From positions 3,100,001-3,164,000 of the forward strand of contig NZ_PGES01000001.1 in assembly GCF_002797895.1 (NCBI RefSeq): a DNA stretch of 64,000 bases, written 5' to 3'. Positions within the stretch are counted from its first letter, which is position 1. Each line of letters starts with the position of its first letter. Of this stretch, positions 1 to 64,000 are shown one piece after another. A program made the translations under genes and the position numbers. This DNA is from Janthinobacterium sp. 67. Lineage in GTDB: Bacteria; Pseudomonadota; Gammaproteobacteria; Burkholderiales; Burkholderiaceae_D. The notes under the pieces are model-generated. The model was not told where the DNA came from. It did no database searches and worked only from the letters and a program-made list of their open reading frames with translations.

Positions 1-12
1 TTTAGCACCTTC

Positions 13-1053
13 ATGATTGTTCTTGGCGTCGAATCCTCCTGTGACGAAACCGGCCTGGCCTTGTACGACACGCAACGCGGCCTGCTGTCGCACGCCCTCT
101 ATTCGCAAGTCGCCATGCACGAGCAATATGGCGGCGTGGTGCCGGAACTGGCGTCGCGCGACCATATCCGCCGCGCCATCCCGCTGCTCGAAGAAACCCT
201 GGCCAAGGCCGGCATCACCCTGCCAGAGATCGACGCCATCGCCTACACGCAAGGTCCTGGCCTGGCTGGCGCGCTGCTGGTCGGCTCCTCCGTTGCCTGC
301 AGCCTGGGCCTGGCCATCAACAAGCCGGTGCTGGGCATCCACCATCTGGAAGGCCATCTGCTGTCGCCCTTGCTGGCGTCCGAGCCGCCGGAATTCCCGT
401 TCATCGCCCTGCTGGTGTCGGGCGGCCATACGCAGCTGATGCGCGTCGACGGCGTGGGACAATACACGATGCTGGGCGAAACGCTCGATGATGCGGCCGG
501 CGAGGCGTTCGACAAGTCGGCCAAGCTGCTGGGCCTCGGCTATCCGGGCGGCCCCGCCATTTCGCGCCTGGCCGAATTCGGCGATCCGCTCGCATATAAA
601 CTGCCGCGCCCCATGCTGCATTCGAAGGATTTCAATTTCAGTTTCTCGGGCCTGAAGACGGCCGTGCTGACCGTGGTGAAAAACCATGACGAAAAAGTCA
701 TCGCGAATATCTGCGAGCAGGACAAGGCGAATATCGCGCGCGGCTTCGTCGACGCCATCGTCGACGTGCTGACGGCCAAATGCGTGTCGGCCCTCAAGCA
801 CACGGGCTTGAAACGCCTGGTGATCGCCGGCGGCGTGGGCGCCAACGCGCAATTGCGCGCCTCGCTCAACGCGGCGGCCGCCAAGAAGCGCTTCAAGGTG
901 TATTACCCGGAGCTGGAATTCTGTACCGACAACGGCGCCATGATCGCCTTTGCCGGCGCCATGCGCCTGCAAATCAATCCCGACGCCGCCAAGCACGATT
1001 ACTCGTTCAACGTGCGCCCGCGCTGGCCGCTGGACGAGATCCGGGAAATTTAA
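13..1053 (+). CDS. tsaD: tRNA N6-adenosine threonylcarbamoyltransferase TsaD
   Basis: TsaD (formerly Gcp/YgjD) transfers the threonylcarbamoyl group from threonylcarbamoyl-AMP to A37 of ANN-decoding tRNAs, working in the cytoplasm with TsaB and TsaE. The 346-residue protein has the normal bacterial length. It opens with the family signature GVESSCDET, has the metal-binding HLEGH at residues 111-115, the nucleotide-site SGGHT at 136-140, and the C-terminal DNGAM motif. The ATG is 12 bases from the window edge, so the upstream context is not visible. tsaE, another member of the same pathway, lies separately at about 51.2 kb. The gene converges on eutC across a palindromic repeat. Confidence 0.97.
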
Positions 1054-1058
1054 TCTAG

Positions 1059-1161
1059 AACCCCTAAAGCGAAGGGCTGGGGTCAGTCCTTCAGGATCGG
1101 AATGTACCCCATTGGGGCAAATTCCCCCTGAGGGTCTGACCCCGGTCGTTGCTATGGGGTT
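1059..1161. repeat. GGGGTC-armed palindromic repeat, long variant (copy 1)
   Basis: This intergenic element fills the gap between the convergent tsaD and eutC genes. Outer ends AACCCC (1059-1064) and GGGGTT (1156-1161) are inverted, as are the core arms GGGGTCAG (1079-1086) and CTGACCCC (1136-1143). Unlike the short copies it carries an extra inner hairpin, GGAAT...ATTCC enclosing CCCC-ATT-GGGG. Related copies lie near 17.3, 47.8, 56.9 and 59.0 kb. It could act as a bidirectional terminator. Confidence 0.8.
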
Positions 1162-1935
1162 TTACTCCGCCAGCAAAAAATTCCGTCTCAATACCACGCT
1201 ACCCTCCGCCACTGTTTCATCCTTCAATCCCACACCCGACAACTGCCGGCTGAACGCCTGCGACAGCAAATAATGCAGCCGGTACGCCGCCTGCGCATAT
1301 GCCAGCCCCTCCGGACGCACGTTCGAAATGCAGTTGCGGCGCTCGTCCAGTAAACCCACTGTCGGCGCCCACGTCAGGTACAGGCCCAGGCTGTCCGGGG
1401 AACTCAAGCCCGGGCGCTCGCCGATCAGCACCAGCACGGCGCGTGCCCGCAATAACTCACCCACCTCGTCGCCAATGGCCACCCGTCCCTGCGCCACGAT
1501 GTGCAGCGGCGACAGGGTCCACGCCTCCAGCGCCAGCCGTTCGCGCAGGGCCGCCAGGAAGGGCGCCGCGTGGCGCTGCACGGCCAGCGCCGACAGGCCG
1601 TCGGCCGCCACCAGCGCCAGGTCGACTCCCTTGCCACCTCCGGCCAGCCGCGCGCGTGAAACCTCGTCGAGCCGGCGTCCCAGGTCGGGCCGTTGCAGAT
1701 AGTCGGCGCGCGTGGCGGCCGCGCTGTGCAGCGGCACGCAGTCTTGCCCTTGCGCGGCCAGGACGCGTGCCAGAACGTCGCCATCGAGCGCCAGGTGCAC
1801 GGCGTCGCGCGCCTGCGCGTGGGCCAGCTGGAACGCCAGCTGCGCCTTGGTCGGCACGCTCACGCCGCGCCGTCCCAACGCGATGCGCGCCGCCGTATGC
1901 GCGCGCAGCGCTTGCCAAGGAATGGCTTCGTCCAT
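1162..1935 (-). CDS. eutC: Ethanolamine ammonia-lyase small subunit EutC
   Basis: This is the light chain of adenosylcobalamin-dependent ethanolamine ammonia-lyase, which converts ethanolamine to acetaldehyde and ammonia. The protein is 257 residues. The C-terminal half carries typical EutC sequence, including [22 protein letters not shown] and the later [17 protein letters not shown] stretch. I start it at the ATG at 1935, eight bases after the eutB stop, because the longer open frame upstream lies inside eutB. No eutA reactivase, eutR or microcompartment shell genes are visible nearby, so this is a stand-alone eutBC pair. Confidence 0.95.
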
Positions 1936-1943
1936 GCATCCTC

Positions 1944-3332
1944 CTAGTCGTCCAGGCGCAGCAGGGCCGCCTGGAAGGCCGGCGCCAGCGCTTCGCTCAA
2001 GCGGCCCTGCGTATCCGTGATCCGCATGCGCGCCAGCCAGGCCGCAAATTCCGGCGCAGGGCGCAGGCCCAGCACCCGGCGCGCATACAGGGCGTCGTGG
2101 AACGAGGTGCTCTGGTAGCCGAGCATGATGTCGTCCGCGCCCGGCACGCCCATGATGAAATTGCAGCCGGCCACGCCCAGCATGGTCAGCAAGGCATCCA
2201 TGTCGTCCTGGTCCGCCTCCGCGTGGTTGGTATAGCACACGTCACAACCCATGGGCAGCCCGAGCAGCTTGGCGCAGAAATGGTCTTCCAGCCCCGCACG
2301 CATGATCTGCTTGCCGTCGTACAGATATTCGGGGCCGATGAAGCCGACGACGGAATTGACCAGCAGCGGCTGATACGCGCGCGCCACCGCATAGGCGCGC
2401 GCTTCGCACGTCTGCTGGTCCATGCCATGGTGGGCGCCGGCCGACAGCGCGCTGCCCTGCCCCGTCTCGAAATACATGACGTTGTTGCCCACCGTGCCGC
2501 GCCCCAGCGACAGGGCCGCCGCCCGCCCCTCGGCCAGCAGAGACAAATCGATGCCGAAGCTGCGGTTGGCCGCCTGCGTGCCCGCCACCGACTGGAACAC
2601 CAGGTCGACGGGAGCGCCGCGGCGTATCGCCTCGATGGTATTGGTAATGTGCGTGAGCACGCAGGACTGCGTGGGAATTTCATACTGCTCGATGACGGCG
2701 TTGAGCAGGTGCAGCAGCGACACCACCTGCGCCACATTGTCGGTGGCGGGATTGATGCCGATGACGGCGTCGCCGCTGCCCAGCAACAGGCCATCGAGCA
2801 TCGACGCGGCAATGCCTGTGGCGTCGTCCGTCGGGTGGTTCGGCTGCAAGCGCGTGGACAAGCGGCTTTCCAGCCCCAGGGTATTGCGAAAGGCCGTCAC
2901 GACCCGGCACTTGCGGGCCACCAGCACCAGGTCCTGCAGGCGCATGATTTTCGAGACGGCGGCCGCCATTTCCGGCGTGATGCCGGCGGCGACCTGGGAC
3001 AGCGTTTGCGTGTCCGTCGCATCATCGAGCAGCCAGTCGCGAAAGTCGCCCACGCACAGGTGGGAAATCGGTGCAAAGGCGGCGCGCGCATGCGAGTCGA
3101 TGATCAGGCGCGTGACCTCGTCCTCTTCGTACGGCACCAGCGCCTCGTTGAGGAACAGCGATAGCGGCACGTCGGCCAGCGCCAGCTGCGCCGCCACCCG
3201 CTCGCGCGCGCTGGCTGCCGCCACGCCGGCCAGCACGTCGCCCGAACGCAGCGGCGTGGCCTTGGCCAGCAGCTCCTTCAGGCTGGCGAACGCATAGGTA
3301 TGGCTGTCTATCGTATGGCTGAAGCGGGGCAT
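1944..3332 (-). CDS. eutB: Ethanolamine ammonia-lyase large subunit EutB
   Basis: This is the TIM-barrel catalytic chain of ethanolamine ammonia-lyase. It is 462 residues long, the usual family length. Recognisable family stretches include [33 protein letters not shown] and [17 protein letters not shown]. The frame stays open far upstream, but the protein homology begins at the ATG at 3332, which has a strong GGAGG ribosome-binding site about six bases ahead. eutC follows after eight bases, so the two are clearly co-translated. The gene starts 35 bases after the TIGR01777 reductase gene on the same strand and may be read from that operon. Confidence 0.96.
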
Positions 3333-3367
3333 GGTTCGGTTCCTCCCATGCCCCATTCTACGCCAGG

Positions 3368-4831
3368 CTACAGGCTGCGCAGTGCCCCTTCCAGCTGCGG
3401 ATGACGGAAGGCAAAGCCGTCGGCCAGCAAGCGGCGCGGCGCGACCCTTTGGCCTTCCACCAGCAAGTCGGCCTGCTCGCCCAGCAAGGCTTGCATGACG
3501 AAGGCCGGCGTGGGCATGAAGCTGGGGCGGTGCAGCACGGCGCCCGCCACCTGGGCGAAGCGGCGCTGCGCTATGGCTTCCGGCGCGCAGAAGTTGTATG
3601 CGCCGCTCACGGCCTGTTCTTCGCTGCGGCGCGCCAGATGGGCGATGCCGCGGATCACGTCGCGCACGTGCACCCACGTGACCCACTGTTTGCCGCTGCC
3701 CAGCGGGCCGCCCACGCCGAAACGGACCGGCAAGAGCATCTGCGGCAGCGAACCCTGGTGGCCGAAGACGAGGCCAAAGCGCATGCAGCCCACCTGCACG
3801 CCATAGCGTTCCGCTTGGCGCGCGGCCGCTTCCCATTCCTGGCACAGCTGCGACATGAAGATGGCTTGCGGTGCGCTCTCCTCCGTCAATTCCGTGTCGT
3901 CGCCATGCGGCTGCACGCCGTAGTAGCCGATGGCCGATGCCGACAGCAGCACCCGTGGCTTGTGCTGCGCGCGGGCGATCCACGCCACCAGGTCCTGCGT
4001 CAGCGCCACTCTGCTGCGGCGCAGGGCCGCCTTGCGCGCGTCCGTCCAGCGATGCCCGACGATGCGCGCACCGGCCAGGTTGACCACCATGTCGATGCGC
4101 TGCGCATCCGACAATGCGTCGAACGACTGGATGCAACGCACCTGGCCATCGAAGGTCCACGCGGCCTGCTTGGGCTGGCGCGTCAGCACCGTCACGGCAT
4201 GGCCATCGGCCAGCAAGGCGGTCACCAACTGCTGGCCGATGAAACCCGTGGCGCCCGTCACCAGCACGGATTGCGGCGTGCTGGCAAAGCGCAGGTGTTC
4301 CTCTTGCTCTGCCGTCTCCTGCACCTTGCGCCGTCCCAGCTGCCACACGGCATACGCGTCGCGCAGGCCGGACAAGCCCACGCCCACGCCGCACAGGGCG
4401 AGGAAGACGCTGAGCCAGCCATACGGCTGCCACACGAGGGCCGTCGGCAAGGTGGCCCATTCGCTGCTGTTCAGGGCCAGCAAGGCGATGAAGGCGCCCG
4501 CGTTAATCGCCAGCACCGTGTGCGTGACCCGCTCCGTGGCGGGCAGGAGGCGCGTCTGGTCTTCGACGACGAAGTCCCACAGGGTCAATACGATTTCCAC
4601 GCCAAACACGATGACCAGCACCCAGGCCCAGGCGCCATGCCACTCCCACGCGGCCAGGCCCACGAACAGCAGGCTGTAGATCAGGGCGCGCGTCGCATGG
4701 ATCGTCAATTCGAGCCGCGCGGACGCCTTTTGCGGCAGCGCTTCCGTGATTTCATGGTGGTAGATGGTGTCGAAGGCGCCCAGGCAGCCTTGCGCGGCCA
4801 TCAGTTGCAGGGCCAGCAGATGCGTATTCAT
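3368..4831 (-). CDS. TIGR01777-family SDR with N-terminal membrane domain
   Basis: This 487-residue protein has two parts. Residues 1-160 contain about four hydrophobic segments (near 50-66, 68-88, 105-120 and 138-156). After a charged linker, the C-terminal 300 residues are a YfcH/TIGR01777-type extended short-chain dehydrogenase with the NAD(P) motif TGATGFIG at 192-199 and the family string WVTWVHVRDVIRGI. Typical TIGR01777 proteins are about 300 residues, so the membrane portion is an added domain. The ATG at 4831 overlaps the DUF4166 stop by four bases and has GAGGAGA ahead of it. The substrate is unknown; its context suggests a membrane lipid. Confidence 0.88.
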   Translation of the reverse strand: MNTHLLALQLMAAQGCLGAFDTIYHHEITEALPQKASARLELTIHATRALIYSLLFVGLAAWEWHGAWAWVLVIVFGVEIVLTLWDFVVEDQTRLLPATERVTHTVLAINAGAFIALLALNSSEWATLPTALVWQPYGWLSVFLALCGVGVGLSGLRDAYAVWQLGRRKVQETAEQEEHLRFASTPQSVLVTGATGFIGQQLVTALLADGHAVTVLTRQPKQAAWTFDGQVRCIQSFDALSDAQRIDMVVNLAGARIVGHRWTDARKAALRRSRVALTQDLVAWIARAQHKPRVLLSASAIGYYGVQPHGDDTELTEESAPQAIFMSQLCQEWEAAARQAERYGVQVGCMRFGLVFGHQGSLPQMLLPVRFGVGGPLGSGKQWVTWVHVRDVIRGIAHLARRSEEQAVSGAYNFCAPEAIAQRRFAQVAGAVLHRPSFMPTPAFVMQALLGEQADLLVEGQRVAPRRLLADGFAFRHPQLEGALRSL

Positions 4832-5472
4832 GGTGTCTCCTCGTGATTTTGCGGTGCGGCCGATTCGCGGAACACGCCCGCCTGGGTGAACGTGGTGCCG
4901 AACAGGGCGTGGCGGATCTCGATGCGGATGTTGAACTGCTGCGGCGTCTCGTTGCGGTGGCACAGATAGGTCTTGCCGGGCGTGAGCACGCCCGGCAGCG
5001 GCAGGCGCCAGCCGAAAAGATCGAGAAAATAGCCGTCGCTGGTGAAGTGCAGATTGCCGTCCTCGACGTGCAGCACCAGCTTCATGCCCAGGCCCATGCC
5101 CACGTATTCGAGCACTTCGCCTTTCGCGCTTTCCGCCATGTAGGACGTGAAGCGGATCGGCGCGCGCCCATGCAGGCGGTAGGTGCGCTGCTTGAAAATG
5201 AACGGGCAGCCGGGGCGCGAATAGACTTCGATATCGACGGGGAAGTCGTGATCGTCATGCGGGATCAGAGCGCCATCGATGAAGGGGCGCGTGAGCCAGC
5301 CGAGGAATTTTCCCAGGCGCGAGCTGGTCAGTTCACTGAGCTCACCCCGGTAATACAGGGGCTGGCCCGGCGCGGGATTTTTCTCGAAGCGGCGGCGGAT
5401 ATCCGGGTGCAGCGTGAGCCACTGCGCGCCCATCACCTTCTTGAACAGTTCTCCTTCCGAGGGGCCGTTCAT
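4828..5472 (-). CDS. DUF4166 domain protein
   Basis: This 214-residue protein matches DUF4166 by its opening (GELFKKVMGAQWLTLHPDIRRRF) and the run of conserved glycine and aromatic residues that follows. No signal peptide or membrane segment is visible. The biochemical function of DUF4166 is not established. In some bacteria the domain occurs next to or fused with an SDR, and here it overlaps a TIGR01777 SDR by four bases downstream and the GbsR regulator by four bases upstream. I infer that it works with that reductase, perhaps in binding or delivering a lipid substrate. Confidence 0.85.
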   Translation of the reverse strand: MNGPSEGELFKKVMGAQWLTLHPDIRRRFEKNPAPGQPLYYRGELSELTSSRLGKFLGWLTRPFIDGALIPHDDHDFPVDIEVYSRPGCPFIFKQRTYRLHGRAPIRFTSYMAESAKGEVLEYVGMGLGMKLVLHVEDGNLHFTSDGYFLDLFGWRLPLPGVLTPGKTYLCHRNETPQQFNIRIEIRHALFGTTFTQAGVFRESAAPQNHEETP

Positions 5473-6023
5473 GATTTTGCGCGCTTGCCAGCTTTGTCTT
5501 CCGGGCTGAGGAACTTGGCCACCTTGCCCCCCATCGACAGCATGCGCTGCAGGGTCGCCGGCGGCAAATTCTTGTAGTCGCTATAGGTGCTGCTGAGCAT
5601 TTCCAGGAAGGCCAGCACCTCGCCCATGCGTTCCAGGGTGGCCGGTGGAATGGCCGCATCGTGCTCGCCCTCGATCGCGCATTCACGCAGCACCGTCAGC
5701 GTGGGATCGATCTCGCGCCGCTTGCGCTCCTCCATGATGACGCGGAAGATTTCCCACACATCCTGCAGGGCGACGAAATGGTCGCGCCGGTCCCCCATCA
5801 CGTGCGTACTGCGCGCCAGGCCCCAGCTTTGCAATTCCTTCAGGCTGTTGCTGACGTTGGAGCGGGCCACGTTCAGGCTGGCCGCGATGTCTTCCGCCGT
5901 CAACGGTTCATTGGCCAGGAACAGCAGCGCGTGGATTTGCGCCACCGTACGGTTGACGCCCCAGCGGGTGCCCATTTCGCCCCAGTGGAGGATGTACTTT
6001 TGAGTAGTCGGGCTCAGTTCCAT
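5469..6023 (-). CDS. GbsR/MarR-family transcriptional regulator
   Basis: This 184-residue winged-helix regulator has the GbsR-type N-terminus (HWGEMGTRWGVNRTVAQIHALL) and a recognition region, LTAEDIAASLNVARSNVSNSLKEL, at about residues 41-64. The C-terminal half is helical and probably forms the dimer. It is the first gene of a tightly overlapping group (GbsR, DUF4166, TIGR01777). A promoter with a perfect inverted repeat over its -10 region lies directly upstream, so autorepression is likely. The inducing ligand cannot be read from the sequence. Confidence 0.9.
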   Translation of the reverse strand: MELSPTTQKYILHWGEMGTRWGVNRTVAQIHALLFLANEPLTAEDIAASLNVARSNVSNSLKELQSWGLARSTHVMGDRRDHFVALQDVWEIFRVIMEERKRREIDPTLTVLRECAIEGEHDAAIPPATLERMGEVLAFLEMLSSTYSDYKNLPPATLQRMLSMGGKVAKFLSPEDKAGKRAKS

Positions 6024-6034
6024 GGCTTTCTCTT

Positions 6035-6080
6035 ATTTCTGTCGTTACAGAAATGTAAGACGAAACAGAAACCGAGTCAA
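6035..6080 (-). promoter_or_regulatory. gbsR promoter with overlapping operator
   Basis: Reading the minus strand there is TTGACT (6080-6075), a 17-base spacer and TACATT (6057-6052). The perfect inverted repeat ATTTCTGT-CGTT-ACAGAAAT (6035-6054) begins inside the -10 box and covers the start-site region. A further TTTCTG half-site lies in the spacer. This layout is typical of a self-repressed MarR-type promoter, and the operon's own regulator is the obvious candidate ligand. Confidence 0.72.
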
Positions 6081-6090
6081 GCCCGATTCG

Positions 6091-7209
6091 TCAAGACTTT
6101 GCGGGTGGCAGGCCCATGGCGCGCAGGAACTGCTGCTGCGAGGCGTGCAGCTGGCCGTAACCGAGTTCGCGGTAGACGAGGCCGTGGCGCGGCGCCAGTT
6201 CGGCCAGGATGCGCGCCAGCGCCGGGTAGTGGCGGTGATTCCAGGTGGGGAACAGATGGTGCGTCAGGTGCAGGTTCAAGCCGCCGAGCCAATAACCGAG
6301 CCAGCGCAGCGCGCGCGGTTTCGGCGTCCAGTCGCAGGCCGTATAAAACGTGTGCTGGTACCAGTCGTGCGGCAGGGTACCGTCCTGGCCCGGCTGGAAG
6401 AATTCCACTTCGGCCCAGTGCGTGCCGAGGATCAGCGCCACCAGCGCGCACGAGGCGATCATCTGGCCCAGGAAATACGCGCCCAGCACCACGTTCCAGG
6501 CGAGGCCGTGCTGCTGCAGCACCCACATGGGCAGCGCCAGCACCAGCGCCACGTGACCCAGCTTCCAGCCGAGGAACGACAGCCAGCCGCGCCAGCCCTG
6601 CAGGCGGCTGTGCGCGGCCACGGGCGTCTTGCCGAAGCGGTCCAGCCAGTCGCCATACCAGTTCAGGTACGGCAGCGACAGGGCCGCCACCACGGGCCAG
6701 TACAGGTACTGGTAGCGGTACTGGGGCGACCAGCTTTGGAACGGCGTCTGGCGCAGGAAGGGGTTCGGTTCCGTGTCGAGGTCATAGCCTTCCACGTTCG
6801 CATACGTGTGATGAAAGTGCACGTGGCGGATGGTCCAGAAATCCGTGTCCACGCCCACGGGCAAGCCCACCAGGCGTATCAGCACGCGGTTCAGGAAACC
6901 GCGGCGGAAGATGGCGCTGTGGGCCGCATCGTGCAGGGTATTCATGGCCAGCGCCATGGCCGCGACCAGGCAAGCGACGTAGCTGGCGACAAACGGCCAG
7001 GTGTCGTCGGCATTCAAGGCCAGCGCATACAGGCCCACCGTCAGCGCGGCCAGGAACATGGTTTTCGCATGCAGGCGCGCGTCGCCGAAGCGGTGCCTTC
7101 CTTCGTCCGCCAGGTAGGCGTCGGCGCGGGCGCGCAATTCGCGGCGGAAGGCGGAATCGCGGGCGGGCTGGAAGCGCAGCGGCGGCAACGAAGGTACAGG
7201 CTGCGTCAC
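6091..7209 (-). CDS. Membrane fatty acid desaturase
   Basis: This is a di-iron integral-membrane desaturase or hydroxylase of 372 residues. All three histidine boxes are present: HDAAHS near residue 122, HVHFHH near 160, and HLTHHLFP near 317, with hydrophobic spans between them. I choose the GTG at 7209, which overlaps the preceding stop in a GTGA arrangement. The longer ATG start would run well into the upstream gene. It is the last gene of the lipid operon before the GbsR promoter. An acyl chain or the lipid made by the operon is the likely substrate; regiospecificity is unknown. Confidence 0.9.
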   Translation of the reverse strand: MTQPVPSLPPLRFQPARDSAFRRELRARADAYLADEGRHRFGDARLHAKTMFLAALTVGLYALALNADDTWPFVASYVACLVAAMALAMNTLHDAAHSAIFRRGFLNRVLIRLVGLPVGVDTDFWTIRHVHFHHTYANVEGYDLDTEPNPFLRQTPFQSWSPQYRYQYLYWPVVAALSLPYLNWYGDWLDRFGKTPVAAHSRLQGWRGWLSFLGWKLGHVALVLALPMWVLQQHGLAWNVVLGAYFLGQMIASCALVALILGTHWAEVEFFQPGQDGTLPHDWYQHTFYTACDWTPKPRALRWLGYWLGGLNLHLTHHLFPTWNHRHYPALARILAELAPRHGLVYRELGYGQLHASQQQFLRAMGLPPAKS

Positions 7210-8321
7210 GCGCGCGTCCCCGCTGCGGCAGGCAACCACAAGCGGCGCGCGCCATCGAGGCCATGCGCCAGCAGCGCGGCCAGAAACACCATGCCCCATA
7301 TGTCGCGCGCGCCATACCAGCCCAGGTACAGGGCCGGCATGGCCAGCGCGATGGCCACCCAGGCGATGGCGCCCCAGCGGCGCGCATCGGACAGGCCGCC
7401 CAGCGCCAGGGTGCCGCCGAAGATCAGCGCGAACAGGATCGCCTGCTGTGCGCCGGCCAGCACCGCCTCATGGTTGACGTAATAGATCACGAGGCCGAAC
7501 AGGATCACGCCGCCGATGCCGATGAACAGCTCGGGCACGTGGAAAGTGCAGCGCGACTGCCAGTGGGGAAAGCGCGCGCGCAGCCATGTAAATAGTTTGC
7601 CGTTGCTGGCCAGCAGCGGGTTGTGCGTGGGTGTCATGCCCTTCACGCCATAGCGCATTTCCACACCCTCGAGTTCGGGCTGGAAGCTGCCAAACAGCCT
7701 GTCCCACAGCAGCAGGGTGCCGCCGAAATTGCGGTTGATGTAGCGTTTATCCGTGCCGTGGTGCACGCGGTGGTGCGAGGGCGTGACCATGAATTTATCG
7801 AGGATGCCCGACTTGTTTACCAGCGCATTGTGGTTGTAGAACTGCACCGTGTAATGCAGGGACGAGACGACAAGGAAGATTTCCAGCGGCACGCCCAGCA
7901 CGGCCAGGATGGCGATGAAGGGGAAATTCGTCAGCGACGAATACCAGGAATTGCGCACGCCCAGCGACAGGTTGAAATGCTCGCCCTGGTGATGCACCAC
8001 GTGCACGGCCCACAGCAGCGGGATTTTATGGTGCAGCCGGTGCATCCAGTAAAAGCACAGGTCCCAGGCAAAAAACGCGAATATCCACTGCGCCACCACG
8101 GGCCACTGGTCGACGACGTGCAGGTTCACATGGCGCAGCAGCAGGGCGAAGGCCGCCACTTCCACGCCGCGAAATACCCACATCAGGATATGGCCGGAAT
8201 TGAGATTGAAGATCACGTCCTTCCACGGCACGGGTGTCTTGCGTACCCATTTGAGTATCAGCAGTTCGGCCAGCACGAAGGCCAGCATGATCAGGAACGA
8301 CAGGGCAAATGGATTCATCAT
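7206..8321 (-). CDS. Sterol desaturase / fatty acid hydroxylase superfamily protein
   Basis: This 371-residue membrane di-iron oxygenase carries the superfamily histidine clusters HRLHH, HVVHH and HHRVHHGTD in the first 250 residues. A further hydrophobic C-terminal region of roughly 100 residues follows (VPELFIGIGGVILFGLVIYY onward) and is longer than in minimal members. The ATG at 8321 overlaps the PAP2 gene stop by four bases (ATGA). Family members hydroxylate or desaturate sterols, sphingoid bases or fatty alcohol ethers. With two different di-iron enzymes in one operon, the product probably receives at least two oxidative modifications. Confidence 0.9.
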   Translation of the reverse strand: MMNPFALSFLIMLAFVLAELLILKWVRKTPVPWKDVIFNLNSGHILMWVFRGVEVAAFALLLRHVNLHVVDQWPVVAQWIFAFFAWDLCFYWMHRLHHKIPLLWAVHVVHHQGEHFNLSLGVRNSWYSSLTNFPFIAILAVLGVPLEIFLVVSSLHYTVQFYNHNALVNKSGILDKFMVTPSHHRVHHGTDKRYINRNFGGTLLLWDRLFGSFQPELEGVEMRYGVKGMTPTHNPLLASNGKLFTWLRARFPHWQSRCTFHVPELFIGIGGVILFGLVIYYVNHEAVLAGAQQAILFALIFGGTLALGGLSDARRWGAIAWVAIALAMPALYLGWYGARDIWGMVFLAALLAHGLDGARRLWLPAAAGTRA

Positions 8322-8959
8322 GGTGCGGTTTTGATGGAAACGGCGCGGCGGGCAGCCAAGGATACCTGCATTTTCGCCAGCATGCCGCCGGCGATGCCAA
8401 CAGCCAGGCCGGCGGCCAGGTCGATGCTCACGTGCCGGCGCAGCGCGATGATGGCGTAGCAGATGGCCACGCCCAGCACCAGGGCCAGCGCGGAACGCAG
8501 CGGCTGGCGTTTGTCGCACAGGGCCCACACGCACAGCAAGGTCAGGGCACCGTGCAGCGACGGCAGGCAGTTTTGCGTGGAATCCGCCGCCTGCAGCATG
8601 CGCAGCGCCTGCGTGCTCCAGGCGCCGCCCTCGCCCACGGGCGGGTAGGCGAGCGTGGTCGGATACAGCAGGAACACCACGCCGCACAGGACGGCGGAAA
8701 GCGCCATGGCGCGCGCCAGCCAGCGCACGCGGGCCGCATCGGCCGCCAGGTAGGCGTACGGGATCAGGATGAAGAAAGACAGGTACAGCCAGATGGCAGA
8801 GTCGCTGTAGGGAATGGCGCGGTCGATGGCCGTCTCGGGCAGCAGTACCCCCTGTCCTTGCAGCACATCGCTGGAAAAATACACGAGGCCGACGCTGCCC
8901 CAGCCGGCCAGCAAGTGCAGCAGGCGGGAATACGGCGTCATGGTGTCTACAGATTTCAT
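8318..8959 (-). CDS. PAP2-superfamily membrane phosphatase or phosphotransferase
   Basis: This 213-residue protein has about six hydrophobic segments. Its catalytic signatures match the PAP2/Aur1-like group: CLPSLHG near residue 130 (the phosphatase C2 motif with Leu in place of Gly) and RRHVSID near 176 (the C3 His/Asp pair). It probably removes or exchanges a phosphate group on a lipid at the outer face of the inner membrane. It overlaps both neighbours by four bases, so it belongs to the operon. Sphingolipid-type head-group transfer is an alternative reading because of the PSLH form. Confidence 0.82.
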   Translation of the reverse strand: MKSVDTMTPYSRLLHLLAGWGSVGLVYFSSDVLQGQGVLLPETAIDRAIPYSDSAIWLYLSFFILIPYAYLAADAARVRWLARAMALSAVLCGVVFLLYPTTLAYPPVGEGGAWSTQALRMLQAADSTQNCLPSLHGALTLLCVWALCDKRQPLRSALALVLGVAICYAIIALRRHVSIDLAAGLAVGIAGGMLAKMQVSLAARRAVSIKTAP

Positions 8960-10260
8960 GCGGTGGCAAGACGCCGAATGCGGCGCCGTTTCATGGTGGG
9001 GTCAAAGGGAGGCAGTTCGCCGCTCGCCGTCCAGGCCAGGCCGCCGGTGGCCACGCCCAGGCCTTGCAGCACCGTTTCAAGATGCGCGCGCAGGGCGGCC
9101 AGGCCCGCATCGTCCAGCGCCGCGTGCAGCTGCAGGGCAGCGTCGCCCGTTTGCGCCAGGCGATAATCGGCGTCCAACGGCAAGGCTTGCGCAAACGCGC
9201 GCGTCAGCACATCGGCAAACACGGCAACCGGTTCACCGCCGTTCGCCGACGGCAAGGATGGCAAGAGCAGCATATCGTCGCAGCGCCCTTCGATGCCGTC
9301 GATGGCGCGCGTGGCGCGGCCGCACGGGCATGGCGTGGCGCGCGCGATCAGGATATCGTCCAGGCGATAGCGCACGATGGGTTGCGTGATGCGCGTAAAG
9401 TCCGTAATCACGGGCACGAAGCGCCGCTGTTCTGGATCGAGCCACTGCGGCTCGATGTGCACGTATTCCTCATTCAGATGCAGCACGCCGTGCTCGCAGC
9501 TGCTGGCGAGGAAACCTTCCGTGGCCTGGTAGATTTCATGCACGGCGCCGAACGCCTGCACGATCAGCGCGCGGTCCTGCGCTTCCAGCACTTCGGCCAC
9601 GGAGATGACTTTTTTCGGCGCCAGCGCCAGGCTGCCGTCGATGACGCGGAGCGCCAGTTGGCGCAGCACCTGGGCCGGCGCGACGATGACGGAGGGCCGG
9701 TATTGCGCCAGCCGCGCGCACAGCGCGTCGAACGGTTCGAACAGATCGTAAAACGCAAAGGTCAGCCACGGCGAGCGCACGGCCGTGTACAGATTGCTGT
9801 TCGCGCGCAGGAACAGCGCCACGCGCTCGCCGGAAAACAGGCCGTCGGGCAGCGCCTTGGCCAGCATCACGCCCGCCCATTGCGCCTTTTCGCGCGGGCT
9901 GACGGTAAACACGGCGCGCTTCGACGAGGTACCCGAGGACAGGCCCACCGTGATGTCGCCGACGGCCGACGTGAAGTCGCGGCTATGCTCGGCCGCCATG
10001 GCCGCATCCATCGCCTGCGCCAACGTGATTCCTTCGGTATTCATGGCGTCGAAATGCTCGAGCATCAGCGCCTTGTTCATCGTCGGCCACTGCGCCAGCG
10101 GCAGGTGGCGGTACGGGGTGAAGTAGCTACTGCGCGCGCACAGCGTGTCGATGAAACGGGCCAGTTGCCGCTGCTGGTAGACGGCCAGCTGCGCGCGGTC
10201 CGCAAAGCGCAAGCGGCGCGTACGCCAGTACGACAGCAACAGCCAGACGATACGCTTCAC
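8956..10260 (-). CDS. F390 synthetase/PaaK-like adenylate-forming enzyme
   Basis: This 434-residue member of the ANL superfamily belongs to the branch related to coenzyme F390 synthetase and phenylacetate-CoA ligase. Visible motifs are the phosphate-binding SSGTSSKR (residues 108-115), the adenine-site YQATEG, RYRLDD, and a CPCGR...IEGRCDDMLLL segment with paired cysteines that may bind metal. It should activate a carboxylate as an acyl-adenylate. No carrier-protein gene is visible nearby, so CoA or an intramolecular nucleophile is the probable acceptor. By position it could replace OleC, the ANL enzyme of olefin and beta-lactone pathways; that parallel is inference. Confidence 0.86.
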   Translation of the reverse strand: MKRIVWLLLSYWRTRRLRFADRAQLAVYQQRQLARFIDTLCARSSYFTPYRHLPLAQWPTMNKALMLEHFDAMNTEGITLAQAMDAAMAAEHSRDFTSAVGDITVGLSSGTSSKRAVFTVSPREKAQWAGVMLAKALPDGLFSGERVALFLRANSNLYTAVRSPWLTFAFYDLFEPFDALCARLAQYRPSVIVAPAQVLRQLALRVIDGSLALAPKKVISVAEVLEAQDRALIVQAFGAVHEIYQATEGFLASSCEHGVLHLNEEYVHIEPQWLDPEQRRFVPVITDFTRITQPIVRYRLDDILIARATPCPCGRATRAIDGIEGRCDDMLLLPSLPSANGGEPVAVFADVLTRAFAQALPLDADYRLAQTGDAALQLHAALDDAGLAALRAHLETVLQGLGVATGGLAWTASGELPPFDPTMKRRRIRRLATA

Positions 10261-11087
10261 GGGCGGCCCGCCACGGCAATGTAGTCGAGCGTATCTTCAT
10301 GCGTGATGCGGATCTGCGCATTGCCCGAGCGGTGCAGCTGGTGCAGCCGGTTCAGGGTGGCGTAATACGGCGCGCGCTTGTGCTGGATGATGAACGACAG
10401 TTCCGACGGTCCGCGCAGCTGCTGGAAACTTTCCGGCACCCAGGCCGCGTCCGACGCCAGCAGGGTCCAGCCGCCATCCTGCAGCACGAAGGCGCCCAGA
10501 TGACCGATGGCGTGGCCGGGCAAGTCGACGATGTAGATTTCTCCCGTGCCGCTGACGTCGCGCCCGTACGTGAAGGGCAGCAGGGCCGCCGGCAAGGCCG
10601 TCTCTGGCACGCTTTCCACGAAATCCAGGCGGTCGGCAATGTCGGACGGCAGCAGCTCGGGCACGAAGGCCTGGCGCACGGCGGCCACGCCGGACAGGCC
10701 GCGCACGGCATCCCAGCCCGTCTTGGACGCCATCAGGCACGCGCCGGGAAAGTCGCGCAGGCCGGCGATATGGTCGGCGTGAAAGTGCGACAGCAGCAGG
10801 GTGTGGATATCGCCGGGCGAGACGCCATGGGCGCGCAACTGACCCTGTAGCGACTCGTTCTCGTCGAAGAAAATCGGCGTCACCCACGCATACATGCGGT
10901 ACACGCCTTTCGACGTGGCGGCGCGGAAGTGTTCGGCGTAACCGGTGTCCCACAGGTACAGGCCCGCGCGCGTCTCGATCAGGTAGGCGCGCGAGGGGAA
11001 GCAGCGGCTGGCCAGCCCGCTGCCTTTCAAGACCATGCACGAAGGATGAGTACAGTGGCCGACGCGAAACGCGGTAATCCTAGCCAT
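10257..11087 (-). CDS. MBL-fold metallo-hydrolase
   Basis: This 276-residue protein has the metallo-beta-lactamase signature HFHADH at residues 101-106, followed by conserved metal-ligand regions PGHAIGH, LLASDAAW and a late ITHED. The overall pattern resembles lactonase-like MBL proteins such as quorum-quenching acyl-homoserine lactonases. The ATG at 11087 overlaps the reductase stop by eight bases, and its own stop overlaps the next start by four. A lactone or thioester hydrolase role in the lipid pathway fits the context. Quorum quenching is a weaker alternative because the gene sits inside a biosynthetic operon. Confidence 0.88.
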   Translation of the reverse strand: MARITAFRVGHCTHPSCMVLKGSGLASRCFPSRAYLIETRAGLYLWDTGYAEHFRAATSKGVYRMYAWVTPIFFDENESLQGQLRAHGVSPGDIHTLLLSHFHADHIAGLRDFPGACLMASKTGWDAVRGLSGVAAVRQAFVPELLPSDIADRLDFVESVPETALPAALLPFTYGRDVSGTGEIYIVDLPGHAIGHLGAFVLQDGGWTLLASDAAWVPESFQQLRGPSELSFIIQHKRAPYYATLNRLHQLHRSGNAQIRITHEDTLDYIAVAGRP

Positions 11088-12117
11088 TGCGCTCCTTGCC
11101 CACCTTGTGCGCCGCCGCTTCCTGGCGCATCCACTGCGCCGTGCGGGCGATGCCGTCCTGCAGGCTGACGACGGGACGGTAGCCGAGCACCTTGCGCGCC
11201 TTGGCGTTATCGAGCGTCATGTCGAAACTGAGCGCGCCGATGCTGTAGGGCGTCAGCGACGGCTCGCGGCGCGTGAAACGCGAGGCGAACTGCATCAGGC
11301 GCGCGACCATCGCCAGCACGCGGTATGGCACGCTGACGATCTCGAACGGCTGCTGCAGATGATCGCAGAACAGGGTGCGCAAGATGTCGCACAGGCGCGC
11401 CGGCTCGCCATTCGTGATGTTGAAGGCGGCGCCCGAAGCGATGGTCTTGTGCACGGTGGCCAGCCACATCGCATGCACGACGTTGTCCACATAGGTGACG
11501 TCGATGGTAGCCGCGCCGCCATTGGGCAGCGGCAGCTTGCCGCCGCGCTCCTGCAGCACCCTCGCCAGGCGCGGAATCAGGACCTGGTCGTGCGGCCCGA
11601 AGATGGCGCGCGGGCGCAGGATCACGCACGTCATGCCGCGCTGGCGGTCGACGCACTCCTGCACCAGCTTTTCCGCCATCGCCTTGCTGCGCGCATAGGC
11701 GTTGACGAAGGCGTCGGGACGGAAGGTTTCCGGCACCTCGTAGCGGTTGCGGTAGTCGAAATAGATGGCCGGGGTGGAAATGTGCACGAAGCGCGCCACG
11801 TGCAGGCTGGCGGCCGCGCGCAGCAACTGGGCCGTGGCCGTGACGTTGGCGGCGATGAAGTCGCGCTCCGCGCCCCAGGGCGAGGACAGCGCGGCGCAGT
11901 GCCAGACGGTGTCCATGCCGCGCACCAGTTCGTCGACCTGGCGCGGCGTCGCCTGCGCCAGGTCGAGCGCGACGAATTGCGCGCCCATGCGTTCGAGTTC
12001 GCGGCCCACGGCGGCGTTGCGGCCCGTGGCGCGCACTTCCACGCCCTGCGCCAGCAGGGTGCGCACGGCATTACGCCCCAGCCCGCCCGTCGCTCCCGTG
12101 ACCAGTATCCGCCTCAT
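11080..12117 (-). CDS. OleD-like NAD(P)-dependent 3-beta-hydroxysteroid dehydrogenase/epimerase family reductase
   Basis: This 345-residue extended SDR starts with the Rossmann motif RILVTGATGGLGRNAV and has the catalytic pair YARSK, with upstream STPAIYF as the serine region. The sequence looks like the 3-beta-HSD/OleD group, which reduces 2-alkyl-3-keto acids. I choose ATG 12117, with AAGGTGG about five bases ahead. It starts ten bases after the ketosynthase stop. Placed directly after a thiolase-fold condensing enzyme, it most plausibly reduces the condensation product. Confidence 0.87.
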   Translation of the reverse strand: MRRILVTGATGGLGRNAVRTLLAQGVEVRATGRNAAVGRELERMGAQFVALDLAQATPRQVDELVRGMDTVWHCAALSSPWGAERDFIAANVTATAQLLRAAASLHVARFVHISTPAIYFDYRNRYEVPETFRPDAFVNAYARSKAMAEKLVQECVDRQRGMTCVILRPRAIFGPHDQVLIPRLARVLQERGGKLPLPNGGAATIDVTYVDNVVHAMWLATVHKTIASGAAFNITNGEPARLCDILRTLFCDHLQQPFEIVSVPYRVLAMVARLMQFASRFTRREPSLTPYSIGALSFDMTLDNAKARKVLGYRPVVSLQDGIARTAQWMRQEAAAHKVGKERNG

Positions 12118-12127
12118 CACACCACCT

Positions 12128-13108
12128 TCACAGGTCAAGTATCATGCCGCCGATGGTCAGGCCAGCGGCCGTGCCCATCATCAGCAAACGCTGGCCTGCC
12201 ACGGCCCGCCCCGTCATCACCGCCTCGTGCAGGGCGGTGGGCAAGGACGCGGCCACCTGGTTGCCATGCGTTTCAAAGATCTTGATGATTTTAGCATCGG
12301 GAACGTCGAGGATGCGCGCCGCATGCGCAAGACCCAATGGGCTGGCCTGGTGCGGCACGACCACGTCGACCTTGTCCAGTCCCGCGCCCGATTCGGCCAT
12401 CAGTTCCGTCAGGAAATCCGGCATCACCTTGACGGCCAGGCGGAACACGGCCTTGCCATCCATGCGGAACAGGTAGTCGCCCGGTTCGCAGCCGTTGCGC
12501 GGATTGCGCTCGGTGCCGCCGCCGCGAATTTCGCAGTAGCGCCGCCCTTCCGGATACGTGCCCATCTTGTAGGCCCGGATGCCGGCGCTGCCGTCGCCCC
12601 GCTCGACGATGACGGCGGCGGCGCCGTCGCCAAAGATCATCGACGCTTCCGGCTCGCTCCAGTCGACGCCGCGCGAGGCGAGGTCGGACGAAACGATGGC
12701 GATGCGGCGGTAGGCCCCGCCTGCCAGCATGGACGCGGCCACGCGGAAAGCGGCCATGAAGCTGAGGCAGCTGGCGTTGACGTCGAAGCTTTGCGTACCG
12801 GGCGGCAAGCCCGCGTGTTCGGCCACGAAGCAGGCCGTGTTCGGCAAGGCCTGCTCGGGCACGCCGCAGGCGCAGATCAGCAAGTCGATGTCGGCCGGAC
12901 GCAGGCTGGCATTCTTCAGCGCGTCGAGCAGGGCGACGGCGCCCAGCTGGCTTTGCGATTCATCGGGCGCGGCGACAAAGCGCGACAGCACGCCGCTCTT
13001 GCGCAAGGTATAGCCGGCCGGGTGGCCCAGTTTCAGGTCCAGGCTGTCGGAAGTGACGCTGTGGACGGGCACGGCTTTGCCCGTCGCGATCAGGCGAACT
13101 GGAATCAT
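12128..13108 (-). CDS. 3-oxoacyl-ACP synthase III family condensing enzyme
   Basis: This 326-residue thiolase-fold enzyme has an intact Cys-His-Asn triad: Cys114 in DVNASCLSF, His253 in VVPHQASP and Asn283 in HGNQVAASLP. It ends with the family motif GTAAGLTIGGMIL. It is the first gene of the operon and lies 49 bases after the ion-channel stop. FabH-type enzymes start fatty acid synthesis; related OleA/PqsD-like members condense acyl-CoAs in specialised pathways. Being grouped with a reductase, an acyl-activating enzyme and desaturases rather than with fab genes, it is probably of the specialised kind. Confidence 0.9.
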   Translation of the reverse strand: MIPVRLIATGKAVPVHSVTSDSLDLKLGHPAGYTLRKSGVLSRFVAAPDESQSQLGAVALLDALKNASLRPADIDLLICACGVPEQALPNTACFVAEHAGLPPGTQSFDVNASCLSFMAAFRVAASMLAGGAYRRIAIVSSDLASRGVDWSEPEASMIFGDGAAAVIVERGDGSAGIRAYKMGTYPEGRRYCEIRGGGTERNPRNGCEPGDYLFRMDGKAVFRLAVKVMPDFLTELMAESGAGLDKVDVVVPHQASPLGLAHAARILDVPDAKIIKIFETHGNQVAASLPTALHEAVMTGRAVAGQRLLMMGTAAGLTIGGMILDL

Positions 13109-13157
13109 GTTGGCCTTAAAAAAGTAAAGTAAATACGATTGATGTAGGGTTTATGCG

Positions 13158-14066
13158 CTAATCGCGTGCCAATGGCGGCAATGCAACGCCGCAGTTCTTG
13201 CAGAAATTGGCATCGTCATCGAGCCCTTCTTTCAGGCACGTGGGGCAGGTACGCGTGGTGACCAGCTTGGAGCTGCGCTGTACCGTCATTTCCGCGCTGA
13301 TAATGCCGGTAGGCACTGCCAGGATGCCCCAGCCCAGCAACATCATCAGCGAGGCGATGGTGCGCCCGATGTCGGTCTTCGGCGTGATATCGCCGAAGCC
13401 CACGGTGGTCATGGTGCTGATGGCCCAGTATATCGACGTGGGAATACTGCTGTAACCATTCTCCGGCCCTTCCACGACATACATCACAGTACCCAGCAGA
13501 AAGACCACCATCATGACAAAAGACAGAAAAATGAGGATCTTGCGCCGGCTGGCCAGCAAGGCCCGCCCCAGCACCGTGTATTCATGCACATACGAGGTGA
13601 GCTTGAGGATACGGAACATGCGCAGCAGGCGCAAAATGCGCACGTCGATCAGCACGTGCGCGCCCGGCAGCAGCAAGCCGATGTAGGTCGGCACGATGGC
13701 CAGCAAGTCGATGATGCCGAAAAAACTCTTGGCGTAGCGCACCGGATGCTGCAGGCACGCCAGGCGGGCGAAATATTCGATGGTAAATAAAATGGTGAAA
13801 AACCATTCGAGCGCCGTCAGCCAGGTGCCGTAGCGCTCGGCCACGGAGGCGACACTGCTGAGCACGACCACCGTCACGCTGATCAGGATGGCGGCGATCA
13901 GCAGCAAGTCAAAAGCGCGACCCGTGCGCGTTTCCGCCTCGAAGATGACGGTGTACACCCGCTCGCGCCAGCCCCGCTCGGGCTTGCCAAATTTTTGCTG
14001 CGTTTCCTGCGCCGCCAGCTGCTGCGGCGTCAGGGGCGCCGCTCCGCTCTTCGTCGCGGCTTTCAT
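13158..14066 (-). CDS. Voltage-gated-type potassium channel with C-terminal zinc ribbon
   Basis: This 302-residue channel subunit has six predicted membrane spans, including an arginine-rich S4-like helix (RILRLLRMFRILKL) and the potassium selectivity filter TTVGFGD. It ends with two CxxC pairs (CPTCLKEG...CKNCG) that form a likely zinc ribbon, an unusual tail for this family. I take ATG 14066. The frame extends to a TTG at 14111, but that stretch overlaps AT-rich DNA with the inverted repeat TATAC-AATAATA-GTATA, which looks more like promoter. The gene is adjacent to a potassium/proton antiporter, so a shared role in ion balance is plausible. Confidence 0.9.
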   Translation of the reverse strand: MKAATKSGAAPLTPQQLAAQETQQKFGKPERGWRERVYTVIFEAETRTGRAFDLLLIAAILISVTVVVLSSVASVAERYGTWLTALEWFFTILFTIEYFARLACLQHPVRYAKSFFGIIDLLAIVPTYIGLLLPGAHVLIDVRILRLLRMFRILKLTSYVHEYTVLGRALLASRRKILIFLSFVMMVVFLLGTVMYVVEGPENGYSSIPTSIYWAISTMTTVGFGDITPKTDIGRTIASLMMLLGWGILAVPTGIISAEMTVQRSSKLVTTRTCPTCLKEGLDDDANFCKNCGVALPPLARD

Positions 14067-14146
14067 GTGGTTGATATGCTCATATACTATTATTGTATAG
14101 ATAATTGACAAAGCACGGCGACACGCACTGTTGCGCTACGGCAGCA

Positions 14147-15898
14147 CTACGACAGCTTCTTCGCCAGCAGCACGGCATTGCGCCGGTCGCGCTCGGCCTG
14201 CACGATGTCCGTCGTGCGCGCTTCCGACAGGCCCACCGTGTGCAGCACGGTGGCCGTCAGCTGCAGCGCCGACTCCAGCGCCTCGGGCACGACCAGGGTG
14301 GCGCCCGCCTGTATCAGGGCCACGGCATGCGCCTCGTCGCGGGCCCGCGCATACACGGGCAGCAGCGGATATTCGCGGCGGATCGATTTCACGGCATGCA
14401 GCACGGACGCCGCATGGTCCATCGTCAGCACGACGGCGGCAGCCCGGTCCGCATTGACCTTTTGCAACAATTCCGCGCGCGACGCATCGCCGAAATACAC
14501 GGGGAAACCGCGCGGATGCAGGGTCGTCACCAGGCGCGCATCGTTTTCAATCGCCACATACGCGATATCCTGCTCCGTCAGCACCTTGGCCAGCAACTGC
14601 CCTACCCTGCCGAAACCGGCGATGATGACGGTGCTGCCCTGCGGCGGCAGCGCGCCGTGCGCCAGGTCGGCCAGCTGATGGTGGTGACGCTGTTCCCACC
14701 AGTTGCCGAACGCGCGCGCCGCCTTGGCCAGCGCCGGCGTGGCAAACAGGCTCAGGCCCACCACCAGCATGACGAACTGCGCCACTTCCGGAGCGATCAG
14801 CTTGGTGCCGAGCGCATACGCGACGACGATGAAGGCGAATTCGCCGCCCTGCCCCAGCAGCACGCCCGTTTCCACGGCGCGCCCCCAGTGAAAGCCGCCG
14901 ATGCGGAAAATCACGCTGATGACGAGGGTTTTCAAGGCAAACAGGCTCAGCACGGCCAAGGGAATCAGCACGGGCGACTTGAGGATTTCGCGCACGTCGA
15001 TCTGCATGCCCACGGACATGAAGAACAGGCCCATCAGCAATCCCTTGAAGGGCTCGATCGTCACTTCCACTTCGTGGCGAAATTCCGTTTCCGCCAGCAG
15101 CAGGCCGGCCAGCAAAGCGCCCAGCGCCATCGACAGGCCCGCCAGATACGTCAGGCCCGCGATGCCCAGGGTGCTGAGCAGGGTCAATGCCATGAACACG
15201 TCGGGCTGGTGCTTCTTGACGAAGAACTGGAACAGCGGGCGGATCACACGGCGTCCCAGCAGATAGATCAGCAGGATGGCGCCGGCCGATTTCACGGCCG
15301 CAAAGCTGAGCAGATAGGCCAGGTCGTCGCTGCGCCCGCTGGCGAACACGTCGATCAGGATGAACAGCGGCACCACCATCAAATCCTGGAACATCAAGAT
15401 GGAAAAGCCCGCCTGGCCGGCCGGCGTCTGCAGCGAACGCTGGTCGGTCAGCAACTGCATCACGACAGCCGTCGACGACAGCGACAGCACCAGGCCCAGC
15501 ACGATGGACGCTTCCAGCGACAGGCCAAAGTAATACGCCACGCCGCCGATCAGGCAGGCGCTGACGGCCACCTGTCCCACGCCCGCGCCGAATACCCAGC
15601 GCCGCAGCGCCCACAGCCGCTCCGTCGACAGTTCCAGGCCAATCATGAACATCAGGAACATCACGCCCAGCTCGGCCAGGCCACTGACCTGCTCGGCACG
15701 CACGAACGAGAAATACGTGAGCCACGTGAACTCGCCGGCCCACAGGCCGAAGCCGAAGGGGCCAAACAGGGCGCCGACGGCCAGGAAGCCAAGCACCTGG
15801 TTGACTTTCAGGCGTTGCAATAGCGGAATAAAAATCCCGGCCAGGGCGAGAAACAGCAGGGTTTCTCGCAAATACGGTAAGGCGTGTTGCTCTTCCAA
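14147..15898 (-). CDS. CPA2-family cation:proton antiporter (KefB/YbaL-like) with TrkA-N domain
   Basis: This 583-residue protein has about twelve membrane spans in residues 1-385 in a Na+/H+ exchanger fold, including the GQGGEFAFI stretch. A RCK/TrkA-N nucleotide-binding domain follows (TVIIAGFGRVGQLLAKVL, near residue 415). Proteins of this type export potassium in exchange for protons, often under NAD(H) or glutathione-adduct control. It has the same orientation as the potassium channel downstream, 80 bases away. No KefG/KefF-like ancillary gene is present. Confidence 0.93.
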   Translation of the reverse strand: MEEQHALPYLRETLLFLALAGIFIPLLQRLKVNQVLGFLAVGALFGPFGFGLWAGEFTWLTYFSFVRAEQVSGLAELGVMFLMFMIGLELSTERLWALRRWVFGAGVGQVAVSACLIGGVAYYFGLSLEASIVLGLVLSLSSTAVVMQLLTDQRSLQTPAGQAGFSILMFQDLMVVPLFILIDVFASGRSDDLAYLLSFAAVKSAGAILLIYLLGRRVIRPLFQFFVKKHQPDVFMALTLLSTLGIAGLTYLAGLSMALGALLAGLLLAETEFRHEVEVTIEPFKGLLMGLFFMSVGMQIDVREILKSPVLIPLAVLSLFALKTLVISVIFRIGGFHWGRAVETGVLLGQGGEFAFIVVAYALGTKLIAPEVAQFVMLVVGLSLFATPALAKAARAFGNWWEQRHHHQLADLAHGALPPQGSTVIIAGFGRVGQLLAKVLTEQDIAYVAIENDARLVTTLHPRGFPVYFGDASRAELLQKVNADRAAAVVLTMDHAASVLHAVKSIRREYPLLPVYARARDEAHAVALIQAGATLVVPEALESALQLTATVLHTVGLSEARTTDIVQAERDRRNAVLLAKKLS

Positions 15899-16007
15899 GA
15901 TAGTCCTAACTAAATATCATTCTTGCTGAATTGGCAGTGTCGCATGTGCAGCCACGGCGAAGTAAGCACACACATGACATTTTCCTTTAAGGCAACATAG
16001 CCGTTCT

Positions 16008-17240
16008 CTATTTCGGCGGCGCCAGCATGTCGGCGCGGGGACGGTCCCAGCCCGGCACATAGGCAGGACATGGCCGGCTGCGGAACTGCTGCAATTCGAC
16101 GGTCGTGAAATTGGGCTGCATGCCGGGATTGAAACGCACGTCCGTCAACTTGTCCGCATTCAACCTGGGCATGCGGGCAAAGCGGAACCAGGCGTCCACA
16201 TAGCAATTGTCTTCCTGCAAGGCGCGCAAGGCGGCCAGGCTGCCCGCCGCCCGGGCGGACACGGCGATGCCGGGCGCCAGTTGCTGCTGCTTCTTGCCCA
16301 TCTCGGCCAGCCCGGCCGGGCAGGCGGCGGGCGCCAGCGATGCGGGCAGCAGGCTCAGGGTGCCGCGCCGCAGGGTATACACGTCCGTCTTGCTGTCGAG
16401 CGAGACATAGATCCAGCACAGCGGATTGCTGGGGAAGGCCGTCATCGACACGTCCCACACGCGCGTGCCGGGATCGAGCCGCTGCACGGCCGCCTCGATG
16501 CGCGTACGGCCGAGGGCGGAAGCCACGCCCTGGGTGCCGATGAAGGTGGCGGCCAGCGCGAAAGCCAGCAGCAGCGGTCCCCGCCCCCGCTCGCCAGCCC
16601 GTCCCTGCAGCACGGCCAGGATCACGCCCAGCCCCAGCAGCACGGCCAGCGAGACGGGCGCCAGATAGGTTTTATAGGTGAAGAAACACAGGGCCGCCGC
16701 CAGCCCCGCCAGCAGCACGCTTTTGACGATGCCGTAGCGCAAGGACATGATCACGGGCACGCCCAGCAGCACCCAGAACATGGGTTCGACAATGAAGACC
16801 ATGTCGCCATACAGCCAGCGGCTGTCGAACGGATAAAACGGGTGCAAGCCATAGGAATTGAGGAAATCCATGCCCATGTGCAAGCAGAATCCCAGCAGCA
16901 GACAAGCGGCCAGGCCGATGCGGGCGGGCACGCTTTCCTTGAGCAGCCGGCGCGCGCCCGGCCATAGCAGCCAAAGCAAGGCTAGCAAGATCAGCGCCTG
17001 GGGCAAGGCCAGCAGCAAGGTGTGCGTGTGGCCACGGTGGTGCAGCATGTAGCCGAAGGGGCGCGGCAACAACCGGGTCAGCACCAGGTCCAGGTCGGGC
17101 GCGTTGCTGGCAAACCATGCCGTAAACAAAAACAGCGCGCGCCGGGTGCGCTGTGCGGGGGCTTGCGGCTCGGGCGGCAGGCTGCGGTGTACCAGTTCGC
17201 CGACCCCGAGGCCGATGACCGAATGCGTAATATTATCCAT
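16008..17240 (-). CDS. YdjM-like membrane-bound metal-dependent hydrolase family protein
   Basis: This 410-residue inner-membrane protein begins MDNITHSVIGLGVGEL and contains the YdjM/DUF457 signature elements NAPDLDLVL and HHRGHTHTLL, which supply the His/Asp residues assumed to bind metal. About eight hydrophobic segments fill residues 60-250. The C-terminal 150 residues are soluble and not widely conserved. E. coli YdjM is a LexA-regulated membrane protein of unclear substrate. I see no obvious LexA box here. Confidence 0.85.
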   Translation of the reverse strand: MDNITHSVIGLGVGELVHRSLPPEPQAPAQRTRRALFLFTAWFASNAPDLDLVLTRLLPRPFGYMLHHRGHTHTLLLALPQALILLALLWLLWPGARRLLKESVPARIGLAACLLLGFCLHMGMDFLNSYGLHPFYPFDSRWLYGDMVFIVEPMFWVLLGVPVIMSLRYGIVKSVLLAGLAAALCFFTYKTYLAPVSLAVLLGLGVILAVLQGRAGERGRGPLLLAFALAATFIGTQGVASALGRTRIEAAVQRLDPGTRVWDVSMTAFPSNPLCWIYVSLDSKTDVYTLRRGTLSLLPASLAPAACPAGLAEMGKKQQQLAPGIAVSARAAGSLAALRALQEDNCYVDAWFRFARMPRLNADKLTDVRFNPGMQPNFTTVELQQFRSRPCPAYVPGWDRPRADMLAPPK

Positions 17241-17263
17241 CGGGCAATTTTACAGGATGCGGC

Positions 17264-17329
17264 CACCCCAAGAGCAAAGGCTGGGGTCGTACCCTCAGGG
17301 TACGCCCCCGGATTCTGCCATTGGGTTTG
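17264..17329. repeat. GGGGTC-armed palindromic repeat (copy 2)
   Basis: The short form of the repeat has a 27-base core at 17283-17309 (arm GGGGTCGTACCCT, one centre base, then a complementary arm with a single mismatch) flanked by outer ends like CACCCCAA and TTGGGTTTG. It lies in the 102-base gap between two minus-strand genes, just downstream of the GDYXXLXY gene's upstream neighbour and ahead of the YdjM-like start. Confidence 0.8.
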
Positions 17330-17342
17330 TTCAATCAAGCCG

Positions 17343-19004
17343 CTAAAGCGCCTGTAAATCTTCCCCGCGCATGCCGACCAGCAAGGCGCGGCCGTCGGGC
17401 AGCACGCGGAATTCTCCATAGCGGGCTTTTTCCCAGCGCGCCGCTTCGCCTTCCTTGAAGAACCAGGCATCGCTGACCAGTACCCAGTTGCCATCCTTCG
17501 GCGTCAGTTCGAGCAGGAATTCGCCGGGTGCCAGCGCTTCCTTGGTGTAGGGACGCAGCAGTTCCGCCACCCCGCGCGCATCGCGCCTGGCCACGACAAA
17601 GGGCCGGCCGGGCGCACGCTCCACGCTGGCCAGGGTGCTCAGCACGCCGAGGCCCTGGAAATTGAGACGCATGTAGTCGCCCTGCATCAGCGAACGGGGA
17701 TCGACGGGCGCCAGTTCCACGAAGATAGGCTCACCCTTGGCAATGAGCTGTTCTTTTTGCCAGATGCCGCCATTGGCGACCAGCAACACCAGCAGCAAGC
17801 CGCCCAGCACGCCCAGGCGCAAGAAGCGGCGTTCGACCGCCACACCCGCCGGCTTGCTTTCCACCAGATGCAGCACGGCGCCGCGCATGGCCAGCCACGA
17901 CAGCGCGCACAGCACGGCGCCCGCTATCGCCAGCAGCGCGGCCTTGCTGGCCAGTGGCCAGGCCAGCTGGTAATAAAAGCTGCCGATGATCCACGCCGCC
18001 GCCAGCGCGGCCGCCACGGCCACGCGCGAACGCCCGCTCGTCACGCAATACGCAAGGATCAGCAGCACGGGCCCCAGCGCCGGCATGAACCAGGCCAGCA
18101 CGACCAGCACCAGCGCCACGCCGATGGCGGGCAACTGGCGCAATGCGGGCCAGCGCCATCCCGTCCAGGCGGCGGCGGCCGTGGCCAGCACGAGCGACAC
18201 GCCATTCAAGGCCTGCGCATACCATGCAAGACCCTGGTGCCGCGTCACTTCGCGCGCCACTTCGCCGGCAAAGCCACCGCCCATCGCGCCGCCGAGCATG
18301 AAGGTCATGCCCGACCAGAAGACCAGCCCCAGCAGGATTGCCAGGACCCACCCCGTCGACAGCGATTCCAGGAAGGCGGCGACGGATGCGCCGCGGCCGT
18401 CGTTGAAGGCTTGCTTCTGCAGCCAGTGCACGCCCAGCCACAGTGCCAGGGCCAGCATCCAGGCGAAATACAGTTCCGTGGGATCGTTTTCGAAAATCCA
18501 GTCTCGCGTGCTGTCGATGATCCCCAGCCCCAGCAAGCCGCAGGCGACCAGTCCCAGCAACACGCGCAGCCAGTCGCGCGGCAAGGCGGCGGCCACCACC
18601 AAACACGCCAGGCACAGCATCAATGACGCCGTCTGCGTGGAATAGTCGCGGTACAGGGCATAGCCAAGCAAGCCGCCGCCCACGAGCAGGCAGGGCACGG
18701 CCAGTTGTTCGACGAACAGCGCCACGCCGCGCGTGCGGATCAGCAGCACGGCCACCACCAGCACGATGGCGGCCACGACATACGCGCCGGGCCCCTGGCG
18801 CACGATGCTTTCCAGGCCCACGCCCAGCGCAATCATCAGGGGAATGGCGGCCAGCCAGGCGCCGAAAGCCGTCATCAGCACCAGCGGCCACGGCCGAACA
18901 TCCTGCACGGGGCGGCTGGCGCCGGGCGGCAACAGGCCGGCGCGCGTGGCGTCGTCGATCAGGGTGGCGAGCGCATCGGTTCGTTGAATATTGTTATTGC
19001 TCAT
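17343..19004 (-). CDS. GDYXXLXY domain membrane protein (DUF4401-like N-terminus)
   Basis: This 553-residue protein is mostly membrane: about eleven hydrophobic segments span residues 45-395, followed by a soluble C-terminal domain. That domain carries the diagnostic GDYMRLNF (a GDYXXLXY motif) after VELAPVDPRSLMQ. I choose ATG 19004, which overlaps the DUF2157 stop by four bases, over a slightly longer frame. GDYXXLXY and DUF2157 genes are usually found paired; their function is unknown. Confidence 0.85.
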   Translation of the reverse strand: MSNNNIQRTDALATLIDDATRAGLLPPGASRPVQDVRPWPLVLMTAFGAWLAAIPLMIALGVGLESIVRQGPGAYVVAAIVLVVAVLLIRTRGVALFVEQLAVPCLLVGGGLLGYALYRDYSTQTASLMLCLACLVVAAALPRDWLRVLLGLVACGLLGLGIIDSTRDWIFENDPTELYFAWMLALALWLGVHWLQKQAFNDGRGASVAAFLESLSTGWVLAILLGLVFWSGMTFMLGGAMGGGFAGEVAREVTRHQGLAWYAQALNGVSLVLATAAAAWTGWRWPALRQLPAIGVALVLVVLAWFMPALGPVLLILAYCVTSGRSRVAVAAALAAAWIIGSFYYQLAWPLASKAALLAIAGAVLCALSWLAMRGAVLHLVESKPAGVAVERRFLRLGVLGGLLLVLLVANGGIWQKEQLIAKGEPIFVELAPVDPRSLMQGDYMRLNFQGLGVLSTLASVERAPGRPFVVARRDARGVAELLRPYTKEALAPGEFLLELTPKDGNWVLVSDAWFFKEGEAARWEKARYGEFRVLPDGRALLVGMRGEDLQAL

Positions 19005-19960
19005 GCCGCCTCCCGGCGCGTGCGCCACAGTATGCCTTGCACGGTCAGCGCCAGCAGCACGGCAGCGAGCAAGCCCAGCACGGTCAGCGCGCCGACGCCA
19101 TCGCCATGGCCGTTGAACAGCACGTGCGTCAGGCCGCCCACCAGCAAGGTGTTGATACCGAGCGCGACGGCGCTCAGGCCGAACACATCAAAAAACTTGC
19201 GCGTGGCCAGCAGGACGCCGGCGACGGCCAGCAAGCCGAGACCGGCCCAGTACGGCGATTCGATCTCATTGCCGAACAGGGCGCTGACGGCCGTGCCCGT
19301 GATGAGGATGGTGGCCAGCACCAGGCCCAGGCGCAAGGCCCAGTTGCCGGCCCCCGTCCAGCGCGCCAACAGGGGCGAGACAAAGGCACAGGCCAGCAGC
19401 ACGGCCAGCCAGCCGCTGACGAAAATGCCCAGGTCGGCCGAATCGATGCGCCAGCTGTGGCGCGCCTGCGCCTGCATCCACAGGGTGGCGGCCGTCGACA
19501 GTACCAGCATCCACGGCGTCCACAGCACGTCGCTGCGCGCGACCAGGCACAGGGGCAAGGCCAGCACGGCCCACAGGGCGAACAGTTGCCACGGATCGGC
19601 GCCCGTCTGGTAGGTCTGGCCGAAATACGCGAACAGGCCGCCGATGGCCAGCAAGGCCAGCAGCAGCAAGGGGACTCGCGCCTTGGGCACGGCAAACGCG
19701 CCCAGGCAGGCGGCGGCAAACACGCCTTGCAGCAGGGCAAAGCGGCCCATGCGGCCGAAGTCTTCCCAGTTGGCGGCCACCCAGCAGATCAATCCCATGC
19801 CCAGCAAGGCGGCGCCCAGCACGGCCACGCCGCGCGGCAGCCAGTGCGCCAGGCGCGCCGGTTCGCGCTGGAAACCGGCCACTTCCTCCAACTGCCGGGT
19901 TTGTTGGGCATCGAGCGCATGGGTCGAGGCGAGTTGGTACACGGCGAGGCGTAAATCCAT
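19001..19960 (-). CDS. DUF2157 membrane protein
   Basis: This 319-residue polytopic protein has the DUF2157 pattern: a short soluble N-terminus (QLEEVAGFQREPARLAHWLPR) followed by GLICWVAANWEDFGRMGRFALLQ and about ten more hydrophobic segments. The start at 19960 begins right where conservation begins. It is translationally coupled to the GDYXXLXY gene by an ATGA overlap, which argues that the two make one membrane complex of unknown role. Confidence 0.85.
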   Translation of the reverse strand: MDLRLAVYQLASTHALDAQQTRQLEEVAGFQREPARLAHWLPRGVAVLGAALLGMGLICWVAANWEDFGRMGRFALLQGVFAAACLGAFAVPKARVPLLLLALLAIGGLFAYFGQTYQTGADPWQLFALWAVLALPLCLVARSDVLWTPWMLVLSTAATLWMQAQARHSWRIDSADLGIFVSGWLAVLLACAFVSPLLARWTGAGNWALRLGLVLATILITGTAVSALFGNEIESPYWAGLGLLAVAGVLLATRKFFDVFGLSAVALGINTLLVGGLTHVLFNGHGDGVGALTVLGLLAAVLLALTVQGILWRTRREAA

Positions 19961-19997
19961 CGTCTGCTTTCTTTGTCGGGAAATAGGGGGAGGCAGG

Positions 19998-20288
19998 TCA
20001 GCGCTCGACGCTGACGCCGCGCCAGAAGGCGACGTGGCCGGCAATTTGCTTGGCGGCATCCTTGGGCTGGGGGTAATACCAGGCCGCGTTGGCATTGACC
20101 TGGCCGTCGACGACGAGGTCGTAATAGCTGGCCGTGCCCTTCCACGGGCAGACGCTCGTGTGGCTGCTGGGACGCAGGTAGTCCTGCGTCACCTTTGATA
20201 AAGGAAAATATATATTGTTTTCAACGACTTGCACCTGCGCATCGGTCGCTTGCGCGATGACGGCGCCATTCCAGCGGGCTGTTGGCAT
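19998..20288 (-). CDS. DUF427 domain protein
   Basis: This 96-residue protein has the DUF427 core, with VVENNIYFP and the conserved CPWKGTASYYDLVV segment followed by AWYYPQP. The family forms small beta-rich domains with no agreed biochemical role; some members are encoded near redox genes. It lies between the DUF2157 gene (37 bases downstream) and a FrnE-like thioredoxin-fold gene, all on the same strand. The Cys in CPWKG is the only cysteine. Confidence 0.85.
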   Translation of the reverse strand: MPTARWNGAVIAQATDAQVQVVENNIYFPLSKVTQDYLRPSSHTSVCPWKGTASYYDLVVDGQVNANAAWYYPQPKDAAKQIAGHVAFWRGVSVER

Positions 20289-20358
20289 TTGGCTATCCTC
20301 CTTCTGCGCCGAGTGTAGCGCAAAAAGTCTGCCATGGCGCGCGCCATTGGTACCTGGT

Positions 20359-21030
20359 TCAGGCGCCGGCGATGATCTGGCGCAAGGCTTGCTCGAACAC
20401 TTCGGGCGGCTGGCCGCCGGAAATCAAATGGCGCTCGTTGATGATGATGGCGGGCACCGAGTTGATGCCGTTCTGCTGGTAGAACTGTTCCTGCGCGCGC
20501 ACCTCGTCCGCATAGGCGTTCGATGCCAGCACTTCGGCCGCTTTGGCGGTATCGAGTCCCACCTTGCCGGCCACGGCCAGCAGCACTTCATGCGAGGACG
20601 GATCCTGGCCTTGCGTGAAATAGGCGTCGAACAGCGCCATCTTGAGTTCCTTCTGGCGCCCTTCCAGGGCGGCCCAGTGCAGCAGACGGTGGGCGTCAAA
20701 CGTGTTGTAGATGCGGCCGCGCTTGTCCATGGCGAAGGTAAAGCCCAGTTGCTCGCCGCGCGCGCGGATCGCTTCGCGCGACTGCGCCATCTGTTCGGGC
20801 GTGGAACCGTATTTGCGGACGATGTGTTCGCCGATATCCTCGCCTTCGGGCGGCATATTGGCGTTCAGCTCGAAGGGCTGGAAGTGGATGTCGGCCTGGA
20901 CGGTGCCGTCCAGCTTGGCCAGCGCCTGCTCCAGCGATTTCAGGCCGACCACGCACCAGGGGCAGGAAACGTCGGAAACGAAATCGATACGGACGGGAGT
21001 GGGTGTGGCGGAGGAGGTTGAAACAGTCAT
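20359..21030 (-). CDS. DsbA-family FrnE-like oxidoreductase
   Basis: This 223-residue thioredoxin-fold protein has the CPWC active site at Cys23 and Cys26 (SDVSCPWCVVGL) and the FrnE hallmarks FNANMPPEGEDI-like and VPAIIINERHLISGGQP with its cis-Pro loop. There is no signal peptide, so it acts in the cytoplasm, unlike true DsbA. FrnE-like proteins are disulfide isomerases or 2-hydroxychromene isomerase relatives linked to oxidative stress. It appears to be transcribed alone or with DUF427. Confidence 0.9.
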   Translation of the reverse strand: MTVSTSSATPTPVRIDFVSDVSCPWCVVGLKSLEQALAKLDGTVQADIHFQPFELNANMPPEGEDIGEHIVRKYGSTPEQMAQSREAIRARGEQLGFTFAMDKRGRIYNTFDAHRLLHWAALEGRQKELKMALFDAYFTQGQDPSSHEVLLAVAGKVGLDTAKAAEVLASNAYADEVRAQEQFYQQNGINSVPAIIINERHLISGGQPPEVFEQALRQIIAGA

Positions 21031-21120
21031 GGTGGGCAGCCTTTGCGCGAGTCGGTGGCGGCCGCACCGCGCGGCGCCGCAAGCACAGCATATGCGTGCG
21101 GCGCGCGGGAAATCAAGCGC

Positions 21121-21765
21121 TTACTTTTTCTTGACGGGCGCCTTGGCCGCATCCTTCTTGCCGCCGATCTTGCTTTCCTTGCCAGAGAGCAAGTTCGCGA
21201 TATTCTGGCTGTGGCGGTAAGCGAGCAGCACGCTCATGACGATGACGGCCAGCAAGATGGGATCGACGCCGAACAGCAAGCCATAGTAAAACGGCGCGAA
21301 CAGGGCCGCCACCAGGGCTGCCAGCGAGGAATAGCGAAACGCGTAGGCAATGATCAGCCAGGTAGCCAGGGTCGCCAGTCCCAGCCATGGATTGATGCCC
21401 AGTAGCACGCCAAGGGCCGTGGCCACGCCCTTGCCGCCGACAAAGCGGAAGAACACGGGCCACAGATGGCCGAGGAAGACGGCGATGGCCACCAGGGCCA
21501 CGGCCGTATCGCCCACGCCCAGCGCGCCGGCAAAGTGGTCGGCCAGGAACACGGCCAGCCAGCCCTTGGCGCCATCGCCCAGCAGGGTCATGATGGCCGC
21601 GCCCTTGTTGCCGCTGCGCAGCACGTTGGTGGCGCCCGGATTTTTCGAGCCATAGGTGCGCGGATCGGCAATGCCGTAGACCTTGCTCATCACCACGGCA
21701 AACGATATCGAGCCGAGCAAGTAAGCGGCCACTGTCATTGCCACGGTTGTGATTACTGGATTCAT
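21121..21765 (-). CDS. plsY: Glycerol-3-phosphate acyltransferase PlsY
   Basis: PlsY transfers an acyl group from acyl-phosphate to glycerol-3-phosphate in the inner membrane, starting phospholipid synthesis with PlsX. This 214-residue protein is normal in length and has the motifs LLGSISFAV, the glycine-rich [16 protein letters not shown], and [16 protein letters not shown] across five membrane spans. The C-terminus is a lysine-rich tail ([17 protein letters not shown]) that extends past the usual end. AGGGAAG precedes the ATG. The gene is monocistronic by spacing. Confidence 0.95.
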
Positions 21766-21862
21766 TTCTTCCCTTTATTGTGTTTATTACACCAGCATCG
21801 AGGCTGGCGCAGCAGAATATACACCAGCGCCCAATCCAAGGACAGGGCGGGGACTGGTTTTC

Positions 21863-22354
21863 TTAATCCTGCAAGGCGCACTGCACCGGCTTGGCTTGCA
21901 GCAAATCAACAAGCACCTGCGGCGCCAGCGAGACGAGAAAACCGCGCCGCCCGCCATTGATATAGATGCGCGGCAAGACCAGGATCGATTGCTCCACGTA
22001 CACGGGCATGGCCTTCTTCGTGCCGAACGGCGACGTGCCGCCTATCAAGTAGCCGGAATGGCGCTGCGCCACCTCGGGCTTGCACGGCTCGACGGACTTG
22101 CAGCCGATGCCGCGCGCCAGGTTCTTGGTCGACACCTTGCAATCGCCATGCATGAGCACGATCAGCGGCTTGGCCGCCTCGTCCTGCATCACCAGGGTCT
22201 TGATCACGTCGTGCTCGGGCACGCCCAGCTCGCGCGCCGACACGCTGGTACCGCCGTGCTCTTCGTACGGATACGGGTGTTCTTCAAAGGAAACTTGATG
22301 CTTGCGCAGCAACTGCGTCGCCTGGGTTTCGGAAATATGCTCTTTTTTAGCCAT
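21863..22354 (-). CDS. ybaK: Cys-tRNA(Pro)/Cys-tRNA(Cys) deacylase YbaK
   Basis: This 163-residue protein of the YbaK/EbsC editing family has the conserved KTLVMQDEA, the catalytic-lysine region GDCKVSTKNLAR and GYLIGGTSPFGTKKAMPVYVE. It hydrolyses Cys mischarged onto tRNA(Pro), acting in trans with ProRS. It is divergent from the EEP-family gene, with only 37 bases between the start codons, so the two promoters must overlap. Confidence 0.94.
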   Translation of the reverse strand: MAKKEHISETQATQLLRKHQVSFEEHPYPYEEHGGTSVSARELGVPEHDVIKTLVMQDEAAKPLIVLMHGDCKVSTKNLARGIGCKSVEPCKPEVAQRHSGYLIGGTSPFGTKKAMPVYVEQSILVLPRIYINGGRRGFLVSLAPQVLVDLLQAKPVQCALQD

Positions 22355-22391
22355 GCGTGATACGCTGATCGTTCAGTGAGGAGTGCTAATT

Positions 22392-23354
22392 ATGCAGGAA
22401 GAAATCCGCTTTGCCACATTCAATGTCTGCAACCTGGCCCCCGCCGGGGCGAAATTGTATGACAACCTGGAACCGTTGAGCCCGGCGCAATACGAAGCCA
22501 AGGCGGAATGGACGGCGCGGCAGATCGACCTGCTCGACGCCGACGTGATCGGCTTCCAGGAAATTTTCTCGCAAGCGGCCCTGCGCGACGTGCTGTCGCG
22601 CACGCGCCATTACCGCGAAGCCGCCTTGGCCGGCTACGATGCGATCGATATTGCCGGACGCATGCTGCCCACGGTGGCGCTCGTGTCGCGCCTGCCGCTG
22701 GTGGGCGCCGGTGTTGCCTGGGCGGATTTTCCGGCCGGCGTGAGCGTCTCCGCCGAGGACAAGGCCTGCCGCTTCGCCCGCGCGCCCCTGCATGTGCAAA
22801 TCATCTTGCCTGGCGGCCAACTCACGGACGTGGTCGTCGTGCACTTGAAATCGCGCCGGCCCGACTACCGCCATGGCGACGGCAACGATGCGGCCGCCTA
22901 CGCGCTGGCCAACCTGCGTTCGCTGCAGCGGCGCGGCGCGGAAGCCGTGGCCCTGCGCGTGCTGGCAAGCGAACTGGGCCACAGCGGCCGGCCCCGCATC
23001 GTGCTGGGCGACTTCAACGACATCGCCAATGCCGTCACCACGGCCATCGTCATGGGCGCGGGCGCGCCGTGCGAACCGGGTACCGAGATGCGCGCGCGCC
23101 TGTACGACGCCAACGCCATCCAGCAGCGCCAGGACGCCCTGCGCCACGTGGGCTACACGAATATCCACGACAGCGCCTACATGACGATCGACCACATTCT
23201 CGTCTCCGAACATTTTCATCCCGCCTCGCCGCGCGCCATCGGCATGCTGCAGGAAGTGACATATCTCAACGATCATTTGCTGCTGGGCTTGCCTCACGCA
23301 TCCGACCATGGCCAAGTGCTGGCGCGTATCAAGCTGCTGGGAAACATTCATTAG
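22392..23354 (+). CDS. Endonuclease/exonuclease/phosphatase family protein
   Basis: This 320-residue EEP-fold protein has the active-site elements FATFNVCNL, DVIGFQEIF (catalytic Glu), VVVVHLKSRR, LGDFNDIANAV and the late HASDHGQVLARI His/Asp pair. I choose ATG 22392 with GAGGAG eight bases upstream, rather than the GTG at 22383 that falls inside that ribosome-binding site. The substrate (DNA, phosphodiester or sphingolipid) cannot be determined. The stop overlaps the convergent GGDEF-EAL stop by four bases. Confidence 0.88.
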   Translation: MQEEIRFATFNVCNLAPAGAKLYDNLEPLSPAQYEAKAEWTARQIDLLDADVIGFQEIFSQAALRDVLSRTRHYREAALAGYDAIDIAGRMLPTVALVSRLPLVGAGVAWADFPAGVSVSAEDKACRFARAPLHVQIILPGGQLTDVVVVHLKSRRPDYRHGDGNDAAAYALANLRSLQRRGAEAVALRVLASELGHSGRPRIVLGDFNDIANAVTTAIVMGAGAPCEPGTEMRARLYDANAIQQRQDALRHVGYTNIHDSAYMTIDHILVSEHFHPASPRAIGMLQEVTYLNDHLLLGLPHASDHGQVLARIKLLGNIH

Positions 23355-25885
23355 TTCAATAGTCTCGCCAGCGCGCTGCCCTCGACTTGCGCGCTGGCAA
23401 AGCGCCCCTGGTATTGCTGGCAGCCCAGTGCCCGCAGATACGCCAGTTGCTGCGCCGTTTCCACGCCTTCGGCGATCACCGTCAATTGCAGCTCGCGCGC
23501 CATGGCGATGATGGTGGCGGCCACCGCCGTATCGGACTCGCCGGCCGCGCCGTCTGCCACGGCGGGCAGGAACGAGGGGTCGATCTTGAGTTTATCCACC
23601 GGGTAATGGCGCAGATTGGCCAGCCGCGAATAGCCGGTGCCGAAGTCGTCGATGGCCAGCCTGGCGCCCAGCGCGCGCAGCTGCGCCAGCACGCCGGCCA
23701 GGCGCGCGCCGCCTTTCATCAGCAAGGATTCCGTCACTTCCAGTTCCAGGCTGGCGGCGGGCAAACCCGACACGTCCAGCGCCTCTTGCACGCTGAGCAA
23801 TAAATTATTGTGCAGGCATTGCGCCGGCGACAGATTCACGCCCACTCTCCAGGCATGGCCCGCATCGTGCCAGGCGCGCGCGCGCAGGCAGGCGTGGCGC
23901 AGCACCCAGTTACCGATCGACACCATCAAGCCGCATTCCTCGGCCACGGCGATGAAGCGCTCGGGCGGCAGTTCGCCCAGCTGCGGGTGGCGCCAGCGCA
24001 ACAGCGCTTCCGCGCCGAGGATTTGCCCGCTGGCAACGTCGAGCGCGGGCTGGAATTCAAGCACGAATTCGTCGCGGCCCAAGGCTTCGCGCAAGCCCTG
24101 CTCCAGGCTGGCCCGCTCGACGATTTGCGCATTCATCTCGGCATTGAAAAACTGGAAATTGTTGCGCCCGTTTTCCTTCGCGTGGTACATGGCGATGTCG
24201 GCGTTGTGCACGAGGGTATCGATGCCGTCGCCATCGCTGGGAAAGATGGCCACGCCGATCGACGTCGACACATGCAGTTCGTATTCGCCCAGCTGGTACA
24301 CCTGCGTCACGGCATGCAGCAGGCTGGCCGCCACGTGGGCCACCTGGTCGATGCCGCCCACCTCGGCCAGGATGATGACGAACTCGTCGCCGCCATGCCG
24401 GCTGACCGTATCGACGCCGCGCACGCAGCGCACGAGGCGCCGCGCCACTTCCTTGAGCAGCAAGTCGCCCACGTGGTGGCCCATGCTGTCGTTGATGTGC
24501 TTGAAGTGGTCAAGATCGAGATACAAAATGGCCAGCATGCTCAGCTTGCGCCGCGCGGCCGCCAGCGCCAGCGACAGCCGGTCCAGCAGCAGCACGCGGT
24601 TCGGCAGGTCGGTGAGGAAATCGTGCTCGGCCAGGTGGCGCGTGTGTTCCTCGTTTTTCTTGCGCTCGCTGATATCGCTGAGGATGAGCAGGTAATTGCT
24701 CAACTGCCCCTGCGAGTCGCGGATGGCCGTCAGTGACAGCCAGGCCGGATACCGCCCGCCCGCCTTGCGCTGGCCCAGGATGTCGCCTTGCCAATAGCCG
24801 TTCGCCTCGACCTCGTCCCACACGTGGTCGAAAAACGCGGGCGCGTCCGGCTCCACGCCGTGCAACACAAAAGGCTTGCCCAGCATGTCGTCCAGGCTGT
24901 AGCCGCTGATCTCGCTGTACGCGGGATTCATGCTGACGACTGCCTGCTGCGGGTCCAGCACGACGATGGCTTCGCGCGCATGCTCGACCACCTGCGCCGA
25001 CAGATACAGGGCCCGTTCGGCCAGTTTGCGCGAGGAAATATCGCGGATCACGGCGTAAAACAGATAGCTGTGGTCGAGCGTGACGGACGTGAGCAGCACT
25101 TCGCCCCAGAACAGCTCGCCCGTGCACGTCTGATAGCGCCAGTCGTAGCGGCAGTTGCCGTCGGCATGGGCCTGCGCCGCCAGCTGCGTGCCGCGCAACG
25201 AGGACAATACGCCATCGGGCTGGCGCAAGGGCGAAAAGTCGCTGAGGCGGCGCCCCAGCAGCCGCTGCCGGTCCTCGCATCGGAACAGGGCAATGGCGGC
25301 CGGGTTCGCCTCGGCGATATGCTCGTCGCGCAGCAGCAGGATGGCGTCGGCCGATTTCTCGTACAGCTGGCGGAAATTGTCGCCCATCAGCAGCAAGGCG
25401 CCCTGCGCAGCTCCATCCTGGCTGCTGGCCGTGACGTCGACATCGATGCAGACCACTTGCCGCACACGCCCGGACTGGATGACAGGAAATGCGGTGGAAC
25501 AGATGCAGCGCGGCGCGGCGCCGTCAGCGCCCAGCTTCCACAAACGCGTGCCGCGCGCCTTGCCGCTCTCCCACACGGCCGCCAGTTCGCCGGCAACTTC
25601 CTCGCCTGCGGTGGCGGCGCCCGGCAGCGCGGCGGCCACCCTGGCCCACGGCTGGCCCAGCGCCAGCTCGGCGGCCACGCCATACAGGCGCGCCGCACCA
25701 AAGCTCCAGTAACGCACGATGCCGTCGCGGTCGATGCCGCGCACGGCCAGGCCCGGTGCCTGCTCGACGGCGGCAACGATGGTGGAGAGCAAATCGAGCG
25801 CCTTGCCGGCCGCCCCCGCCTGCGGTTCGGCCGCGGCCAGCAAACGGCCCGGCGACGGGGCGGCTCCGGCAATCCGATCAGACAT
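23351..25885 (-). CDS. PAS-PAS-PAS-GGDEF-EAL cyclic-di-GMP enzyme
   Basis: This 844-residue cytoplasmic protein has about three PAS domains (roughly residues 25-140, 165-285 and 290-410), then GGDEF, then EAL. The cyclase signature SRHGGDEFVII is intact, preceded five residues earlier by the inhibitory-site RGVD. The phosphodiesterase motifs AEALLRW (the EAL) and DDFGTGYS are also intact, so both activities are possible. I start at ATG 25885 with GAGGGGG ahead; the frame upstream is a compositional extension. The signal is probably sensed by the PAS domains. Confidence 0.93.
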   Translation of the reverse strand: MSDRIAGAAPSPGRLLAAAEPQAGAAGKALDLLSTIVAAVEQAPGLAVRGIDRDGIVRYWSFGAARLYGVAAELALGQPWARVAAALPGAATAGEEVAGELAAVWESGKARGTRLWKLGADGAAPRCICSTAFPVIQSGRVRQVVCIDVDVTASSQDGAAQGALLLMGDNFRQLYEKSADAILLLRDEHIAEANPAAIALFRCEDRQRLLGRRLSDFSPLRQPDGVLSSLRGTQLAAQAHADGNCRYDWRYQTCTGELFWGEVLLTSVTLDHSYLFYAVIRDISSRKLAERALYLSAQVVEHAREAIVVLDPQQAVVSMNPAYSEISGYSLDDMLGKPFVLHGVEPDAPAFFDHVWDEVEANGYWQGDILGQRKAGGRYPAWLSLTAIRDSQGQLSNYLLILSDISERKKNEEHTRHLAEHDFLTDLPNRVLLLDRLSLALAAARRKLSMLAILYLDLDHFKHINDSMGHHVGDLLLKEVARRLVRCVRGVDTVSRHGGDEFVIILAEVGGIDQVAHVAASLLHAVTQVYQLGEYELHVSTSIGVAIFPSDGDGIDTLVHNADIAMYHAKENGRNNFQFFNAEMNAQIVERASLEQGLREALGRDEFVLEFQPALDVASGQILGAEALLRWRHPQLGELPPERFIAVAEECGLMVSIGNWVLRHACLRARAWHDAGHAWRVGVNLSPAQCLHNNLLLSVQEALDVSGLPAASLELEVTESLLMKGGARLAGVLAQLRALGARLAIDDFGTGYSRLANLRHYPVDKLKIDPSFLPAVADGAAGESDTAVAATIIAMARELQLTVIAEGVETAQQLAYLRALGCQQYQGRFASAQVEGSALARLLN

Positions 25886-26132
25886 CAGGCCCCCTCGTGG
25901 CGCGGCCGCGCGGCAACCGGCGGGCGTATGGCCTGTCCGGTGGCGCAACCATCCTGACCATTCTTGCGCGCCGGCGAATCGGCTTCTTGAGGATGCGCAA
26001 GCATCGTGACGCGCACGGCGGGCATGCTGGCATTGGTCTCCGGTCGCCGTTTTTTGCATTCCAGCCCCGATTTTGTGCAATCTGTCGCATGGCGATGGCG
26101 GCCGGACTTGAATCTTCCTAAAGTGGCAACAT

Positions 26133-26226
26133 GCGCATCGCCGTGGACGGCCGCAGCGGCAGGCGTGCTGCCTGCGGCCGCCACGGCGATGCGCTACCCG
26201 AATTCCCCCGGCCTGCCGCAGGCCGG
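26133..26226. other. Strong hairpin and palindrome in a 392-base divergent gap
   Basis: The 392 bases between the GGDEF-EAL gene and the RND adaptor hold no gene I can support. They contain a long hairpin: GCGCATCGCCGTGG (26133-26146) pairs perfectly with 26181-26194, and after a bulged A, CGGCCGCAG (26148-26156) pairs with 26172-26180. Thirteen bases later is a second palindrome, CCGGCCTGC-C-GCAGGCCGG (26208-26226), ending about 50 bases before the adaptor ATG. Either could be a leader structure or a regulator site for the efflux operon. Confidence 0.75.
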
Positions 26227-26277
26227 CCGCACCGAGACCTGGCGCCGAAGCCCTGCGCCGCTCCTGACTAAAAAACT

Positions 26278-27510
26278 ATGAAAAACGAGACCCTGCCCCC
26301 CGCCTCTCCCCTTGCCGCCACGCGCCGCCGGCGCTGGCGCACGCCCGTCCTGATCCTCGTCGTGCTGGGCCTGGCCGGCGGCGGCTGGACGGTGATGCAG
26401 TCGAAGCAGCAAGCCGCCAAGGCGGCCGAGCAGCAGGCGAGCAAGAAGAAGGAGCAGGAAAAGACGCCCGTGCATGAACTGGCGCAGGGCGACGTGGCCG
26501 CCATCGATGCGCGCGCCCTCAGTATCAGCTTGCCCCTTTCCGGTTCGCTGGCGCCCGTGACCCAGGCCACCATCAAGGCCAAGGTTTCCGGCGTCATCGA
26601 GGCAACGACCTTGCAGGAAGGCCAGCAGGTAACCAATGGCCAAATCCTCGTGCGCCTGGAAGCGGCCGACCTGCGCGCCCGCCTGACGCAGCAGCAAGCC
26701 ATGCTCGACGAAGCGCAGGCACGCCTGTCAATGGCGAGCAAGAACGAGGCGAACAGCCAGGCGCTGCTCAAGCAAAAATACATTTCGCAAACGGCCTACG
26801 ACACGACGCAAAACTCCGTCGACCTGGCGCGCGCCAACGTCAAGTCCGCCGCCGCCATGCTCGACATCGCCCGCATCGCGCTGGCCGACACGATAATCCG
26901 CGCCCCGATGGCTGGCATCGTCAGCAAGCGCCATTTGCAGGCCGGCGAAAAAGTCTCGCCCGACATGCCCGTCTACACCATCGTCAACCTGGCGCAGCTG
27001 ACCCTGGAAGCGCCCGTGCCCAGCGCGGACATCCCCCGCATCAAGCTGGGCCAGGATGTGCACTTCAAGGTCGATGGCTTCGGCGCGCGCGACTTCGCCG
27101 GCAAGGTCACGCGCATCAATCCCACCACCGAGAGCGGCTCGCGCGCCATGCTCGTCTACATCGCCGTCGACAACGCCGATGGCGCGCTGCGCGGCGGCAT
27201 GTTCGCCAAGGGCAGCATCGTCACCGAGCGCTCGCCCGTGGCGCCGCTGGTGCCGTTGACGGCCGTGCGCAATGAAAAGCAGGGCCCCGTCGTGTATGCG
27301 CTGGTCAACAACAAGGTGGTCGCCCAGCCCGTCACACTGGGCTTGCGCAACGAGGATGAAGGCTATGCGCAAGTCACATCGGGCCTGGTGCCGGGCGCGA
27401 AAGTCATCGTCGCCAAGCTCGATGGCGTGAAACCCGGCCACGGCGTGACCTTCGCCGCACAGCCAGGCGCGCCGGCCGCGCCGGCTGCCGTGCTGGCACG
27501 GAAGGACTGA
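26278..27510 (+). CDS. RND efflux periplasmic adaptor (membrane fusion protein)
   Basis: This 410-residue adaptor has one N-terminal membrane anchor (VLILVVLGLAGGGWTVM, residues 22-38), an alanine/lysine-rich linker, a lipoyl/barrel-sandwich region (IKAKVSGVIEATTLQEGQQV and later IRAPMAGIVSKRHLQAGEKV) flanking a coiled-coil hairpin, and beta-barrel and membrane-proximal domains. It links the inner-membrane pump to an outer-membrane channel. The permease follows after three bases. No TolC-like gene follows, so an outer-membrane channel encoded elsewhere must be used. Confidence 0.94.
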   Translation: MKNETLPPASPLAATRRRRWRTPVLILVVLGLAGGGWTVMQSKQQAAKAAEQQASKKKEQEKTPVHELAQGDVAAIDARALSISLPLSGSLAPVTQATIKAKVSGVIEATTLQEGQQVTNGQILVRLEAADLRARLTQQQAMLDEAQARLSMASKNEANSQALLKQKYISQTAYDTTQNSVDLARANVKSAAAMLDIARIALADTIIRAPMAGIVSKRHLQAGEKVSPDMPVYTIVNLAQLTLEAPVPSADIPRIKLGQDVHFKVDGFGARDFAGKVTRINPTTESGSRAMLVYIAVDNADGALRGGMFAKGSIVTERSPVAPLVPLTAVRNEKQGPVVYALVNNKVVAQPVTLGLRNEDEGYAQVTSGLVPGAKVIVAKLDGVKPGHGVTFAAQPGAPAAPAAVLARKD

Positions 27511-27513
27511 GCC

Positions 27514-30500
27514 ATGTGGATGACCAAAGTCAGTATTCAAAACCCCGTCTTCGCCACCATGGTCATGGTGGCGCTGGTGGTGCTGGGCATCTTCTCCTAC
27601 CGGGGCCTGGGCGTGGAGAGCATGCCCAGCGTGCAGTTCCCGTTCGCCGCCATTGAAGTGAACTACCCGGGCGCCTCGCCCGAAGCCGTGGAAAACGACA
27701 TTACGCGCCCCATCGAGGACGCCGTCAACACCGTCAGCGGCATCAAGACCATCCGCGCCAACTCGTGGGAAGGACGCGCCGGCGTCTACCTGGAATTCGA
27801 GCTGTCGACGAATATGGACAAAGCCATGCAGGACTTGCGCGACAAGGTGGCTCTCGTGCGCCCGCGCTTTCCGAAGGAAGCGAAGGACCCGTTCATCGCG
27901 CGCGCCGAAGGCGACAACGAGCGCCCCATCGCCACCATCGTGCTCACGTCCACCGGGCACGACCTGCGCTCGCTGTCGACCATGACGGAGCAGATCATCA
28001 GCAAGCGCTTCCAGGGCGTGGCCGGCGTGGGGCAAGTCAAGCTGCGCGGCTTGCGCGCGCGCCAGATCCTCATCAGCATGAAGCCGATCGAGCTCAATGC
28101 CCAGGGCATCGGCGTCGATGAAGTGATACGCGCCATCCAGGCGACGAATACCAATCTGCCGGCCGGCTCCATCAGCCATGGCGCGGCCGAACAACTGGTG
28201 CGCGTGGAAGGCAAGATCAAGGATGCGCGCGAATTCGGCAAGATCATCGTCGCGCGCCGCGCCGTCGGTCCCGTCTACCTGGACCAGGTGGCCACCGTCG
28301 TCGACGGCGAGCAGGAGGAACTGTCGATCTCGCGCATGAACGGCAAGCAGGCCGTGACCATGGAAATCACCAAGGTGCAGGACGCCAACGTGGTGGAAGT
28401 GGGCACCGGCATCCTGAAGGTGGCGGCGGACCTGCAAAAAACCTTGCCACCAGATATTTCCCTGCGCGTGCTGGATGACGAATCGGAGCGCGTGCAAAGC
28501 CAGCTCAATAACGTCAAGCGCACCATCATCGAAGGCGCCGTGCTGACCATGGTGATCGTCTTCCTGTTCCTGCATTCGTGGCGCTCGACCATCATCACGG
28601 GCCTGACCCTGCCGATTTCCGTGCTGGCCAGCTTCATCGCCATGAAAGCGTTTGGTTTTACCCTGAACTTCCTGACGCTGATGGCGCTGTCCCTGTGCAT
28701 CGGCCTGTTGATCGATGACGCCATCGTCGTGCGCGAAAACATCGTGCGCCACCTGGGCATGGGCAAGAACCACTACAAGGCGGCCAACGACGGCACCAAT
28801 GAAATCGGCCTGGCCGTGATGGCCACCACGTTCGCCATCGTCGCCGTGTTCGTCCCCGTCGCCTTCATGGACGGCATCATCGGCCGCTTCTTCCTGCAGT
28901 TCGGCATCACCGTGGCCGTCGCCGTGCTCGTGTCGCTGTTCGTCAGCTTCACGCTCGACCCCATGCTGTCGTCTGTCTGGCGCGACCCCGTCAAGGACCG
29001 CTTCAAGTACGCGCCGTGGCTGGGCCGTTTCATGGCCTGGATCGAGACGGGCATCGACCGCCTGCACGTCTGGTACGGCAAGGTGCTGAAAGTGGCGCTG
29101 CGCTGGCGCAAGACGACACTGGCCACGGCCGTGGCCCTGTTCGCGGGCAGCCTGATGCTCGTGCCCATGATCGGCGGCGAGATGTTCCCCGAGACGGACC
29201 AGGGCTGGGTCAACCTGCGCTTCAAGACGCCCGTCGGCTCCAGCCTCGAATACACGGATAGCAAAGTGCGCCAGATCGAAACGGCCCTGAAGGAATTCCC
29301 CGAGATCGACAGCCTGGTGGCCAATATCGGCACGCCCGATGGCCGCAACGCGGCCGAAGTGAACCTGAAACTGACCGACATCAAGACGCACAAGCGCCGC
29401 TCGCAGCAGGAACTGGAAAAGCTGATCCGCGAACGCCTGGCGCCGATTGCCGGCATCACCCTGTCCGTCGGCCAGCGTCCCATCTTCATCGCCATCCTCG
29501 GCACGGACGAAGGCAAGCTCGATGCCGTGGCGCACACCTTGATGGACAAGATGCGCAACATCAAGGGCCTGGCCGACATGGAGTACAGCCAGGAAGGCGC
29601 CAATCCGTCGACCACCGTGAAGATCAATAACGAACTGGCCAGCGACCTGGGATTGTCGGTGCAGCAGATCGGCAATGCCCTGCGTCCTTTTGTTGCGGGC
29701 GACACGGTCAGCCACTGGCTGGCATCCGACGGGCAGAACTACGACGTCAACGTGCAGCTGCCCAAGTCGGGCCGGCAAAAGGTGGCCGACCTGGCCGACC
29801 TGTCGCTGGCCTCGAGCAAACTCGATGCCAACGGCAAGCCCGTCATGATTCCGCTGCGCCAGGTGGTCGACTTCGTGCCCTCATCGAGCCCGCAAGTGCT
29901 GAAACGCCAGGCCTTGCAGCGCAGGGTCGCCATCTATGCGGGCGTGCAGGGCCGTCCCGCCGGCGACGTCGACGCCGACGTGCAGAAGGCCATCAAGTCC
30001 ATCGACCTGCCGCCGGGCGTGCGCTTCGACGTGGCCGGCAATGCGCAGCAGATGGCCGAAACCATGGGCGGTGCCATGATGGCGCTGGGGATCGCCGTGA
30101 TCTTCATCTACCTGGTGCTGGCCTCGCAGTTCGGCAGCTTTTTGCAGCCGATCGCCATCATGGTGTCCTTGCCGCTCTCCCTGATCGGCGTGCTGGCCGC
30201 GCTCCTGATCACGGGCAGCACCCTGAACATCTTCTCCGTGATCGGCTTCATCATGCTCATGGGCCTCGTCACCAAGAATGCGATTTTGCTGGTCGACTTC
30301 ACCAACCAGCGCCAGCGCGAAGGCCTGGGGCAGTTCGAGGCGCTGATGGAAGCGGGGCAAGTGCGCTTGCGCCCCATCCTGATGACGACCCTGGCGATGG
30401 TCTTCGGCATGCTGCCGATGGCCATCGGCATGGGCGACGGCGGCGAATCGCAGGCGCCGATGGGCCGCGCCGTCATCGGCGGCGTGATCACCTCGACCCT

Positions 30501-30630
30501 CTTGACGCTGGTGGTGGTGCCCGTCGCCTACACGTACCTCGATAGCCTGGGCAAGCGCGCCGCGCGCTTCTTTGGCGGCGGCGAGCATGCCCACGCGGAT
30601 GCCGACGACGCCAAGGCACACGCCCACTGA
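27514..30630 (+). CDS. RND efflux permease, HAE type (AcrB superfamily)
   Basis: This 1038-residue proton-driven trimeric exporter has the expected twelve spans and two large periplasmic loops. TM4 carries the proton-relay LCIGLLIDDAIVVREN, characteristic of the hydrophobe/amphiphile branch. The N-terminal PVFATMVMVALVVLG and the late LVTKNAILLVDF motif are also typical. The C-terminus ends in a histidine-rich tail (EHAHADADDAKAHAH) that is not general in the family and might bind metal. It forms a two-gene operon with the adaptor, ending in a strong hairpin. Confidence 0.95.
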   Translation: MWMTKVSIQNPVFATMVMVALVVLGIFSYRGLGVESMPSVQFPFAAIEVNYPGASPEAVENDITRPIEDAVNTVSGIKTIRANSWEGRAGVYLEFELSTNMDKAMQDLRDKVALVRPRFPKEAKDPFIARAEGDNERPIATIVLTSTGHDLRSLSTMTEQIISKRFQGVAGVGQVKLRGLRARQILISMKPIELNAQGIGVDEVIRAIQATNTNLPAGSISHGAAEQLVRVEGKIKDAREFGKIIVARRAVGPVYLDQVATVVDGEQEELSISRMNGKQAVTMEITKVQDANVVEVGTGILKVAADLQKTLPPDISLRVLDDESERVQSQLNNVKRTIIEGAVLTMVIVFLFLHSWRSTIITGLTLPISVLASFIAMKAFGFTLNFLTLMALSLCIGLLIDDAIVVRENIVRHLGMGKNHYKAANDGTNEIGLAVMATTFAIVAVFVPVAFMDGIIGRFFLQFGITVAVAVLVSLFVSFTLDPMLSSVWRDPVKDRFKYAPWLGRFMAWIETGIDRLHVWYGKVLKVALRWRKTTLATAVALFAGSLMLVPMIGGEMFPETDQGWVNLRFKTPVGSSLEYTDSKVRQIETALKEFPEIDSLVANIGTPDGRNAAEVNLKLTDIKTHKRRSQQELEKLIRERLAPIAGITLSVGQRPIFIAILGTDEGKLDAVAHTLMDKMRNIKGLADMEYSQEGANPSTTVKINNELASDLGLSVQQIGNALRPFVAGDTVSHWLASDGQNYDVNVQLPKSGRQKVADLADLSLASSKLDANGKPVMIPLRQVVDFVPSSSPQVLKRQALQRRVAIYAGVQGRPAGDVDADVQKAIKSIDLPPGVRFDVAGNAQQMAETMGGAMMALGIAVIFIYLVLASQFGSFLQPIAIMVSLPLSLIGVLAALLITGSTLNIFSVIGFIMLMGLVTKNAILLVDFTNQRQREGLGQFEALMEAGQVRLRPILMTTLAMVFGMLPMAIGMGDGGESQAPMGRAVIGGVITSTLLTLVVVPVAYTYLDSLGKRAARFFGGGEHAHADADDAKAHAH

Positions 30631-30648
30631 TCCACCGGTCGCCTTCAC

Positions 30649-30670
30649 CGTCCCCGCATTGGCGGGGACG
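30649..30670 (+). terminator. Hairpin downstream of the RND operon
   Basis: CGTCCCCGC (30649-30657) and GCGGGGACG (30662-30670) form a perfect nine-base-pair stem with an ATTG loop, 18 bases after the permease stop. No T-run follows, so a factor-independent terminator is not certain; it may stabilise the 3' end instead. Confidence 0.6.
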
Positions 30671-30699
30671 ACGCGGCGGCTTCCTGAAGAGAGCTTCAG

Positions 30700-30988
30700 T
30701 TGACCAAAGCGGCTACGCTGGCTAGACTGTCCCCGTTATCAATTGTATGGAGTGACTCGTGGGTGCTTGTTCCAGTGACAGTAGTCGATTGACCATCGGC
30801 GATCGGCCTTAGGCAAGACGCGCGCATTCCGCCGCCCTGCCCTCGGCAAGGTGCGGTTTCAACAGCGGCAGTCTTCTCTCGCCGCACTTCCCTCCTCATC
30901 GTTCCACCGTTGTCGTCTGCTGCCCCCAATCCGGGCGGATTATTTTCGCCTTTGCACTCGCCTGTTCCTCCCCAGCCGGGAGAAACTG
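30700..30988 (+). promoter_or_regulatory. Promoter and long 5' leader of the mgtC-family gene
   Basis: TTGACC (30700-30705), a 17-base spacer and TAGACT (30723-30728) make a good sigma-70 promoter. It would give a leader of about 250 nucleotides before the ATG at 30989. Upstream of the -35 is the small inverted repeat CTGAAG-AGAG-CTTCAG (30684-30699). The leader contains a possible 17-residue open frame and is otherwise non-coding. Long leaders that sense magnesium, ATP or translation are known for enterobacterial mgtC and mgtA; whether this one does the same is inference. I could not match it to the M-box consensus. Confidence 0.6.
30759..30812 (+). CDS. Possible leader peptide upstream of mgtC-family gene
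   Basis: A GTG at 30759 with GGAG six bases upstream opens an 18-codon frame (product starting MGACSSDSSRLTIGDRP) that ends in TAG, inside the long leader. A shorter ATG-GAG-TGA frame overlaps the same ribosome-binding site. The peptide is not proline-rich like known mgtL/mgtP leaders. I report it only because of the good ribosome-binding site and position. Confidence 0.25.
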   Translation: MGACSSDSSRLTIGDRP

Positions 30989-31711
30989 ATGGTGGTATTT
31001 GACTTTGCGCTGCGCGTTGCCGCGGCATTGACCCTGGGCGCCATGATCGGCGCCGAACGCCAGCTGCGCCAGCGCATGGCGGGCCTGCGCACGAATGCGC
31101 TGGTGTCCGTCGGCGCCTCGCTGTTCGTCATGGTTTCCGTGCTCGAAGGCGATGCCTCGGGCCACATGCGCATCGCCGCGCAGGTCGTGTCGGGCATTGG
31201 ATTCCTTGGCGCCGGCGTCATCATGCGCGAAGGCATGACGGTGCGCGGCCTGAACACGGCCGCCACCCTGTGGTGCTCGGCCGCCATCGGCATCCTGTGC
31301 GGCCTGGGGTTTGCGCTGGAAGCGGCCATCGGCACGGGCTTCGTGCTGGTGGCCAACCTCGTGCTGCGCCACCTGGCGCAGCGCATCAACACCCACGGCA
31401 GCGAAGCGGGCATCGAGACGGAAAGCATCTACCGGGTCACGGCCGTGTGCGAGGCGGAGCAGGAAGTCCAGGTGCGCAAGCTGATGCTGCGCCTGATCAG
31501 CGGCATGCCGGCACTGATGCTGCAATCCTTGCACAGCGAGGATGCGGCGCACGCGGGGCGTATCGAAGTGCGGGCCGACCTGCTCACGCCCTTGTCCAGC
31601 CTGGGATTGCTGGAGCAGATCGTCAGCCAGGTGAGCCTGGAAGGCAGCGTCTCGGCCGTGCGCTGGGCGCTGGTCAACAACGCGGAATTTGTCGCAGAAC
31701 GAGGAGTGTGA
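30989..31711 (+). CDS. MgtC/SapB-family inner-membrane protein
   Basis: This 240-residue protein has an N-terminal membrane domain of about 130 residues with the MgtC core LGAMIGAERQLRQRMAGLRTNALVSVGAS and GIGFLGAGVIMREG. The C-terminal part is an ACT-like cytoplasmic domain. MgtC proteins support growth at low magnesium, and in some pathogens they inhibit the F1Fo ATP synthase. The ATG at 30989 has GGGAG ahead of it. A separate small protein resembling its C-terminal domain follows with a one-base overlap. Confidence 0.93.
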   Translation: MVVFDFALRVAAALTLGAMIGAERQLRQRMAGLRTNALVSVGASLFVMVSVLEGDASGHMRIAAQVVSGIGFLGAGVIMREGMTVRGLNTAATLWCSAAIGILCGLGFALEAAIGTGFVLVANLVLRHLAQRINTHGSEAGIETESIYRVTAVCEAEQEVQVRKLMLRLISGMPALMLQSLHSEDAAHAGRIEVRADLLTPLSSLGLLEQIVSQVSLEGSVSAVRWALVNNAEFVAERGV

Positions 31712-32022
31712 TGATGAAAAAATTCTTCCATTGGTTTGCCCGGCGCGCTCCCGTCGTGGCCACCTACCGCCTGACCGTTACCTGCCCTGCGGCGCAAGCG
31801 GACCATGTCGCGCGCCTGCTGCTGGCCGAACTGAAAGGCGCGGGCCTGGCGCCGTCGCAGATGCTGCGCAGCTGGGACGAAGCCCGGCAAGTGGTGCAGC
31901 TGATCGCCACGGTGCTGTGCCAGGCCGTGCAGCGCGCCGTGCTGGTGCGCTTCGTCAACCGCGCGGGCGCCTGGCCGCAAGTGCGGCAAGTGCGCTGGGA
32001 AGGCGTCGCGCCGTCAATCTGA
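31711..32022 (+). CDS. Stand-alone MgtC C-terminal-like (ACT-type) domain protein
   Basis: This 103-residue protein starts at TGATG overlapping the MgtC stop; a second ATG three bases on is equally possible with GAGGAG. It aligns along its length with the C-terminal domain of the preceding MgtC: YRLTVTC against YRVTAVC at the start, a matching spacing of hydrophobic residues, and VRQVRWEGV against VSAVRWALV at the end. There is no membrane segment. It looks like a duplicated regulatory domain freed from its transporter part. Its last nine bases overlap the convergent kinase gene. Confidence 0.75.
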   Translation: MMKKFFHWFARRAPVVATYRLTVTCPAAQADHVARLLLAELKGAGLAPSQMLRSWDEARQVVQLIATVLCQAVQRAVLVRFVNRAGAWPQVRQVRWEGVAPSI

Positions 32023-33411
32023 GACGGGCAGGCGCATGAGAAACAGCGCACCGCCTTGCGGGCGGTTTTGCGCCTCGATGCTGCCGCCATACGCGTGCAC
32101 GATGGCTTGCGACAGGGCCAGGCCCAGGCCGAAACCGGGCGCCTCGCCCGCGCGCGCCTTGGCGCCCCGGTAAAAACGCTCGAACAGATGCGGCAAGTCT
32201 TCCACGCCGATGCCGGGGCCCGCGTCAGCCACGCCGACGAGCGCATGTCCGCCCTCGCGCGCCACGTGCACGGTGATGACGCTGTCTGGCGGCGAAAACT
32301 TCACGGCGTTATCGAGCAGGTTGGCCAGCACCAGGTCCACGGGGCCGGCCGCCACGCGCGCGTGCACGGCCACGCTGGCATCGAAGACGATGCGAATGCC
32401 GCGCTGCGCGGCCGCCTTTTCCAGGCGCTGCGCGGCCGCCTGCACGAGGGGATTGAGGGCGATGGTTTCCACGGCATTGCGCTCCTGGCCCACGTCCAGG
32501 CGCGTGAGCATCAACAGTTCTTCCACCAGGGTCGTCAGGCGCTGCACTTCATCGAGACACGACGCCAGCGCGTCGACATATTCGGGCGCTTCGCGCGGGC
32601 GGCGCAGGGTGATTTCGATTTCCGTGCGCAGGCGCGACAGGGGCGAGCGCAATTCGTGCGAAGCGTCTGCCGTGAAGCGCCGCTGCGCATCGTAGCCATG
32701 TTCCAGCCGGTCCAGCATGGCGTTCAGGGTATCGACCAGGCGGCCGATCTCGTCCTGCGTGCCGGGATGGGGCAGGCGCTGGTGCAGGCTGGCCTCGCCG
32801 ATCGAATGGGCCTGGTCCACCACGTCGTCGATGGCGCCCAGCACGCGACGCGTGAGCATTTCGCCGGCCAGTCCCACGGCCGCCAGCAAGGCCAGCGCCA
32901 TGGCGCCAAACAGCACGGTGGCCGCGGCCAGCACGTGGTCGGCGTCGTCGAGCGAACCGGCCACCTGCACGGAAAGACCCGCGCCGGACGAAGGCACGGG
33001 GATCGACACCATGCGCAGCGGCTCTTCGCCGAACTTGGGCAGGGTCTCGAAGACGGTCTCGCCGGCCGCCAGGCGCGCCAGCAGGGCGGACGGCGCCGGC
33101 AGCTGCGCCGCTTCCAGGTTGCGGCTGCGCGCCAGCACGCGGCCTTCGCCATCGATGATCTGCACGAGGCGATCGAGTCGCGTCAAGGACGGCGGCGCCA
33201 CGCCCGGCGCCACCTCGTGCACTTGCACGGGCTGGCGCGGCGCGGCCGGCAGCATGGCCATTTCCGTCTCGCCCAGCGCCAGCAGGGCCGCATCGAGCTG
33301 GCCGTGCACGGCGCGCGACAAGCCCCAGTAGCCGGCCAGCGCCGTACAGGCGACGATGGCGAGGATGACGGCCAGGTGCACCAGCAGCAAGCGCTTGCGA
33401 AAGCTAGCCAC
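32014..33411 (-). CDS. Sensor histidine kinase (CusS/QseC-like)
   Basis: This 465-residue inner-membrane kinase has a first membrane helix at 9-29, a periplasmic domain of about 130 residues, a second helix near 160-183, then HAMP, a DHp domain with His252 in ADASHELRSPLSRL, and an ATPase domain with N, G1 and G2 boxes (NLLDNAVKFSPP, DAGPGIG, GFGLGL). It should phosphorylate the regulator encoded just upstream, with which it overlaps by eight bases. The adjacent divergent metal-type RND operon suggests it senses a metal ion in the periplasm, which is inference. Confidence 0.92.
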   Translation of the reverse strand: MASFRKRLLLVHLAVILAIVACTALAGYWGLSRAVHGQLDAALLALGETEMAMLPAAPRQPVQVHEVAPGVAPPSLTRLDRLVQIIDGEGRVLARSRNLEAAQLPAPSALLARLAAGETVFETLPKFGEEPLRMVSIPVPSSGAGLSVQVAGSLDDADHVLAAATVLFGAMALALLAAVGLAGEMLTRRVLGAIDDVVDQAHSIGEASLHQRLPHPGTQDEIGRLVDTLNAMLDRLEHGYDAQRRFTADASHELRSPLSRLRTEIEITLRRPREAPEYVDALASCLDEVQRLTTLVEELLMLTRLDVGQERNAVETIALNPLVQAAAQRLEKAAAQRGIRIVFDASVAVHARVAAGPVDLVLANLLDNAVKFSPPDSVITVHVAREGGHALVGVADAGPGIGVEDLPHLFERFYRGAKARAGEAPGFGLGLALSQAIVHAYGGSIEAQNRPQGGALFLMRLPVSD

Positions 33412-34084
33412 CGTTGTTTTCCGCCAGGCGGAAACCGCGTCCGCGCACCGTGTGGATCAAGGGCGGCAAGCCCGGCGCATCCACTTTTCCGCGCAGGTTG
33501 CGCACGTGGACGTCAATCAGGTTATCGATGCCGATCAGGTCCGCCTGCCAGATCTGCTCGGCCAGGCGCGCGCGGCTGACCACCTCGCCCGCCTGGCGCA
33601 GCAGGATCAACAGAATCGCATATTCCTTCGGCGTCAGCACCAGCGGCATGCCGGCCCGCGTGGCCTGGTGGCTGACGGGATCGAGCGTCAGATCGGCCAG
33701 CGCCAGCACCAGCGGGCGGCTGATGTCGGAGCGGCGCAGCAAGGCCCGGATGCGCGCCAGCAGCTCCTCGAATTCGAACGGCTTGGTAAGGTAATCGTCG
33801 GCGCCCGTGTTCAGGCCCGCCACGCGGTCGGCCGTGGCGTCGCGCGCCGTGAGCATCAGCACGGGCGTCTGGATGCCGCGCGCGCGCAAGTCGCGGCAAA
33901 AATCGATGCCCTGCTTGCCCGGCAACATCCAGTCCAGCACGATCGCATCGTAGTCGACGGCGTAGCTTTCATCCTCGCCCTCTTCCGCGCTGTGCGCCAT
34001 GTCGACGACAAAACCTTCTTCCTGCAAGCCGCGGGCCAGCAGGCGCGCCGCCTTGCGGTCGTCTTCCACCAGGAGGATTCTCAT
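33404..34084 (-). CDS. OmpR/PhoB-family response regulator
   Basis: This 226-residue regulator has a receiver domain with phosphorylation site Asp51 (IVLDWMLPGKQG), acidic residues near 8-9 and the conserved Lys in LTKPFEF. A winged-helix DNA-binding domain follows (LTPKEYAILLILLRQAGEVVSR and the end VRGRGFRLAEN). I start at ATG 34084, where the family N-terminus RILLVEDD begins, preceded by a GGAGGA region. It is divergent from the czc/cus-like efflux operon, which is the likely target. Confidence 0.94.
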   Translation of the reverse strand: MRILLVEDDRKAARLLARGLQEEGFVVDMAHSAEEGEDESYAVDYDAIVLDWMLPGKQGIDFCRDLRARGIQTPVLMLTARDATADRVAGLNTGADDYLTKPFEFEELLARIRALLRRSDISRPLVLALADLTLDPVSHQATRAGMPLVLTPKEYAILLILLRQAGEVVSRARLAEQIWQADLIGIDNLIDVHVRNLRGKVDAPGLPPLIHTVRGRGFRLAENNGG

Positions 34085-34154
34085 GCCTGCCTTTCGCGTC
34101 GCACCTTGTTTTCCATGCTGGCATTTTACCGCGCCGCAGCGTGCGCACACGGAA

Positions 34155-34210
34155 CCTGAAGAATGATTCAGGCGTTCTTGGGCGCTTCTTCAGGAGCACA
34201 TTGCTATGCT
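34155..34210 (+). promoter_or_regulatory. Candidate regulator site and promoter of the metal RND operon
   Basis: The inverted repeat CCTGAA-GAATGA-TTCAGG (34155-34172) is followed by another TTCAGG at 34189-34194. The two TTCAGG boxes are 22 bases apart, two helical turns, which suits an OmpR-type regulator. A TATGCT -10-like box lies at 34205-34210 with no good -35, as expected for an activator-dependent promoter. The regulator encoded divergently at 34084 is the natural candidate. Confidence 0.5.
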
Positions 34211-34311
34211 TTTCCGGCGCTGTACTGATACTGCCCGCGCCCCCTCTGACCGCCCGCCTGGGCACGGCATCCACGCATGCCCCATCACCATCAATAACAA
34301 GGAAACAAGGG

Positions 34312-35445
34312 ATGAACACGACCACCCGCAACGCCCTGGGCGCCAGCTGCGCCCTCGCTCTCGCCTGCTCGGCCCTGGCCGGCTGCGCCAAGCCTGTGCC
34401 GGCGGCCACGCCGCCCGTCCAGGCCATGCACCTGGACGACGGCAGCATCGCCGTCGACAAGATGTCGCCGCTGCGCCAGCGCCTGCAGATCGCCGCCGTG
34501 CAGGAACAGGAGATCGCCACGCAGACGCAGGCGCCCGGCAGCATCGAGGCCATGCCGGAAAAACTGGTGAAAATCACGCCGCCGCTGGCCGGGCGCATCA
34601 CGCGCTTGCAGCGTTCACTGGGCGACAGCGTGAAGGCGGGCGACCCGCTGTTCACGCTCGATTCGGCGGAACTGAGCGCCGCCTACGCGGACGACAGCAA
34701 GGCGCGCTCCGCCCTGCTGCAGGCGCGCCAGGAACTCGAGCGTCAGAAAACCCTGTTCGAAGCGGAAATCGCCGCGCGCAAGGAGTACGAAGCGGCCCAG
34801 GCGGCCTACGACCAGGCCGGCAGCGACGCCCGGGCCAGCGCCGACAAGCTGGCCCAGTACGGCGCCGACGCGCGCGGCACACGCCGCGCCCGACGCGATT
34901 ACGTGCTGCGTTCGCCCATCGCGGGCACCGTGATCGCCATGGAAGGCGCCCAGGGCGGCTACTGGAACGATATCAACGCGCCCGTCATGACGGTGGCAGA
35001 TCTGTCCACCGTGTGGCTGTCGGCGAATGTCGCCGAAAAGGACCTGGCCCAGGTGGCCGTGGGCCAGACGACCCGCATCACGGTCGATGCCTGGCCCGGC
35101 AAGGCTTTCGAGGGCAAGGTCGCCTACGTGGGCGCCGTGCTCGATCCCGAGACGCGCACGGTAAAGGCAAGAGTGGCCATCGACAACCGCGCCGGCGCCT
35201 TCAAGCCGGGCATGTTCGCCCACGCGGGATTCGCCGGCGCCAGCCGCCGCGCCCTCCTCGTGCCGGCCGCCGCCGTGCTGCAAAGCGGGCCATCGACGCG
35301 CGTGATGGTCGAGCGCAGCCCGCTGGTGTTCACGCCGCGCACGGTGGAAGTGGGCGCCAGCCACGACGGGCAAGTGGAAATCGTCTCGGGCCTGAAGGCT
35401 GGCGAACGCATCGTCGTCAAGGAAGGAGTGCTGCTCAATGATTGA
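34312..35445 (+). CDS. Metal-type RND adaptor lipoprotein (CusB/CzcB-like)
   Basis: This 377-residue periplasmic adaptor has a lipoprotein signal peptide: hydrophobic ALGASCALALACSA followed by the lipobox LAGC. It then has a barrel-sandwich domain (VKITPPLAGRITRLQRSLGDSVKAGD), a short helical hairpin, and SPIAGTVIAMEGAQGGYW. I choose ATG 34312 because the signal peptide begins there; the longer frame upstream lies in the regulatory region. It overlaps the permease gene by eight bases. The metal is not identifiable from the sequence alone. Confidence 0.92.
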   Translation: MNTTTRNALGASCALALACSALAGCAKPVPAATPPVQAMHLDDGSIAVDKMSPLRQRLQIAAVQEQEIATQTQAPGSIEAMPEKLVKITPPLAGRITRLQRSLGDSVKAGDPLFTLDSAELSAAYADDSKARSALLQARQELERQKTLFEAEIAARKEYEAAQAAYDQAGSDARASADKLAQYGADARGTRRARRDYVLRSPIAGTVIAMEGAQGGYWNDINAPVMTVADLSTVWLSANVAEKDLAQVAVGQTTRITVDAWPGKAFEGKVAYVGAVLDPETRTVKARVAIDNRAGAFKPGMFAHAGFAGASRRALLVPAAAVLQSGPSTRVMVERSPLVFTPRTVEVGASHDGQVEIVSGLKAGERIVVKEGVLLND

Positions 35446-38400
35446 CCGTGTCATCGCCACCTGCTGCCAGCGGCGCGGCATCGTCTGGCTCGTGCTGCTG
35501 TTCGTCGCCGCCTATGGCGTGTATTGCTGGAAGCAGCTGCCCATCGAGGCCTATCCCGATATCGCCGACGTCACCTCGCAGATCGTCACGCAGGTGCCGG
35601 GCCTGGGCGCCGAGGAAATCGAGCAGCAGATCACGATCCCCCTCGAGCGCGCCCTGCTCGGCACACCGGGCATGCACGTGCTGCGCACGCGCAGCCTGTT
35701 CGCGCTGTCCTTGATCACGGTGGTGTTCGAGGATGGCAGCGACGGCTACTTCACGCGCGAACGGCTGCAGGAGCGCCTGGCCAGCGTGAACCTGCCCTAC
35801 GACGCCAAGCCGGGACTCGATCCCTATACGTCGCCCACGGGCGAGATCTACCGCTATACGCTGGAATCGACAACGCGCTCCCTGCGCGAACTGTCCGAGC
35901 TGCAGTTCTGGACCGTGATCCCGCGCCTGCAGCAGGTGCGCGGCGTGGCCGACGTGAGCAATTTCGGCGGCCTGACGACGCAATTCATGCTGGAACTCGA
36001 CCCCGCAAAACTGGACAGCTACGGCTTCTCGCTGGCGCAGGTCAAGGACGCCATCAACGCCAACAACATCAGCGGCGGCGGCAGCGTCATCGACCGCGGT
36101 CAGCAATCGTACGTGGTGCGCGGCGTGGGTTTGCTCCATTCGCTAGCCGACATGGGCAACGTCGTCGTCAGCAGCAAGGACGGCGTGCCCGTACTGGTAA
36201 AAGACCTGGGCAAGCTCGCCTACGGTAACGTGGAGCGGCGCGGCATCCTCGGCAAGGATGACAACCCCGACACCATCGAAGGCATCACCCTGCTGCTCAA
36301 GGATTTCAACCCGTCCGAAGCGCTGGCCGGCATCCATGCGGCCGTGGACGACTTGAACGCCCACGTGCTGCCGAAGGACGTCAAGGTCGTGCCCTACCTG
36401 GACCGCAGCTCGCTGATCGACGCCACCCTGCACACGGTGGGATTTACCTTGGGTGAAGGCATGCTGCTGGTCGCCCTCGTGCTGCTGCTGTATCTGGGCA
36501 GCCCGCGCGCGGCCGCCATCGTCGCGCTGACGATCCCGCTGGCCCTGCTGATCGCCTTCATCTTCATGCACCATTTTAAGATTCCCGCCAATTTGCTGTC
36601 CTTGGGGGCGATCGACTTCGGCATCCTCGTCGACGGTTCCGTCGTGGTGCTGGAAAACATGCTGCGCCGCCGCGAACGGGAGCAGGAACGTCCCCTCACC
36701 CTGCAGGACGCCGTCGACGCGACCCTGCAAGTGGCGCGACCCATCATGTTCGGCATGGCCGTCATCATCGCCGCCTACCTGCCCCTGTTCGCCTTCCAGC
36801 GCATCGAATACAAGCTGTTCTCGCCCATGGCGTATGCGGTCGGCGCGGCGCTCGTGGGCGCGCTCGTGGTGGCGCTCGTGCTGATCCCCAGCCTGGCCTG
36901 GCTGGCCTTGCGCAAGCCGCGCCGCATGCCGCACAACCGCGCGCTGGACGCTCTGGCGGGCGCGTATGGCCGCTTCCTCGAACGCATGGTGGGCAGGAAG
37001 CGCTGGGTGGCGATGGTGTGCGCAGGATCGCTCGCGGCGCTTGCCATCCTGGGCGCCAGCATCGGGCGCGATTTTTTACCGTACCTCGATGAAGGTTCCT
37101 TGTGGCTGCAAGTGCAGATGCCGCCCGGGATCACCCTGGACAAGGCGTCCGAAATGGCCAGCGAACTGCGCCGCGCCGCGCTGGAATTTCCGGAAGTGTC
37201 GACCATCGTCACGCAGACGGGGCGCAACGACGACGGCACCGATTACTGGACGCCATCGCACATCGAAGCGAGCGTGGGACTGCATCCGTACAAAAGCTGG
37301 AAGTCGGGCATGAGCAAGCAACAATTGATCGCCAAGATGCACGAACGCTTCGCCCGCATGCCTGGCATCAGCGTGGCCTTCATGCAGCCGATGATCGACG
37401 GCGTGCAGGATAAATTGTCGGGCGCGCACAGCGACCTGACGGTGAAAATCTTCGGCAGCGACCTCGATGAAGTGCGCGCCATCGCCGGCAAGGTGGCACG
37501 CGTCTTGAAAGGCGTCCCCGGTGCTTCCGACGTGGCCGTGGACGTGGAGCCGCCCCTGCCCAACCTGAAGGTGGAACTGGACCGCGCCAAGGCGGCCCGC
37601 TACGGCATCAACGCGGCCGACGTGGCCGACCTGATTTCCACCGGCATCGGCGGCGCGCCCGTCGGCCAGGTCTACGTGGGCGAGAAAAGCTACGACATCG
37701 CCGTGCGCTTCCCGCCGGCCCTGCGTTCCAGCCCCGACGCCATCGCCAATTTGATGCTCAACGCCGCCAACGGCGCGAGGATCCCGCTGGCGCAGGTGGC
37801 CACCATCAGCACCACCTCGGGCGAAAGCGTGATCGTGCGCGAAATGGGACGGCGCCACATCATCGTGCGCCTCAACGCCCGCGGACGCGACCTGGCCGGC
37901 TTCCTGGCCGAGGCGCGTCCGCTGGTGGCGCAAGCCGTGGCCAGCGAGCACCAGCGCATCAGCGTCGAATGGGGCGGCCAGTTCGAGAACCTGCAGCGCG
38001 CGCAAAGCCGTTTGGCGCTGATACTGCCGATGACCCTGGGTGCCATGTTTTTGCTGCTGTTTGGCCAGTTCCGCAACCTGCGCCAGCCCGCGCTGGTCTT
38101 GCTGGCAGTGCCGCTGGCCATGCTGGGCGGCCTGGCCGCGCTGCACCTGCGCGGCATGACCTTGAACGTGTCGAGCGCCGTCGGCTTCATCGCCCTGTTC
38201 GGCGTGGCCGTCCTGAATGCCGTGCTGATGCTGGCGCAGATCAACCGCTTGCGCAGCGAGGAAGGCAAGAGCCTGCGCGACGCCGTGCTCGAAGGCGCGC
38301 GCGACCGCATGCGCCCCGTGCTGATGACGGCCACCGTGGCCGCCCTGGGCTTGACGCCGGCCATGCTGGCGACGGGCCTGGGCAGCGACGTGCAGCGTCC

Positions 38401-38542
38401 GCTGGCGACCGTCGTCGTGGGCGGCCTGGTGACGGCGACGGCACTGACCCTGCTGCTGTTGCCGGCCCTGTACTACCTGATCGAGGCGCACCTGCAAAAA
38501 CGCCAGACGCATACCGAAGGAGAGACCCATGACACGTTTTAA
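35438..38542 (+). CDS. Heavy-metal efflux RND permease (CusA/CzcA family)
   Basis: This 1034-residue inner-membrane proton-driven exporter has the heavy-metal branch version of the TM4 relay motif, LGAIDFGILVDGSVVVLEN, and the N-terminal QLPIEAYPDIADVTSQIVTQVPG typical of CzcA/CusA. It pumps metal ions from periplasm or cytoplasm through its adaptor and outer-membrane channel, encoded on either side. Overlaps of eight bases upstream and fourteen downstream show an operon. Substrate specificity (Cu/Ag against Co/Zn/Cd) needs structural comparison. Confidence 0.94.
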   Translation: MIDRVIATCCQRRGIVWLVLLFVAAYGVYCWKQLPIEAYPDIADVTSQIVTQVPGLGAEEIEQQITIPLERALLGTPGMHVLRTRSLFALSLITVVFEDGSDGYFTRERLQERLASVNLPYDAKPGLDPYTSPTGEIYRYTLESTTRSLRELSELQFWTVIPRLQQVRGVADVSNFGGLTTQFMLELDPAKLDSYGFSLAQVKDAINANNISGGGSVIDRGQQSYVVRGVGLLHSLADMGNVVVSSKDGVPVLVKDLGKLAYGNVERRGILGKDDNPDTIEGITLLLKDFNPSEALAGIHAAVDDLNAHVLPKDVKVVPYLDRSSLIDATLHTVGFTLGEGMLLVALVLLLYLGSPRAAAIVALTIPLALLIAFIFMHHFKIPANLLSLGAIDFGILVDGSVVVLENMLRRREREQERPLTLQDAVDATLQVARPIMFGMAVIIAAYLPLFAFQRIEYKLFSPMAYAVGAALVGALVVALVLIPSLAWLALRKPRRMPHNRALDALAGAYGRFLERMVGRKRWVAMVCAGSLAALAILGASIGRDFLPYLDEGSLWLQVQMPPGITLDKASEMASELRRAALEFPEVSTIVTQTGRNDDGTDYWTPSHIEASVGLHPYKSWKSGMSKQQLIAKMHERFARMPGISVAFMQPMIDGVQDKLSGAHSDLTVKIFGSDLDEVRAIAGKVARVLKGVPGASDVAVDVEPPLPNLKVELDRAKAARYGINAADVADLISTGIGGAPVGQVYVGEKSYDIAVRFPPALRSSPDAIANLMLNAANGARIPLAQVATISTTSGESVIVREMGRRHIIVRLNARGRDLAGFLAEARPLVAQAVASEHQRISVEWGGQFENLQRAQSRLALILPMTLGAMFLLLFGQFRNLRQPALVLLAVPLAMLGGLAALHLRGMTLNVSSAVGFIALFGVAVLNAVLMLAQINRLRSEEGKSLRDAVLEGARDRMRPVLMTATVAALGLTPAMLATGLGSDVQRPLATVVVGGLVTATALTLLLLPALYYLIEAHLQKRQTHTEGETHDTF

Positions 38543-39806
38543 TCTGCTGCTGGCGGCCTGGCTGATCGCGCCCGGTGCCGTGGCCGCGCCCTTGAGCTTT
38601 GACACCTACCTGTCCGCCGTGGAAAGCCACAGCCTGGAATTGCAGGCGCAGCAGGAAGACATCACCTCGGCCAAGGCCGGCATCGGCATCGCCGGCCTGC
38701 GTCCCGATCCCGAGTTCACCTTGGGCGCGACGCGCGAAACCGTGCGCAGCGTCGAGCACCGTCCCGTCACGTGGAACCCGGCCATCAGCATGGCCATCGA
38801 GACGGGCGGCAAGCGCGCCGCGCGGTTAAAAGCGGCGCACAGCAATGTCGCGCTGGCCGAGGAAACGGTTGCCGGCTTCAGGAGCGAGCTGTATGGGACC
38901 GCCGCCGCCGCGTTCACGCAAGCGTGCCGCACGCGCGACGTCCTCGCGCGCAAGGAGCAGACCATGGCGGCCCTGTCAAAAGTGGTCGAGGCGAACGCCG
39001 TGCGGCGCAAGGCGGGCGACGTGGGCGGCATCGAGCTGCTGCAGTCGCGCGTGGAACGCGACCAGTTCCAGGCCGAGCTGGCGCAGGCGCGCAGCGAGGC
39101 GGACAGCGCCATGTTGAATTTGTCGCCGCCGCTGGGGCGCCAGTTCGACGCGCTGTTTCCGGACGCGCAGCTGGCCTGCGACTTCGCCGCATATGAAAAC
39201 AGCGATGCCAGCGCGCTGGTGCCGCAGGCGCTCGAGGCCCGCAGCGACGTACGCATCGCCCGCGCCACCGTCGACCATCTGCGCGACGGCGCGGCGCTCG
39301 TGCGTGCCAACCGCGCCATCGACCCGACCGTCACCGTGGGCCTGGCCGCCGCGCGCGGCTACCATGAGGGCTTTGACGCCAGCGGCAGCCCCGTCGACGG
39401 TTCGCCCCGCTCGCGCGCACTGTCCATCTCGCTGGCCATCCCCATTCCCCTGTCGCGGCGCGACAAGGGCGACGTCGTGCAGGCGGAAGCAAGTGTCACG
39501 CAGGCGATGCTGGCCCTGCGCCAGGCGGAGCTGACGGCGGAAACGCAGGTGCGCACGGCGCAGCGGCAACTGCGTGCGGCGCAGGACAGGCTGGCGCGCT
39601 ACCGCGACGGCGTGCTGGTCGATGCGCAAAAGGTGGTCGATGGCATGCGCCTGTCCTACTTCAGCGGCAATGCGTCGCTGCTGGAATGGCTGGCGGCGCA
39701 GCGTTCGGCCGATGAGGCCTACCAGGGCTATGTGCAGGCGCGCGCCGATGCGGCCATCGCCAGCACGCAGCTGCAACTGGCGATCGGCCAGCGGCCGAGC
39801 TTGTAG
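38529..39806 (+). CDS. TolC-family outer-membrane channel (CzcC/CusC-like)
   Basis: This 425-residue outer-membrane factor has a signal peptide cleaved near AVAAP (residue 20) and two long helical repeats, typical of the outer-membrane efflux protein family, with conserved glycine/proline-flanked beta segments such as ISLAIPIPLSRRDKGDV. It completes the tripartite metal pump. The gene order adaptor-permease-channel is common in this family. A hairpin shared with the convergent small gene lies 26 bases downstream. Confidence 0.9.
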   Translation: MTRFNLLLAAWLIAPGAVAAPLSFDTYLSAVESHSLELQAQQEDITSAKAGIGIAGLRPDPEFTLGATRETVRSVEHRPVTWNPAISMAIETGGKRAARLKAAHSNVALAEETVAGFRSELYGTAAAAFTQACRTRDVLARKEQTMAALSKVVEANAVRRKAGDVGGIELLQSRVERDQFQAELAQARSEADSAMLNLSPPLGRQFDALFPDAQLACDFAAYENSDASALVPQALEARSDVRIARATVDHLRDGAALVRANRAIDPTVTVGLAAARGYHEGFDASGSPVDGSPRSRALSISLAIPIPLSRRDKGDVVQAEASVTQAMLALRQAELTAETQVRTAQRQLRAAQDRLARYRDGVLVDAQKVVDGMRLSYFSGNASLLEWLAAQRSADEAYQGYVQARADAAIASTQLQLAIGQRPSL

Positions 39807-39831
39807 CGGGGAGAAAGTAGAACGAGGAGTT

Positions 39832-39859
39832 ACCGGCGCGGCGAGGATGCCGCACCGGT
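39832..39859. terminator. Hairpin between convergent genes
   Basis: An eleven-position stem formed by ACCGGCGCGGC (39832-39842) and GCCGCACCGGT (39849-39859), with loop GAGGAT and one non-Watson-Crick position, sits between the efflux channel stop and the stop of the small minus-strand gene. The odd position is a G-U pair only in the minus-strand RNA. There is no T-run, so the assignment as a terminator is tentative. Confidence 0.5.
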
Positions 39860-39875
39860 CGTCAAGAACGGGGAA

Positions 39876-40082
39876 TTACTGGGGCTGGGCAGGCGCGTCG
39901 CCGGCGTCGTCGGCATCGTCCGCTTCCGGCTCATCACTTTCCGCACCCTCGGCACCCTCTTCGCCTTCGGCCGGCTTCGGATTGTTTTTCGCTTCCAGCT
40001 TGCGCCTGGCTTTTTCCTCGGCTTTCTTCTTCTTTTCCAGCTCTTTTTGCCGTTTTTCGTATTGGAAATTTGTCTTGGCCAT
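39876..40082 (-). CDS. Small lysine-rich/acidic-tailed protein of unknown function
   Basis: This 68-residue protein is split by charge. Residues 1-35 are strongly basic and helical (KRQKELEKKKKAEEKARRKLEAK, probably a single helix), and residues 38-68 are acidic and disordered (EGEEGAEGAESDEPEADDADD). There is no signal peptide or cysteine. I recognise the general type as a small conserved betaproteobacterial protein but not a function; RNA binding is possible for such a helix. It stands alone 80 bases downstream of xerD on the same strand. Confidence 0.75.
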   Translation of the reverse strand: MAKTNFQYEKRQKELEKKKKAEEKARRKLEAKNNPKPAEGEEGAEGAESDEPEADDADDAGDAPAQPQ

Positions 40083-40162
40083 TTACTACCTCTTTAGTTT
40101 TTAAATGTTACAGATAAGCACATAAGACACATTATGACGCAGTTGGAGCAAACACCAAATGT

Positions 40163-41080
40163 TTAGCCGCGTGGATGATGCTGCGCGTGCAGCAGTTTCA
40201 GCCGTTCGCGGGCCACATGCGTGTAAATCTGGGTGGTGGAAATATCGGAGTGCCCCAGCAGCAATTGCACGACACGCAAGTCGGCGCCATGGTTGAGCAA
40301 GTGGGTGGCGAACGCATGGCGCAGGGTGTGCGGCGACAGCGGCGCCGTGATGCCGGCGCTCAGCGCGTGCTTCTTGATGATGACCCAGAACATTTGCCGC
40401 GTCATGGCGCCGCCGCGCCGCGTGACGAACAGCGCGTCGTCCATCTGCCCGTCGAGGATGATGCCGCGCGCTTCCTTCAGGTAACGCTCGATCCACAGCC
40501 GCGCCTGCTCGCCGAACGGCACCAGCCGCGTCTTGCTGCCCTTGCCCGTGATGCGCAGCACGCCATCGTTGAGGCTCAATTCCACGGATTGCAAGTCCAC
40601 CAGCTCCGACACGCGCAAGCCGCTTGCATACATGAGTTCGAGCATGGTGCGCTCGCGCAGCCCCAGCGGCGTGCTCACGTCGGGCGCCGCCAGCAGCGCT
40701 TCCACCTGCGCTTCGCTCAAGGTATGCACGAAGCGCGCGGGCTGCTTGGCCGACACCATCTTCAGGCACGGGTCGGCCGCGATATGCTTGTGCCGCAGGG
40801 CCAGCTGGTAAAACCGCTTGAGCACGGACAGGCGCCGGTTCGACGACGTCGCCTTGCTCTCGTCGTGGCGGGCGGCGAAATACGCCTCGATGTCGGCCGT
40901 CGATACTTCGTACAGGCCTTCGCGCCCGGGCCGCGCCACTTCCAGCCAGCGCGCAAACAGCCGCATGTCGCGCCGGTAGGCGTCGAGCGAGTTCTTCGAC
41001 AAGCCGTCTTCCAGCCACAGGCTGTCGCAGAATTCATCGATCAGGGTGGCGTTGTCGGGCGCCAGCAGGCTGTTCATCAT
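40163..41080 (-). CDS. xerD: Site-specific tyrosine recombinase XerD
   Basis: XerD, with XerC, resolves chromosome dimers at dif under FtsK control. This 305-residue protein has the N-terminal SAM-like core-binding domain (residues about 10-100) and the catalytic domain with all active residues: Arg in ASGLRVSEL, Lys in GKGSKTR, HTLRHAFATHLL, LLGHSDISTTQIYTH with the nucleophilic Tyr. Its start overlaps the ogt stop by four bases. The length and gene context (housekeeping, no mobile element) support XerD rather than a phage integrase. Confidence 0.95.
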   Translation of the reverse strand: MMNSLLAPDNATLIDEFCDSLWLEDGLSKNSLDAYRRDMRLFARWLEVARPGREGLYEVSTADIEAYFAARHDESKATSSNRRLSVLKRFYQLALRHKHIAADPCLKMVSAKQPARFVHTLSEAQVEALLAAPDVSTPLGLRERTMLELMYASGLRVSELVDLQSVELSLNDGVLRITGKGSKTRLVPFGEQARLWIERYLKEARGIILDGQMDDALFVTRRGGAMTRQMFWVIIKKHALSAGITAPLSPHTLRHAFATHLLNHGADLRVVQLLLGHSDISTTQIYTHVARERLKLLHAQHHPRG

Positions 41081-41577
41081 AGGTAAGCCGCCACGCCCTC
41101 ATGCGCCAGCAGCCAGCGCTTGACGCCCAAATGAAATCCCGTCGCGTCGTCGTGATGGGCAAAGCCGCCCAGGCCGCCAGCGGCCGTGACCCGGTGGCAG
41201 GGGATCACCACGGGAAACCAGTTGGCGCCGCAGGCCTGGCCCACGGCGCGCGGCGCCGAGCCGATCAGGCGCGCCACGTCGCCATAGGTGCGCACCTGGC
41301 CGCGCGCAATGCCGCTGATCGCCGCCCACACCCGTTGCTGGTAGGCGCTGCCCAGCGTGGCCAGCGGCAGGTCGAAGACATGATCGGGATCGCGGAAATA
41401 ACGCGCCAGTTGCTGGCAGGCCCGCTCGGAGACGGCATCGAGCGCGTCTTTTTCGGCAAAATGCGGCGGCAGGTAGACCAGTTCGCATATCTGGCCATCG
41501 TGCGCGCGCACGCCCATGGCGCCAAACGGCGCGGCCACGATGGCCGTGAACAGCTCGCTGCCCTGTTGTTTTTTCAT
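41077..41577 (-). CDS. ogt: Methylated-DNA-[protein]-cysteine S-methyltransferase
   Basis: This 166-residue suicide enzyme removes alkyl groups from O6-methylguanine and O4-methylthymine. The acceptor cysteine is Cys127 in the invariant VVIPCHRV, with the helix-turn-helix region YGDVARLIGSAPRAVGQA just before it. The frame extends to a TTG at 41604, but I prefer ATG 41577; neither has a strong ribosome-binding site. Its stop overlaps the xerD start (ATGA), so the two are translationally coupled. Confidence 0.93.
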   Translation of the reverse strand: MKKQQGSELFTAIVAAPFGAMGVRAHDGQICELVYLPPHFAEKDALDAVSERACQQLARYFRDPDHVFDLPLATLGSAYQQRVWAAISGIARGQVRTYGDVARLIGSAPRAVGQACGANWFPVVIPCHRVTAAGGLGGFAHHDDATGFHLGVKRWLLAHEGVAAYL

Positions 41578-41688
41578 CTGCTGATCATTGTTCAAGTGTG
41601 GCAAATATACAACCTGCCGGCCCCGGAAACGGCGCCATGGGAATTATGCACCGACTTTGGGCGTGCCGGCGGACGTTTCCTGCGCACG

Positions 41689-41716
41689 AAAAAAAAGCGC
41701 ACCAGCCGGTGCGCTT
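41689..41716 (-). terminator. Rho-independent terminator for minus-strand transcription
   Basis: AAGCGCACC (41695-41703) and GGTGCGCTT (41708-41716) form a perfect nine-base-pair stem around AGCC. On the minus strand it is followed by eight T residues (complement of 41689-41696). It ends transcripts coming leftward from the dctPQM side before the ogt start. Confidence 0.85.
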
Positions 41717-41765
41717 CAAATATTGCTTCACGTTCCCGGTCGTTTGGGTCCGCCGGTGCCGGCTT

Positions 41766-41979
41766 GTGGCCGCAGACAGCTATGACTCAACAACTTCTGT
41801 GAAACGTGTGTCTCCTCAATATATCCCCGGTATCAATACCGTTCTTATAGACCACTCCCCCACTAACCTTGTTGCCAATTCTGTATTTCAGCCTTGCTAC
41901 CGGGGCGCATATGCATATACGTGTTTCCCCTTAAGGCTGCCCATCATAGCGCATTTATTCGGCCGTATCGACTTTTTTT
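41766..41979 (+). ncRNA. ssrS: Structured RNA, probably 6S RNA
   Basis: The 425 bases between ogt and dctM contain no protein gene but fold on the plus strand as one long rod. Stems are GGCCG 41768-41772 with 41960-41964, GCTATGA 41779-41785 with 41944-41950, GAAACGTGTG 41801-41810 with 41918-41927 (three G-U pairs), and CCCCGGTA 41825-41832 with 41898-41905. The G-U pairs become mismatches on the other strand, and a T7 run (41973-41979) follows, so plus is favoured. A roughly 14/12-base open bubble with AATATAT opposite GCATATGC lies between the last two stems, which resembles the 6S central bubble. The exact ends and the 6S identity are inference. Confidence 0.5.
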
Positions 41980-42002
41980 GCACCATGACGGGGACAACTG
42001 TT

Positions 42003-43283
42003 TTAGTTGTAAATTAAATTTGGCAGCCACAGCGAGATTTGTGGTACGTAGGTGATCAGGGCCAGGAAGCCCAGCATCGTCAGCAGCCATGGCATCACGG
42101 CCACGGTCAGCTCCGAGATGCCCATCTTGGTGATCCCGGACGCCACGTACAGGTTCAGGCCCACGGGTGGATGGCACATGCCGACCTCCATATTGACCAC
42201 GATCAGGATGCCGAAGTGCACGGGATCGATACCCAGCTTCATGGCGACGGGGAACAGGATGGGCGCCATGATGAGCACGATGGACGACGGCTCCATGACG
42301 TTACCTGCCACCAGCAGCAGCACGTTGACCACCAGCAGGAAGCTGATCACGCCCAGACCCTTGCCCGTGATCCATTCGGCCATCGCTTGCGGGATGTTTT
42401 CACTGGTCATCAAGAACGAGAACAGCACGGCGTTGGTGATGATGTACAGCAGCATCGCCGACATGGCGGCCGAATCGAGCAAGACCTTGCCCACCTGCTT
42501 GATCTTCAAGTCCTTGTAGACGAAAACGGCGATGTAAAAGGCGTACACGGCGGCCATGGCGGCCGCTTCCGTCGGGGTGAAGGCGCCCGAATAAATGCCG
42601 CCCATGACGATGACGATCAGCAGCAAGCCCCAGGCGCTTTTCTTGAACGTGACGAAGCGTTCCTTCCAGCTGGCCTTCTGCATGCGCGGATAGTTGTTCT
42701 TGCGCGCCAAAAACCACGTGGTCAGGCCCAGCAGCATGGCCAGCATCAGGCCGGGAATCACGCCCGCCATGAACAGTTTTCCCACCGAGGTGTTCGTGCT
42801 GACGGAATACATCACCATCACGATCGACGGCGGTATCAAAATGCCCAGCGCGCCCGAAGTGGTGATGACGCCGGCGCCGAAACCGCGCGGATAGCCCTGC
42901 TTGACCATGGCCGGCAGGATGATGGAGCCGATGGCCACCACGGTGGCGGGGCTGGAACCGGAGACGGCCGCAAACAGCGCGCACGCCATCACGCCGGCCA
43001 GCGCCAGGCCGCCATGCCAGTGACCGACCATCGAGCTGGCGAAGTTGATCATGCGCCGCGCCACCCCGCCATGCGTGAGGAAGTTACCGGCCAAAATGAA
43101 GAAGGGGATGGCCATGATTTCGAATTTCTCGATGCCCGTGAAAATCTTCAGGGCCACCGATTCGATGGGCACGCTGGTCATGGTAAACAGGAACGTCAGT
43201 ACCGTCAGGCCCAGCGAAATGGAGATCGGCATGCCGGTCAGCATCAGCGCCAGCAGCAATACAAAAATAATCAGCGCGTTCAT
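42003..43283 (-). CDS. dctM: TRAP transporter large permease DctM
   Basis: This 426-residue membrane subunit is of the usual DctM length, with about twelve spans, the family-typical GMPISISLGLTVL start and IPFFILAGNFLTHGGVARR, plus PPSIVMVMYSV in the middle. It uses the sodium gradient to take up the substrate delivered by DctP. It overlaps dctQ by four bases. The stop is followed by the probable 6S RNA region and then a strong terminator. Confidence 0.95.
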   Translation of the reverse strand: MNALIIFVLLLALMLTGMPISISLGLTVLTFLFTMTSVPIESVALKIFTGIEKFEIMAIPFFILAGNFLTHGGVARRMINFASSMVGHWHGGLALAGVMACALFAAVSGSSPATVVAIGSIILPAMVKQGYPRGFGAGVITTSGALGILIPPSIVMVMYSVSTNTSVGKLFMAGVIPGLMLAMLLGLTTWFLARKNNYPRMQKASWKERFVTFKKSAWGLLLIVIVMGGIYSGAFTPTEAAAMAAVYAFYIAVFVYKDLKIKQVGKVLLDSAAMSAMLLYIITNAVLFSFLMTSENIPQAMAEWITGKGLGVISFLLVVNVLLLVAGNVMEPSSIVLIMAPILFPVAMKLGIDPVHFGILIVVNMEVGMCHPPVGLNLYVASGITKMGISELTVAVMPWLLTMLGFLALITYVPQISLWLPNLIYN

Positions 43284-43852
43284 GCCTTGGCTCCTTTTTC
43301 TTCCGCCGTCAATTCCTCTTCCAGGCCCTCGACGTGCGAGTGGTCATGCTTGGGCAAGGCGCCCGTCCTGATGAAATGCACCATCACTTGCAGGAAGCGG
43401 AAGCACATCAGGTAGGAGCCGAGCGGCACGGCCAGGTAGACGAGCCACATGGGAATTTCCATGTCGGCCGAGGTCTGGTCCGTGTGGCCGATCGACCACA
43501 CGAAGCTGGCGCCCAGGGTCCCCACTATGCCCGTAAACAGGGCGCCGGCGGCCAGGCCGAAGACGATGAAGCGGTCGCGCCAGCGCGGGTTCATGCGGTT
43601 GATCAGCACGTCGACGCCCACGTGGATGCCCGTGCGCACGCCATACGCGGCGCCGAACTTGGCCATCCAGACGAACATGTAGATGCACAGTTCCTGGGCC
43701 CAGCTGGTATTGATTTGAATCAGGAAGTCTTGCAGGCCCGGTATCGGCAGGCCCGCCAGGTAGCGGTGCACGACCGCGACAAAAATGATGAAGGTGGCCG
43801 CGCCCATCAGGGACGCGATCAGCCACTCTTCCAGGTGATCCAGAAATTTCAT
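43280..43852 (-). CDS. dctQ: TRAP transporter small permease DctQ
   Basis: This 190-residue protein has four membrane spans with the DctQ patterns WAQELCIYMFVWMAKFGAAYGVRTGIHVGVDVL and the conserved second-half PMWLVYLAVPLGSYLMCFR. It forms the membrane complex with DctM. The C-terminus is a soluble acidic tail. It lies 117 bases after dctP, separated by two hairpins, and overlaps dctM by four bases. Confidence 0.94.
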   Translation of the reverse strand: MKFLDHLEEWLIASLMGAATFIIFVAVVHRYLAGLPIPGLQDFLIQINTSWAQELCIYMFVWMAKFGAAYGVRTGIHVGVDVLINRMNPRWRDRFIVFGLAAGALFTGIVGTLGASFVWSIGHTDQTSADMEIPMWLVYLAVPLGSYLMCFRFLQVMVHFIRTGALPKHDHSHVEGLEEELTAEEKGAKA

Positions 43853-43920
43853 GGTGGACTTTCAAAGAATGCGGGTACACGGACTCCGGCGCAGGACGCG
43901 CAGGAGTCATTCAAGCCAGT

Positions 43921-43958
43921 GGCAGGGAGGCCCTGCCTGGCGCGCCAGGCGGCGCGCC
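43921..43958 (-). other. Paired hairpins between dctP and dctQ
   Basis: Two adjacent stem-loops lie just after the dctP stop: GGCAGGG-AGG-CCCTGCC (43921-43937) and GGCGCGCC-AGGC-GGCGCGCC (43939-43958). In other TRAP operons such structures protect the dctP message so that the binding protein is made in excess of the permeases; that role is inferred here. Confidence 0.65.
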
Positions 43959-43969
43959 ACAGCAGCTGC

Positions 43970-44977
43970 TTACTTCGCGCTTTCCTTGTTGATGGCCGAG
44001 ATCAGATCCTTGCCGATGCGCCCTTCCATGGCCTTCTGCACGGGCGCCAGCGCCTTGCGCCACTCGGCCTGTTCCTGCACCGTCAGGGTATAGATCTGCG
44101 TCTTGCCCGCTTTCTTGATGGCGTCGAGGGCCTGGTCGTTGTCGCGCTGGGCGATGGCTTTTTCAAACGTGGTCGCCTCGCGCATGGCTTTTTCCAGCTG
44201 CGTGCGGATATCGGGCGGCAAGCCATCCCAGAATTTCTTGTTGACGATGACGGCATAGCCCAGGTAGCCGTGGTTCGACACGGTCACGTGCTTTTGCACT
44301 TCATGCATCTTTTGCGTGTACATATTCGATGGCGGATTTTCCGTGCCGTCGACCACGCCCGTCTGCAGCGCCTGATACACTTCCGAGAAGGCCAGCACCT
44401 GCGGATTGGCGCCCAGCGCGCGCATCTGCGCGTCGAGTACCTTCGACGACTGGATGCGCATTTTCAGGCCCTTGAAGTCGGCCGGCATGTGCAGCGGCTT
44501 GTTGGCCGACATCACCTTGAAGCCGTTGTCCCAGTAGGCCAGGCCCGTGATACCCTTGGGTTCCAGTTTCTTTAGCAGGCTCTTGCCGATTTCGCCTTCG
44601 GTGACGTTGTACAGCGCCGTCTTGGTGGGGAAGATGTAGGGCAGGTCGAAGGCTTCGAATTCCTTCACGCCCAGCGGGCCGAACTTGGCCAGCGAGGGCG
44701 CCAGCATCTGCACGGCGCCCAGCTGCAGCGCCTCGAGTTCTTCCTTGTCCTTGTACAGCTGGCTGTTCGGGTACAGTTCGACCTTGACCTTGCCGTTCGT
44801 GGCTTTTTCGGCCAGCTGCTTGAAGCGCTCGGCGGCCTGGCCTTTCGGCGTGTCGGTCGCCACGACGTGGCTGAACTTGATGACGATGGGCGCTTGCGCG
44901 TAAGCGTGGACGCCGGCGGTGGCGCCGATGGCGGCGCACAGCGCGACGAACAGGGTTTTCATTGGTGGCAGTTGCAT
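43970..44977 (-). CDS. dctP: TRAP transporter substrate-binding protein DctP
   Basis: This 335-residue periplasmic protein has a cleavable signal peptide (about residues 1-28, ending VHAYAQA) and the DctP/SiaP fold signatures IVIKFSHVVATDTPKGQAAERF, the substrate-arginine region LKMRIQSSKVLDAQMRALGANP, and VVDGTENPPSNMY. It probably binds C4-dicarboxylates such as succinate or malate. Start 44977 is chosen for its CAGGAG ribosome-binding site seven bases upstream. It is the first gene of dctPQM and is divergent from a sensor/regulator pair across a 28-base palindrome. Confidence 0.94.
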   Translation of the reverse strand: MQLPPMKTLFVALCAAIGATAGVHAYAQAPIVIKFSHVVATDTPKGQAAERFKQLAEKATNGKVKVELYPNSQLYKDKEELEALQLGAVQMLAPSLAKFGPLGVKEFEAFDLPYIFPTKTALYNVTEGEIGKSLLKKLEPKGITGLAYWDNGFKVMSANKPLHMPADFKGLKMRIQSSKVLDAQMRALGANPQVLAFSEVYQALQTGVVDGTENPPSNMYTQKMHEVQKHVTVSNHGYLGYAVIVNKKFWDGLPPDIRTQLEKAMREATTFEKAIAQRDNDQALDAIKKAGKTQIYTLTVQEQAEWRKALAPVQKAMEGRIGKDLISAINKESAK

Positions 44978-45050
44978 TTTTGTCTCCTGAATGGTTTTTA
45001 AAAAAACTTTATTATTTGTCTATTTGGATATTGTGCCAAAGAAACTGCCG

Positions 45051-45078
45051 CGGCTATTGTGGTTAACCACAATAGCCG
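45051..45078. promoter_or_regulatory. 28-bp perfect palindrome between dctP and the sensor kinase gene
   Basis: The half-site CGGCTATTGTGGTT (45051-45064) is followed at once by its exact complement (45065-45078), centred on GTTAAC. It lies 74 bases upstream of dctP and 30 upstream of the kinase gene. A weak TTGGCA-N17-AATAAT promoter on the minus strand follows on the dctP side. The FixJ-type regulator encoded nearby is the likeliest binder, since such regulators bind palindromes as dimers. Confidence 0.75.
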
Positions 45079-45107
45079 GTTCCCGATAAGCCGCTACCCT
45101 GCCAGCC

Positions 45108-47120
45108 ATGCCGACTCCCCCCACCCTTGCGCGCCGCTTCAAGCTATCGAGCCCGATGCGCTGGCTGCTGCCCGTCATCCTGCTGCTGCTGTTCCTCTCC
45201 ATCCTGTTCTGGCTGCCGTGGCAGGCGCGCCAGATGGAAAGCAACGAGCGCCAGGAGCAGCTGATCGCCGATACCCTGTGGGTGGAACAGACCATCCGCT
45301 TCCAGCTGGCGCGCAACGAGGAAAGCCTGTTCAACCTGGGCGTGGACATCGCCAGCGGCTCCCTGTCGGCGGAAAAAGTGCACGAACGGCTGCAGCAGAT
45401 GTTGCGCAATGGCCGCGAACTGCAGCGCGTGCTGTGGCTCGACACCAGCGGCAAGGTGCTGGCCACCAGCGACAACAGCCTGCCGCATGCGCTGTCGTTT
45501 GCGCCGGCCTCGCTGACGGCGGCCGACAATGCGCGCCGCTTGCACCGGGGCCAGTACGCCCAGCCTTCGCAGCAGACGGGCTTTCCCGATGCGCCGCCGG
45601 GCGCCATGCTGATGGATTACCACCAGCCCCTGTTCGATGGCCAGCGCTATGTCGGCAGCCTGGTGGCCACCTACCAGATCAGCAGCCTGCTCGATGAAAT
45701 GGTGCCGTGGTGGTTCGCCCAGGATAACCAGATTTCGCTGATCGACCGCGACGACAAGGTGCTGGCGCGACGTGCCGCCGCCGGCCCCGGTCACGGCGTG
45801 TACACGCACAAGCGCGCGCTCGACGTGCCCGGCGCCAGCATCACCCTGTTTACCGACAGCGTGAAAAGCCAGCCCAAGCTGCTGCCCAATCTGCTGGTCG
45901 GCTCCGTCATCGCCCTGTCGCTGGGCTTGCTGTGGAGCTTGCTGGCCTTGTGGCGGCATATTTCGCGCCGCCTGGTGGCCGAAGGCGCGCTGCGCCAGCA
46001 GATGCTGTTTCGCACGGCGATGGAAAACTCGCTGGTGACGGGCATGCGCGCGCGCGACCTGGAAGGCAGAGTCACCTACGTCAATCCCGCGTTTTGCCAG
46101 ATCGTCGGCTATCCGCCCGAGGAAATCCTGGGCCGTTTGCCGCCCATGCCCTACTGGGTGCCCGAGGCGCTGGAGGAATACCAGCAGCGCTTCGTCAAGG
46201 CCCTGGCCGGCAATCCCACGCCGCAGTTCGAAACCTATTTCCAGCGCCCGGATGGCACGCGCGTGCCCGTGCTGATCTTCGAAGCGCCCTTGGTGGACAA
46301 GAACGGCCAACAGACGGGCTGGATGGGATCCGTGCTCGACATCTCGGACCGCAAACGGGTCGAGGAACTGAATCGCCAGCAGCAGGAAAAGCTGCAAACG
46401 AGCTCGCGCCTGGCCACCATGGGCGAACTGGCGTCGATGCTCGCGCACGAATTGAACCAGCCGCTGGCGGCCATTTCCAGCTACACGACGGGCGCCCTGA
46501 ATTTGATCCGCCGCGCCATCGAGCATGACGCCCCCGTCGATCCGGGCACTTTGAAGCCGGCGCTGGAACAGGCCAGCGCGCAGGCGCAGCGGGCCGGCCA
46601 GATCATCCGCAGCGTGCACGATTTCGTGCGCAAGAGCGAGCCGCAGCGCCAGGATATCGCCATCCGCACGCTGATCGACGGCATCCGCGCGCTGATCGAC
46701 CTGCAGGCGCGCAAATACTATGTCACCATCCAGGAAGAGCTGCCGCCGGACCTGCCGCTGCTGCGCGCCGATCCCGTGATGATCGAGCAAGTGCTGCTGA
46801 ACCTGACGCGCAACGCCATCGAGGCCATGCAGGACGCGGCGCCGGGACGGCGTATCATGCGCCTGCGGGCCAGCCATGACGCGCAGCAGGGCATGGTGAC
46901 GGTGGACGTGATCGATCATGGCCATGGCATCCCGCAGGACGTGGCCGAGCGGCTGTTTTCGCCGTTTTTCTCGACCAAGTCCGAAGGCATGGGCATGGGC
47001 CTGAACATCTGCCGCACCGCCATCGAATTTCACGGCGGCGCGCTGACCTTCGGCGCCAACCCCGCCGGCGGTACCATCTTTACATTCAGCGTGCCGGCCG
47101 CGCCAAGCGCGCCGCACTAA
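45108..47120 (+). CDS. Sensor histidine kinase of the dicarboxylate system (DctB/DctS-like)
   Basis: This 670-residue inner-membrane kinase has a first membrane helix at 18-37, a large periplasmic sensor region (about 40-258), and a second helix at 260-283. A PAS domain (about 300-415) is followed by a DHp domain with His447 in ASMLAHELNQPLAA, and an ATPase domain (NLTRNAIEAMQD, DHGHGIP, GMGMGLNICR). It is divergent from dctPQM and 32 bases ahead of its regulator gene. The DctS/DctR arrangement with a FixJ-type partner suggests it senses external C4-dicarboxylates. Confidence 0.92.
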   Translation: MPTPPTLARRFKLSSPMRWLLPVILLLLFLSILFWLPWQARQMESNERQEQLIADTLWVEQTIRFQLARNEESLFNLGVDIASGSLSAEKVHERLQQMLRNGRELQRVLWLDTSGKVLATSDNSLPHALSFAPASLTAADNARRLHRGQYAQPSQQTGFPDAPPGAMLMDYHQPLFDGQRYVGSLVATYQISSLLDEMVPWWFAQDNQISLIDRDDKVLARRAAAGPGHGVYTHKRALDVPGASITLFTDSVKSQPKLLPNLLVGSVIALSLGLLWSLLALWRHISRRLVAEGALRQQMLFRTAMENSLVTGMRARDLEGRVTYVNPAFCQIVGYPPEEILGRLPPMPYWVPEALEEYQQRFVKALAGNPTPQFETYFQRPDGTRVPVLIFEAPLVDKNGQQTGWMGSVLDISDRKRVEELNRQQQEKLQTSSRLATMGELASMLAHELNQPLAAISSYTTGALNLIRRAIEHDAPVDPGTLKPALEQASAQAQRAGQIIRSVHDFVRKSEPQRQDIAIRTLIDGIRALIDLQARKYYVTIQEELPPDLPLLRADPVMIEQVLLNLTRNAIEAMQDAAPGRRIMRLRASHDAQQGMVTVDVIDHGHGIPQDVAERLFSPFFSTKSEGMGMGLNICRTAIEFHGGALTFGANPAGGTIFTFSVPAAPSAPH

Positions 47121-47152
47121 CTAATAACGCATAACGACAAGCCGGAGACTTC

Positions 47153-47737
47153 ATGCTACACATCATCGACGACGAAGAGGTCGTACGCGACTCCCTGTCC
47201 TGGCTGGCCGCCTCGCGCAGCATCGAATCGCGCAACTACGCGAGCGCCCAGCAATTTCTCGATAGCCTCGATGGCAGCTTCGACGCCGCCGGCGACTGCG
47301 TGCTGCTCGACGTGCGCATGCCCGACATGAACGGCATCGCCCTGTTCGACCAGCTGGTCAAGCGCGACCTGACGGCGCGCCTGCCCGTGATTTTTCTCAC
47401 CGGCCACGGCGACGTGCCGATGGCCGTCGACAGCCTGAAACGGGGCGCCTTCGATTTCTTTGAAAAACCGTTCAACGACAACGACCTGATGGACCGGGTA
47501 CAGCAAGGCTTGGCCAACTCGCGCCAGGCAGGCGAACTGGCCGCCGTGCACGCGCGCCTGGCAACCCTGTCGACGCGCGAACGCGAAGTGCTGGACCTGA
47601 TTTTGGCGGGCAAGATGAACAAGGTGGTGGCCGACAAGCTGGGCATCAGCATGCGCACCGTGGAAGTCCACCGCGCGCATATCTTCGACAAGATGCAGGT
47701 CAAGACGGCGGTGGAGCTGGCGGGATTGTTGAAGTAG
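47153..47737 (+). CDS. FixJ/NarL-type response regulator (DctR-like)
   Basis: This 194-residue regulator has a receiver domain with Asp53 (CVLLDVRMPDMNG), GHGDVPMAVDSLKRGAFDFFEKPF typical of the FixJ/TtrR group, and a LuxR-type helix-turn-helix (LSTREREVLDLILAGKMNKVVADKLGISMRTVEVHRAHI) at residues 137-175. It should be phosphorylated by the preceding kinase and activate dctPQM, probably through the palindrome at 45.05 kb. Confidence 0.94.
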   Translation: MLHIIDDEEVVRDSLSWLAASRSIESRNYASAQQFLDSLDGSFDAAGDCVLLDVRMPDMNGIALFDQLVKRDLTARLPVIFLTGHGDVPMAVDSLKRGAFDFFEKPFNDNDLMDRVQQGLANSRQAGELAAVHARLATLSTREREVLDLILAGKMNKVVADKLGISMRTVEVHRAHIFDKMQVKTAVELAGLLK

Positions 47738-47742
47738 ACCTG

Positions 47743-47803
47743 AAACCCTAGTTCTTGACGCCGGGGTCGGACGGGGATGCCGAATCCCTGAGGGTCCGAC
47801 CCC
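47743..47803. repeat. GGGGTC-armed palindromic repeat, variant (copy 3)
   Basis: Arms GGGGTCGGAC (47763-47772) and GTCCGACCCC (47794-47803) pair perfectly, enclosing a smaller GGGAT...ATCCC hairpin. The outer AAACCC (47743-47748) is inverted relative to a GGGTT just beyond the element. It sits right after the dctR-like stop. Confidence 0.75.
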
Positions 47804-47806
47804 AGT

Positions 47807-48009
47807 CGTAGGTCGGGTTAGCGCAAAGCGCGTAACCCGACACCACCTGCGGCGTCACGCAGCATCATGCCCGTGGCGCTCTTTCACCCCCGTGCCGCCA
47901 GCGGTGATGTTGGATTACGCGGCGCTCACGCGCCGCTAATCCAACCTACGCCATGCTGCGCAATGCAGGTCCGGCGTAGGTCGGGTTAGCGCAAAGCGCG
48001 TAAGCCGAC
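47807..48009. repeat. Cluster of three GTAGGTCGGGTTA-type palindromic repeats
   Basis: Two nearly identical direct copies (47807-47841 and 47975-48009, each CGTAGGTCGGGTTAGCGC with its inverted second half) flank an inverted, diverged member with ends TTGGATTA and TAATCCAACCTACG (47910-47950). With copy 3 of the other repeat this fills the 283-base gap between dctR and nfeF; no gene is present. Such GTAGG-led palindromes are dispersed widely in proteobacteria. Confidence 0.8.
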
Positions 48010-48020
48010 GCCACCCCCTA

Positions 48021-48848
48021 TCACTCATCATGGTGTTCATGATGCTCGGCCGCCCCATGCTTCCAGTAGCTGGCCACATGCAGATGCTGCTTCGGCACCC
48101 CGGCCTCAATGAAATGCCCGCGCAAGCCCTGCACCTGCGCATGCTCGCACGCCACCCACACATAGCCGTCGCCGTCTGACGGCAGCGTGACCTGACGCAG
48201 CGCTTCCAGCAGCAGCGGCCCCTTGCGGCCATTGCGCGCCACCCAGCGCACGTCCAGCTGCGCCGCGCAATCGAGCGCGATCTGCTCGCCGTCTTCGACG
48301 ATCTCGATCACGGCAATGGCCCGCGCCGTGGCCGGCAACTGCTCCAGGCGGCGGGCGATGGCCGGCAAGGCCGTCTGGTCGCCCACCAGCACATACCAGT
48401 CGAAATCAAGCGGCACCAGCATGGAGCCGCGCGGTCCGCCCACGCCCAAGGTCTGGCCGGGCGCGGCTTGCGCCGCCCAGCTGGCCGCGGGGCCGTCGCC
48501 ATGCAGCACGAAGTCGATTTCCAGCTCGCGCCGCGCGGCGTCGTAGCGGCGCGGCGTGTAGTTGCGGGCGATGGGGCGCGCGCCCTCGGCATACTCGATG
48601 GGATTGGCGCCATTGCCCAGCACGGGAAATACGGGGGCGGCCTGCCCCGGCGCGGGGAAGAACAGTTTCACGTGGTCGTCGTGCGCCGGCGAGACAAAGC
48701 CGTCCAGGTCGTCGCCGGCCAGGGTGATGCGGCGCATGTGCGGCGTGATCTGCTCGGTGCGCACGACGGTGAGCACGCGCAGTTTCAAGTCATGCCGCAC
48801 GCGCTCGATGGCGTGCGGGCGTGGTGCTGTTGTTGATACAGTAGTCAT
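48021..48848 (-). CDS. nfeF: Siderophore-interacting ferric reductase NfeF/YqjH
   Basis: This 275-residue flavin-dependent ferric-siderophore reductase has the FAD-binding ARNYTPRRYD, the GPRGSMLVP loop, the NAD(P)-binding YVLVGDQTALPAIARRLEQL and the C-terminal VASYWKHGAAEHHEHHDE. The histidine-rich end is more marked than usual. I choose ATG 48848 with AAGGA eight bases ahead; the longer frame overlaps the regulator gene. It follows the PadR-type regulator by 22 bases, matching the yqjI-yqjH pair of E. coli but in tandem. Confidence 0.92.
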   Translation of the reverse strand: MTTVSTTAPRPHAIERVRHDLKLRVLTVVRTEQITPHMRRITLAGDDLDGFVSPAHDDHVKLFFPAPGQAAPVFPVLGNGANPIEYAEGARPIARNYTPRRYDAARRELEIDFVLHGDGPAASWAAQAAPGQTLGVGGPRGSMLVPLDFDWYVLVGDQTALPAIARRLEQLPATARAIAVIEIVEDGEQIALDCAAQLDVRWVARNGRKGPLLLEALRQVTLPSDGDGYVWVACEHAQVQGLRGHFIEAGVPKQHLHVASYWKHGAAEHHEHHDE

Positions 48849-48870
48849 TGGGTGTCCTTGTAAAGTGGGC

Positions 48871-49533
48871 TCAGTGACCATCGACGATGGCGTTGGCCGC
48901 CTGTTCCAGCACGGCGGAGACGCGCTCGGCTTCCGCGTCGCTCCAATTGGTCTTGTTCAGCAGCAGCGCATGCTTGAGGGTGTGCATGGCCTGGTGCACG
49001 CGCTCTGGCAAGGCCTTGCGCGCCTGGACGCGGGCAAACATGTCGAGGCGGGCCAGGATGCCGTCGACCTGGGCGCGGTTCTCGTCCAGATACGCGCGGC
49101 CCAGGTCCGTGATCGTGTAGAGCTTCTTGCCGCTGGCGCTTTCGGAAGACGTGACGTGATCCTGCTCTTCCAGCAAGGTCAGGGTCGGATACACGGCGCC
49201 CGGGCTGGGGGCGTAGGCGCCGCCGCAACGCTCTTCGATGGCCTTGATGATTTCATAGCCGTGGCGGGGGCTGATTTCGATCAGCGCCAGCACGATCAGC
49301 GGCAGGTCGCCGCGGCCGAAGACGCGTTCGGCCCGTTCGCCGCGCCCACCGCGCCCGCCAGGACCACCGCCCATGCCGCCCATGCCATCACCGCGCTCGT
49401 CGAAGCCGCGCGGACCGCGGCCGTGCATGGCGTATTCGTGGCGGTGTTCGCCATGGTGGTGGTGATGCTGGCCGCAATGGCCGTGATGATGATGGCCGCC
49501 GTGGCCGTGTTCTGCGTGGTGTGAGTTTCTCAT
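48871..49533 (-). CDS. nfeR: PadR-family nickel-responsive regulator NfeR/YqjI
   Basis: This 220-residue protein has an N-terminal metal-binding tail with sixteen histidines and one cysteine in residues 5-32. A glycine/arginine linker, a PadR winged helix (LPLIVLALIEISPRHGYEIIKAIEERCGG...SPGAVYPTLTLLEEQDHV) and a helical dimerisation domain follow. The architecture is that of E. coli YqjI/NfeR, a repressor released by nickel that links nickel stress to iron handling through NfeF. The gene for NfeF follows directly. Two palindromic operators flank its promoter. Confidence 0.93.
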   Translation of the reverse strand: MRNSHHAEHGHGGHHHHGHCGQHHHHHGEHRHEYAMHGRGPRGFDERGDGMGGMGGGPGGRGGRGERAERVFGRGDLPLIVLALIEISPRHGYEIIKAIEERCGGAYAPSPGAVYPTLTLLEEQDHVTSSESASGKKLYTITDLGRAYLDENRAQVDGILARLDMFARVQARKALPERVHQAMHTLKHALLLNKTNWSDAEAERVSAVLEQAANAIVDGH

Positions 49534-49547
49534 GTTTTCTCTTTAAA

Positions 49548-49599
49548 GATATATCGTTAGTAGGTATCGCCATTTTATAACGATATATCGATAAGTCAA
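49548..49599 (-). promoter_or_regulatory. nfeR promoter with two palindromic operators
   Basis: On the minus strand: TTGACT (49599-49594), 16-base spacer, TAAAAT (49577-49572). GATATATCGTTA (49548-49559) and its exact inverse TAACGATATATC (49578-49589) form 12-base arms 18 bases apart, one inside the spacer and one downstream of the start site. Each arm also contains a self-complementary core (GATATATC; CGATATATCG). This fits binding by two NfeR dimers and autorepression. Confidence 0.75.
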
Positions 49600-49646
49600 G
49601 GAGAAATTTGTTATGCTCGTCTTTTCCCTATTCACACGCCGATGCC

Positions 49647-50024
49647 ATGCCTGAAAAAACCGTTGCTGAAAAAATGTATGTGAAAAATGCCAAGGCCCTG
49701 GCCGTGCTCAATGACGGCGGCGAACACGGGGAATTGCTGGCGCAGCTGCCGGCCGAGCGGCGAGTGAGTGAAGCAGAGCGCGCGGACTGGATACTGCTGT
49801 TCGCGCGCAGCCGCGCGGAACTGGAGCAGTTCCTGCCGGTGGCACAGGCGCGCCTGGCGCCCGGCGGCGCCGTCTGGGTGGCGTACCGCAAGGGGGGAAT
49901 CAAGGCGGGCAGCGACATCCATCGCGACGATATCCGCGACTTTGCACAAACAATAGGACTCGACAGCGTGGCGATGGTTGCCATCGACGCGGATTGGTCT
50001 GCCCTGCGCCTCAAGCAGGTGTAG
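49647..50024 (+). CDS. DUF3052 family protein
   Basis: This 125-residue protein begins MPEKTVAEKMYVKNAKALAVLN and has the DUF3052-like alternation ADWILLFARSRAELEQFLPVAQARLAPGGAVWVAYRKGG, resembling the last strands of a methyltransferase-type Rossmann fold without its cofactor motif. No function is established. I start at ATG 49647; there is no clear ribosome-binding site, and an earlier GTG/TTG is possible. It is divergent from nfeR and converges on queG with a seven-base gap. Confidence 0.72.
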   Translation: MPEKTVAEKMYVKNAKALAVLNDGGEHGELLAQLPAERRVSEAERADWILLFARSRAELEQFLPVAQARLAPGGAVWVAYRKGGIKAGSDIHRDDIRDFAQTIGLDSVAMVAIDADWSALRLKQV

Positions 50025-50031
50025 GCGAAGT

Positions 50032-51123
50032 CTAGGCGACGCCGTGCAAGGCCAGCGCCCATTCGACGTGTTCGCGCACGATGGCCGATGGATGCTCGCG
50101 GCGCGACAGCAGGGCCGCGACGATGTCGGCCTGGCCCTTCGCCTTCGTGGCCGCGTTGCCCATGCCGACGGCCAGGTTGCGCAGCCAGCGCTCGTGGCCG
50201 ATGCGGCGGATCGCGCTGCCTTCCATGCGGCGGTTGAATTCCTCTTCCGTCCAGGCGAACAGCTCCACCATGCCAACGCTGCCCAGGCTGTGGCGCTCGT
50301 CGAAGTCCGGCACGACGGCGCGCTGGGCGAACTTGTTCCACGGGCAGACGGTCTGGCAATCGTCGCAGCCGTACACCTTGTTGCCGATCAGGGGGCGCAT
50401 CTCGACGGGAATGGCGCCCTTCAATTCGATCGTCAGATACGAGATGCAGCGGCGCGCGTCGAGCTGGTACGGCCCCAGGATGGCTTGCGTCGGGCACACC
50501 GTGATGCACGCCGAGCACTGGCCGCAGCGCGGCGTTTCCGGCGGATCGACGGGCAACGGCACGTCGATGAGGATCTCGCCGAGGAAAAAGAAGGAGCCGC
50601 CCTGGCGGTTGATGAGCAAGGTGTGCTTGCCGCGCCAGCCCAAGCCCCCTTTTTGCGCCAGCTCCACTTCCATCACGGGCGCCGAATCGCTGAAGACGCG
50701 GTAGCCGAAGTCACCGATCTCGCCCTTGATGCGGTCGGCCAGCTGCTGCAGGCGCGAACGCATCACCTTGTGATAATCGCGGCCCCGCGCGTACACGGAG
50801 ATCACGGCCGCTTCAGGGTCGGCATCGCGCGCCGCCTCGCGTTCGCGCCAGTCCGGCCCCAGCGCGGGCGGCAGATAATTCATGCGCGCGCTGATGGCGC
50901 GCACCGTGCCCGGCACCAGTTCGGCCGGGCGCGCGCGCTTCATGCCGTGGCTGGCCATGTAATCCATTTCGCCGTGATACCCTGCAGCTAGCCAGGCTTG
51001 CAGGGGCGCCTCCATGTGCGACAGGTCGACGTCGGCGATGCGCACCTCGGCAAAACCCAGCTCGCGCCCCCATCCCTTGATGGTGCGCGCCAGGACGGCG
51101 AGATCGGTGACGGTGGCGGACAT
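50032..51123 (-). CDS. queG: Epoxyqueuosine reductase QueG
   Basis: QueG is a cobalamin-dependent iron-sulfur enzyme that performs the last step of queuosine synthesis in tRNA. This 363-residue protein has the DUF1730 N-terminal cobalamin-binding domain, two [4Fe-4S] motifs (CGQCSACITVCP and a DDCQTVCPWN with an upstream Cys) and a C-terminal HEAT-like repeat region. The length is normal. It is divergent from tsaE, another tRNA-modification gene, with 78 bases between the start codons. Confidence 0.95.
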   Translation of the reverse strand: MSATVTDLAVLARTIKGWGRELGFAEVRIADVDLSHMEAPLQAWLAAGYHGEMDYMASHGMKRARPAELVPGTVRAISARMNYLPPALGPDWREREAARDADPEAAVISVYARGRDYHKVMRSRLQQLADRIKGEIGDFGYRVFSDSAPVMEVELAQKGGLGWRGKHTLLINRQGGSFFFLGEILIDVPLPVDPPETPRCGQCSACITVCPTQAILGPYQLDARRCISYLTIELKGAIPVEMRPLIGNKVYGCDDCQTVCPWNKFAQRAVVPDFDERHSLGSVGMVELFAWTEEEFNRRMEGSAIRRIGHERWLRNLAVGMGNAATKAKGQADIVAALLSRREHPSAIVREHVEWALALHGVA

Positions 51124-51201
51124 AGGGGACTTTACGGAAAACGAGAGGCGCGCGGGCGGTTACAATGAGAGCAGCCTCCATTTTATGCGATACCGAAGAT
51201 A

Positions 51202-51690
51202 ATGACCGAACACTTCAAAGCCCACCTCCACGACGAAGCCGGCACCGCCGCGCTGGGCGCCGCGCTGGCGCGCGCGCTGGCGCCGGGCCTGGCGATCTAC
51301 CTGCACGGCGACCTGGGCGCCGGCAAGACGGCCCTCACGCGCGCCCTGCTGCACGCGGCCGGCCATGCGGGCCACGTGAAAAGCCCCACCTACACCCTGT
51401 CCGAACCGTACACGGTGCGGCTCGACGGCCAGAGCGTCAACGTCATCCATTTCGACCTGTACCGCATGGGCAGCGCCGAGGAATTCCTCGACGCGGGCTT
51501 TCGCGAAGACTTCGACGGCCGCAATATCTGCATCGTCGAATGGCCGGAAAAAGCCGAACCGGTGCTGCCGCCGGCCGACCTGAATATTTATTTGAACGTT
51601 GCGGGTACAGGACGTGATGTAGAATTGCAAGCGTCTTCTGAATTGGGTCTGTCATGCCTTCACCGTCTCAAATTCGCCCCGAACCTTTGA
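51202..51690 (+). CDS. tsaE: tRNA threonylcarbamoyladenosine biosynthesis ATPase TsaE
   Basis: TsaE is the P-loop ATPase that recycles the TsaBD complex during t6A synthesis. This 162-residue protein has the Walker A GDLGAGKTAL near residue 36, SPTYTLSEPY, and FDLYRMGSAEEFLDAGF. The last 12 residues overlap the amiC start region: the genes share 37 bases in different frames, an arrangement often seen for tsaE-amiC. Its partner TsaD is at the left end of the window. Confidence 0.95.
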   Translation: MTEHFKAHLHDEAGTAALGAALARALAPGLAIYLHGDLGAGKTALTRALLHAAGHAGHVKSPTYTLSEPYTVRLDGQSVNVIHFDLYRMGSAEEFLDAGFREDFDGRNICIVEWPEKAEPVLPPADLNIYLNVAGTGRDVELQASSELGLSCLHRLKFAPNL

Positions 51691-53048
51691 TCTCCTCGCC
51701 CATCACCCGGCGCACGGTCCTCAAGGCCGGCGGCACCCTGCTGTTGTCCGTGTTCGCGCCCATGTCGGCGATGGCGGCGCAAATTCTCGCCGTGCGCGTC
51801 TGGCCGGCCGAAGACTATACGCGCGTCACCCTGGAAAACGACAGCATCCTCAAGGCGACCCACTTCATCGTCAAGGACCCGGAACGCCTGGTGGTCGACA
51901 TCGAAGGCCTGGAACTCAATCCCACCTTGAAGGGCCTGGTGGCGAAGATCCAGTCGAACGACCCGTACATCAAGCAGGTGCGCGTGGGCCAGAACCGGCC
52001 CAACGTCGTGCGCCTGGTCTTCGACCTGAAAGAGGAAGTCACGCCGCAGCTGTTTACCCTGCCGCCGGCCGGCTCCTACAACCACCGGTTGATCTTCGAC
52101 CTGTATCCCGTGCGCGAACCGGACCTGATCGCGCAGATGATCGAAAAGGGCGACTGGTCGAGCGACCCGGCCAAGCCGCCCATGGCCGACACGCATACGC
52201 CGCCGCCCGCGCTGCCCCTGCCCGAGAGCGGCAAGCCGCCCGTGGCCGTCGCGCCGGTAACGCCGGTCGTGCCGCCCGTGCCCGACGTGCGCCCGGAACA
52301 GCGCCCCGAAGCGCGTCCACAGCCGGGCCAGAAAGTGGTGCGCATGATTACCATCGCCCTCGATCCCGGCCACGGCGGCGAAGACCCGGGCGCCATGGGC
52401 AGCCGGGGCAGCCGCGAAAAAGACGTGGTGCTGGCCATCGCCAAGCGCCTCAAGACCAAGCTGGAATTGCAGCCGAACATGCGCGTCATGCTCACGCGCG
52501 ACGCCGACTTCTTCGTCCCGCTGGGCATGCGCGTGGAAAAGGCGCGCAAGGTGCAGGCCGACCTGTTCGTCTCCATCCACGCCGACGCCTTCATCCAGCC
52601 GACGGCGCGCGGCTCGTCCGTCTTCGTGCTGTCCGAAAAGGGCGCCACCTCGACGGCCGCGCGCTGGCTGGCCAACAAGGAAAACCAGGCCGACCTGATC
52701 GGCGGCGTGAACGTGAAGAACCACGACAAGCAGCTGGCCAGCGTGCTGCTCGATTTGTCGACGACGGCGCAGATCAATGACAGCATGAAGCTGGGCAAGG
52801 CCGTACTGCGTGAAATCGGCGGCATCAACCGCCTGCACAAGGGTTCCGTCGAGCAGGCCGGCTTCGCCGTGCTCAAAGCGCCCGACATCCCTTCCATCCT
52901 GATCGAGACGGCCTTCATTTCGAACCCGGAAGAAGAAGCCAAGCTGACCGACAACGGCTACCAGGACCAGATGGCCGACGCCATCGTCACGGGCATCAAG
53001 AATTACTTTGCCAAGAATCCGCCGCTGGCGAAAAGCCGCCTGACCTGA
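51654..53048 (+). CDS. amiC: N-acetylmuramoyl-L-alanine amidase with AMIN domain (AmiC)
   Basis: This 464-residue periplasmic amidase cleaves peptidoglycan stem peptides during cell separation. A twin-arginine signal (SPITRRTVLKAGG, Arg19-Arg20, followed by a hydrophobic stretch) directs Tat export. An AMIN septal-targeting domain (about 45-160) and a proline-rich linker lead to the Amidase_3 zinc domain (about 225-455) with DPGHGGEDPGA, SIHADAF and a late IETAFISNPEEE. Translation probably couples to tsaE, which it overlaps by 37 bases. Confidence 0.94.
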   Translation: MPSPSQIRPEPLISSPITRRTVLKAGGTLLLSVFAPMSAMAAQILAVRVWPAEDYTRVTLENDSILKATHFIVKDPERLVVDIEGLELNPTLKGLVAKIQSNDPYIKQVRVGQNRPNVVRLVFDLKEEVTPQLFTLPPAGSYNHRLIFDLYPVREPDLIAQMIEKGDWSSDPAKPPMADTHTPPPALPLPESGKPPVAVAPVTPVVPPVPDVRPEQRPEARPQPGQKVVRMITIALDPGHGGEDPGAMGSRGSREKDVVLAIAKRLKTKLELQPNMRVMLTRDADFFVPLGMRVEKARKVQADLFVSIHADAFIQPTARGSSVFVLSEKGATSTAARWLANKENQADLIGGVNVKNHDKQLASVLLDLSTTAQINDSMKLGKAVLREIGGINRLHKGSVEQAGFAVLKAPDIPSILIETAFISNPEEEAKLTDNGYQDQMADAIVTGIKNYFAKNPPLAKSRLT

Positions 53049-53062
53049 CATGAAAGCCTAGC

Positions 53063-53899
53063 ATGAGCGAGAGTATCTTTGGCCAGCTGCCAGCCGTGAC
53101 CATCCGCGCCGCCGACGGCGCGCAGGCGACCGTTACCCTGTACGGCGGCCACCTGGTGTCGTGGCAAACCAGCGATGGCCAGGAGCGCCTGTTCTGCAGC
53201 AGCGCATCGAGTCTCGACGGCAGCCGCGCCATCCGCGGCGGCGTGCCCGTGATCTTCCCCCAGTTCGGCGCGCGCGGCACGGGCATGCGCCACGGCTTTG
53301 CGCGCGTGGCGACGTGGCAGCTGGACTCGACGGGCGAAGCCGATGGCGCCGCATGGGCGCAATTTGTCCTGACCCAGGCCGATTTGCCGGAAGCGATCGC
53401 CGCCAGCTGGCCGTGGGCCTTCACCCTGCGCCTGCGCGTGGCCGTCAAGGCGCAGGCGCTGGAGCTGGACCTGTCCGTTCACAACACGGGCGAGCAGGCG
53501 TTTCCGTTCTCGGCGGCCCTGCATACGTATTTTGCGATCGATGATTTGAGCGAAGCGCGCATCAAGGGCTTGCAGCGCGTGCGCTATTCGGACGAGACGC
53601 CGCAAGATGCCTTGCAGGCGGAAGAAGTACTGCAATTTTCGGACAAGCTTGACCGCATCTACTACCAGCTGCCGGGCGCCTTGAGCCTGCAGTCTGGCGG
53701 CCATACCTTGCGCCTGGAGCAGCAGGGCTTTACGGACGCCGTCGTGTGGAACCCGGGCGCGCAAGACGCGGCCGCCCTGCCCGACCTGGCCGACGGCGAG
53801 CAGCCGCGCTTCATCTGCATCGAGCCGGCCCTGATCCAGCCCGACCTGCTGGCCGCCGGTGCCGAATGGACCGGGCGCCAGCAGCTGTCATTTATTTAA
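53063..53899 (+). CDS. D-hexose-6-phosphate mutarotase (YeaD-like)
   Basis: This 278-residue aldose-1-epimerase-fold enzyme interconverts the anomers of glucose-6-phosphate-type sugars. Visible family features are GGHLVSWQTSDGQERLFCSS, GGVPVIFPQFGARG, the catalytic-His stretch RHGFAR, LHTYFAIDDL and VVWNPGAQDAAAL. It follows amiC by 14 bases. Its stop overlaps the stop of the carbonic anhydrase gene on the other strand by four bases. Confidence 0.9.
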   Translation: MSESIFGQLPAVTIRAADGAQATVTLYGGHLVSWQTSDGQERLFCSSASSLDGSRAIRGGVPVIFPQFGARGTGMRHGFARVATWQLDSTGEADGAAWAQFVLTQADLPEAIAASWPWAFTLRLRVAVKAQALELDLSVHNTGEQAFPFSAALHTYFAIDDLSEARIKGLQRVRYSDETPQDALQAEEVLQFSDKLDRIYYQLPGALSLQSGGHTLRLEQQGFTDAVVWNPGAQDAAALPDLADGEQPRFICIEPALIQPDLLAAGAEWTGRQQLSFI

Positions 53900-54927
53900 T
53901 TTGATTCCTTGATGATGCGTCCATTGCCCGGCTGGATCGGGCGCGCATTCAGGGGATACAAACGGCTGAACAGCGCCATCTGCGCCGGCGACGCCTGCAC
54001 CGGCTGCTTCATCACCATCCACAGCACGCCTTCGCTGCAAGGCGGCTCCGTCATCGATCCCATGTAGGTGTAGTAATCGCGCCGCGCCGGCAGCATCTCG
54101 GCCGGGTCGAGCAGAATGGTCGGCTGCATGGTCTCGAATTTTTCCAGCGGCAGGTTGTTCCACACGGTCTGGATGGTCGCTTGCGGCGCACCGCGTTCCA
54201 GCAGCAGCGCCAGCACGGCTTGCCGCCCTTCCGCGTCGCGGTGCACGAGGTGCACCACCATCTCGAACGCCTTGCCATTGATGCGCTCTTCGGACGGACG
54301 GTGGAAATGGAATTGCTGCAGCTCGAACATGCGGTTCTGCACCGTGATGTAATTGCCGCCGCTCACACCCACCTGCACCGTGTGGCCATTGTCGACCACG
54401 TTGAATGACGACGGATGGTAGTCAAAGCTGATCTGCTCGAGTTCCACCTTCATGCCATCGCGGATATCGATCGGCGACTGGCGGTTGCCATTGCCGCACT
54501 TGCCCCAATCGACATTGATCTTGCTCCAGTTGGCCGGGCCGCTGTCGCCCTCGTACGACCAGTGCGTGCCGCGCGGCACGGGCGGCGGTGGCGGCGGCGC
54601 GGCCTTCACCACGGCGGCGCGCTTGGCGCGGGCGGCGGCGCGGGCCGCCTGGGTGGCGCGCATTTCCGCCAGGCGCGCGGCGATGCGTTCGGACAGGTCG
54701 ACTTCGGCCGCTTCTTCCTTCTCGCGCGCCGTGGGCGCGACGACGACAGGCGTCTTGGCCTCCTTGCCCTTCACCGATTCGGTCAGGGTTTTCATGGCGG
54801 CCGCGCGCGCCGACGCCGACATGGGCGCGGATGCGGTGGCGCTCGCCGGGGCGGGGGCATCTTTGGCGCTTGCCATGGCCGCCATCGCGGCAAGGCTGCA
54901 AGCTAACAGGGCGCTCAAATGTCGCAT
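53896..54927 (-). CDS. Periplasmic alpha-carbonic anhydrase with long alanine-rich N-terminal region
   Basis: This 343-residue protein converts CO2 and bicarbonate in the periplasm. A signal peptide (residues 1-23) is followed by about 95 residues rich in Ala, Lys, Arg and Glu, probably a long helix, and a proline run. The alpha-class domain then starts at HWSYEGDSGPANW. Zinc ligands are visible in FHFHRPSEE and VHLVHRD, and the end has TEPPCSEGVLW. Typical bacterial enzymes are about 230-260 residues, so the helical region is an extension. Start 54927 is set by the signal peptide. Confidence 0.9.
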   Translation of the reverse strand: MRHLSALLACSLAAMAAMASAKDAPAPASATASAPMSASARAAAMKTLTESVKGKEAKTPVVVAPTAREKEEAAEVDLSERIAARLAEMRATQAARAAARAKRAAVVKAAPPPPPPVPRGTHWSYEGDSGPANWSKINVDWGKCGNGNRQSPIDIRDGMKVELEQISFDYHPSSFNVVDNGHTVQVGVSGGNYITVQNRMFELQQFHFHRPSEERINGKAFEMVVHLVHRDAEGRQAVLALLLERGAPQATIQTVWNNLPLEKFETMQPTILLDPAEMLPARRDYYTYMGSMTEPPCSEGVLWMVMKQPVQASPAQMALFSRLYPLNARPIQPGNGRIIKESN

Positions 54928-55084
54928 GGAAATCCAGAAAGTGAGAATACCCTCTGGTTTACGGCTGGAAAGCAACAAAACTTGAATCAGGGCAGGAGCA
55001 AAACAGAAGTAGCGAAGAGAAAACGGGATCCAGGGCCAGCTGCGGACGGCGCCGCAGCATGCTTGCCCTGGATCTTTGCAGCAA

Positions 55085-55735
55085 TTACGCCGACTTGCCG
55101 ACCATGCGCTTGTAGAGTTTCCACAAGCCGCCCAGCACCACCGGCACGACGGCGGCGCCGACACCGATCAGCACGATCAAGGTCAGGTGGTCGCGGATCC
55201 ACGGGATATTGCCGAAGAAGTAGCCGGCCGTCACCAGACCGACCACCCACAACAGGGCGCCCGTCACGTTGTACATCTGGAAGCGCGTATGCGTCATGTC
55301 GGAAATGCCGGCCACGAACGGGGCGAAGGTGCGCACCACCGGCACGAAGCGGGCCAGGATGATGGTCTTGCCGCCGTGCTTTTCAAAGAATTCATGCGTG
55401 CGGCGCATGGCGTCCTTGTTGATCCAGCGGTAATCGTGGGTAAACACCCTTTGCCCGATGGCCTCGCCTATCCAGTAATTGAGCGTGTTCCCCGTGACGG
55501 CGGCCGTCACCAGCAAGGCGATCAGCAAGCCCAGGTGCATCTGTCCCGTCGCGCAAAACGCGCCGGCGATAAACAGCAAGGTATCCCCAGGGAAGAAAAA
55601 CAGCACCACGAGGCCTGTCTCGCAAAAAATAATGGCAAACAGCACCGCATACACGAGGGTACCGTACTGCTCGATCAAGAGACCCAGCGTCTTGTCGACA
55701 TGCACGATCATGTCGAGGAATTGCACAAAATCCAT
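55085..55735 (-). CDS. DedA/SNARE-associated family membrane protein
   Basis: This 216-residue inner-membrane protein has four to five spans with the DedA signatures LVVLFFFPGDTLLF, the GNTLNYWIGEAIG segment, and HGGKTIILARFVPVVRTFAPFVAG, in which the conserved acidic and arginine residues are present. DedA proteins are thought to scramble or flip lipids such as undecaprenyl phosphate and affect membrane potential. I start at ATG 55735 with AGGGA upstream; the longer frame is not conserved in type. Confidence 0.92.
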   Translation of the reverse strand: MDFVQFLDMIVHVDKTLGLLIEQYGTLVYAVLFAIIFCETGLVVLFFFPGDTLLFIAGAFCATGQMHLGLLIALLVTAAVTGNTLNYWIGEAIGQRVFTHDYRWINKDAMRRTHEFFEKHGGKTIILARFVPVVRTFAPFVAGISDMTHTRFQMYNVTGALLWVVGLVTAGYFFGNIPWIRDHLTLIVLIGVGAAVVPVVLGGLWKLYKRMVGKSA

Positions 55736-55983
55736 ATATTTTTCCCTAAAGGTAGCGGCGGAATCATACACCACCCGGCCAGCGCAACGGCAGTCCCCGG
55801 GCCGATATTTCTGCATTAATTATGCGGCGCCCTTGCGCGTGTGGCAATTTAAGTAAAGGTTAAGGAAAAGCCATATCGGCAGGCAAGTGCCAGGATTGCC
55901 ATCGGCAATGTTTTTCCAACGAAATATTGCCATTCCGGTATACACTTTCCGCACGGCGCAACCCGCGCCGACCAGGAGAAAAC

Positions 55984-56922
55984 ATGTATCGACACCCACT
56001 GAGCGGCCTGACCATGGCCACCGTACTGGGCCTTGCACAGCTGGCTGCCCACGCGGCGCCCGTCCAGATCAAGGCACCCGCCGAATTGCCCGCCAAAGCG
56101 ACCTTGGCCGACGTGATCAAGGCCTCGAAGCCGTCCGACTGGCGCCCGCTGGACCCGGACAACACACTGTACCTGGACATTCCCGCCGGCCGCGTGGTGA
56201 TCGAACTGGCGCCGGACTTCGCGCCGAAACACGTGGCCAACATCAAGGCCCTGGTGGCGGAACAGTATTACGACGGCCTGGCCATCACGCGCGCGCAGGA
56301 CAACTGGGTGGCACAGTGGGGCGATCCGAACGAGAAAAATCCCAAGCCGATCCAGCATGCGCAGCGCACCCTGCCCGGCGAATTCACGGTACCGCTGAAA
56401 AACGTCAAGAGCTTCACGCGCCTGCCGGACGCCGACGGCTATGCGCCGCAAGTGGGCCATTCGAACGGTTTCCCATCCGCGCGCGATCCGAAAACGGGCA
56501 CGGCCTGGCTCACGCATTGCTATGCCACCGTGGGCGTGGGCCGCGACAGCGCCAGCGACAGCGGCGGCGGCACGGAGCTGTACGCCGTCATCGGCCAGTC
56601 GCCGCGCCACCTGGACCGCGACATCACCGTCGTCGGCAGGGTCGTCTCCGGCATGCCATTGCTGTCCACCCTGCCACGCGGAACGGGCCCCATGGGCTTT
56701 TATGACAGCCCCGAGAACAACGTGCCGATCAAGGCCATCCGCCTGGCCGCCAGCGTGCCTCCCGAACAGCGTGCGAACCTGGAAGTGATGCGCACCGACA
56801 GCGCAGCCTACCAGGCCGTGCTGGAAGCCCAGCGCCACCGCGGCGGCCCGTGGAGCAAGGTCACGGCCGGCCACGTCGACGTGTGCAATGCGCCGATACC
56901 GGTGCGGGAGGTGGGGAAATAA
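55984..56922 (+). CDS. Cyclophilin-type peptidyl-prolyl isomerase, exported
   Basis: This 312-residue protein has a signal peptide ending near AHAAP (residue 24) and a cyclophilin domain with [49 protein letters not shown] and the late [26 protein letters not shown]. Insertions make it longer than E. coli PpiA (190 residues). It probably assists folding in the periplasm. ATG 55984 has AGGAGA six bases ahead. A palindromic repeat follows the stop. Confidence 0.88.
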
Positions 56923-56925
56923 AGC

Positions 56926-56987
56926 AACCCGAAAGGCAAGTTCTGGGGTCGTACCCTCAGGGTACGACCCCGGCCTTCGTTTGGGTT
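56926..56987. repeat. GGGGTC-armed palindromic repeat (copy 4)
   Basis: The core at 56945-56971 is a perfect palindrome with 13-base arms (GGGGTCGTACCCT, one C, then the exact complement). Outer ends AACCC (56926-56930) and GGGTT (56983-56987) are also inverted. It lies between the cyclophilin and mutL genes, both on the plus strand. Confidence 0.85.
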
Positions 56988-57027
56988 TCGGGCATCAGCA
57001 CAGCAGCGCCTCCACTTGCGAACCCGT

Positions 57028-57040
57028 TATAATCAGCGCA
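57028..57040 (+). promoter_or_regulatory. mutL -10 box placing transcription start at the ATG
   Basis: A perfect TATAAT lies at 57028-57033, six bases before the mutL ATG at 57040, and no ribosome-binding site can be seen ahead of that ATG. A start seven bases after the -10 would give a leaderless mRNA. No convincing -35 is visible. Confidence 0.45.
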
Positions 57041-58953
57041 TGAACGCTCCCATCACGCCCCACCGCCCTATCCAGGCCTTGCCTGACCAGCTGATTTCGC
57101 AAATCGCCGCCGGCGAGGTGGTCGAGCGGCCGTCCGCCGTCGTCAAGGAACTGCTGGAAAACGCGCTCGACTCGGGCGCCACGCAGATCACGGTGCGGCT
57201 GGAAGAAGGGGGCGTGAAACGCATCGCGATTACCGACAACGGCCGCGGCATCGACAAGGATCAGCTGCCGCTGGCCCTGGCGCGTCACGCCACGTCGAAG
57301 ATCGCCTCGCTGCACGACCTGGAAAACGTGGGCACGCTGGGCTTTCGCGGCGAGGCGCTGGCGTCCATCGCCTCGGTGGCCGCCGTCACCGTGACCTCGC
57401 GCACGATGGATGCGGCCCATGCGTGGGAAATCGTCGGCTCGCACAATGGCAGCGTCTCGCCGTCGTCGGGCGCGCACGGCACCACGGTCGACGTGCAAGA
57501 CCTGTATTTCAACACGCCCGCGCGGCGCAAATTCCTCAAATCGGAGCAGACGGAATACGGCCACTGCGCCGAAGTCGTGCGCCGCATCGCGCTGGCGCGC
57601 CCGGACGTGTCGTTCTCGCTGTCGCACAATGGCCGCACCATCGACCAGTGGAATATCAGCGAGCTGGCCAAGCGCAGCGCCCACATCCTCGGCAACGACT
57701 TCGCCGAAGCGCGTCTGGCGCTGGACGAGTCGGCCGGCAGCCTGCGCATCCACGGCTTTGCCGGCTTGCCGACGGCATCGAAGGCGCGCGCCGATGGCCA
57801 GTTCTTTTATGTCAACGGACGCTTCGTGCGCGACAAGCTGCTCGTGCACGCCGTGCGCATGGCCTACCAGGACGTGCTGCATGGCGACCGTTTTCCATCG
57901 TACGTGCTGGCGCTCGACCTCGACCCGGCCCTGGTCGACGTCAACGTGCACCCGTCGAAGATCGAAGTGCGCTTCCGCGACAGCCGTTCCGTACACCAGT
58001 TCGTCTTCCACGCCGTGCAGCGCGCGCTGGCGCAGACGTCGGCCACGGCCTTCGGCAGCGTGCCTGCCCCCCTGCCGGCCGCTTCCAGCCTGAGCGGCGA
58101 TACGGCGGGCGCGGGCTTGGGTGGCCCCGGCATCTGGCGCCGCGAGCAGACGCAGACCTCGTTCGGCGCGCAATTCACGAACACCTTTGCGCCCGCCTCG
58201 CCCGGCGCGGCCCGTCCCTTCTTTGCCGACGCGCCGGGCGTAGCCCAGGACACGGCGGCCTATGGCGCCCTGTTCGGCGGCGGCGCAGGTGCCGCCAACT
58301 CGCCGATCACGCAGGTGGAACCGTATATCGCCTCGCCCGAAGCGATGGCGCGCGAAGAGTATCCGCTGGGTTTTGCCCTGGCCCAGCTGCACGGCATCTA
58401 CATCCTGGCCCAGAACACCAAGGGCCTGGTGCTGGTCGACATGCACGCGGCGCACGAGCGCATCCTGTACGAGCAGCTGAAAAACGCGCTGCAGGCGCAA
58501 GTGTCGGGCCAGGACATGCAGGTACAATCGTTGCTGATCCCCGTCACCTTCTATGCGGACGCCATCGAAGTGTCGACGGCGAATGAAAACCAGGAGACCT
58601 TGAAAGCGCTGGGCTTCGACATCGCCGCCCTGTCGCCCACCACCCTGGCCGTGCGCAGCGTGCCGACCCTGCTGAAAAACGCGGACGCGCAAACCCTGGC
58701 GCGCGACGTGCTGCGCGACGTACGCGAATACGGCGGCTCGCGCGTGCTGATCGAGCGCCAGAACGAATTGCTGGGCACCCTGGCCTGCCACACGGCCGTG
58801 CGCGCCAACCGGATCTTGTCGATACAGGAAATGAACGCCCTGCTGCGCCAGATGGAGAGCACGGAACGGGCCGACCAGTGCAACCATGGCCGGCCGACCT
58901 GGGTGCAGGTCGAGATCAACGCGCTCGACAAACTGTTCCTGCGCGGCCAATAA
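57040..58953 (+). CDS. mutL: DNA mismatch repair protein MutL, endonuclease type
   Basis: This 637-residue protein has the GHKL ATPase domain (IAAGEVVERPSAVVKELLENALDSGA; DNGRGI; TLGFRGEALASIASV), a variable linker (about residues 340-430) and a C-terminal dimer domain. The latter has DMHAAHERILYE, close to the endonuclease motif DQHA(X)2E(X)4E, plus ACHTAVRAN and the zinc-site CNHGRPTW. It therefore looks like a nicking MutL, as in bacteria without MutH. The neighbouring miaA follows in the order common in betaproteobacteria. Confidence 0.95.
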   Translation: MNAPITPHRPIQALPDQLISQIAAGEVVERPSAVVKELLENALDSGATQITVRLEEGGVKRIAITDNGRGIDKDQLPLALARHATSKIASLHDLENVGTLGFRGEALASIASVAAVTVTSRTMDAAHAWEIVGSHNGSVSPSSGAHGTTVDVQDLYFNTPARRKFLKSEQTEYGHCAEVVRRIALARPDVSFSLSHNGRTIDQWNISELAKRSAHILGNDFAEARLALDESAGSLRIHGFAGLPTASKARADGQFFYVNGRFVRDKLLVHAVRMAYQDVLHGDRFPSYVLALDLDPALVDVNVHPSKIEVRFRDSRSVHQFVFHAVQRALAQTSATAFGSVPAPLPAASSLSGDTAGAGLGGPGIWRREQTQTSFGAQFTNTFAPASPGAARPFFADAPGVAQDTAAYGALFGGGAGAANSPITQVEPYIASPEAMAREEYPLGFALAQLHGIYILAQNTKGLVLVDMHAAHERILYEQLKNALQAQVSGQDMQVQSLLIPVTFYADAIEVSTANENQETLKALGFDIAALSPTTLAVRSVPTLLKNADAQTLARDVLRDVREYGGSRVLIERQNELLGTLACHTAVRANRILSIQEMNALLRQMESTERADQCNHGRPTWVQVEINALDKLFLRGQ

Positions 58954-58956
58954 TTC

Positions 58957-59023
58957 CAACCCCAACGGCAAGGGCTGGGGTCGGACCCTCAGGGTCCGAC
59001 CCCGGTATTTTGACGTTGGGGTG
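58957..59023. repeat. GGGGTC-armed palindromic repeat (copy 5)
   Basis: The core at 58977-59003 is a perfect palindrome (arm GGGGTCGGACCCT, one C, complement). Compared with copy 4, one base pair of the stem has changed on both sides (T-A to G-C). Outer ends CAACCCCAACG and CGTTGGGGTG are inverted. It fills most of the 95-base gap between mutL and miaA. Confidence 0.85.
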
Positions 59024-59048
59024 TGCATCACACAAAACATAGAGCACC

Positions 59049-59996
59049 ATGACAAACACTCCACACCTCCCCCTGGCCGTCGCCATCATGGGCCCCACGG
59101 CCAGCGGCAAGACGGCCAGTGCGCTGGCCATCGCGCAAGCGATCCCGTCGGAGATCATTTCCGTCGATTCCGCCCTCGTCTACCGGGGCATGGATATCGG
59201 CACGGCCAAGCCGTCGAAGGAAGAACTGGCCGCCGTACCGCATCATCTGATCGACATCATCGACCCGCTCGACGCCTATTCCGTGGCGCAGTTCCGCAAC
59301 GACACCCTGCGCCTGGTGAGCGAAATCTCCGCGCGCGGCAAGCTGCCGCTGCTCGTCGGCGGCACCATGCTGTACTTCAAGGGCCTGGCCGATGGCCTCG
59401 ACGACTTGCCCGGCGCTGATCCTGCCTTGCGCGCCCAACTGGAAGAAGACGCGGCCGCCATCGGCTGGCCCGCCATGCATGCGCGCCTGGCGCAGCAAGA
59501 CCCCGTCACGGCCGCGCGCCTGGCGCCGCAGGACGCGCAGCGCATCGGCCGCGCGCTGGAAATCATTGCCCTGTCCGGCCAGCCCATGTCGGCCCTGCTG
59601 GCCCGGCGCGAAAAGACCGTGCTGCCGTTCCGGTTGCAATCGTTCGCGCTGGAACCGTCGGACCGCGCCGTGCTGCATGCGCGCATCGCCACGCGCTTCG
59701 ACCTGATGCTGAAAGACGACGCCCTGCTCGATGAAGTGGATGGGTTGCGCCGGCGCGGCGACCTGCACCCGGGTTTGCCGTCGATGCGCTGCGTGGGCTA
59801 CCGCCAGGCCTGGGACTACCTCGATGGCCGCATCGACCGCGCCGCCTTGCGCGAGACGGGCATCATCGCCACGCGCCAGCTGGCCAAGCGCCAGCTGACC
59901 TGGTTACGGGCTATGCCGGAACGCATCGTCATCGACTGCCTGGGCCCTGATCCGGCCTCGTCCATGCTGGCACAAATTGTCCCTTTGCTGAAATAA
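59049..59996 (+). CDS. miaA: tRNA dimethylallyltransferase MiaA
   Basis: MiaA adds the isopentenyl group to A37 of UNN-decoding tRNAs. This 315-residue enzyme has the P-loop [11 protein letters not shown] (residues 14-24), [18 protein letters not shown], and the later [18 protein letters not shown] region, here [18 protein letters not shown]. Length and start are normal. A degenerate second copy of its last 44 codons follows at once downstream. Confidence 0.96.
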
Positions 59997-59997
59997 G

Positions 59998-60133
59998 CAT
60001 CGCCACACAACAACTGGCCAAGCGCTAGGCTCGACTTAGGCTACGCTCAATGCCGGAACGCATTGTCATCGATTGCCTGGGCGCTGATCCGGCCTCGTCC
60101 ATGCTGGCGCAGATCCAGCCGTTGATGAAATAA
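59998..60133 (+). pseudogene. Decayed tandem copy of the miaA 3' end
   Basis: Reading in frame from about 60001 gives ATQQLAKR, a TAG stop, then [23 protein letters not shown] sequence ending MLAQIQPLMK and TAA. This matches the real miaA end (ATRQLAKR...[16 protein letters not shown]...[10 protein letters not shown]) at a 134-137 base offset. Most base differences are silent third-position changes, so both copies evolved under selection before this one was cut. It cannot make MiaA. Confidence 0.85.
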
Positions 60134-60183
60134 TCATGAACGCTGTAACACACAAAAAATCCACAGATTTTTCATGGCCAGCA

Positions 60184-60212
60184 TTGACAAGGAAATGGGA
60201 AGACTGGATAAT
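60184..60212 (+). promoter_or_regulatory. Promoter of the tRNA-Met pair
   Basis: TTGACA (60184-60189), a 17-base spacer and GATAAT (60207-60212) precede the first tRNA by 12 bases. The GC-rich discriminator GCTCGGC after the -10 is typical of stringently controlled stable-RNA promoters. Confidence 0.8.
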
Positions 60213-60224
60213 GCTCGGCTGTTG

Positions 60225-60301
60225 GGTGATATAGCTCAGTTGGTTAGAGCACAGCATTCATAATGCTGGGGTCGGTGGTTCAAGTCCACCTATCACCACC
60301 A
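60225..60301 (+). tRNA. tRNA-Met (CAU), elongator, copy 1
   Basis: This 77-base cloverleaf has acceptor stem GGTGATA with TATCACC, D-loop AGTTGGTTAGAG, anticodon stem-loop CAGCATTCATAATGCTG with CAT anticodon, T-stem GGTGG/CCACC around TTCAAGT, and encoded CCA. The acceptor stem excludes initiator tRNA-fMet. The anticodon arm matches elongator Met better than the lysidine-dependent Ile(CAU) tRNA. Confidence 0.95.
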
Positions 60302-60360
60302 AAGAACATCGATCAGGTTTCCCCTGGTCAAAACGAGCATCCGGTCTGACCGGTCTGTTT

Positions 60361-60437
60361 GGTGATATAGCTCAGTTGGTTAGAGCACAGCATTCATAAT
60401 GCTGGGGTCGGTGGTTCAAGTCCACCTATCACCACCA
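60361..60437 (+). tRNA. tRNA-Met (CAU), elongator, copy 2
   Basis: This is identical over all 77 bases to the copy 59 bases upstream, including the encoded CCA. The spacer has no convincing separate promoter, so both are probably cut from one precursor that ends at the terminator at 60456-60490. Confidence 0.95.
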
Positions 60438-60455
60438 AGAATTTGCAGTATGAAG

Positions 60456-60490
60456 AACCCGCCCCTGCCCCGTGCAGCGGCGGGTTTTTT
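60456..60490 (+). terminator. Rho-independent terminator of the tRNA operon
   Basis: AACCCGCC (60456-60463) pairs with GGCGGGTT (60479-60486), with an inner CTGC/GCAG stem, followed by a run of six T residues to 60490. It is 18 bases after the second tRNA. Confidence 0.88.
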
Positions 60491-60555
60491 CATTTCCGCC
60501 ATCAGCGCGCATGCGGCCTGCGCGCAACACTGTCCCCTCCTCATGCAATCGGGGA

Positions 60556-60601
60556 TTGTGGCAAGCCGTCTCTGCCGCTTACAATGAGAATAATTCTCAT
60601 T
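60556..60601 (+). promoter_or_regulatory. Fur-controlled promoter of the ECF sigma operon
   Basis: TTGTGG (60556-60561), an 18-base spacer and TACAAT (60580-60585) form a promoter. A perfect 19-base palindrome, AATGAGAAT-A-ATTCTCATT (60583-60601), overlaps the -10 and start site. It closely matches the Fur-box pattern, so iron-dependent repression of the downstream sigma factor is expected. Confidence 0.85.
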
Positions 60602-60618
60602 TATATTACTCATCCCCC

Positions 60619-61146
60619 ATGTCCGCCATCCAGCCCAGCCTGCAACAGCAAGTGCACACGCTTTACAGCGAGCATCACGGCTGGCTGGTCGGCTGGCTGC
60701 GCAAGAAACTCAGCTGCCCGCATGGCGCGGCCGACGTGGCGCAAGACACCTTTTTACGCATCATCGCCTCGCGCGACGCCCTGTTCGGCATGCGCGAGCC
60801 GCGCGCCTACCTGTCGACGACGGCCAAGCGCTTGCTGCTCGACCGCTCGCGCCGGCAAGTACTCGAACGCAGCTACCTGGCGGAACTGGCCCTGCTGGCC
60901 GACAGCCTGCCCGGCGCACCCTCGCCGGACGATATCCTGATGGCCGTGCAGGCGCTCGGGCAGATCACCACGGCGCTGGACGGCCTGTCCGCCAAGGCGC
61001 GCGACGCCTTTTTGCTGCATTACCTGGAAGAGCAGCCTCAGGCCGCCGTCGCCGCGCAGCTGAACGTCTCCACACGCATGGTGCAAAAATATCTGGTGCA
61101 AGCCCTGCTGGCCTGCCGCCACGCCTGCCCGGCCATGGCGGCATGA
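60619..61146 (+). CDS. FecI-like ECF RNA polymerase sigma factor
   Basis: This 175-residue iron-starvation sigma factor has region 2 (VGWLRKKLSCPHGAADVAQDTFLRI...EPRAYLSTTAKRLLLDRSRR) and region 4 (LDGLSAKARDAFLLHYLEEQPQAAVAAQLNVSTRMVQKYL). I start at ATG 60619, just after the Fur box, because conservation begins there. It overlaps the FecR-like gene by four bases. It probably directs transcription of the TonB receptor gene when the receptor is occupied. Confidence 0.93.
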   Translation: MSAIQPSLQQQVHTLYSEHHGWLVGWLRKKLSCPHGAADVAQDTFLRIIASRDALFGMREPRAYLSTTAKRLLLDRSRRQVLERSYLAELALLADSLPGAPSPDDILMAVQALGQITTALDGLSAKARDAFLLHYLEEQPQAAVAAQLNVSTRMVQKYLVQALLACRHACPAMAA

Positions 61147-62129
61147 GCGGCCCGCGCGCCGATATCGCCGCCGAGCAGGCTGCCCGCTGGATCGTGCAGC
61201 TGAGCGCGGACGACCCGGCCGAACGCGACATGGCGCGGGCCGGCTTCGCTGCATGGAAGGCGGCCGATCCGCTGCACGCGACAGTGGCCGCCGGCATGGA
61301 AAACCTGCTGCGTCAATTGCATGCCGTGCGCGAGCCGGCCGGCGGCGACCATCGCCCCGCGCGCGCCGCCCTGGCCGCCATCACGCCCAAGCGCCAGCGT
61401 CTGCGCCAGCTGGCCGCCGCCAGCGCCGTGGCCGTGCTGGTGCTGACGGGCGCGCTGGTCCTCGGCGAGCGCCCCGCCTACCTGCTGGCCGACCTGCGCA
61501 GCCCCACGGGACAATGGCAGACGCACACCCTGGCCGATGGCAGCCGCCTGACCCTGGCCGGCGGCAGCGCCGTCAACGTACGCTTCAATGCGGGCGAACG
61601 GCATGTAGAGCTGGTGCGTGGCGACATCCTCGTCGAGGTGGCCAAGGATGCGCAGCGCCCCTTCATCGTCGACAGCGGCCAGGCGGCGATCCGCGCGCTG
61701 GGCACGCGTTTCACGGTTCGCAAGGAAGACGGCGCCACCATCCTGAGCATGCTCGAATCGACAGTATCGGCGCAGGTGCCGCAACATCGGGCCGTCGTGA
61801 TGCAGGCGGGCCAGCGCGCGCGCATCACGCGCGATGGTGTCGGGTCACTGACAAGCATCGATGCGGCCAGCGTGCAGCAAGCGTGGCGCGCGCACCAGCT
61901 GGTGGTCGACGACTTGCCGCTGGCCGACGTGCTCGACGAACTGGCGCGCCACCGCCCCGGCCAGCTGCACTACGACCGGGCGCAGATCGACGGCATCCGC
62001 GTGGCGGCCGTGCTGCCGCTGGACGACACGGACAAGGCGCTGCAGCTGCTGATCGACAATTTCCCCCGGCTGCGCATCCGCATGCTGACGCGCTATCTGG
62101 TGATGGTCGACGCTCCCGTAAAAAAATAA
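61143..62129 (+). CDS. FecR-like transmembrane sigma regulator
   Basis: This 328-residue protein has a cytoplasmic N-terminal DUF4880-type domain (AARWIVQLSADDPAERDMARAGFAAWKAADPLHA), a single membrane span at about 86-108, and the periplasmic FecR domain (LADGSRLTLAGGSAVNVRFNAGERHVELVRGDILVEV). A C-terminal STN-like part (about 255-325) probably meets the receptor's signalling domain. It passes the signal to the FecI-like sigma factor encoded just upstream. Confidence 0.93.
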   Translation: MSGPRADIAAEQAARWIVQLSADDPAERDMARAGFAAWKAADPLHATVAAGMENLLRQLHAVREPAGGDHRPARAALAAITPKRQRLRQLAAASAVAVLVLTGALVLGERPAYLLADLRSPTGQWQTHTLADGSRLTLAGGSAVNVRFNAGERHVELVRGDILVEVAKDAQRPFIVDSGQAAIRALGTRFTVRKEDGATILSMLESTVSAQVPQHRAVVMQAGQRARITRDGVGSLTSIDAASVQQAWRAHQLVVDDLPLADVLDELARHRPGQLHYDRAQIDGIRVAAVLPLDDTDKALQLLIDNFPRLRIRMLTRYLVMVDAPVKK

Positions 62130-62210
62130 CGATATTTTTTGCGTTCGCGGTTCCACTTTGCGCATCTCGTGCGTCAAGGCAGCTGAGATCAATCCAAAAA
62201 GGCTGTCACC

Positions 62211-64000
62211 ATGTCCGCTCCTGCCGTTCCCGTTTCGCCCCTGAATCCCTTGCGCACGCGTTTGCGTCCGCTGGCCCTGGCGGCCATGCTGCTGACCGGC
62301 GCCGGCCTGCACGCCCAGGCCATCGCCCAGGCCGTGCCGGCTGTCGCCAGCTACACCATTCCCGCCGGCCCACTGGCCGGCACCCTGAACCGCTATGCGC
62401 AGCAGGCGGGCGTGTCCATCGTCATCGACGCGGCCAAGGTGCAGGGTTTGACCAGCGCCGGCCTGCAAGGCAGCTACGCCATTGACGACGGCTTTGCCGT
62501 GTTGCTGCGCGGCAGCGGCTACGCCATCGGCAAGACCGCCACCGGCTATGTGCTGGTGGCCGCACCGGCATCCGCCCCCACGGCGGCGGCCAGCGCCGCT
62601 TCGGCGGCCGAGCGCACCATGCCCTCGATTACCATCGTCGGCCAGGCCGAGCAAGGCGCCACCACGGAAGGCAGCGGCTCCTACACGGCGCGCAAGCTCA
62701 CCCTCGGCAAGGGCGAGCAATCGATGAAGGACATGCCGCAATCGGTCAGCGTGCTGACGCGCCAGCGCCTGGACGACCAGGGCATCACGGATTTGCGCGA
62801 AGCGGTCAACAACGTCACCGGCGTGGTGGGCGTGCATGGCGTGGGACCGGGCGTGGTGATCACTTCACGCGGCTTCCAGATCGACCAATGGCAGTACGAT
62901 GGCGTGCCGATCGACCGCAACACCTATGCGCTGGGTAACTGGGGCCAGGAAAACATGGTCATCTACGACCGCCTGGAAGTGCTGCGCGGGGCATCGAGCC
63001 TGCTCGAAGGCACGGGCAGCCCGGGCGGCTCCGTCAACCTGGTGCGCAAGCGCCCGCTGGCGACGCGCCAGGTCGCGCTCACGGGCCGCGCCGGTTCGTG
63101 GGACCATTACGGCGCGCAGCTCGACGTCAGCACGCCGCTGAATGCGCAAGGCAGCCTGCGCGGGCGCGCCATCGTCGATGAAGACGACAGCCACTCCTTC
63201 ATCGACCAGGTGTGGAGCAGGAACCGCACCGTGTATGCGGCGCTCGACTACGACCTCGGCCCCGCGACCACAGTCGGCCTGGCCGTGAGCAACGTCAACG
63301 GGCGCGGCCGCCCGATGTTCATCGGCCTGGCGCGCTACGCCGACGGCGGCGAACTGGGATTGCCCCGCTCGACCTATACGGGCGCCGACTGGAACCGCAG
63401 CAAGGTCGAACAGACCACCGTCAACCTGGACCTCGAGCACCACTTCAACAGCAGGTGGACCTTCAAGACGGCCGCGCTGGGCGTCAATGAACGCACCAAT
63501 TCGACCCACCAGCGCATGGCCGGCACCATCAAGGCCGATGGCAGCGGCTCCATGTACGGCGACTTCTCCACCGATTTCAAGAACCAGAAGCGCGGCATCG
63601 ACGCCTTCGTGCGCGGCAAATTCGATGGCCTGGGCATCGCGCAGGAAGTCGTCGTGGGCGCCAGCTATGTGAAGTTCCATTCCGACGACCGCTATGCGCG
63701 CGCCTGGACGCAGGGCGCGCAGATCTTCAATATCGACCACCACCGCCCGTGGCAGGACTTCGACACCATCGCCGCACGCGGCGTGAGCTCCCGCAGCACC
63801 TACGACATGCGCCAGAAGGGCCTGTACGGCACCTGGAACGGCCAGTTGACCAGCAACCTGAAAGCGCTGCTGGGCGGGCGTTTCAGCTGGTATGACTTCG
63901 AGTATGCCCCCAAGGGCGGCACGGCGGACAGCACCAGGGTCACGGCCAAGTTCACGCCATCGGCGGCCCTGATGTATGCGCTGACGCCGCAATGGTCCAC
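62211..64000 (+). CDS. TonB-dependent siderophore receptor with N-terminal signalling domain (partial)
   Basis: This outer-membrane transporter is cut by the window end after about 596 residues. A signal peptide ends near residue 38 (GLHAQAIA), followed by an STN signalling domain (about 48-118: YTIPAGPLAGTLNRYAQQAG), a plug domain (from about 150: MKDMPQSVSVLTRQRLDDQ, and LEVLRGASSLLEGTGSPGGSVNLVRKRP), and the start of the beta-barrel. The STN domain marks it as a transducer that signals to the FecR/FecI pair 81 bases upstream. Ferric hydroxamate or coprogen-type ligands are possible, but the ligand is unknown. Confidence 0.93.
   Translation, partial: MSAPAVPVSPLNPLRTRLRPLALAAMLLTGAGLHAQAIAQAVPAVASYTIPAGPLAGTLNRYAQQAGVSIVIDAAKVQGLTSAGLQGSYAIDDGFAVLLRGSGYAIGKTATGYVLVAAPASAPTAAASAASAAERTMPSITIVGQAEQGATTEGSGSYTARKLTLGKGEQSMKDMPQSVSVLTRQRLDDQGITDLREAVNNVTGVVGVHGVGPGVVITSRGFQIDQWQYDGVPIDRNTYALGNWGQENMVIYDRLEVLRGASSLLEGTGSPGGSVNLVRKRPLATRQVALTGRAGSWDHYGAQLDVSTPLNAQGSLRGRAIVDEDDSHSFIDQVWSRNRTVYAALDYDLGPATTVGLAVSNVNGRGRPMFIGLARYADGGELGLPRSTYTGADWNRSKVEQTTVNLDLEHHFNSRWTFKTAALGVNERTNSTHQRMAGTIKADGSGSMYGDFSTDFKNQKRGIDAFVRGKFDGLGIAQEVVVGASYVKFHSDDRYARAWTQGAQIFNIDHHRPWQDFDTIAARGVSSRSTYDMRQKGLYGTWNGQLTSNLKALLGGRFSWYDFEYAPKGGTADSTRVTAKFTPSAALMYALTPQWS

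Follow-up and report, generated by a model that had tools for sequence, protein, structure and literature searches.

We identified a seven-gene operon in Janthinobacterium sp. 67 that may make a polar, oxidized long-chain lipid (estimated probability, about 0.45). The operon lies in a window of 64,000 nucleotides (i.e., the whole stretch of DNA analyzed, in which all positions below are counted), and its genes run head to tail on the minus strand in the order ketosynthase (KS), OleD-like SDR, MBL hydrolase, PaaK/F390-like adenylate-forming enzyme (ANL), PAP2, FA-hydroxylase, and FA-desaturase. All seven genes of the original prediction were found, and its family assignments were borne out by profile matches (KASIII, OleD-like SDR, MBL, F390-related ANL, PAP2_3, FA_hydroxylase, and FA_desaturase). 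In our preferred reading, the first four genes (the quartet) would build and activate a β-hydroxy lipid acid, with two acyl chains as its probable source, and the tail enzymes would convert it to a polar lipid.

Overlaps of 4 to 8 bases had been predicted for nearly all junctions. Such overlaps were present between SDR and MBL (8 bases) and at the MBL/ANL, ANL/PAP2, and PAP2/FA-hydroxylase junctions (4 bases each). The KS/SDR junction departs from this pattern, with a gap of 10 bases when the SDR starts at ATG 12117 (from the listed TTG at 12138, the overlap is 11 bases). The desaturase start was amended: its ORF opens at 7299, and from an internal GTG at 7209, which we judged to be the likelier start, there is a 4-base overlap with the FA-hydroxylase stop. 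A neighboring MarR/GbsR-like regulator gene (5469..6023, minus strand), preceded by a perfect palindrome (6036-6053), adjoins the operon in Janthinobacterium only, among the loci fetched, and was therefore not assigned to the core.

Conservation of the gene order, proposed as a check on the original prediction, extends beyond this strain. Among the best 80 of 148 confirmed loci, all seven genes were in order at 63, and the KS-SDR-MBL-ANL quartet was present at 78. Because these are the best 80 of the 148 loci and 20 of them are from Janthinobacterium (L043-L062; the remainder are from other genera), the value of 63/80 leans toward near kin. A Budvicia locus (L076) had no KS upstream, and at locus L125 the genes were scattered across ~10 kb. 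Pairwise distances of the quartet members were compared over the loci other than Janthinobacterium L043-L061, L125, and L127 (the last in the same place as L123), a selection that also underlies the residue-conservation counts and the listing of neighbors below. The distances correlated with a rho of 0.94 to 0.95 (six pairs; highest of 50 label permutations, 0.25), to which vertical descent contributes. The conserved order exceeds chance. The cluster was found in 671 of 5426 complete Escherichia coli genomes (~1 in 8), including that of the probiotic strain Nissle 1917, and also in the common reference strain ATCC 25922. Further instances of the quartet were found in Bacillota, Fusobacteriota, and Alphaproteobacteria.

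The KS (12128..13108, minus strand; 326 aa; PF08545/PF08541) has C114, H253, and N283 in place as predicted, i.e., the C-H-N triad of MxnB/CorB-type KSs, which is common to FabH too. Its best profile was PRK07204 KASIII (NF005541; 335.4 bits, under the cut-off of 402), on which the KS of a Paenibacillus quartet scored 424.9 bits, above the cut-off. The window KS also scored under the cut-offs of TIGR00747 (FabH; 203 versus 292.1 bits) and PRK09258/NF006720, which we take to be the OleA model (108.5 versus 285 bits), and no OleA match was detected in the window's genome at E 1e-60. The FabH motif HQAN reads HQAS in all 75 cluster KS rows, and the column of the FabH Arg holds Leu in 63 of the 75. 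Passages of one report on OleA (PMC7064751) give position 117 as Glu, followed by Pro, in all but two of that report's OleA proteins. In our comparison, all 11 OleA rows had Glu in this column and all 75 cluster rows had Leu or Ile, the residue of the window KS being Leu88.

For the phylogenetic comparison with OleA and FabH, KS ORFs longer than 360 aa were trimmed to their final 335 residues, and L105 (KS cut at 200 aa) was removed ahead of both trees and the motif-column comparison. A quick tree comprised 66 of 119 rows (35 of 75 usable cluster KSs, 17 of 30 FabH, 11 OleA, 2 MxnB/CorB, and 1 further KASIII of the same genome), and a careful tree comprised 40 rows (20 cluster KSs, 11 FabH, 7 OleA, and 2 MxnB/CorB). 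The OleA rows (support, 100/100) and the FabH rows (99/98) each formed their own clade in the careful tree, with the cluster KSs outside; the quick tree likewise placed the KS outside both. A common clade of the cluster KSs with MxnB/CorB, the interlinking KSs of myxopyronin and corallopyronin, had an SH-aLRT of 95 in the quick tree and a support of 88/93 in the careful one, and none of the alternatives was rejected in five AU tests, which covered three arrangements besides the best tree, two of them from both sides. MxnB and CorB were the nearest solved relatives by sequence (~35% identity) and have the HQxS motif in common with the window KS, and the nearest solved structure to the KS fold model was MxnB, an enzyme that links two chains. 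Common descent of the KS with MxnB/CorB is favored, although not proven. A role of the KS as the housekeeping FabH was rejected, because another KASIII in the genome (C1:1999135-2000112) clears the FabH-subfamily cut-off (442 bits) and the trees hold the FabH rows apart. A grouping of the KS with FabH, named beforehand as counting against the original prediction, thus did not occur.

Most of the predicted catalytic residues of the operon are invariant across the cluster relatives. The SDR, an extended, putative ketoreductase (11080..12117, minus strand; ORF opening at 12138), is of the NAD-dependent epimerase type with GxxGxxG and YARSK motifs, and Y148 and K152 were kept in 77 of 77 rows; OleD (NF042422) was its best named model (172.9 bits versus a cut-off of 580). 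In the MBL-fold hydrolase (10257..11087, minus strand; PF00753), H101, H103, D105, H106, H192, D213, and H263 likely form the full metal-ligand set, which was invariant over 78 rows save one row that is gapped at the first four positions. Its nearest solved sequences were AHL lactonases and 4-pyridoxolactonase, and its scores on the curated AiiA and AttM models were under the cut-offs (44.7 versus 375 and 51.1 versus 390 bits). The ANL (8956..10260, minus strand; GTG start) passed the cut-off of TIGR02304 (F390 synthetase-related; 491.5 versus 251.9 bits) and kept E248, D302, K424, C311, and C313 in 79 of 79 rows; it had no Pfam match at E 0.01 and therefore none to PF00501. It has the ANL motifs in common with the PaaK-type ligases (NatL2, PaaK, and AjiA1), and ligases of this type were the best fold matches of a modest model (pLDDT, 68.5), the quality of which does not permit an analysis of the pocket. 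The name "F390 synthetase" is an annotation name only.

Three membrane enzymes form the tail of the operon. The PAP2_3-type phosphatase or phosphotransferase (8318..8959, minus strand; PF14378, 40.7 bits; PSLH and HxxxD motifs) kept H136, H176, and D180 in 55 of 55 rows. PAP2_3 proteins may transfer phospho-groups too, and no kinase is encoded among the seven genes; the originally proposed phosphate removal is thus unproven. Histidine-box motifs were present in both of the predicted oxidation enzymes. In the sterol-desaturase/FA_hydroxylase-type oxidase (7206..8321, minus strand; PF04116, 94.3 bits), seven box histidines were kept in 53 of 53 rows and H183 in 43 of 53. In the fatty-acid desaturase (6091..7209, minus strand, from the likely GTG start; PF00487, 106.8 bits), the boxes HDAAH, HVHFHH, and HLTHH contain eight histidines kept in 51 of 51 rows, and a further one, H311, was kept in only 32 of 51. 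PDB searches with the desaturase, PAP2, and FA-hydroxylase gave no useful match. A sterol/hopanoid pathway, for which the support consisted of family names, was rejected (HpnA, 138.8 versus 367.65 bits; a Kosakonia HpnI-like glycosyltransferase, 88.7 versus 310 bits).

The tails are interchangeable around the quartet. One count of partners covered 99 loci (L043-L141, L127 included) and took in matches of >60 bits at any place in a locus, whether or not beside the quartet. Across its range, the quartet was accompanied by glycosyltransferases, ATP-grasp/GNAT/Rieske proteins, an NRPS-like protein, and a sulfotransferase; in a Noviherbaspirillum protein, the acyltransferase motif was absent in a pattern search, and HxxxD was seen by eye. 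These partners suggest that the product is a functionalized acyl or hydroxy lipid and not a hydrocarbon.

We infer the substrates, the order of the steps, and the product as follows. Judging from its likeness to MxnB/CorB, the KS would join two acyl thioesters, or an acyl and a β-ketoacyl thioester, and the SDR would reduce the β-keto function to a hydroxyl. Release of the acid would fall to the MBL enzyme (acting as a thioesterase or lactonase), and the ANL would activate the acid anew, yielding an acyl-AMP or acyl-CoA ready for transfer. In the version found in the window, oxidation of the chains within the membrane would be the task of the FA-hydroxylase and desaturase, and a phospho-group would be removed or transferred by the PAP2_3 enzyme. 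According to one report, MxnB works on carrier-bound β-keto polyketide chains (PMC5724707). Besides their distance in sequence, MxnB and CorB differ from the window KS in that the source passages mention no SDR-MBL-ANL partners for them.

A somewhat unlikely alternative is FabH-like chemistry, in which the KS would condense an acyl-CoA with malonyl-ACP, the SDR would yield a 3-hydroxyacyl product, the MBL enzyme and ANL would release and re-activate it, and the tails would decorate a single-chain hydroxy lipid. The FabH clade that excludes the KS, the HQAS motif, and the Leu at the FabH Arg column argue against this chemistry. The original prediction was of a route like the OleABCD long-chain olefin pathway with replaced parts. 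In such an olefin or β-lactone route, a 2-alkyl-3-hydroxy acid would be turned by the ANL into a β-lactone, and opening by the MBL enzyme or decarboxylation would lead to a hydrocarbon. The enzyme classes for condensing, reducing, hydrolyzing, and adenylating are indeed present (as in OleABCD, a condensing thiolase-fold enzyme is joined by an OleD-like SDR and an adenylating enzyme), and OleD is the SDR's best named model. However, membership in a true ole pathway was rejected: the KS lies outside the OleA clade and lacks the OleA Glu, the SDR falls below the OleD cut-off, the ANL differs from OleC in being of TIGR02304 without a PF00501 match, and an MBL enzyme stands in place of the alpha/beta hydrolase OleB, no hydrolase of that type being found among the seven genes. 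The operon also adds PAP2 and two oxidases. A hydrocarbon product is not favored, because glycosyl-, amino-, or sulfo-transfer genes accompany the quartet elsewhere, and we regard an ole-like route as quite improbable.

We consider it quite improbable that the operon makes a small signal (a lactone or pyrone), for which the KS would form a pyrone or β-keto product in the manner of MxnB and the lactonase-like MBL enzyme would keep the signal in check. The nearest relatives of the KS (MxnB/CorB by sequence, MxnB by fold) and of the MBL enzyme (AHL lactonases and 4-pyridoxolactonase) are consistent with such a signal, but no receptor or transporter consistently accompanied the cluster at the loci examined, the presence of PAP2 and two membrane oxidases speaks for membrane lipids, and the SDR would presumably eliminate the ketone on which pyrone formation depends.

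An unlikely, more general reading is that the quartet is a general bacterial module for a two-chain, β-hydroxylated, ceramide-like lipid, made by acyl C-C joining without serine palmitoyltransferase and then modified by ceramide-decorating families (PAP2_3, FA_hydroxylase, desaturase, and GT21). Ceramides are tailored by AUR1-type PAP2_3, SUR2-type FA_hydroxylase, desaturase, and GT21/HpnI proteins, and members of these Pfam families are found as tails of the quartet. The operon differs from ceramide tailoring in that no serine palmitoyltransferase is encoded among the window's seven genes.

Searches of open-licence full-text literature for the cluster, its parts, the model names, the E. coli setting, and the ole background yielded no description of the cluster or its product. 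As the gene order is shared by many bacteria, E. coli Nissle 1917 among them, a direct search for the product is possible; both Nissle 1917 and ATCC 25922 carry the cluster and are workable laboratory strains. A conserved putative lipid operon is present in about one-eighth of complete E. coli genomes, with a probiotic and a reference strain among its carriers. Shared by several phyla and combined with varying partners, the four-gene core would constitute a new module for building lipids. If the ceramide-like reading is true, Janthinobacterium, E. coli Nissle 1917, plant-associated bacteria, and Fusobacterium would have a type of membrane or surface lipid not described before.

The seven genes lie on the minus strand of the window, from position 13108 down to 6091, and, from the sequence and profile matches, encode a KASIII-type ketosynthase (KS), a short-chain reductase (SDR), an MBL-fold hydrolase (MBL), a PaaK/F390-type adenylate-forming enzyme (ANL), a PAP2 protein, a fatty acid (FA) hydroxylase, and an FA desaturase. 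Conservation of gene order across genomes was borne out: when one genome from each species was scanned, 148 loci were confirmed, and among the best 80 of these, which were returned, 63 contained all seven genes in order. The KS-SDR-MBL-ANL quartet was present in 78 of these 80 loci, the exceptions being one locus cut by a contig end (L079) and a Budvicia locus without KS (L076). Janthinobacterium contributed 20 of the 80; the others include Chromobacterium, Aquitalea, Ralstonia, Cupriavidus, Pectobacterium, Pseudomonas, Serratia, Erwinia, Enterobacter, and Escherichia. The cutoff of TIGR02304 (the F390 synthetase-related model) was passed in 30 of 37 genomes of the window's genus and in 7 of 398 genomes of a phylum-wide draw (the window's own genome counted in both), compared with 1 of 337 genomes of a draw in another class, namely, the draw's own center. 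The distribution is thus patchy. On megaplasmid pBASL58 of Pseudomonas sp. Leaf58, the KS, oxidoreductase, MBL, and ANL genes are dispersed over ~10 kb and interspersed with mostly hypothetical genes.

Residues that we take, from family knowledge, to be catalytic were invariant or nearly so across the aligned loci, which were mainly from outside Janthinobacterium and included the window as one row. C114 of KS was present in 75/76 rows, the remaining row having a gap, and H253 and N283 were present in all 76; Y148 and K152 of SDR were found in 77/77 rows. The seven likely metal ligands of MBL were each present in 77 or 78 of 78 rows (the remainder being a gap). For ANL, E248, D302, K424, C311, and C313 were found in 79/79 rows, and R299 and D328 in 76/79. 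The tail genes gave similar counts: H136, H176, and D180 of PAP2 (55/55), seven checked box histidines of the hydroxylase (53/53; H183, 43/53), and the eight histidines of the three desaturase boxes (51/51; a further H311, 32/51).

The quartet behaves as a tighter unit than the tail genes. Pairwise-distance correlations were 0.94 to 0.95 among the four core genes, partly due to vertical descent, and 0.58 to 0.91 for pairs including a tail gene. The quartet was found with other partners beyond Beta- and Gammaproteobacteria. An ATP-grasp gene lies between KS and SDR on Paenibacillus and Pontibacillus plasmids; the partners are GNAT, Rieske, and ATP-grasp genes in Shinella and ATP-grasp and GNAT genes on a Paraburkholderia plasmid; and a divergent sulfotransferase gene occurs near the quartet in Ketogulonicigenium and Paracoccus. 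Nine Enterobacterales loci carry an extra SDR and GT21 and GT1-type glycosyltransferases, and an unannotated Fusobacterium record has SDR and GT21 (PF13506, 69.9 bits) genes directly upstream of SDR-MBL-ANL-KS. In Noviherbaspirillum, the quartet is followed by a 1,002-aa protein with adenylation and carrier domains, whose N-terminal 420 residues had no Pfam match; we take this part for a putative acyltransferase on the basis of an HxxxD motif read by eye, and relatives occur in L067 and L078 (in a 435-aa ORF). Counted anywhere in the fetched stretches of 99 loci, partners were GT21 (10), ATP-grasp (12), GNAT (8), Rieske (8), and the NRPS-type N-domain (3). After the GT21 gene, the Enterobacterales and Fusobacterium loci encode small proteins (180 to 215 aa) without a convincing Pfam match (L103, 13340 to 13909; L115, 16182 to 16724; L128, 7211 to 7858), the likeness between the two groups being judged by eye only.

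Regarding individual enzymes, the best model for SDR was OleD (172.9 bits, far under the cutoff of 580). MBL, originally predicted to be a lactonase, shows a weak resemblance to lactonases in sequence comparison. ANL exceeded the TIGR02304 cutoff, had no match in a Pfam search at an E value of 0.01, and, with a poor predicted model, gave PaaK-type ligases (e.g., NatL2) as best fold matches. The PAP2 protein matches PAP2_3, a family that includes AUR1-type phosphotransferases. Given that none of the seven genes encodes a kinase, phospho-group transfer would be as likely as the phosphate removal first proposed.

Four junctions in the operon overlap by 4 or 8 bases, and KS and SDR are separated by 10 bases if the SDR ATG is used. 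As read from the sequence, GTG 7209 is the most likely start codon of the desaturase gene, which would then overlap the preceding stop by 4 bases. A potassium-channel gene (13158 to 14111, minus strand) lies 49 bases upstream of KS; no promoter-like site was found in this gap, so cotranscription is possible. Downstream of the operon are a MarR/GbsR-like regulator gene (profile matches) and a DUF4166 gene (4828 to 5472) that overlaps it by 4 bases. In the fetched loci, these three neighbors are kept beside the operon in Janthinobacterium (the MarR match being absent in L056) and not in other genera. Just upstream of the regulator gene lies a perfect palindrome (TTTCTGT-N4-ACAGAAA; 6036 to 6053), possibly an autoregulatory operator. 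With up to two mismatches allowed, the pattern matched the window only at this site, where chance alone would give 0.02 matches in the window. The window, part of a 6.4-Mb genome, also encodes TsaD (13 to 1053, plus strand) and EutC, the ethanolamine ammonia-lyase light chain (1162 to 2238, minus strand; 301.9 bits). Among named proteins, those closest to the window's own come from Janthinobacterium.

At least 80% of the cluster was found in one place in 671 of 5,426 complete Escherichia coli genomes. Its chromosomal surroundings were read in CFT073, where it is flanked by narI on one side and by the tyrT/purU region on the other. Nissle 1917 carries it at 100% identity over 6,882 bases, and ATCC 25922 is among the listed carriers (3,900-base query). 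An E. coli "plasmid" record (NZ_CP141085.1, 81272 to 96525) holds the cluster with narGHI, purU, and rssAB; as these surroundings match those in the CFT073 chromosome, the record is probably a chromosomal piece.

No description of the cluster was found in open-licence full-text literature, within the viewed part of the matches. The enzyme families are known; as far as seen, their combination and product are undescribed. One lead for ANL, a candidate by annotation name, is IYO_RS29540 ("Coenzyme F390 synthetase") of Pseudomonas syringae pv. actinidiae, a transposon mutant of which is tabulated in a virulence screen (PMC9823363).

In the most likely scheme, for which we infer every substrate, KS would join two acyl thioesters, SDR would reduce the result, MBL would perform a release step, ANL would then reactivate the released compound, and the tail enzymes would oxidize the chains and alter the polar end. 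The original prediction allowed a hydrocarbon as the product; a functionalized acyl or hydroxy lipid suits the partners better, because these, judged by family, would glycosylate, sulfate, or couple to amines. The PAP2_3, FA_hydroxylase, desaturase, and GT21 families also decorate ceramides. On this basis, a bold version of the functionalized-lipid reading is that the product may be a ceramide-like lipid made by C-C joining.
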